The notes under the pieces: model-generated | What the model was told of the DNA's origin: nothing | Databases searched by the model: none | What the model saw: the letters and a program-made list of their open reading frames with translations, nothing else | Translations under genes and position numbers: made by a program | Shown: one piece after another, positions 1 through 22,474 of the stretch | Layout of the letters: every line of letters begins with the position of its first letter | Position numbering within the stretch: position 1 is the stretch's first letter | DNA from: a virus | IMG/VR virus record: IMGVR_UViG_3300007234_000117 | Span: 1 to 22,474 of that record | Length of the DNA: 22,474 nucleotides | Reading direction: 5' to 3' (one strand)

Positions 1-11
1 TGACCGGTCGC

Positions 12-236
12 ATGAACGCCGTTGAGCGTAACACCGTGACGTCATATCGTCCAATGTTCACATTTCCTTCAGGCGAGACTGTCGGAAACGCACAACGCTT
101 TGCCACCGAGGCTGAAGCGGAGGCGTCAGGTCGTGCCCGCTGGATGGCGTGGTCTATGCCGGTGGAGTATAGCGTGGAAGCTAGTGCAGATCCGGTGAAT
201 TATCGACGAACCGAGGGAAGGGATATCATGCTATGA
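12..236 (+). CDS. Small early protein, unknown function (74 aa)
   Basis: Complete reading frame of 74 codons beginning 12 bases into the window, so its upstream signals are mostly out of sight. The middle is rich in Ala and Glu (TEAEAEASGRARW) and the C-terminal half contains VEYSVEASADPVNYR, a composition and ending that recur in small phage proteins of unknown role. No signal peptide or membrane segment is visible. Its TGA overlaps the ATG of the next small gene (ATGA), which supports it being a real, translationally coupled gene. Function is not recognisable. Confidence 0.65.
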   Translation: MNAVERNTVTSYRPMFTFPSGETVGNAQRFATEAEAEASGRARWMAWSMPVEYSVEASADPVNYRRTEGRDIML

Positions 237-346
237 ATGGCAGTGTGATGACTGATGATAGGTCAACCCTACTCGATCACCTAGAGACCTTGGCCGACCC
301 GTTTTATCAGTATGATGAAATGGTCCCTGACTACCTGGACGAATAA
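233..346 (+). CDS. Very small acidic early protein (37 aa)
   Basis: Short frame starting at the ATG that overlaps the stop of the preceding gene. A purine-rich GGGAAGGG lies 5-15 bases upstream and can serve as the ribosome binding site. The product starts MNGSVMTDD and ends DEMVPDYLDE, so it is clearly acidic. No domain is recognised. The ATGA junction and the good Shine-Dalgarno sequence are the main support. It could also be a chance frame between two real genes. Confidence 0.45.
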   Translation: MNGSVMTDDRSTLLDHLETLADPFYQYDEMVPDYLDE

Positions 347-377
347 ACCGACACTTTTCTGACAAGGGGCAGCAATC

Positions 378-515
378 ATGAAGCCTAAACCATTGAAAGC
401 TAAAGGTAACCCAGTGGCTAAGGCCTTGTCGCACCCAGTCTGTCGTTGTCGTGTAATTAGGGACCGAAGCCGATACACTCGTAAGCCTAAGCATAAGCAA
501 CAACAAGAGGACTAA
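378..515 (+). CDS. Small basic early protein (45 aa)
   Basis: A 45-codon frame preceded by AAGGGG at 364-369, eight bases before the ATG. The product is strongly basic: it starts MKPKPLKAKGNPVAKAL and ends with a run rich in Lys, Arg and Gln (YTRKPKHKQQQED). Small phage proteins with an NPVAKAL segment and a C-terminal YTRK segment are familiar in T7-like and other phages, without an assigned role. That resemblance is from memory, not from a search. The charge suggests nucleic acid or ribosome binding, which is only inference. The next gene starts five bases downstream. Confidence 0.6.
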   Translation: MKPKPLKAKGNPVAKALSHPVCRCRVIRDRSRYTRKPKHKQQQED

Positions 516-519
516 CCAC

Positions 520-903
520 ATGTATACCACGCAAGAGGCCTTTGACATCGCCGCCACTCATCTGATGACCCAATATCGGAAGGCTACAAGGATCATCAGC
601 GAGTGCGTCTACCACGCGCCTGATGGTGCCAAGTGTGCTGTCGGGTGTCTTATCCCTGATGAAATCTACAATATAGAGCTTGAGGGTAAGGATATCGACG
701 ATATGTTTGGATACGATTACGGATTGGTTGTTATTGAGCATATCTTTGGCTCCAAGGATACCGACGCCAAGGGTTCCGAGCTATACCGTTTGTTGGGTGC
801 CCTCCAGTACCTACACGACCAAAGCGAGCCTCGAGAATGGCGTGACAAGCTTCTAAAACTTGCCCACAAGTTCAACATGACCACGCCTGAGGTTCTCCAA
901 TGA
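520..903 (+). CDS. Conserved phage protein of unknown function (CAVGCLIPDE motif)
   Basis: 127 aa with AGAGG upstream of the ATG. Residues about 37-55 read APDGAKCAVGCLIPDEIYN. This cysteine-containing CAVGCLIPDE stretch followed by a D/E-rich segment is a recurring signature of a family of short phage and bacterial proteins that have no known activity. The two cysteines could bind metal but no complete site is visible. The protein is soluble, with no signal peptide or membrane segment. Its TGA overlaps the ATG of the following gene by four bases. Family resemblance is from memory; no function is claimed. Confidence 0.75.
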   Translation: MYTTQEAFDIAATHLMTQYRKATRIISECVYHAPDGAKCAVGCLIPDEIYNIELEGKDIDDMFGYDYGLVVIEHIFGSKDTDAKGSELYRLLGALQYLHDQSEPREWRDKLLKLAHKFNMTTPEVLQ

Positions 904-1211
904 CGGACCTCGATCTATTGTCCATACCAGCGTTCTTGGATGCAACCAAACGACCACAGACAAGCACAACCATCCGTCATAAGCGTCGATCTAAGACCGA
1001 TGATAGGGTGTTATACGCACGACTACCACAACCACCATCGAACAAAGGTTATGAGCGGTTCACCCTATGGCTCAACGGTGAATCTCCGGACCTTGGTTCC
1101 GGGGTTCGTCATGTGTGGGCCAGGGTTGGTCGCAAGTGGGTCTATGTGTGGCGACCTGGGCAGCACCGAGTGCGTATGCGTATCAGTCAATTCAAGGAGG
1201 TGACCCTATGA
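900..1211 (+). CDS. Small basic early protein, unknown (103 aa)
   Basis: Starts at an ATG overlapping the previous stop (ATGA) and ends overlapping the next ATG, so it sits inside a coupled early operon. The product is basic and aromatic-rich. The second half (FTLWLNGESPD, then VRHVWARVGRKWVYVWRPG, then RMRISQFKEV) looks like alternating beta strands, and the same kind of ending occurs in other small phage proteins. A different frame over the same bases is also open but has neither a ribosome binding site nor protein-like composition. Function unknown. Confidence 0.6.
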   Translation: MTDLDLLSIPAFLDATKRPQTSTTIRHKRRSKTDDRVLYARLPQPPSNKGYERFTLWLNGESPDLGSGVRHVWARVGRKWVYVWRPGQHRVRMRISQFKEVTL

Positions 1212-1399
1212 ACCCACAACTCGTAGACTATATCAGACACATCAGGCGCTGTGGTTTCACCTGGGACCCTAGGAACCCTGAGTTCTGGGATGATTATCAG
1301 GAATGGTTGAACGATCAATATGGTGATATACCTGAGTATGAGCTAGAGGCCAATGGTTACAACTTATGGGTTGAACAACAAGCTGAACTGGAGGGATAG
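1208..1399 (+). CDS. Small acidic early protein, unknown (63 aa)
   Basis: Start chosen at the ATG at 1208, directly after AAGGAGGTGA (1194-1203), a near-perfect Shine-Dalgarno sequence. An in-frame start at 1115 would overlap the previous gene by about 100 bases and add an unlikely N-terminus. The product is acidic and very aromatic (FTWDPRNPEFWDDYQEW, then LEANGYNLWVEQQAELEG). It overlaps the previous stop (ATGA). No family is recognised. Confidence 0.6.
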   Translation: MNPQLVDYIRHIRRCGFTWDPRNPEFWDDYQEWLNDQYGDIPEYELEANGYNLWVEQQAELEG

Positions 1400-1403
1400 T
1401 CGT

Positions 1404-1496
1404 ATGAAACATTGGGACCCTTTAGATCGTCTCCAAGTGTGGCTATGTGCTTGTTATATCTTGCTATTCATAGCACTTGTGATTAAGGGCCTTTAA
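1404..1496 (+). CDS. Single-pass membrane peptide (30 aa)
   Basis: A 30-codon frame beginning five bases after the previous stop, with GGAGGG at 1390-1395 about eight bases upstream of the ATG. The N-terminus is short and charged (MKHWDPLDRLQ), followed by a hydrophobic stretch from about residue 12 to 27 (VWLCACYILLFIALVI), ending KGL. This is the pattern of a tiny inner-membrane phage peptide. Its stop codon lies inside the 25-base promoter-like element at 1493-1517. Function unknown. A similar mini membrane peptide occurs at 12138-12233. Confidence 0.5.
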   Translation: MKHWDPLDRLQVWLCACYILLFIALVIKGL

Positions 1497-1517
1497 TAGA
1501 GGACCCTTATAGAGGAG
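1493..1517 (+). promoter_or_regulatory. Candidate phage RNA polymerase promoter, copy 1
   Basis: The sequence TTAATAG-A-GGACCCTTATAGAGGAG matches the element at 6297-6321 at 24 of 25 positions. Its plan resembles the T7 promoter (TAATAC..., then TATAG and a purine-rich start): TAATA, a nine-base G/C-rich middle, then TATA and G, which puts the inferred +1 at about 1512. It lies between the early gene block and the integrase. GGACCC (1501-1506) also pairs with GGGTCC (1517-1522) as a short inverted repeat. Use as a promoter is inferred. Confidence 0.7.
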
Positions 1518-1524
1518 GGTCCCC

Positions 1525-1642
1525 TTAGAGTATCACTTAGAGTATCACTCTATGAATGACAATATATACTATAAACCTAAAGAGACCTAGGTCCACTAAG
1601 GTCCACTTAGAGTGACACCTAGAGTGACACCTAGAGTGACAC
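1525..1642. repeat. Five copies of a 12-base direct repeat in two clusters upstream of integrase
   Basis: Two tandem copies of TTAGAGTATCAC (1525-1536, 1537-1548) and three tandem copies of TTAGAGTGACAC / CTAGAGTGACAC (1607-1618, 1619-1630, 1631-1642). Consensus YTAGAGTRWCAC with an exact period of 12. Between the clusters lie an AT-rich segment (about 1557-1577) and a 10-base duplication GTCCACTWAG (1591-1600, 1601-1610). No gene is visible here. Clustered short direct repeats beside a tyrosine integrase gene suit arm-type integrase sites or binding sites for a regulator. Neither is proven. Confidence 0.85.
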
Positions 1643-1661
1643 CTTAAGAAGGCTCTTATCT

Positions 1662-1750
1662 GGATTTCCGAAACTGGAGGATTTCCGAAACTAAAGGGTA
1701 CCAGGAGAAACCAAAGGGTACCAAGGGTACCAGGAGAAACCAAAGGGTAA
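1662..1750. repeat. Tandem repeats in the leader of the integrase gene
   Basis: GGATTTCCGAAACT occurs at 1662-1675 and 1679-1692 (period 17). AAGGGTACCAGGAGAAACC occurs at 1694-1712 and 1723-1741, with additional AAGGGTA units at 1714 and 1743. Each unit contains Shine-Dalgarno-like purine runs (GGAGG, AGGAG, AAAGGG). The last AAAGGG (1742-1747) is the only one positioned near the integrase ATG at 1759, with a long spacing of 11 bases. GGTACC palindromes recur three or more times. No reading frame is supported here. Confidence 0.85.
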
Positions 1751-1758
1751 CATCAGAT

Positions 1759-2877
1759 ATGTCACTTATCAGGAAACAACGCTCTAACTATTGGTGGTAC
1801 GATTTTACCGTTGGTGGTAAGCGATACCGTGGGTCTACCAAACGTACGAATAAGACTGATGCTCGTAGAGTAGAAGCTACCGAGTATGAGCGACGCCTCA
1901 ATTCTCATCAGTTCGGTGATAAGGAGCGTGTACGTCTGGTAGACGCTATGGATCGATACCTTGGTACTCTGAGACTACCGTCCACCAAACGCCAAGCCCA
2001 GTGGCGGCGTGATAAGCTGTTTGGTGACGGCCCGGGTTTCCGTTTACCACTCAGTACGCCACTACTTGATCTCACGTCTGCTTTAATCAGTACGTTGGTC
2101 GAGGCTCGGTTTGCTGAGGGATTGGCTGAGTCTACGATCTGTATCGAGGTACAACAGCTTAAGCGTGTGTGGAAGTTGGCTAAGGACCATTGGGGGTATG
2201 ATGTACAACCGGTCGTGTCCTTTCCGACATTCCGTTACAAACCGAAGACAAGGTCGCTGACGCTGGAAGAGGAGGAGCGGCTACTCCACGAACTCGATCC
2301 ACATCGTCCGGTCGAAGGAGCCTCCTCGGACATGGGGACACCTCGGCGGCAGATGATGCAAGACGCCTATGATCTTGTGGTATACCTGTTGGACACTGGT
2401 TGTCGCCACGGCGAGGCGGTATCTACATCATGGTCATCTGTGTCCATGAACTGCCGCACGATCAACTTGTACCGGCAGAAGGTCGGTAATGAGGCTAACT
2501 TGATTATGACCGATCGACTGTACTCGGTCATACGTCGGCGTTGGGACAACCGAGGGGCTAATATGTATGTGTTCCCACGGTGGTATAAGTGCAAGGTGGA
2601 CCCTAAGAACCATAGGGCTCACTCCACCGAGTCCATACGTGCCGCGATGAACCGAGCAGGGCTTAACGATGATAGGTCCATCGTTAAGACACGCGGTACC
2701 GCTACGGTACATACCCTGCGTGATACGTTTGCGACCAAGCTCGCTATGCGGGGGTTATCCATCGCTCAGATTATGCCTCTCCTCGGTCACACAGGGACCT
2801 CGATGACCTCTAAGTACATCCATGTGGATGTAGCTGAGGTGTCCCAACGTGCGGCTGATCTATTAAACACCTCTTAG
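1759..2877 (+). CDS. int: Tyrosine recombinase integrase
   Basis: 372 aa phage integrase that would recombine attP with attB and so give the phage a lysogenic option. The N-terminal part (about 1-55: SNYWWYDFTVGGKRYRGST) looks like the arm-binding beta-sheet domain. The core-binding helical domain covers about 60-160 and the catalytic domain about 165-372. All catalytic residues are visible: Arg216 in GCRHGE, Lys241 in YRQKVGNE, His318 and Arg321 in HTLRDT, His344 in LLGHTG and the nucleophile Tyr353 in SKYIHVD. Length is typical. The repeat clusters immediately upstream may be its arm sites or regulatory sites. A position upstream of the phage RNA polymerase is known for integrase-bearing T7-like phages. 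No excisionase gene is recognised nearby. Confidence 0.95.
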   Translation: MSLIRKQRSNYWWYDFTVGGKRYRGSTKRTNKTDARRVEATEYERRLNSHQFGDKERVRLVDAMDRYLGTLRLPSTKRQAQWRRDKLFGDGPGFRLPLSTPLLDLTSALISTLVEARFAEGLAESTICIEVQQLKRVWKLAKDHWGYDVQPVVSFPTFRYKPKTRSLTLEEEERLLHELDPHRPVEGASSDMGTPRRQMMQDAYDLVVYLLDTGCRHGEAVSTSWSSVSMNCRTINLYRQKVGNEANLIMTDRLYSVIRRRWDNRGANMYVFPRWYKCKVDPKNHRAHSTESIRAAMNRAGLNDDRSIVKTRGTATVHTLRDTFATKLAMRGLSIAQIMPLLGHTGTSMTSKYIHVDVAEVSQRAADLLNTS

Positions 2878-2937
2878 AGACTTACGGGAAACAAGCACGT
2901 CACCAACGTCACCATCATTGAGAGGAAAACCTGACCC

Positions 2938-3168
2938 ATGCCAACAGCAAAACAAATAAGCGCCATTCAGCCTGGAGATACCATCAAGTTCAAAGCTGCC
3001 ACACGGACAAACTACCGCGCCGTTTGGCGGAAGGTGTGGTCCATCAGCTCTGTGGACGGCGACCCTCGACGACGCGGCCGTCCGCTTGTCTCTTACCACG
3101 GCTGGCGTCGCTGCTTCGCTGTCCGTGATGACGAAATCCTGGAAATCAGAAAGGCGTCCCATGATTGA
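2938..3168 (+). CDS. Small basic protein, unknown (76 aa)
   Basis: 76 codons starting 60 bases after the integrase stop. GAGAGG lies upstream at a rather long spacing. The N-terminal segment ISAIQPGDTIKFKA and a mostly beta pattern with many Arg residues suggest a small SH3-like barrel, an inference from pattern only. The end overlaps a 13-codon frame (3161-3202, starting MIEHLPVALEENQ) whose stop overlaps the next gene by ATGA; this may be a coupling peptide. Position next to int would suit an excisionase or regulator, but no helix-turn-helix is visible, so no such role is claimed. Confidence 0.55.
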   Translation: MPTAKQISAIQPGDTIKFKAATRTNYRAVWRKVWSISSVDGDPRRRGRPLVSYHGWRRCFAVRDDEILEIRKASHD

Positions 3169-3198
3169 ACACCTTCCGGTGGCCCTGGAGGAAAACCA

Positions 3199-3393
3199 AT
3201 GAGTAACTTCACCGCACCAACCTTTCACCCCAAGACCGGGAAGATCGAGCAAGCTACTTGGATGGACGACCACTTCGGCCACTACGCGTATGGCGTCCAG
3301 TTTCCTGATGGTGAAATCTTCCATGCACATGAATGCGAACGCGTGCGTCCCAAAGCAATGACCGAGATCGAGAGACTACGACTCGTTGATTAG
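3199..3393 (+). CDS. Small protein, unknown (64 aa)
   Basis: 64 codons preceded by GGAGG about seven to ten bases before the ATG. The sequence FHPKTGKIEQATWMDDHFGHYAYGVQFPDGEIFHAHE has the alternating pattern of a small beta-rich domain with several His and Asp residues. No family is recognised. The 13-codon frame upstream ends on its ATG. The gene ends immediately before the operator-like cluster at 3397-3447. Confidence 0.6.
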   Translation: MSNFTAPTFHPKTGKIEQATWMDDHFGHYAYGVQFPDGEIFHAHECERVRPKAMTEIERLRLVD

Positions 3394-3396
3394 CTA

Positions 3397-3447
3397 TGAT
3401 ATATCAAAGCCGATTGATGATATATCAATGTGTATCAATGTGTATCA
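3397..3447. promoter_or_regulatory. Operator-like palindrome pair plus half-site tandem repeat
   Basis: The perfect 10-base palindrome TGATATATCA occurs at 3397-3406 and 3418-3427, exactly 21 bases apart (two helical turns). It is followed by TGTATCA at 3431-3437 and 3441-3447, ten bases apart within the tandem repeat ATGTGTATCA. Helically phased palindromes and half-sites between small genes and the RNA polymerase gene are what a dimeric repressor's binding array looks like. The related GTATCAC also occurs twice upstream of the integrase (1530-1536, 1542-1548). The protein that binds is unknown. Confidence 0.6.
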
Positions 3448-3580
3448 CCCGAGCCACGACGAACGAGGGCAACAGGCGCTACGCAAGGGTGAGGTATTAA
3501 GGTTTTTAGCGAAACGAGCGAGGAAAGCGACACACGATGACATCTGGAAGCGTAGACGACGTATGCGCCGCCCCCGATAA
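3428..3580 (+). CDS. Doubtful small basic protein (50 aa)
   Basis: Open frame from the ATG at 3428 (a TTG at 3386 would extend it) to a TAA at 3578. The product ends in a very basic run (KATHDDIWKRRRRMRRPR), which might bind nucleic acid. Against it: no Shine-Dalgarno sequence precedes the ATG, the start lies within the operator-like repeats, and the composition may be chance. It is listed because otherwise 230 bases before the RNA polymerase gene would be empty. Confidence 0.3.
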   Translation: MCINVYHPSHDERGQQALRKGEVLRFLAKRARKATHDDIWKRRRRMRRPR

Positions 3581-3623
3581 GCCGGGGTTATGCGTTGGAG
3601 CCGATAGGAACAAGGGGTTATCA

Positions 3624-4448
3624 ATGGCACACCAACGGAACACTGTGAACATTCATCAAGTTGAAGCTCAGAAGAAATTGGAGATTTCAGGTGTCGAGGA
3701 AGGCATCCAACGGTTCCGTGAAAAGCAGTGGCGGGTTAAGCGCCGACCGGACGGATCAGTGACGCGGACGGAGGTCGGTATTGGTGACGGTGATGCTGGT
3801 ATGAGGATAGCTCGGGACATCGTGGGTACCGAGGACCAGGGCCTACTCAGGGGCATCCTCGATCTACAAGCTTCGGCTAAGGTAAGTGCTGGTAAGCGTG
3901 GACCACAACCTGGGTGGGCTGTTGGTGTTACAGCCCTTCCCGCTGATAAACTAGCACTGATCACTGTCCGGATAATCCTGAACTGCTACACCTTATCCTC
4001 GGTAGAGGTGGATGCGGGTGTGACTCGGGTATCACTAGCTATTGCTGATGCCGTCCGTGACGAGATCGACTTTGAGAATTGGCGGCGGGCCTCTGAGGAT
4101 GCAGCAAGGATTATTGGCTCTAAGAAAGGTGTCGTAACCCGTAGGATTTTTCAGAAGTGGCGTTCTGGTCGGGAAGATATCAAACGGACTGAGTGGTCAT
4201 CCGGTACCCGAGCGCATGTTGGTGCCGCCCTATTACATACAGCAATCACACACGGGGGTGGGTGGTTCTACCTATACTCGTTCGCCCACAGAGGACAACA
4301 GAAGCGAGTGATACGTGTCGCTCCCGAGGCTATTGCTGCTCTCAAGACCATCAACGAAGAGTTATCGACATCACAACCATACCGACTACCGATGATTGCA
4401 CCCCCACTACCTTGGCAACTCGATGAGGAGACAGTAAGTGGCCTATGA
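3624..4448 (+). CDS. T7-type RNA polymerase, N-terminal fragment
   Basis: 274 aa matching the N-terminal domain of single-subunit phage RNA polymerases (about T7 residues 1-278). Start chosen at the ATG at 3624 because AAGGGG (3612-3617) lies six bases upstream; a start at 3537 has no such signal. The C-terminal stretch RLPMIAPPLPWQLDEE matches the VVPPKPW segment of T7 polymerase just before its conserved GGGYW. In an intact polymerase the chain would continue into Gly-Gly-Tyr within about five residues. Here it reads ETVSGL and stops. The rest of the polymerase begins about 180 bases downstream in a different frame. This domain binds promoter DNA upstream of the start site, so the fragment should be needed together with the C-terminal protein at 4601-6265. 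Confidence 0.85.
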   Translation: MAHQRNTVNIHQVEAQKKLEISGVEEGIQRFREKQWRVKRRPDGSVTRTEVGIGDGDAGMRIARDIVGTEDQGLLRGILDLQASAKVSAGKRGPQPGWAVGVTALPADKLALITVRIILNCYTLSSVEVDAGVTRVSLAIADAVRDEIDFENWRRASEDAARIIGSKKGVVTRRIFQKWRSGREDIKRTEWSSGTRAHVGAALLHTAITHGGGWFYLYSFAHRGQQKRVIRVAPEAIAALKTINEELSTSQPYRLPMIAPPLPWQLDEETVSGL

Positions 4449-4779
4449 CGATCATGAGTATCTGAGCGATAGATTCAACAAGCCAGATACACCTCAACCC
4501 CAACCACCAGAAGACCCTCAGGGTTACAGGATTAGATACCTCGATGCGTGTCGTGACGCTGACAACTTACAACGTCGCATAACTAATATGGAGGCAGAAC
4601 TTGAGCTATACAGGCGGGTATTACCTAATCCAAACACCGTTCGTGACCGAGACGCTCCACCGGCACACTGCGGGATCGCCACAATTCATATCACAGGGTG
4701 CTGTCGATGCCCTAAACAGTGTCCAAGCAACACCTCGCCGAGTGAACCAGTACATCCTCGACGTACTACAGAAAGCTAA
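4438..4779 (+). CDS. Small protein encoded between and across the two RNA polymerase parts
   Basis: Frame from GTG at 4438 with GAGGAG (4425-4430) seven bases upstream, a good ribosome binding site. It overlaps the stop of the polymerase N-part by 11 bases and runs 179 bases into the C-part in another frame. Residues 1-30 are polar and Pro-rich (NKPDTPQPQPPEDPQGY). Residues 32-62 (YLDACRDADNLQRRITNMEAELELYRRVL) have heptad-like spacing consistent with a short coiled coil. Beyond about residue 64 the sequence is dictated by overlap with polymerase codons and becomes Cys/Pro/Thr-rich. No homologue is recognised. It could be a real small protein, a linker, or a chance frame on inserted DNA. Confidence 0.5.
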   Translation: MAYDDHEYLSDRFNKPDTPQPQPPEDPQGYRIRYLDACRDADNLQRRITNMEAELELYRRVLPNPNTVRDRDAPPAHCGIATIHITGCCRCPKQCPSNTSPSEPVHPRRTTES

Positions 4780-6265
4780 CGCAGCGGAAGACTCGTTGGG
4801 TGGTATCATTCCTGGCCTGGCCTTGGAACCCATGCCACCGAAGTATGACGCTGAGACCTGGGCGGCGATGTCTGAAGAACAGAGGACCTACCATAAACGC
4901 TACCGGGGTGATGTCCATTCAATGAACGGGACAGCCTTAAACAAATACGCCGTCATCATCCGCGTACTCCATGTCGCCCAGATGATGTCGAAGTATGAGC
5001 GTCACTGGCATCCTTGGAACTTTGATTTCCGGACACGTATGTATCCGATGAGTCAGGAATTTCACCCGCAAGGCCCAGACCTCGTCAAGTCACTACTGAT
5101 GTTTGCCGACGGTGAGCGTATTGGGCTTGAAGGTTACAGATGGTTGTTGTTCCGGTTAGCGACAACAGCGGGTCAGGATAAACTGACAAGGGATGATAGG
5201 ATAACGTGGGCCCAGGACCACCTGACCCGAGCCTTTGAGTGCGTAGAAAACCCGGAAGAAAACCGCTGGTGGCTAGAACTTGAGGACCCGTTACAGTTCC
5301 TAGCGACGGCTCATGAGTTACGGTTAGCGTCGGAGTTGTCTGACCCCTTCGACTTCCATAGTCATCTACCCGTCAACATCGACGGTTCCCAAAACGGGCT
5401 ACAGCATCTGTCGTTAATGGCTAGGGACCCGGTCGGTGCTGTAGCGACCAACTGTGCCCCTGGTCCCCGTCAGGACCTATATCTTGAGGTCCTCAATCGT
5501 GTGAAGGCCCGCGTCCATGAAGACGTCTGTACCGGACACCCACTCGCGTCCAAGTGGGCCCCAGCACTCAAACGTAACCACGTCAAACGGGCGTGTATGA
5601 CAACAAGCTATGGAGTGACCGAGCGTGGTATCCAGACGCAAATTATGAGTGATGGCTTCACCGAAATCTTTGACGTGGGTGACCGACTCTCAGCGGCTAA
5701 GTATCTCCAAGAGTGTATATCTGAGGCACTCGAAGGTACAATTACGAAAGGTAAGGAACTGATGGGCTACTTCCAAAAGTGTGCCCGCGCAGTCAGTGAG
5801 CAGCACATGCCGTTCATGTGGAGCAACTCGATAGGCTCCACCCTAACACAGTCATATCACAACCTGTCTGCCGGTCGTGTGAATACTTTGTGCGGTAAGC
5901 TGCGTCTGTTTACAGCGGAAGAGGGCCTTGGCATCAATCTCCGTAAGTCTACCCTCGCGGCATCACCAAACGTCGTCCATTCCCAAGATGCGGCTATGTG
6001 TCAGATGGTTATCAACCGGCTTACGTCTGAGGGGATAACAGACTTCGACGTGATCCACGACTCATATGGTGTCCATGCGTGTCACGCCTCACGGCTGGCA
6101 CATGTCACTCGTGAGGTCGCTTATGATATGTACAAAGATAACTGGCTCGTAACCTTCCACGAAAGCGTCGCCCGAAACGCCGTCGGTGTGTCACTACCCG
6201 ATCCCCCACCTCTCGGTGACTTCGAGGTTTCTGAGGTCTTGAAGGCGGACTTTTTCTTTTCCTAA
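4601..6265 (+). CDS. T7-type RNA polymerase, catalytic C-terminal fragment
   Basis: 554 aa covering the thumb, palm and fingers of single-subunit phage RNA polymerase. It opens at TGGYYLIQTPFV, equivalent to the GGGYW segment of T7 (about residue 284), so it resumes almost exactly where the N-part stops. Catalytic residues are intact: Asp261 in NIDGSQNGLQH (T7 Asp537), Lys329 in VKRACMTTSYG (T7 Lys631), Tyr337 (T7 Tyr639), and His486-Asp487 in IHDSYG (T7 His811-Asp812). Also seen are NPQG-like FHPQGPDL (about 154-161), PNVVHSQD (456-463) and an aromatic C-terminus, ADFFFS, like T7's ADFAFA. Start is TTG 4601 because GGAGG (4590-4594) is six bases upstream and a stop lies in frame at 4580; no ATG lies between. 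It should transcribe the replication and virion genes from promoters such as 6297. Confidence 0.93.
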   Translation: MSYTGGYYLIQTPFVTETLHRHTAGSPQFISQGAVDALNSVQATPRRVNQYILDVLQKANAAEDSLGGIIPGLALEPMPPKYDAETWAAMSEEQRTYHKRYRGDVHSMNGTALNKYAVIIRVLHVAQMMSKYERHWHPWNFDFRTRMYPMSQEFHPQGPDLVKSLLMFADGERIGLEGYRWLLFRLATTAGQDKLTRDDRITWAQDHLTRAFECVENPEENRWWLELEDPLQFLATAHELRLASELSDPFDFHSHLPVNIDGSQNGLQHLSLMARDPVGAVATNCAPGPRQDLYLEVLNRVKARVHEDVCTGHPLASKWAPALKRNHVKRACMTTSYGVTERGIQTQIMSDGFTEIFDVGDRLSAAKYLQECISEALEGTITKGKELMGYFQKCARAVSEQHMPFMWSNSIGSTLTQSYHNLSAGRVNTLCGKLRLFTAEEGLGINLRKSTLAASPNVVHSQDAAMCQMVINRLTSEGITDFDVIHDSYGVHACHASRLAHVTREVAYDMYKDNWLVTFHESVARNAVGVSLPDPPPLGDFEVSEVLKADFFFS

Positions 6266-6296
6266 AGGTATCAGTGACCACGAATATACCTCTCAG

Positions 6297-6321
6297 TTAA
6301 TAGCGGACCCTTATAGAGGAG
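6297..6321 (+). promoter_or_regulatory. Candidate phage RNA polymerase promoter, copy 2
   Basis: The sequence TTAATAG-C-GGACCCTTATAGAGGAG is identical to the copy at 1493-1517 except for one base. It sits in the only gap (65 bases) between the RNA polymerase gene and the replication genes, where T7 carries its first class II promoters. The inferred +1 is the G at 6316 after TATA. The purine run GAGGAG at the predicted 5' end would double as the ribosome binding site for the gene at 6331, giving a leader of only about 15 bases. Confidence 0.75.
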
Positions 6322-6330
6322 ATAACGATA

Positions 6331-6591
6331 ATGCCGATCATTCCAATGGATGTTTATACCGACCTCGTGATGAGCGGGGCCATCGTCGAAGAACTTTCAG
6401 ATGATGACTTTGAGTTATTCGTCGAAGAAGTTGACGGACGCTACACCATAGATATTTCCGAGAATATGGCCCTCGCGCTTAGCGCCGCTCTTAGCGGTGG
6501 TGAAGGTCTCGACCATACAGGAGAGGTCTACGTTGATCTCCTCCACAGCGCACTAATCAATGAAATCGAAGGATATGACTACTATGGCTAA
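6331..6591 (+). CDS. Small acidic protein, unknown (86 aa)
   Basis: 86 codons, first gene after the promoter candidate at 6297. GAGGAG (6316-6321) lies about ten bases before the ATG. The product is strongly acidic (VEELSDDDFELFVEEVDGRYTID; later EGLDHTGEVYVD and INEIEGYDYYG) and predicted to be soluble. Small acidic proteins at the head of a T7-like operon could act as DNA mimics or inhibitors of host enzymes, but there is no motif to show this. Its 3' end overlaps the SSB start by eight bases. Function unknown. Confidence 0.65.
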   Translation: MPIIPMDVYTDLVMSGAIVEELSDDDFELFVEEVDGRYTIDISENMALALSAALSGGEGLDHTGEVYVDLLHSALINEIEGYDYYG

Positions 6592-7168
6592 ATTCCCCTG
6601 CATCGTCTCCCCGGCTGGTACCGCCGCATTCACATGGCTCTCGAAGCCTGACGATAAGTTCGATAAGGATGATCCGAAGTATAAGGTCACCCTGGTCCTC
6701 GATAAAAACGCAGAGACTGAAGCCTTCATGAGTAAGGTTGAGGATATCGGTACCGCTCACGCGAAGGAGCATGGTCCAAAGCTGAAGAAGAACTTCAAAT
6801 TACCTTTCCATGATGGTGACGACGAGACCGATAGGGACGGGAATGCGCGTGAAGAGTTCGCGGGCAAGATGCTTCTCAAGGTCAACTCTAAGTACAAACC
6901 ATCGCAGTTTGACTCCGCTCGGCAAGTGCTGCCGGAAGGTACCACAGCGATGTCCGGTGACAAGATCAAGCTGTCGATGATCGTCAAACCGTACGATGGC
7001 TTCGGTAGTGGGATCAGTCTCAAGCTGCGTAACGTACAACTGATCGAGAAGAACTCAACTGGTGGTGGCGACGGGGCCGCTGACTTTGAGGATGAAGAAG
7101 GTTACGTCGCGGACGTACCGAGTGACGTCAGTGATAGTAGTGATGAAGACGACAACGAGTTCGACTAA
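6584..7168 (+). CDS. Single-stranded DNA-binding protein (T7 gp2.5-like)
   Basis: 194 aa starting MAKFPCIVSPAGTAAFTWLSKPD, which aligns with the start of T7 gp2.5 (GTAEPYAYIAKPD). The core has the OB-fold pattern (YKVTLVLDKN near the start; KIKLSMIVKPYDGFGSGISLKLRNVQLIE near the end). The C-terminus is a long acidic tail (FEDEEGYVADVPSD, then SDSSDEDDNEFD) with an aromatic next to last. In T7 the equivalent tail contacts DNA polymerase and primase-helicase. Start chosen at 6584 with AAGG upstream; ATGs at 6560 and 6575 are in frame but lack well-placed ribosome sites. It coats ssDNA during replication and recombination. Confidence 0.9.
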   Translation: MAKFPCIVSPAGTAAFTWLSKPDDKFDKDDPKYKVTLVLDKNAETEAFMSKVEDIGTAHAKEHGPKLKKNFKLPFHDGDDETDRDGNAREEFAGKMLLKVNSKYKPSQFDSARQVLPEGTTAMSGDKIKLSMIVKPYDGFGSGISLKLRNVQLIEKNSTGGGDGAADFEDEEGYVADVPSDVSDSSDEDDNEFD

Positions 7169-7616
7169 GTCGCTCGCTGCTCAAGCATTAGCTGACATGC
7201 GGAAGGGGACCTCGGGTCCCCTTAAATCATTCAGCTTCTTGAATGAACCGGTGCCAGCTAGTCGCCCTAAAGTGACGCGGTGGGGTGTCTACTACGGTAA
7301 GCGGTACACTGTATGGCGGAAGGAAGCATACCCCGCCGCTGCCGCCTACGACGGAACGCCTACGGATAAACCCGTGGTCGTTCTCGTCGAGGCGGTGATG
7401 ACTAAGCCTAAGACCGGAAAGCTCCAAACCCCTCGTGGTGATATTGATAACTACGTGAAGGGGCCTCTCGACGCCATGACGGCGGGTAAGCGTTTCTGGA
7501 AAGACGATACGCAAGTCGTCGGGCTGAAGGCTTTCAAGAGATATGCCGAGGATGGGGAAGTCCCCGGCTTCTTTGTGCATTGGATAGAACTGGAGGAATT
7601 TCATGACGCAAGTTGA
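7143..7616 (+). CDS. RusA-like Holliday junction endonuclease
   Basis: About 157 aa if started at 7143. The family region begins FSFLNEPVPASRPKVTRWGVYYGKRY, then RGDIDNYVKGPLDAM with the conserved acidic residues of the RusA active site, then FWKDDTQVVGLKAFKRYAEDGEVPG with a further acidic pair. These motifs are typical of phage RusA-type resolvases, which cut four-way junctions and branched replication intermediates. The gene occupies the place of T7 gene 3 endonuclease between SSB and primase-helicase. The start is uncertain: 7143 overlaps the SSB gene by 26 bases, while ATG 7197 is immediately followed by a perfect hairpin. Neither has a strong Shine-Dalgarno sequence. Confidence 0.85.
   Translation: MKTTTSSTKSLAAQALADMRKGTSGPLKSFSFLNEPVPASRPKVTRWGVYYGKRYTVWRKEAYPAAAAYDGTPTDKPVVVLVEAVMTKPKTGKLQTPRGDIDNYVKGPLDAMTAGKRFWKDDTQVVGLKAFKRYAEDGEVPGFFVHWIELEEFHDAS
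7203..7223. other. Perfect 9-bp hairpin at the RusA-like gene start
   Basis: AAGGGGACC and GGTCCCCTT flank a three-base TCG loop. The hairpin lies four bases after the alternative ATG at 7197 and inside the open frame from 7143. There is no following T-run, so it does not look like an intrinsic terminator. It could restrict initiation at 7197 or act as an RNA processing site; both are inference. Confidence 0.55.
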
Positions 7617-7815
7617 ACAGGTCCGCGAACACCTCAACAAAGTCGGGTCAATCTCAAATATTGAGGCTCAGGCACTCTACCGTATCCGGGCACTCCCGCG
7701 CCGGATTTCGGACTTGGAGGAGTGCGGTTTTCCCATTTCTAGGGAACGCCGTGTCGATAACACAGGGCAGCGATATGTACGCTACCATAAGAGTGATCTG
7801 TCGGTTAAGGCGTAG
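7603..7815 (+). CDS. Small winged helix-turn-helix protein
   Basis: 70 aa with GGAGG (7592-7596) six bases before the ATG. The pattern VEQVREHLNKVGSISNIEAQALYRIRALPRRISDLEECGFPISRERR is that of a short helix-turn-helix domain common in phages: helix, turn (SISNIEAQALY), a recognition helix with RRISDL, then a wing (RYVRYH). The basic surface fits DNA binding. It overlaps the RusA-like gene by 14 bases. It is the only recognisable DNA-binding regulator candidate in the window, so it might bind the operator-like sites at 3397-3447. That link is speculation. Confidence 0.75.
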   Translation: MTQVEQVREHLNKVGSISNIEAQALYRIRALPRRISDLEECGFPISRERRVDNTGQRYVRYHKSDLSVKA

Positions 7816-7820
7816 TACTA

Positions 7821-8093
7821 ATGCGGGACCTTAGAGACGAGGTCTACAACGCCGCCATCCGTTGGCGGAAGACCCAATTAGCCTTTCAACAACTCACTCG
7901 TCGATCAGGTCTCACACAGACTTGGAGCGGTTTGTCTATAGAGGATTGGCATAACAACGCGAACCTCAAGGCCTTACTCGACGAGGCAATCGCACTGGAG
8001 AATAGGAATGCAAAAGGTAACGCTGACGATAACGACAGACGAGGGGACGATTACTTACGGTGGACCCAAGGCACCCTGCCCTTCGACGAATGA
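7821..8093 (+). CDS. Small helical protein, unknown (90 aa)
   Basis: 90 codons starting five bases after the previous stop. The N-terminal two thirds look helical (LRDEVYNAAIRWRKTQLAFQQLTRR, then LKALLDEAIALENRN). The final 29 residues (NAKGNADDNDRRGDDYLRW and on) overlap the next gene in another frame and look like low-complexity linker. No Shine-Dalgarno sequence is obvious before this ATG, so it may be translated by coupling. No family recognised. Confidence 0.55.
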   Translation: MRDLRDEVYNAAIRWRKTQLAFQQLTRRSGLTQTWSGLSIEDWHNNANLKALLDEAIALENRNAKGNADDNDRRGDDYLRWTQGTLPFDE

Positions 8094-8220
8094 AGACCGT
8101 GGTTGTGTTTGGATAACCCGTGACCATAACGGTAACGCAAGGACTTTACCGAAGCGATTCCGTAAGTCCGCTAAGCGTTGGGAGAACCTCGCTCGTACGA
8201 ATAGTAAGGCCGCAGTATGA
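8008..8220 (+). CDS. Small basic protein overlapping its upstream neighbour, unknown (70 aa)
   Basis: Begins inside the preceding gene in a different frame (86-base overlap), with GGAGAATAGG just before its ATG. The N-terminus MQKVTLTITTDEGTITYGG alternates like beta strands; the rest is basic (LPKRFRKSAKRWENLARTNSK). Its TGA overlaps the primase-helicase ATG, the same coupled layout seen across the operon, which favours it being real. Function unknown. Confidence 0.5.
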   Translation: MQKVTLTITTDEGTITYGGPKAPCPSTNEDRGCVWITRDHNGNARTLPKRFRKSAKRWENLARTNSKAAV

Positions 8221-9854
8221 GTGAAGAGGTAGCTGAATTACACGTCCCTTGTGAGGACTGCGGCTCCTCAGACGCACGGGTCATATACACCTCCGGTTGG
8301 TCTCATTGTTTTTCGTGTGAGACCAACCGAAAGGTCGGTGCTGGTGGTGACGAGGAGGAGCGCCCAGTGACTAACAAGGTGAAGAGTAGTCTCGCCCCTA
8401 TCGGTGAGTATATTGACATGCCTAAGCGTGGGCTCCGTCTTGATACGTGTAAGAAGTTTGGTTACTCTAAATCTAACTTTCGTGGGACACCATGTCATGT
8501 AGCGCCATATCATGACGATAAAGGAAAGGTGATAGGTCAGAAGTTACGTTTCGCGGGTAAAGACTTCTCCATCACTGGTACCTTAGACAATAAGTTGTTT
8601 GGTCGTAAGCTTTGGCAATCAGGTGGTAAGCGGCTCGTGATCACCGAAGGTGAGATCGACGCTATGTCTTACTCCCAGGTGACTAACCTCTCCTGGCCCG
8701 TCGTCTCAGTTCCTAATGGTGCCGCTGCGGCCTATAAGTCAATCAAAGCGAACATCGACTGGATTGAGTCGTTCGAGGTTGTTGTCTTTATGTTCGACAG
8801 TGATGAGCCAGGACAGAAGGCCGCACAAGAGTGTGCTGAAATACTCACTCCTGGTAAAGCCGCCATCGCTCGTTTACCTGAGGGGTATAAAGACGCCAAC
8901 GAGATGCTCCTAGCTCGGAAGATAAAGGAGCTTCAAGTCGCTGTTTGGAATGCTGAGGTGGCACGTCCGGATGGTATCATCAACGGCAATTCGCTTTGGG
9001 ATGACGTCAACGCACCTGTGGAAATGGGAACCCCCTTCCCTTGGAAGGGTCTCAATGATCTCACGTACGGTATGCGACGGGGGGAGATCATCGCGCTGAC
9101 CGCTGGTACAGGTACGGGTAAGTCCACGATCTGTGCTGAGATAGCTCACCACCTTGGTAACACGCTAAAACAGAACGTGGGCTATGTAGCGTTGGAGGAG
9201 AGCAGTAGTCGTTCTGGTCTTCGCCTTATGTCGATCCACTGTAACAAAACTTTACACCTTCCGAATACCAAGATCACTGACGATGAGCGTCGTAAGGCGT
9301 TCGATGAGACCCTCGGTACCGGACGGTATTATTTCTACGACCATTGGGGCAGTACGGGTGCGGACAACCTACTCCGTAAACTGTCGTACCTCGTCAAGGG
9401 CCTTGAGTGCCCGTGGATCATCCTTGATCACCTAAGTATCGTGGTGAGTGGGCTGGACCTGGGGGAGGACGAACGCCGCGCCATCGACAACACCATGACG
9501 GCCCTGCGGAGCTTCACTGAGGAGACCAAGTGCGGTCTCATCCTTGTGAACCACCTCAAGCGTACGACTAAAACCAAGTCACATGAGCGGGGGGCTCAGG
9601 TTGAGTTGAGTGACTTACGGGGTAGCCAATCGATATCCCAATTATCTGACACCGTGATCGCAGCGGAGCGAGACCAACAGTCAGATGAGGATGGGAACCT
9701 TATAACTTTGAGAGTCCTAAAGAATCGCTACGCGGGGTTCACCGGTACTGCTGGTACCCTTGAGTATGAAAGTAAAACCGGACGGCTAAAGGAATGCGGA
9801 ACGGACTTCCAACGGGAATTACCGGAGGAAGCGGATGGTGAAGAGTTCGATTGA
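8217..9854 (+). CDS. Bifunctional primase-helicase (T7 gp4-like)
   Basis: 545 aa. Residues 12-34 form a zinc-binding site (Cys12, Cys15, Cys31, Cys34) like that which lets T7 gp4 recognise primase sites. The TOPRIM primase core has Glu144 in ITEGEIDAM and Asp193/Asp195 in FMFDSDEPGQ. The helicase domain follows: Walker A AGTGTGKS at 296-303, acidic residues near 327-328 (LEESS), Walker B WIILDH ending at His405, the NHLKRT motif around 445-450, DLRGSQSISQ near 466-475, and a C-terminal acidic tail (ELPEEADGEEFD). In T7 the hexamer unwinds the fork and primes the lagging strand. The start ATG overlaps the previous stop. A strong internal start at codon 51 is described separately. Confidence 0.95.
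   Translation: MSEEVAELHVPCEDCGSSDARVIYTSGWSHCFSCETNRKVGAGGDEEERPVTNKVKSSLAPIGEYIDMPKRGLRLDTCKKFGYSKSNFRGTPCHVAPYHDDKGKVIGQKLRFAGKDFSITGTLDNKLFGRKLWQSGGKRLVITEGEIDAMSYSQVTNLSWPVVSVPNGAAAAYKSIKANIDWIESFEVVVFMFDSDEPGQKAAQECAEILTPGKAAIARLPEGYKDANEMLLARKIKELQVAVWNAEVARPDGIINGNSLWDDVNAPVEMGTPFPWKGLNDLTYGMRRGEIIALTAGTGTGKSTICAEIAHHLGNTLKQNVGYVALEESSSRSGLRLMSIHCNKTLHLPNTKITDDERRKAFDETLGTGRYYFYDHWGSTGADNLLRKLSYLVKGLECPWIILDHLSIVVSGLDLGEDERRAIDNTMTALRSFTEETKCGLILVNHLKRTTKTKSHERGAQVELSDLRGSQSISQLSDTVIAAERDQQSDEDGNLITLRVLKNRYAGFTGTAGTLEYESKTGRLKECGTDFQRELPEEADGEEFD
8294..8329. other. Perfect 12-bp inverted repeat inside the zinc-finger coding region
   Basis: CGGTTGGTCTCA (8294-8305) and TGAGACCAACCG (8318-8329) are exact reverse complements around a 12-base T-rich loop. 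The element lies within codons for the zinc-finger segment of the primase-helicase and 38 bases before the internal start at 8367. In mRNA it would fold into a stable hairpin. A role in modulating the ratio of long and short protein forms is inference. Confidence 0.6.
8354..8369 (+). promoter_or_regulatory. Internal ribosome binding site and GTG start for a short helicase form
   Basis: GGAGGAG at 8354-8360 precedes an in-frame GTG (8367-8369, codon 51 of the primase-helicase) by six bases. Initiation here gives a 495-aa protein that lacks the zinc-binding domain (Cys12-Cys34) but keeps TOPRIM and helicase domains. T7 gene 4 is known to make a short form, gp4B, from an internal start at codon 64, also just after its zinc-binding domain. 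The signal here is in the equivalent place. Confidence 0.65.
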
Positions 9855-10293
9855 GGAAGAGCGGAAGGTAAAGAAGCGGGAGAATAATAGGACGTACTAC
9901 GAAGCGAATAAGGAGAAGATAGCCGGTGTTAAGAAGGCTTACCGTGAGACTAGAGAAGGTCGTTGCGTCACGTTATGTTCGGCAGCTTCCCGACGCGCAC
10001 GTAAGAGGTTGATGGAGTACGACTTACACTACACCTCTATACCTCTCTACTGCGAAGTGACTGGGGTCCCCTTCGTGTTCACCGTAAGAGAGGGTCCTCA
10101 CCCCTTTGGTCCATCCTTAGACCGCATAGACTCTACCAAAGGATACACCATGGAGAACACCCGATGGGTCCTGAACTGTTACAACTGGATCAAGTCTAAT
10201 CGCGACGATGATGAACTAGTTATCTCATCAATCTTAGAGATGGCTGACCATTTACGTCTCCGCCAACAAGCAGAGTTTCTTTCTACTACCTAA
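9835..10293 (+). CDS. HNH endonuclease
   Basis: 152 aa starting inside the end of the primase-helicase gene (20-base overlap), with GGAGGA upstream. The N-terminal third is Lys/Arg/Glu-rich and helical (EERKVKKRENNRTYYEANKEK). The nuclease signature follows: YCEVTGVPFVF, then PSLDRIDSTKGYTMENTRWV and LNCYNWIKSN, the typical core of free-standing phage HNH endonucleases. Such genes are often mobile and settle beside replication genes; this one lies between primase-helicase and DNA polymerase. The overlap shows that, if it was inserted, it is now well embedded in the operon. Confidence 0.88.
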   Translation: MVKSSIEEERKVKKRENNRTYYEANKEKIAGVKKAYRETREGRCVTLCSAASRRARKRLMEYDLHYTSIPLYCEVTGVPFVFTVREGPHPFGPSLDRIDSTKGYTMENTRWVLNCYNWIKSNRDDDELVISSILEMADHLRLRQQAEFLSTT

Positions 10294-10329
10294 GAACTTC
10301 AGTAACCACTGATATCGGAGATATGGTAT

Positions 10330-12138
10330 ATGACCACGCTGATCGCTGACATTGAAGCCGATGATCTCCTACCCGGCATCACTCGAATCTGGTGCCTGGG
10401 TGTTTGTGATCCGTCTGGCGACAATGGTGTCCTCTATGCTGACCAGTCTGGATACCCTCCGATGTCCGAGGGGCTCCAACGGTTACGAACCGCTGACCGC
10501 GTAGTGTTCCACAATGGCACCAGCTACGACTACTGGGCTATTGAGCGCTTCTACCCTGGAACACTTCGTAAAGAGCAGATATGGGATACGCTAGTCGTTT
10601 CCAGACTGTGGCACCCGACAGGGAAGCATAGTCTGGCTGGCTGGGGTGACCGCCTAAAGTTTCCAAAAGGCGACCATACAGAGTTCGACCGTTGGAGCCC
10701 TGAGTTGGGGGCTTACTGCCTAAACGACTGTAAAGTCACAGCGGCAGTCTACCGCCGTCTACTAACCGAAGCTAAACGTCAGGGTGATCTTGCAGTTACT
10801 ACGGAACACAAGGTTGCTTTCATTATGGCCCGACAAGAGCAACATGGTTTCCGTCTTAATCTCGATGCTTGTTATGATCTAGTGGGTGAGCTCCGCCAAG
10901 AACTATCTGACATCGAAGCGCGTCTACAAGAAATCTTCCCACCACACATCGAGAACATGAAGTCTCGATACTGGGTGACGGAAGATGGGAAGGAGTGGGA
11001 GACTAAGAAGGCCGCAGGGAACGCCCCTGGGTCCTGGGGACGTCATAAGACCAAGACCGTCCCATTCAACCCTGGCTCTCGTCAACAGGTGGCTAACCGT
11101 CTCACGACTAAGTACGGATGGAAGCCACGTAAGTTCACACCGACAGGTGCCCCTCAGATCGATGAGTCGGTATTAGCGGAGCTTAAGTACTCTGAGGCTG
11201 CGGAATTTAACCGTTACCTCAGGATCATTAAGCAACTCGGACAGATCGCGGATGGCGAGAACTCTTGGCTTAAACATGAACGTAATGGCCGAGTCCACGG
11301 AGCGGTGAATCCTATTGGTGCGCGTACGCACCGGATGTCTCACTTCTCACCTAACCTAGCTAATGTCGATAAGAAAGAACTTCGTATGCGGGCTGTGTGG
11401 ATGGCTGACGAGGGTGAGGTGATGGTTGGTTGTGACGCTGATGGTCTAGAGCTTCGTATGCTTGGACACTACCTCGCTAGATGGGATGATGGACTATACG
11501 CGTCGGCTGTGGTGTCAGGTTCTAAGGACGATGGTACCGACGTCCATACAATGACGCAGCGGGCAATCAATTTCCATAACCGAGACCCCTACACAAAAAA
11601 CGCGACCTACGGGTACCTTTATGGTGCTGGTAACCCGAAGCTCGGGATGATCTGTCACGACGATTCCGACGCCGCTAAGAAGCCCCGTCGTAAGGGTTCC
11701 CTAGGGGACCTTGGTAAGCAGATTAGGGACGGTCTGGAAACGAACATTAAGGGTCTTGGTCCTCTCCAGGCCGCGTTAAAGAAGAAGCATAAGGGTCACC
11801 TTAACGGCGTACCTTTGAAGTCCTTGGACGGTCGGTACATTGAGTCCGTATCAGCACACTCAGCCCTTAATACGCTCCTTCAAGGTGCTGGTGCTGTTGT
11901 GATGAAACATGCCCTCGTGATCTTCGATGAGACTATGAACGAGATGTTACCTGAAGTCCCATTCAACTACCTCGTCAATGTTCATGATGAGGTCCAATTA
12001 TCTACACCTAAAGAATACGCTGAACTTGTTGGCGAGACCTTCGCTGGCGCTATTACCGAGGCGGGGGTCCGTCTTGGTCTTAAGTGTCCGCTCTCTGGGT
12101 CCTACAAGATCGGCGCTAACTGGAAGGAAACACACTGA
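10330..12138 (+). CDS. Family A DNA polymerase with 3'-5' exonuclease (T7 gp5-like)
   Basis: 602 aa, about 100 shorter than T7 gp5. Exonuclease residues: Asp7 and Glu9 in IADIEADD, Asp67 in HNGTSYDYWAIE, Asp133 in CLNDCKVTAAVY. Polymerase motif A: Asp369 to Glu374 in GCDADGLELRM. Motif B (O helix): RDPYTKNATYGYLYG, with Lys423, Tyr427 and Tyr431-Gly432. Motif C: HDEV at 552-555. Tyr427 is at the place of E. coli Pol I Phe762 / T7 Tyr526. The Arg that normally lies four residues before the Lys is five before it here. GGAG lies about nine bases before the ATG. The TGA overlaps the next ATG. It replicates the phage genome with SSB and the primase-helicase. Confidence 0.95.
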   Translation: MTTLIADIEADDLLPGITRIWCLGVCDPSGDNGVLYADQSGYPPMSEGLQRLRTADRVVFHNGTSYDYWAIERFYPGTLRKEQIWDTLVVSRLWHPTGKHSLAGWGDRLKFPKGDHTEFDRWSPELGAYCLNDCKVTAAVYRRLLTEAKRQGDLAVTTEHKVAFIMARQEQHGFRLNLDACYDLVGELRQELSDIEARLQEIFPPHIENMKSRYWVTEDGKEWETKKAAGNAPGSWGRHKTKTVPFNPGSRQQVANRLTTKYGWKPRKFTPTGAPQIDESVLAELKYSEAAEFNRYLRIIKQLGQIADGENSWLKHERNGRVHGAVNPIGARTHRMSHFSPNLANVDKKELRMRAVWMADEGEVMVGCDADGLELRMLGHYLARWDDGLYASAVVSGSKDDGTDVHTMTQRAINFHNRDPYTKNATYGYLYGAGNPKLGMICHDDSDAAKKPRRKGSLGDLGKQIRDGLETNIKGLGPLQAALKKKHKGHLNGVPLKSLDGRYIESVSAHSALNTLLQGAGAVVMKHALVIFDETMNEMLPEVPFNYLVNVHDEVQLSTPKEYAELVGETFAGAITEAGVRLGLKCPLSGSYKIGANWKETH

Positions 12139-12233
12139 TGTATAGCATTGTAGATCGAATACTCGAGGTTGTGACGGGTATCCTAATCGTCATGTGCTTT
12201 GTTATGGCTATCATCACCTTGGCAAGTCTCTGA
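12138..12233 (+). CDS. Single-pass membrane peptide (31 aa)
   Basis: Begins on the A of the DNA polymerase stop (TGATG) and ends on the start of the exonuclease (TGATG), so it is coupled at both sides. Sequence: MYSIVDRILEVVTG, then a hydrophobic segment ILIVMCFVMAIITLASL to the end, which would span a membrane. Its fit between two replication genes with one-base overlaps argues that it is expressed. Function unknown; it may anchor replication to the membrane or be a small lysis or superinfection factor (inference). Confidence 0.55.
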   Translation: MYSIVDRILEVVTGILIVMCFVMAIITLASL

Positions 12234-13252
12234 TGACCACCGCGCTGATCGACGCAGACATCATTGCGTACCGTGCGTCAGCCGTGGTTGAGGATGACTT
12301 CGGCGACGGGCCAGTATTCGATCCATCGAAGGTTCACGATACCGTAGACCACCTCGTACAAAAGTGGACCCACCGGTTCCGAAAGGCCAAGGTGGTCATG
12401 TGTCTATCGGACACCAACAACTTCCGTAAGACGCTTGGGGGTTCTTACAAAGAGAACCGAAAGGATAAGTCCCGTCCTATAGGTCTCAGTACTGCCATTG
12501 AGTATATCCGTGAGAAATACACCACCGTCACGATCCCGTGGTTGGAGGCTGACGACGTGTTGTCTCTCCTCGCCGCTAAGGACCCTAACGCTGTTGTTAT
12601 AACCATCGATAAAGACCTGATGTCTGTACCGTGTCGGTTCTTCAATCCCGACAGTATGAAACGCCCAATGAAGATCAGTAAAGCTATAGCTGATCGGAAC
12701 TGGATGACCCAGACCATCGTTGGTGACGCTGTGGATGGTTACTCAGGGGCTCCTGGGAGTGGGGCTAAGGCAGCGGAGGTTATTCTAGCGAACCCCCACC
12801 GTCTCACTCGTTCAGTACGAGAGATCACCAAGGGAAAGCGTAGAGGAGATAAGGAAGTCAAATGGACACCAGGAGAATCGTGTACGCTCTGGCAGAGCAT
12901 TGTGGACTACTACGTCAAAGGTGGTTCGACCGAGGACGACGCTATCTACAACGCTCGAATGGCCCGAATCCTGCGAGCGGAGGACTACAATCACGAAACC
13001 CAGGAGATCACGTTATGGCATCCAACGACGCCCGTGAAGATTATATCAACCACCCTACGCACTACACCCTCGGTAGTATCGAAGTCTACGATTTCATCAC
13101 CGCCTGGGACCTCAACTTTACCGAAGGTAACATCATCAAATACATCATCCGAGCCCCTCATAAAGGGACGAAGATCAAAGACCTTAAAAAAGCCCAGTGG
13201 TACCTCAACCGACTCATCGAAAACGCTGAGTCAGAGTCGTTCGACCACCTGA
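12233..13252 (+). CDS. 5'-3' exonuclease (T7 gp6-like) with an overprinted C-terminal tail
   Basis: 339 aa from ATG 12233; a start at 12194 would cover the membrane peptide. Family features: ALIDADIIAYR at the N-terminus, WLEADDVLSLLA (about 103-113), VVITIDKDLMSVPC (121-134) and VGDAVDGYSGAPGSGAKAAE (163-182), giving the acidic cluster of FEN-like nucleases. In T7 this enzyme degrades host DNA and removes RNA primers. The fold should end near ITLWHP (residue 264). The frame nevertheless stays open for 75 more residues, 36 of them Ser or Thr, that overlap the DUF3310 gene in another frame. Either the stop codon was lost and the tail is real, or the sequence has an error. Confidence 0.88.
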   Translation: MTTALIDADIIAYRASAVVEDDFGDGPVFDPSKVHDTVDHLVQKWTHRFRKAKVVMCLSDTNNFRKTLGGSYKENRKDKSRPIGLSTAIEYIREKYTTVTIPWLEADDVLSLLAAKDPNAVVITIDKDLMSVPCRFFNPDSMKRPMKISKAIADRNWMTQTIVGDAVDGYSGAPGSGAKAAEVILANPHRLTRSVREITKGKRRGDKEVKWTPGESCTLWQSIVDYYVKGGSTEDDAIYNARMARILRAEDYNHETQEITLWHPTTPVKIISTTLRTTPSVVSKSTISSPPGTSTLPKVTSSNTSSEPLIKGRRSKTLKKPSGTSTDSSKTLSQSRSTT

Positions 13253-13269
13253 CGGGGGTGATGCGATGA
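13015..13269 (+). CDS. DUF3310 family protein
   Basis: 84 aa from ATG 13015. The sequence INHPTHYTLGSIEVYDFITAWDLNFTEGNIIKYIIRAPHKG, then DLKKAQWYLNRLIE, carries the recognisable DUF3310 pattern (HYxxGxIEvidfi, gNxiKYixRa.hKg, dLkKa.wYL). These proteins are widespread in phages next to nucleotide metabolism genes; their biochemical role is not established. The first 238 bases overlap the extended exonuclease frame. No clear Shine-Dalgarno sequence is seen before this ATG. It overlaps the next gene by four bases. Confidence 0.88.
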   Translation: MASNDAREDYINHPTHYTLGSIEVYDFITAWDLNFTEGNIIKYIIRAPHKGTKIKDLKKAQWYLNRLIENAESESFDHLTGVMR

Positions 13270-13703
13270 TGCGGTATGCCGGTAGTGTTAATCTCGTTCG
13301 TCAAATGCATGAGGCTTACGAGAAGCCAGTTGATCTCCCACTAGACTCAACCACACTCAATGACCTTGGTCTCTCAATGACCTTAATCGCTGAGGAGTTC
13401 CTTGAGGTAGGGGAGGCAGTACGCGCTGTTCACAATGCCATTTACATGAAGAAGGGTGCGGCTACCCAGCGTCGGTGTAAGGCAAACCTCCTTAAGGAAC
13501 TGTGTGATCTCCAGTACGTATTGGACAGTATGTTCGTGACCTTCGGTCTACCTAAGGATGCCGCGTTCAAGCGTGTTCACGATTCCAACATGACTAAATT
13601 AGGAGACGACGGGCGTCCTATTCGACGGGAAGACGGGAAAATTCTTAAAGGACCTAATTACCAACCACCTGAAATGGAAATTTTGATAGAGGACACCATA
13701 TGA
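13266..13703 (+). CDS. MazG-like nucleotide pyrophosphohydrolase
   Basis: 145 aa, all helical. Metal-binding acidic residues of the all-alpha NTP pyrophosphatase superfamily appear as IAEEFLEVGEA (Glu43, Glu44, Glu47) and KELCDLQYVLDSM (Glu78, Asp81). The ending FKRVHDSNMTKLG, then DDGRPIRREDGKILKGPNYQPPE, is typical of phage phosphoribosyl-ATP pyrophosphohydrolase-like / MazG proteins. It likely hydrolyses a nucleoside triphosphate to the monophosphate, supplying precursors or acting on an alarmone-like substrate; the substrate is not known. It overlaps DUF3310 and the reductase gene by four bases each, forming a coupled nucleotide module. Confidence 0.85.
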   Translation: MMRYAGSVNLVRQMHEAYEKPVDLPLDSTTLNDLGLSMTLIAEEFLEVGEAVRAVHNAIYMKKGAATQRRCKANLLKELCDLQYVLDSMFVTFGLPKDAAFKRVHDSNMTKLGDDGRPIRREDGKILKGPNYQPPEMEILIEDTI

Positions 13704-15397
13704 CTTTTCGTTCCAACCGAAACCCTATGTTTCGTTCGCAATTCTCTGAGGACATCTTCAATCACAAGTACGCACATGAGGGTTGTGAAACTTGGGACGA
13801 CCTCTCGCGTATTCTCGTTGACGACGTGATGTCGCCATACGTTACCTCGGGGGGTGTATCTAAGGATGTCCGGAGTAGGACCTACGAGTTCATCAGGGAC
13901 CTAAAGTTCATCCCTGGTGGGCGGTACCTCTATTACGCGGGACGTGATAAGAAGTTCTTCAACAACTGTTATCTCCTTCGCGCTGAGGAAGACACCAGGG
14001 AGGATTGGGCTAATCTGTCGTGGAAGTCTGAAAGCTGTCTGATGACCGGTGGGGGTATTGGGACGGATTACTCCGTCTACCGTCCCCAAGGTCAGAAGCT
14101 GAAAGGTACCGGGGGTCTGTCCTCCGGTCCGATCCCAAAGATACAGATGATCAATGAGATTGGTCGGAGAGTTATGCAGGGTGGGTCAAGACGCTCTGCA
14201 ATCTACGCCAGCCTGAATTGGAAACACGGTGATGCTGGCGCACTTCTAGCAGCAAAGAACTGGCACGATATGCCTGTTGGTAGTACGGGACAGTCGTTAG
14301 CTGACGTGAAGAAGGACGACTTCAATTTCCCAGCTCCACTCGACATGACGAACATTTCATTGAACTATGACACCGAGTGGTTGTTGGACTTTTGGAAGAC
14401 CGGGGAGGTAGGTGATGTATTCCGTCAGAACTGCCTTCAGGCCCTATCGACGGGTGAACCAGGTTTCTCCTTCAACTTCTTTGAGCAAGAGAACGAGACC
14501 TTACGAAACGCCTGTACCGAAGTCACCAGCGCCGACGACAGCGACGTGTGTAACTTGGGCTCCCTCAATCTTGGTCGGATTGAGTCGCTTAATGAACTTA
14601 AGGAGGTCGTTGAGTGTGCCACCACATTCCTACTGTGTGGAACGCTACGAGCTGACCTCCCGTATGACAAAGTCAAACAAGTCCGAGAAAAGAACCGACG
14701 TCTCGGTCTAGGTCTAATGGGGCTACATGAATGGCTAATCAAACAAGGGGAGAAGTACCATGTTACAGAGGAACTCAAACGATGGCTCCACGTTTACAAG
14801 CGAGTTAGTGACGTTACATCTGAACGTGTCTCAAATGCATTATCGATTAGCCAACCTATTGCCAATCGCGCCATCGCGCCTACAGGTTCAATTGGCATAC
14901 TTGCAGGGACCTCTACAGGAATTGAGCCGGTCTACGCAGTTGCTTATCGAAGACGTTATCTCAAGTCAGGAACTCGGTGGCACTACCAGTACGTCATAGA
15001 CGCCGCTGCCCAAGAGCTTATCGATCTTTATGGAACCAAGCCGGAAACCATCGAGTCCGCCATCGATCTCTCTACTGACTATGAACGGCGGATTAGTTTC
15101 CAGGCCGATGTTCAAGACTTCGTTGATATGTCGATCTCTTCAACGATTAACCTCCCTGAGTGGGGCTCTAAGGAGAACAACCCTGACACGGTCGGAAGTT
15201 TTGTTGACGCTCTTTCAAAGTACGCTCATCGCCTTCGTGGCTTTACCGCTTATCCCGATGGGGCTCGTGGTGGTCAGCCTTTGGTGTCTGTTCCTTATGA
15301 AGACGCTGTTAATAGGCTCGGTGAGGAGTTTGAAGAGCATGTTGAAACACACGATGTCTGCTCTCTTACCGGACATGGTGGAACCTGTGGAGTCTGA
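13700..15397 (+). CDS. Ribonucleotide reductase, probably class II (adenosylcobalamin-dependent)
   Basis: 565 aa catalytic subunit making deoxyribonucleotides. Visible landmarks: Cys90 in FFNNCYLL and Cys284 in VCNLGSLN, the probable redox pair; Asn270, Cys272 and Glu274 in RNACTEVT, the radical active site; a Gly-rich MTGGGIGTDYS (115-125); APTGSIGILAGTSTGIEP; and a C-terminal cysteine pair (Cys554 and Cys563 in CSLTGHGGTCGV) for reduction by thioredoxin. No ATP-cone is visible at the N-terminus and no small radical subunit gene lies nearby. This favours the class II type found in some T7-like marine phages and implies that the host supplies or imports cobalamin. It overlaps the MazG-like gene by ATGA. 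Confidence 0.92.
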   Translation: MTFRSNRNPMFRSQFSEDIFNHKYAHEGCETWDDLSRILVDDVMSPYVTSGGVSKDVRSRTYEFIRDLKFIPGGRYLYYAGRDKKFFNNCYLLRAEEDTREDWANLSWKSESCLMTGGGIGTDYSVYRPQGQKLKGTGGLSSGPIPKIQMINEIGRRVMQGGSRRSAIYASLNWKHGDAGALLAAKNWHDMPVGSTGQSLADVKKDDFNFPAPLDMTNISLNYDTEWLLDFWKTGEVGDVFRQNCLQALSTGEPGFSFNFFEQENETLRNACTEVTSADDSDVCNLGSLNLGRIESLNELKEVVECATTFLLCGTLRADLPYDKVKQVREKNRRLGLGLMGLHEWLIKQGEKYHVTEELKRWLHVYKRVSDVTSERVSNALSISQPIANRAIAPTGSIGILAGTSTGIEPVYAVAYRRRYLKSGTRWHYQYVIDAAAQELIDLYGTKPETIESAIDLSTDYERRISFQADVQDFVDMSISSTINLPEWGSKENNPDTVGSFVDALSKYAHRLRGFTAYPDGARGGQPLVSVPYEDAVNRLGEEFEEHVETHDVCSLTGHGGTCGV

Positions 15398-15399
15398 CT

Positions 15400-15624
15400 A
15401 TGGCGGAACGTGATTATCGTAAGGAGTACCTCGACTACCATTCTAAGTCGGAACAGAAAAAGCGGCGGGCTTCAAGGAATGCTGCCCGTCGTGAGCTGTC
15501 GAAGGAGGGTAGGGTCTCTAAGGGGGATGGGAAGGATGTCCACCACAAGGACCATAATCCCCGGAATAACAGTAAAAAGAACCTTGCTGTACAGTCTAAA
15601 TCCAAGAATAGGAGTGATCAATGA
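15400..15624 (+). CDS. Small HNH-type protein
   Basis: 74 aa starting two bases after the reductase stop. The basic N-terminus RKEYLDYHSKSEQKKRRASRN is followed by DVHHKDHNPRNNSKKNL, which has the HH and N residues of an HNH nuclease core, and by a polar QSKSKNRSD tail. Near-identical architecture recurs in small proteins of T7-like phages, annotated as HNH endonucleases (from memory). The gene is compact and lacks extra domains, so it may act as a nicking or packaging-related nuclease; activity is unproven. It overlaps the next start by four bases. Confidence 0.75.
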   Translation: MAERDYRKEYLDYHSKSEQKKRRASRNAARRELSKEGRVSKGDGKDVHHKDHNPRNNSKKNLAVQSKSKNRSDQ

Positions 15625-15845
15625 GTAATAAAGGACCCTTAGTGGACCTAGAAACCGAAATAACGCTACCTATGACCGCTTACGGACTCATCGACCTACT
15701 AGATACTGAGTGGCCCGCCCGTTGTATTCTCCCTGGGGAGTCTATCGAGGCGGCTAACCGGTACGCCGGGGCTCGTGACATGATCGACATACTAGTCAGT
15801 CTTAAAGCTGAAGAGCAAGGAGCCGATCAGGATGATGATCCGTGA
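15621..15845 (+). CDS. Small acidic protein, unknown (74 aa)
   Basis: 74 codons, ATG overlapping the previous stop, with AGGAGTG upstream. The sequence runs MSNKGPLVDLETEITLPMTAYGLIDLLDTEWP, then AANRYAGARDMIDILVSLKAEEQGADQDDDP, so it is acidic and helical at its end. Its first codons coincide with a degenerate copy of the promoter-like element (15625-15641). Its end overlaps the acetyltransferase start by 14 bases. No family recognised. Confidence 0.6.
   Translation: MSNKGPLVDLETEITLPMTAYGLIDLLDTEWPARCILPGESIEAANRYAGARDMIDILVSLKAEEQGADQDDDP
15625..15641 (+). promoter_or_regulatory. Partial copy of the phage promoter element
   Basis: GTAATAAAGGACCCTTA matches the upstream (recognition) half of the element at 1493 at 15 of 17 positions. 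The following TATAGAGGAG half is not conserved (GTGGACCT instead). It lies just before the virion gene block. It may be a weak promoter, a decayed one, or coincidence with the first codons of the gene that starts at 15621. Confidence 0.35.
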
Positions 15846-16284
15846 GTATCAGGCGTCAGACATAGACGCGATGATCAAGCTAGGTGCCATGTTCCATGAT
15901 GAAGGGGGCTATAGTCACTTGGACTATGATCCCCAAGACCTCAGGAACCTTGGTCACTCAGCACTCACAGATCGTCAGAATTACGCAGCCTTCGTCGCGG
16001 TGGATGGGAACATCCTCAAAGGGATGATCGCTGGTTTCATCTACAAGCACTTCTTCGGGTCCGATAAATGCGCCGCTGACCTCCTCTTCTACGTGGACCC
16101 CCTATTCCGTGGGGGGACTACTGGACCCCGCCTCTTAAAGCGGCTTGAGGTGTGGGCTAAGGATTCTGGGGCTAAAGACTTAGTCTTAGGTATCTCCTCG
16201 TCCATCCACGCTGATAGGACGGCTCAGCTTTATGAGAAACTTGGGTTCCCACAGATTGGGACTATGCATAAAAAGAGGTTATAA
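15832..16284 (+). CDS. GNAT family N-acetyltransferase
   Basis: 150 aa starting MMIREYQASDIDAMIKLGAMFHDEGGY, the usual GNAT opening. Motif A is LLFYVDPLFRGGTTGPRLLKRLEVWAKDSGAKDL, where RGGTTG stands for the acetyl-CoA pyrophosphate loop. The end TAQLYEKLGFPQIG is the standard LYxxxGF segment. It would transfer an acetyl group from acetyl-CoA to an unknown acceptor. A GNAT gene just before the portal region is seen in some T7-like phages. Two adjacent ATGs (15832 and 15835) are possible starts. Confidence 0.85.
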   Translation: MMIREYQASDIDAMIKLGAMFHDEGGYSHLDYDPQDLRNLGHSALTDRQNYAAFVAVDGNILKGMIAGFIYKHFFGSDKCAADLLFYVDPLFRGGTTGPRLLKRLEVWAKDSGAKDLVLGISSSIHADRTAQLYEKLGFPQIGTMHKKRL

Positions 16285-16286
16285 TC

Positions 16287-16553
16287 ATGGGTGGTATTTT
16301 CTCCTCCCCGAAGCCGCCCGCTCCAACACCAGTAAAAGTAGCGGAACCGCTACCGGCCCCGCCGCCTCCACCACCACCTCCTCCAGTAGTAAGTAAGAAA
16401 GACCCTACGGCGAGTCGCCCTGACGCGGGTGGTTTAGAGATTGCGCGGAAGGAGGCCAAGAAACAATCAGAGCGGGTCAACCGTGATCGCCTTCGGATCG
16501 CATTGAATACCGGGAACAACGGTACTTCAACAGGTCTGTCTATTGGCGTTTAA
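16287..16553 (+). CDS. Proline-rich virion/tail assembly protein, T7 gp7.3-like by position
   Basis: 88 aa starting MGGIFSSPKPPAPTP, with a run of nine consecutive prolines around residues 25-34, a basic helix (LEIARKEAKKQSERVNRDRLRIAL) and a Gly-rich end (GNNGTSTGLSIGV). Small proteins with this plan lie directly upstream of the portal gene in many podoviruses. T7 gp7.3 sits there too, is about the same size and ends in a Gly-rich tail. T7 gp7.3 is needed for tail assembly and adsorption; extending that to this protein rests mainly on position. Start is three bases after the acetyltransferase stop, with AGAGG upstream. Confidence 0.6.
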   Translation: MGGIFSSPKPPAPTPVKVAEPLPAPPPPPPPPPVVSKKDPTASRPDAGGLEIARKEAKKQSERVNRDRLRIALNTGNNGTSTGLSIGV

Positions 16554-16565
16554 TTGAGAGGTAGG

Positions 16566-18083
16566 ATGTCTGATAAAAGAGTTACAGCGAACGCCCGATA
16601 TAAGGCGCTAGCTGTTAAGCGCGAACCATATTTACGTCGCGCAAGGCGTAATGCCGAAATGACGATCCCCAGTATCCTACCTCCGGATGGGCACACTGGT
16701 TCATCCCTACTCGTTGAGCCCTTCCAGGGTTTAGGTGCTAGGGGTGTCGTCTTCCTAGCCTCCCGTCTCCTAACAGCCTTATACCCGCCGGGGACGTCTA
16801 GCTTCCGCTTGCAAATCCCCGCTGAGGTAGTCCTGGCTGAAGGTTCACCGGTAAGTGCTGAAATTGAGGGTAGCTTAGTCAACGTAGAAACTCTGATTAA
16901 CTCAGAGATTGAACGCCGACAATGGCGGTCCCCTACGAACACCGTTCTCCAGCACCTCGTAGTCGCTGGTAACGTCCTCGAGCAGATGCTCCCTGACAAC
17001 CGGATCAAGGCCTACCGCCTAGATCAGTACTGTCAGGTTAAAGACCCCGCTGGTCGCCTTATTGAACTGGTGATTGAAGAGAAAGTCTACCCTGACAACC
17101 TCCCTGAAGAAGTCAGGGGATTAGTCAAAGACGTACCTCAGAATGGTCAGGAGAAGATTAACCTGTACACTTGGGTCAAGCGTCTTAAAGACGGTACTTG
17201 GCGGGTACATCAAGAGTTAGGTGATGAAGTTATTGGGGCTTCCGTGGGTAAGACTAAGGTTCTACCCTTTAACAGCTTAGGTTGGTCCCAGGGACTCGGG
17301 GAAGACTATGCTCGGTCTAAGGTCGATGATCATATAGCCGACCTTATTTCACTAAACCACCTCCGTAAGGCAATGGTCGAAGGTGCTGCTATGGCCTCGC
17401 GCCATATCAATATGGTTCGTCCAAATGCTGCTGGTGGTCTTAAGCTTCGCCGTCGTCTCGCCCAAGCCGAGAACGGTGACTACATTGTCGGTAACCCTGA
17501 AGATGTGGAAATGAAGCAGTTCACGAACACTGCTGGTCTTGCAGTCGCCCAAGAGGAGATTTCACGACTCAGTCAGGAACTTGCCTCAGCCTTCCTTATG
17601 AACTCTTCGGCTCGTCGTGATGCTGAACGTGTTACAGCTACTGAGCTTCGTCTCATGACTGAAGAGCTTGAAGGCTCCCTCGGCGGTGTCTTCTCGATGC
17701 TCTCCCAGGATATGCAACGTAACCGTCTTATGCGTTTGATCGCTCAGATGCAGTCGAACGAACAGCTACCTGAATGGCCTGACGGTATTGTGGAGCCAAC
17801 TGTGATTACGGGCCTAGAGGCCCTTGGTCGCGAACAGGACGTGGTTCGTGTCACACAAGCTCTCCAGACCCTCCAAGGGTTTGATGAAGCTACGTTGATG
17901 TACGTCAAGATGCCTGAGCTTCTCGGTAAGCTCTTCAATGGTCTCCAACTGTCCGACGCTGTACGTTCGGAAGCGGAGGTCGCACAGAAACAACAAGAAC
18001 AAATGGCAGCACAGATCGGCCAAAGTGTGGCTGAGGCTGGTGGTGTTGCTGCGGCACAGCAAGCTGTTGCGCCGCCACAATAA
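16566..18083 (+). CDS. Head-tail connector (portal) protein, T7 gp8-like
   Basis: 505 aa. The opening KRVTANARYKALAVKREPYLRRARRNAEMTIPSILPP is typical of podovirus portals, followed by GARGVVFLASRLLTALYPPGTSSFRL and a long helical region. Near the middle is LGWSQGLGEDYARSKVDDHIADL, and ATELRLMTEELEGSLGGVFSMLSQDMQ later. The C-terminal tail is Gln/Ala-rich (EAEVAQKQQEQMAAQIGQSV). Twelve copies would form the ring through which DNA is packaged and to which the tail attaches. Start at ATG 16566 has GAGAGG four bases upstream; an in-frame TTG at 16554 is less likely. Confidence 0.93.
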   Translation: MSDKRVTANARYKALAVKREPYLRRARRNAEMTIPSILPPDGHTGSSLLVEPFQGLGARGVVFLASRLLTALYPPGTSSFRLQIPAEVVLAEGSPVSAEIEGSLVNVETLINSEIERRQWRSPTNTVLQHLVVAGNVLEQMLPDNRIKAYRLDQYCQVKDPAGRLIELVIEEKVYPDNLPEEVRGLVKDVPQNGQEKINLYTWVKRLKDGTWRVHQELGDEVIGASVGKTKVLPFNSLGWSQGLGEDYARSKVDDHIADLISLNHLRKAMVEGAAMASRHINMVRPNAAGGLKLRRRLAQAENGDYIVGNPEDVEMKQFTNTAGLAVAQEEISRLSQELASAFLMNSSARRDAERVTATELRLMTEELEGSLGGVFSMLSQDMQRNRLMRLIAQMQSNEQLPEWPDGIVEPTVITGLEALGREQDVVRVTQALQTLQGFDEATLMYVKMPELLGKLFNGLQLSDAVRSEAEVAQKQQEQMAAQIGQSVAEAGGVAAAQQAVAPPQ

Positions 18084-18094
18084 CTGGAGGAATG

Positions 18095-18925
18095 ATGCCT
18101 GAGTCCCAAGAGGTAACCCAAGAAGACCAAGGTCCCGTACCTGGTTCCGATGAGTACAACGAAATGATGGCGAGTAATTTCCGCCAATCACAAGAAGAGC
18201 ATGACGACTCTGAGACCCCACCGGTCCCGCCGATGCCTGAAGGCGGACAGGAGAAGTTTTATAACCCTAAGACCGGTGAGTACAACTGGCAGAACCACGC
18301 TAAAGAACTCCAATACCGCCTGACTAAGGATGAGAAGTCTGCAGCGAGTGATGAGAAGTCTGCAGCGAGTGACAAGACTAGTGAAGACGAAGCCGTCAAA
18401 GACATCGTTACTGAAGCTGGTCTAGATATGGACGCCCTCGGGCAATCGATTGTCGAGACCGGTGGTATCCCTGAAGACGCTAAGAAGTCCTTGGTGGACC
18501 GTGGTATTCCCGAAGAGCTTATCGACAGCTATATCGAGAATGCGAAGTACCGCCTGGAGAACTCCCAGAGCGAAGCCTTGGAGTATGTCGGAGGTACCGA
18601 CGGTTGGGATAAGATGAACGTGTGGTGTCTCGACAACCTCTCTACGGATGAACAGGCGGCATATAACGAGATGCTTGCCGGTCCTGGTTGGAAAGCTGCT
18701 GTCGATACGATTAAGGGTAAGATGAAATCTGCAACCCCTACAGGTCAAGAAGGTCTCATGATCTTCGGTGATGAAGCCTCGTCTGGCTTCTCTGGTGACG
18801 GTTATAAGAGTCGTAATCAGATGAAGGAAGATATGAAGTCCGATAAGTACCGTAATGACCCAACCTTCCGTAAGGAAGTAGCCTCGAGGGTTGCAGCGTC
18901 TCAATTTGAAGACGACGAATACTAG
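18095..18925 (+). CDS. Capsid assembly scaffolding protein, T7 gp9-like
   Basis: 276 aa, acidic, Gln/Glu/Ser-rich and free of Cys-rich or membrane segments, between portal and capsid genes as in T7. The N-terminal half is disordered (SQEVTQEDQGPVPGSDEYNE; PPVPPMPEGGQEKFYNPKTGEYNW). The C-terminal half contains DGYKSRNQMKEDMKSDKYRNDPTFRKEVASRVAAS, the conserved ending of T7-like scaffolds (yrsd..m..dm.dpRY..dp.yr..V..kia.s). Start chosen at 18095 because GGAGG (18086-18090) is four bases upstream; ATG 18092 would be only one base away. A 21-base tandem duplication repeats seven residues near position 80. A strong terminator follows. Confidence 0.9.
   Translation: MPESQEVTQEDQGPVPGSDEYNEMMASNFRQSQEEHDDSETPPVPPMPEGGQEKFYNPKTGEYNWQNHAKELQYRLTKDEKSAASDEKSAASDKTSEDEAVKDIVTEAGLDMDALGQSIVETGGIPEDAKKSLVDRGIPEELIDSYIENAKYRLENSQSEALEYVGGTDGWDKMNVWCLDNLSTDEQAAYNEMLAGPGWKAAVDTIKGKMKSATPTGQEGLMIFGDEASSGFSGDGYKSRNQMKEDMKSDKYRNDPTFRKEVASRVAASQFEDDEY
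18329..18370. repeat. Perfect 21-base tandem duplication in the scaffold gene
   Basis: Two exact adjacent copies (18329-18349, 18350-18370) encode DEKSAAS twice, followed by a partial third unit, DKTS. The reading frame is kept. The identity at third codon positions implies a recent duplication in a disordered, length-tolerant part of the protein. Confidence 0.9.
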
Positions 18926-18954
18926 ACACTGGTACTCCTGAGTATCAGGTTGAT

Positions 18955-18996
18955 GCCCCCTCCCTACAGACCAATTACTGGGAGGGGGCTTATTTA
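18955..18996 (+). terminator. Intrinsic terminator after the scaffold gene
   Basis: GCCCCCTCCC (18955-18964) and GGGAGGGGGC (18980-18989) form a perfect 10-bp GC-rich stem with a 15-base loop, followed by TTATTTAT. It lies 30 bases after the scaffold stop and separates it from the capsid region, where it could reduce readthrough. Confidence 0.88.
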
Positions 18997-18998
18997 TC

Positions 18999-19121
18999 AT
19001 TTTCAAGACCCTTATCGGTACATCAGTCGACGTGCTGTACTTTGTAGCGGACACCGACACCAACAACGCGGACGTGACCCTCCGGTTCAGCTTAGATACT
19101 TTCGACAGGAGTTCTCTGTAA
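18999..19121 (+). CDS. Possible small protein without a canonical start (about 40 aa)
   Basis: An open frame follows the terminator: from about ATT 18999 it reads IFKTLIGTSVDVLYFVADT, then DTNNADVTLRFSLDTFDRSSL, ending at a TAA that overlaps the ATG of the next small frame (TAATG). The protein-like composition and the coupled junction suggest translation. Yet there is no ATG or TTG, and the only GTG (19032) has no ribosome site. It may use a rare start codon or be a remnant. Confidence 0.3.
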   Translation: MFKTLIGTSVDVLYFVADTDTNNADVTLRFSLDTFDRSSL

Positions 19122-19204
19122 TGGTACAAAGTGACCCTATATTTTATAAAACGGTAAGCCACTGGTACGTCCCATTCTATATTCGATGGTCCCTAGGTGC
19201 GTAA
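19121..19204 (+). CDS. Very small protein upstream of the Rossmann-like gene (27 aa)
   Basis: 27 codons (MVQSDPIFYKTVSHWYVPFY, then IRWSLGA) with AGGAG at 19107-19111, nine bases before the ATG. Its stop overlaps the GTG start of the next gene by eight bases, which would supply translational coupling for a gene that has no good ribosome site of its own. Aromatic-rich, function unknown; it may serve only as a leader peptide. Confidence 0.4.
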   Translation: MVQSDPIFYKTVSHWYVPFYIRWSLGA

Positions 19205-19808
19205 GGTCGCAGTGATCGGTCAGGCCGATAGTCGGAAGGACGCACCTTTCGACGACAAGTCCTGGGAGATATGGGGCCTTCCCTGGGATACCAAACTACG
19301 TAGGGTGGATCGTCTATTTGATATGTACGACCATCAAGTTATGGTTCCCGACAAGTCGTACCTCAAGAAGGCTGAGAAGTCTGGCGTAGTGTTATATATG
19401 CGCGAGCCTATCTGTCGTCGGTCTAAGAAGTTCCCTCTGGATGAGATTATCGAGGCGTACTTCGATGACTTTAGTTGTACGCTTTGCTACATGGTCGCCC
19501 TCGCTATCTACGAAGGTGTTGACGAGATTGGCTTGTGGGGCATCGACATGGAGAAGATGGGTGAGTATGAGACCCAACGCCCTGCGATGTACCGTTGGTT
19601 AGGGCTAGCCCAAGGGCTCGGTATAAAAATCACCATTCCCCCTGCTAGTCCCCTCCTTAAACCTTTGTACCAATACGGGAGAGACGTACTCCCTATAGAC
19701 TTCTCCTTAGGTCGTACTGAACTCCTTACAGCCCTTCAGTATTTCCTAGCGAAATCCTCGCCGATGGAGCGAGAGTTGTTCATTCAGAACTTCAAATCAA
19801 AACCCTAA
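19197..19808 (+). CDS. Rossmann-like protein, unknown function (203 aa)
   Basis: Begins at GTG 19197 with RKVAVIGQADSRKDAPFDDKSWEIWGLPWD. The beta strand plus Gly start resembles a nucleotide-binding Rossmann fold. Later there is a conserved-looking segment YEGVDEIGLWGIDMEKMGEYETQRPAMYRWLGLAQGLGIKITIPPASPLLKP. This resembles phage proteins distantly related to MptE/DUF115 or glycosyltransferase-like enzymes. The resemblance is from memory and weak. Its place between scaffold and capsid is unusual for a T7-like phage, where these two genes normally adjoin. It might modify a capsid component or sugar, but nothing in the sequence proves it. Confidence 0.65.
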   Translation: MRKVAVIGQADSRKDAPFDDKSWEIWGLPWDTKLRRVDRLFDMYDHQVMVPDKSYLKKAEKSGVVLYMREPICRRSKKFPLDEIIEAYFDDFSCTLCYMVALAIYEGVDEIGLWGIDMEKMGEYETQRPAMYRWLGLAQGLGIKITIPPASPLLKPLYQYGRDVLPIDFSLGRTELLTALQYFLAKSSPMERELFIQNFKSKP

Positions 19809-19858
19809 TTCAACGCGACTAGCCGTCGCTAGAATACGGCACGTTCCTTGTTACCTGT

Positions 19859-19879
19859 TCTCAAGGTGGCTCCTTGAGA
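19859..19879. other. 8-bp hairpin in the 200-base gap before the virion protein gene
   Basis: TCTCAAGG (19859-19866) and CCTTGAGA (19872-19879) flank a five-base loop. No T-run follows, so it is not a classical terminator. The gap 19809-20008 also holds a smaller inverted repeat, CTAGC...GCTAG (19819-19832), and an AT-rich stretch just before the next gene. A late promoter would be expected here, but no good copy of the 25-base element is present. Confidence 0.4.
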
Positions 19880-20008
19880 GAGGCTCAGCGTGTCGTGTGT
19901 GACCCTAAGTACTCTAGACCTGGCTACGGCTGGATAATCTATCGAGGACGGGGAATCCGAAACTTCACCCTCAATAATAACAATAACCATAACAGGTGAA
20001 CAAAACCT

Positions 20009-20518
20009 ATGGCTCATGTAGTTGGCTTTGCAGCCACTGTGTACGCTCAGTTCGTTCAGTCTTGTGCCGCTGCTTCGGAGTTTGAAGTCGGTCTGTCCAG
20101 CTATGAGAACTTTGCTGAGACCCCGATTGGTAAATCTCCGTTCACGGATATGACTGACTCGGACACTATTGCGTACAAAGCCGTTTCCCTGGACGATCCG
20201 TCCAAGTGGGAAATCGGTATTGCGACGTACGATGATACCAACAAACAGTTGGACCGCCTTGACGCGAATGTCATCGCATCTAGTAATTCAAACAACAGAG
20301 TGAACTTCCTCCGCTCGGATTCGTCCAAGAGTGGTCAAGTTCTAGTCGAAGGTATTGCCTTCGTCTCACACGACAATGCCTACACCATCACCAACCACAC
20401 TGCCGACCGCGCTATGGACTGCGACACCGCAGCCGACGCGGAGATTGCCGACGTTGTAGGGACCTTGATTCAGGACCTTATCGACGCTGGCGTCATCACC
20501 GGCACCGTGGCGGCTTAA
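20009..20518 (+). CDS. Putative virion protein (possible head decoration or fibre)
   Basis: 169 aa with AGGTGA about nine bases before the ATG. Starts MAHVVGFAATVYAQFVQSC. Most of the protein is beta-rich and polar (FEVGLSSYENFAETPIGKSPF; VLVEGIAFVSHDNAYTITNHT), with a C-terminal helix and Gly/Ala ending DVVGTLIQDLIDAGVITGTVAA that resembles ends of small phage head-decoration or fibre proteins. It lies 14 bases upstream of the capsid gene and so would be transcribed with it at high level. Assignment as virion protein is by context; it has no recognised T7 counterpart. Confidence 0.55.
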   Translation: MAHVVGFAATVYAQFVQSCAAASEFEVGLSSYENFAETPIGKSPFTDMTDSDTIAYKAVSLDDPSKWEIGIATYDDTNKQLDRLDANVIASSNSNNRVNFLRSDSSKSGQVLVEGIAFVSHDNAYTITNHTADRAMDCDTAADAEIADVVGTLIQDLIDAGVITGTVAA

Positions 20519-20532
20519 GGAGGTCATAGATT

Positions 20533-21522
20533 ATGGCTGGTACTCCCTCTAATCCGGCACGTTTCGGTTATGGTCAGTCCGCGTCGGACTCCCGTAACCT
20601 GTGGCTGGATGTCTTCGGCGGCGAAGTTATGGCAGCTTTTGACCTTGCTACTGTCTTTATGGACAAGCATGAGGTCAAGACTGTTAGCGGCGGCGCTCGA
20701 AGCTACAAGTTCCCGAAGACGTGGAAAGCGACTTCGGAATATCACACTCCTGGTACTGAACTGCTGGGTGAAGACATCGATACGACCGAAGTCCAGATCA
20801 CCGTTGATGACATCCTCGTGTCGCACACGGCTTTGTCGGACCTCGACAAGATGCTCTCGCACTTTGACGTTCGGTCTAAGTTCGCGGACGCAATGGGTGC
20901 GGAACTGGCTAAGGTGTTCGATAAGAACGTCGCCCGTCAGTTGATCACCACCGCCCGTTCGACTGCTGATGGTCCGTTCCCGGCTGGTAACGTCATTACT
21001 GACGCCAACGCTGTGAACACCTCAACGACTAGCGGTATTGAGTGGATCGAAGTGATCCGCGAAATGAACCGTGTGTGGTTCGAGGCGGATGTCCCTGAAA
21101 CGGCCCCGCGTTATCTCGCAGTCAACTGGTACGTCTTTGACGCTATCAAGTATGCAGCGGATTCGAATGGTAATTACCTCGTCCTCAACCGTGACTTTTC
21201 TGGTCAACCCTCCTCGGGTGGAATCAACTCTCGCGTTGAGTCGATGGTCATTGATGGTGTTACGGTCCTTAAGACTCGTAACGCGCCATTCGTGACGGAT
21301 GAGTCGGCTGCGACTAACGTCTACGCGAAGTATCGCGGTGACTACTCCACCACCACCGGTATTGGCTGGGTTCCCATGGCTATTGGTACCGTCAAGGTGA
21401 TGGACATTAACTTCGAGTCCGAGCGCGACACGCGTCGTCTCGAAGACTTCCTCGTGGCGAAGATGTTGGTGGGTCATGGCACCCTCCGACCTGAATGCGC
21501 CATTGAGGTGAAGACCTCGTAA
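20533..21522 (+). CDS. Major capsid protein (T7 gp10A-like)
   Basis: 329 aa, close to the 345 aa of T7 gp10A. The N-terminus ends in FGYGQSASDSRNLWLDVFGGEVMAAFDLATVF, then KTVSGGARSYKFPKTWKATSEYHTPGTELLG, typical of T7-like capsids (g.y...lFl..fsGEvlaAF...t.....h..RtI..GKSaqFP..G...a.YHtpG.el). The C-terminus is LEDFLVAKMLVGHGTLRPECAIEV, like the mk.avGhG.lRpe ending of the family. The Shine-Dalgarno AAGGAGGTC (20518-20526) is near perfect, in line with high expression. The fold should be HK97-type. No slippery site for a gp10B-like frameshift product was seen at the 3' end. Confidence 0.95.
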   Translation: MAGTPSNPARFGYGQSASDSRNLWLDVFGGEVMAAFDLATVFMDKHEVKTVSGGARSYKFPKTWKATSEYHTPGTELLGEDIDTTEVQITVDDILVSHTALSDLDKMLSHFDVRSKFADAMGAELAKVFDKNVARQLITTARSTADGPFPAGNVITDANAVNTSTTSGIEWIEVIREMNRVWFEADVPETAPRYLAVNWYVFDAIKYAADSNGNYLVLNRDFSGQPSSGGINSRVESMVIDGVTVLKTRNAPFVTDESAATNVYAKYRGDYSTTTGIGWVPMAIGTVKVMDINFESERDTRRLEDFLVAKMLVGHGTLRPECAIEVKTS

Positions 21523-21544
21523 GAAGGTCTAGTTCCTCCAACTG

Positions 21545-21577
21545 CCCCCCTTGGTTTCGACCAAGGGGGGTCTTTGT
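21545..21577 (+). terminator. Intrinsic terminator after the capsid gene
   Basis: CCCCCCTTGGT (21545-21555) pairs perfectly with ACCAAGGGGGG (21560-21570) around a TTCG tetraloop, followed by TCTTTGTTGTTT. It is 22 bases after the capsid stop, the same place as the T7 late terminator after gene 10, and would partly stop transcription before the tail genes. Confidence 0.93.
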
Positions 21578-21595
21578 TGTTTATAGGGAAGACAT

Positions 21596-22198
21596 ATGTC
21601 TCTGACTAAAATTCAAGCCGTCAACATCATGCTTGATGCAATCGACGAGGAGCCTGTGTCCTCTCTCGACTCGGGCCTCCCCGACGCCGAGACCGCTGAG
21701 CGGTTTCTTGATCGCGTTACAAAGGATGTTCTGACGAAGGGCTGGAACTGTAACACTGAGTACGATTGGAAGCTCACTCGTGATGCTAACACCGAGTACC
21801 GTGTTCCAAATAAAGCTATGCGTATCGACACCACAGGTGTTGATAAAGATATAAAAGTTTCCGTCCGTGATGATAGTGGTGTTCGTAAACTCTACGACAT
21901 TAAGAACCAGACGTTCACTTGGACGAATAAACCGACGCTCTACGTCGAGATCACTTGGGAGTACGACTTCGCGGACCTCCCCCACGAACTTCAGAGCTTC
22001 ATTGCGTACCATGCGGCGCGTAAATTCCAGAAGTCCGAAATGGGGTCTGTCGCCCTCGATACGTTCACAGCGGAAGACGAGGCATCTGCCTGGGCCGCGT
22101 TAATGGACTACGAGGCTGACCAAGAGGACGCGAACGAACTCACCGATAACTCCCACGGCTATTACATTTCACAACGAACGGGGCAACGGACTTTCTAA
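21596..22198 (+). CDS. Tail tubular protein A (T7 gp11-like)
   Basis: 200 aa, against 196 in T7. The opening SLTKIQAVNIMLDAIDEEPVSSLDSGLPDAETAERFLDRV matches the family (ln.mLsaIGe.PV.sL...n.da..A...L). It continues TKGWNCNTEYDWKL and ends LMDYEADQEDANELTDN, as in other gp11-type proteins. The protein forms the ring between portal and nozzle. AGGGAAG (21583-21589) precedes the ATG at about six bases. Its stop overlaps the next ATG (TAATG). Confidence 0.93.
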   Translation: MSLTKIQAVNIMLDAIDEEPVSSLDSGLPDAETAERFLDRVTKDVLTKGWNCNTEYDWKLTRDANTEYRVPNKAMRIDTTGVDKDIKVSVRDDSGVRKLYDIKNQTFTWTNKPTLYVEITWEYDFADLPHELQSFIAYHAARKFQKSEMGSVALDTFTAEDEASAWAALMDYEADQEDANELTDNSHGYYISQRTGQRTF

Positions 22199-22474
22199 TG
22201 GCGTCCCTTGAGGAGCAACGTATCAAGACGTTGCATCAGGGGGTCTCGCGGCAACCTGATGCCGTACGGCTCCCTGGACAGGTCCAAGAGGCCGACAACT
22301 GTTTATTCAGTGTCGTCTCTGGTGGCTTTGAGAAGCGTATGGGCTCTGAGTACCAAACTGCTATCCCGGAGATCGGGACCAGTGATGTTGTCGCCGCTCA
22401 CGCTTATGAGCGAGACTCCACGGAGCAATATTGGATATTCATCAACGCGGGTATTCCCATTATCTATGACTCAT
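22198..22474 (+). CDS. Tail tubular protein B (T7 gp12-like), 5' part only
   Basis: The first 92 codons of the tail nozzle gene; the rest lies beyond the window. The N-terminus LEEQRIKTLHQGVSRQPDAVRLPGQVQEADNCLFSVVSGG, then FEKRMGSEY, is the standard start of gp12-like proteins (...q.i.nl..GVSqQp...R..gq...q.N.....v.GL.kRpgt). It overlaps the gp11 gene by TAATG. The TTEQYWIFI-like stretch STEQYWIFINAG also fits the family. Confidence 0.92.
   Translation, partial: MASLEEQRIKTLHQGVSRQPDAVRLPGQVQEADNCLFSVVSGGFEKRMGSEYQTAIPEIGTSDVVAAHAYERDSTEQYWIFINAGIPIIYDS

Follow-up and report, generated by a model that had tools for sequence, protein, structure and literature searches.

The window analysed here, a 22,474-nt stretch of viral DNA from an IMG/VR record, encodes a T7-type RNA polymerase in two genes, RNAP-N and RNAP-C (Table 1). 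RNAP-N ends in PPLPWQLDEETVSGL and RNAP-C begins with MSYTGGYYL, and neither frame crosses the gap between them, because the RNAP-N frame runs into seven stops from 4446 to 4584, while the RNAP-C frame has an upstream stop at 4580 and no other ATG, GTG or TTG before 4601. Together the two products make up one polymerase from end to end, since RNAP-N matches the Pfam family RPOL_N (PF14700, E 5.5e-15) and RNAP-C matches RNA_pol (PF00940, E 3.4e-83), both above the curated cut-offs, and the two occupy adjoining spans of phrog_414 (positions 60-245 and 249-816, respectively). Profiles compared with PDB sequences place RNAP-N on T7 residues 34-280 and RNAP-C on residues 293-882, and alignment with intact phage polymerases puts the cut in a short linker, between PPxPW and GGYY, at about T7 residues 281-285. 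These alignments place the cut precisely at the boundary of promoter-binding domain and catalytic core. An earlier note on this DNA had described a polymerase split over two reading frames, which the coordinates, the frame stops and the Pfam and PHROG spans confirm, and three Shine-Dalgarno sequences, all of which are present as described. It had also put the inserted DNA at about 180 bases; the gap exists, but it measures 152 nt from the RNAP-N stop to the RNAP-C start.

Table 1. Features of the polymerase region and associated repeats in the window.
Feature	Coordinates	Strand	Details
Second copy of candidate promoter	1493..1517	+	TTAATAGAGGACCCTTATAGAGGAG; upstream of integrase gene
Shine-Dalgarno sequence of RNAP-N	3612-3617		AAGGGG
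RNAP-N, N-terminal promoter-binding domain of T7-type RNA polymerase	3624..4448	+	274 aa; ATG 3624, TGA 4446-4448
Shine-Dalgarno sequence of middle ORF	4425-4430		GAGGAG; 7 nt before GTG
Doubtful middle ORF	4438..4779	+	113 aa; GTG start; overlaps both genes
Gap between RNAP-N and RNAP-C	4449..4600	+	152 nt
Shine-Dalgarno sequence of RNAP-C	4590-4594		GGAGG; inside gap
RNAP-C, catalytic core (thumb, palm, fingers)	4601..6265	+	554 aa; TTG start, stop 6265
Candidate phage-polymerase promoter	6297..6321	+	TTAATAGCGGACCCTTATAGAGGAG; directly downstream of RNAP-C

RNAP-C keeps the equivalents of T7 D537, R627, K631, Y639, G640, H811 and D812, so the earlier claim that the catalytic residues are intact is borne out. 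A detail that it omitted is the DxxGR motif, which reads DFRTR in the window (RNAP-C residues 142-146), with the aspartate and the last arginine kept and the glycine replaced. DFRTR is common to the window, L102 and L113 (we designate related loci by L numbers), and the motif reads DFRYR in L100, DFRLR in the intact polymerase of L101 and DFRGR in L053; within the window's sub-clade the usually invariant glycine is thus threonine, tyrosine or leucine in split and intact members alike. Despite this variant, membership of the window polymerase in the T7-type single-subunit family is in no doubt on sequence grounds. Where it departs from that family is in the single chain, which is here divided between two genes, as it is in 23 loci overall. 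A check for a giant virion RNA polymerase, as the N4-like phages have, turned up no ORF above 602 aa in this 22-kb fragment.

Sequencing or assembly error is ruled out as the source of the junction by a second assembly and by the relatives described below. The contig IMGVR_UViG_3300006802_006374 (L001) aligns with 8299 bases of the window at 99.78% identity. The alignment is free of gaps, and none of its 18 substitutions falls within 4366-5115, so that the junction is identical. The insertion, whose removal by resequencing the earlier note had named as a refutation, is kept there without indels.

Altogether, 23 distinct phage or provirus loci, the window and 22 others, are cut at one and the same profile position, 245/249 (window, L053, L100, L102, L113, L138, L143, L144, L145, L147, L150, L152 to L161, L172 and L194). 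L053, from a 44-kb IMG/VR contig, with RNAP-N at 4904-5821 and RNAP-C at 6712-8409, was found via the phage's primase, and further split loci were obtained by profile searches; L194 lies within a 100-kb contig of a bacterial genome. Eleven of the 23 have record numbers in the style of isolate genomes, which we take to be IMG's naming rule. The phage and plasmid collections contain no isolate of the split lineage: the best matches to the window RNAP-C in the isolate phage collection are about 32% identical, and identity to those core proteins of the lineage that were tested does not exceed about 35% for any phage there. RNAP-N adjoins RNAP-C in every one of the 23 loci, although the RNAP-N proteins are only weakly similar between split groups (24%). 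In most loci the RNAP-C start lies 3 to 7 residues ahead of GGY (about 9 in L144 and about 18 in L152 and L155), as in MSYTGGYY in the window, MQITGGYY in L100, MSFDGGYY in L113 and MTKLQGGY in L153. The relatives have separate start codons, ATG among them, many preceded by an SD-like sequence, and the distance from RNAP-N stop to RNAP-C start ranges from -4 nt (an ATGA overlap, in L152 and L155) through 28 nt (L144) and 152 nt (window) to 1767 nt (L161); the L194 genes likewise overlap by ATGA. In the loci with ATGA overlaps, a frameshift into one chain could occur in principle; across the long gaps it could not. Two further breaks were seen elsewhere in the polymerase. In L148 (4397-4411), and at the same place in L149, it is broken just before DxxGR (profile 384/388) into adjacent ORFs in different frames, either a second fission site or a frameshift; in L132 (828-850) the frame is broken near profile position 160 into two overlapping ORFs, possibly by a frameshift error.

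Whether relatives carry an intact gene or the same split had been raised as a check, and the shared cut in 23 loci is not the picture of one disrupted isolate. Because at least 22 other phages and proviruses carry the same cut, the arrangement looks like a stable working design rather than a broken gene. Purifying selection on both halves is indicated by dN/dS in five groups of related split loci, where RNAP-N gives 0.06-0.23 and RNAP-C 0.05-0.27; RNAP-N is the faster-evolving in most comparisons. The long branch of the window RNAP-C and its unusual DFRTR motif could be read as signs that the gene in this particular phage has decayed and no longer functions. Yet neither half contains a stop or frameshift, the catalytic residues are kept, relatives with the same layout are under purifying selection, and of the four substitutions that separate the two assemblies inside these genes three are synonymous (the other is S248P in RNAP-N), all of which makes decay very unlikely in our judgement.

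The gap in the window has no Rfam match and no notable RNA fold (z -0.94), and its + strand has no promoter or terminator match. The open frame that spans it had been put forward as a third gene starting at GTG 4438, and as a possible third subunit or assembly factor. The frame is indeed open for 113 codons, with GAGGAG 7 nt ahead of its GTG, and the codon usage of its unique part is intermediate (10% of on-frame windows score lower and 2% of off-frame windows higher), so that it outscores 98% of the latter. At the same time, chance would give an open run of this kind about 10% of the time in the gap and 18% where the frame overlaps RNAP-C; codon usage in that overlap is non-coding-like and scores lower than all on-frame control windows; no Pfam or PHROG match exceeds the cut-off; and the only homologues among the fetched loci are copies of the same phage. 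We take this as weak evidence of a gene, and one that is probably not part of the polymerase. What relatives carry between their polymerase genes points the same way, as their gaps contain other genes or none, and a role for this frame as a third subunit or assembly factor seems to us highly improbable; the earlier idea of a three-protein enzyme is not supported.

In L100 the gap holds a Band_7/SPFH protein (E 7e-30), in L113 and L161 a Bro-N antirepressor gene each, and other gaps hold small uncharacterised proteins. Two families of these, of 55 aa and 75 aa, are conserved in the L150-L161 group (for example, at L153 953-1341); among the other fetched loci the sole trace of them is a weak match (E 1e-3) between the 75-aa gene of the L153 group and a 77-aa gene in the L113 gap. 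This match and the Bro-N genes shared by L113 and L161 are suggestive only as evidence of a single origin. Three relatives (L152, L155 and L194) have no gap gene at all, and since their genes abut by ATGA overlap, no insert is needed for the split. No homing endonuclease was found in the window's gap, and the gap ORFs tested in relatives gave Band_7, Bro-N or nothing, the nearest approach being weak endonuclease-profile matches (E 2e-5 or worse) in the tail of the L161 Bro-N protein; with no clear endonuclease in the gaps tested, we do not favour one as the cause of the split. From these comparisons, the conserved trait is the split and not the insert, and the intervening DNA appears to be variable spacer or cargo that is no part of the enzyme.

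The gap interrupts a conserved stretch of an essential gene, which is where introns and inteins typically reside, and an unrecognised intron, or a split intein in halves, would restore one full-length polymerase. The intron had been named as the main rival to a two-chain enzyme. Rfam searches of the window, L053, L100, L102, L113 and L101 gave no match, a self-splicing intron would need more than 152 nt, and there is no room for intein parts, as RNAP-N ends 10 residues after the W and RNAP-C starts 4 residues before GGYY. Relatives moreover have ATG starts, SD-like sequences of their own and distances down to -4 nt, three of them with abutting genes. We reject the intron, and splicing of either kind is barely credible here.

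In the RNAP-C tree, all split rows fall in one clade of 34 rows (support 98/91), 22 of them split, and the genes of the nearest outgroups are intact. All 16 members of one sub-clade (L053 and 15 others) are split; the sub-clade of 18 that includes the window has 6 split members and 12 not split at this place. With the 22 split rows the tree needs five changes, at least four of them forced by well supported branches, and an AU test on the first five split loci found rejects (p 0.005) a single clade without later change. The tree is compatible both with one ancestral fission and several later re-fusions, which would account for the intact genes inside the lineage, and with fission that recurred at the same permissive linker. 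The W-to-GGY linker has 13 residues in the intact L101 and about 28 in the intact L139, as against about 4-8 in the outgroups; these long linkers are suggestive only as a trace of re-fusion. We take the split to be old within this lineage of podovirus-like phages and proviruses.

The two candidate promoters in the window are near-identical 25-mers, TTAATAG[A/C]GGACCCTTATAGAGGAG, of which 0 are expected by chance, and no promoter-like copy follows RNAP-N. Distinct repeats occur in other split genomes. The L153 genome, for instance, has 3 copies of TAAAGCGAGTYACTTATAA when up to 3 mismatches are allowed, where 0 are expected, and the core of this repeat resembles the T7 promoter. In L143, L145, L150, L153, L156, L160 and L161, one T7-promoter-like copy lies directly after the RNAP-N stop and another after RNAP-C; the similarity of the two exceeds that in 200 of 200 shuffles, and the sequence agrees within a genome and differs between groups. 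If these repeats are promoters, the RNAP-C gene would have its own phage promoter in at least these seven relatives. L143 also contains a block of about 60 nt repeated after RNAP-N and RNAP-C (2735-2817 and 5134), with a further degenerate copy at 2817. Upstream of the polymerase in the window lies a tyrosine integrase gene (1759-2877; PF00589, E 3.8e-21), which makes the phage probably temperate. Ahead of this gene, between 1604 and 1751, are short direct repeats (a 17-mer three times at 12-nt steps from 1604, and two copies of a 29-mer from 1694), which may be operators or arm sites for the integrase.

A bolder reading of this arrangement, which we think unlikely, is that the promoter-binding domain, once cut from the core, became a sigma-like subunit under its own control. 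If this is true, then in the sub-lineage with a promoter-like repeat after the RNAP-N gene the core could be made from a separate transcript driven by the phage polymerase; small amounts of enzyme would lead to more core and so switch the phage towards lytic growth, and the gap would be a landing site for regulators such as the Bro-N antirepressors.

The reading that we consider highly probable is more modest, namely that two separately translated chains, a 274-residue promoter-binding chain and a 554-residue core, dock into one T7-type polymerase. AlphaFold2 models built on the clade alignment predict with confidence that each half folds like its T7 counterpart: RNAP-N (pLDDT 85.5) finds its best PDB matches in T7 RNAP elongation complexes (TM 0.62 by query length), and RNAP-C (pLDDT 90.9, pTM 0.89) reaches TM 0.83 to T7 RNAP. 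Because the cut lies in a short linker, the chains, each translated from its own start, should adopt the T7 RNAP fold and meet at the interface used there, and the assembled enzyme would then recognise T7-type promoters of the phage itself. Assembly and joint action of the chains we infer from the folds, from N4 RNAPII and from lab-split T7 RNAP, both discussed below. In T7 RNAP, the part that corresponds to the N chain contacts the promoter upstream and carries the melting hairpin, and the part that corresponds to the C chain carries the specificity loop, so both chains should be needed at promoters. It could instead be that the core alone is the polymerase and that RNAP-N, with its faster evolution and low similarity between groups, has taken another role, for example as a regulator. 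The invariable position of RNAP-N beside RNAP-C, its retained RPOL_N fold and the presence of the domain in the single chain of intact relatives speak against this, and we give it very little credence. The docked two-chain enzyme has its own difficulties in the unusual DFRTR motif, the long branch of the window RNAP-C and lab split sites that lie elsewhere. Nonetheless, the natural two-chain polymerase proposed in the earlier note is strongly supported by the 23 loci, purifying selection, separate starts and the predicted T7-like folds of the halves. The T7-promoter-like repeats of the window and of split relatives also favour it.

T7 RNAP serves as the model for single-subunit RNA polymerases, and the split lineage makes it testable what a separate promoter-recognition subunit gains; it also offers many natural partner pairs for study of the interface and for orthogonal split polymerases. 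Essential enzyme genes broken into two translated pieces are familiar from T4-like phages, where the breaks arose by homing endonuclease insertion. Other DNA lies between the pieces in both cases, but the lineage described here has no clear endonuclease and includes three relatives without an insert. The polymerases of T7, LUZ100, CRP and Pelagibacter phages share the domains, catalytic residues and fold of the window enzyme; in all seven isolate records whose gene tables were read the polymerase is one intact gene, in contrast to the two genes of the window, and LUZ100 resembles the window in having an integrase upstream of the polymerase gene. T7 RNAP itself remains active when split in the laboratory at several places and its fragments are co-expressed (Segall-Shapiro et al. 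2014, PMC4299498). The split sites named in that text, 67, 179 and 601, do not include this linker, and what is there called the 'sigma fragment' of the engineered enzyme is the C-terminal one (PMC4299498).

The closest natural parallel is N4 RNAPII of the Schitoviridae (gp15 and gp16), a proven two-chain T7-type enzyme whose chains align to non-overlapping parts of T7 RNAP, gp15 carrying the N-terminus, thumb and DxxGR and gp16 the palm and fingers, and whose origin and advantage have been called unclear (PMC4496689). It was the only natural two-chain relative that we found described in the open-access literature. The likeness lies in a T7-type polymerase encoded as two chains. N4 RNAPII is cut after DxxGR, whereas the window polymerase is cut before the thumb and has DxxGR in its C chain, and on this cut position we reject assignment to the N4 type; the N4 enzyme is also much smaller (269 + 404 aa) and works with the cofactors gp1 and gp2. 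In the same open-access literature, which leaves out most subscription papers, we found no description of this cut position or of the split lineage. This cut and its phage lineage are thus apparently undescribed, while the two-chain T7-type polymerase as such is already known from the N4-like phages.
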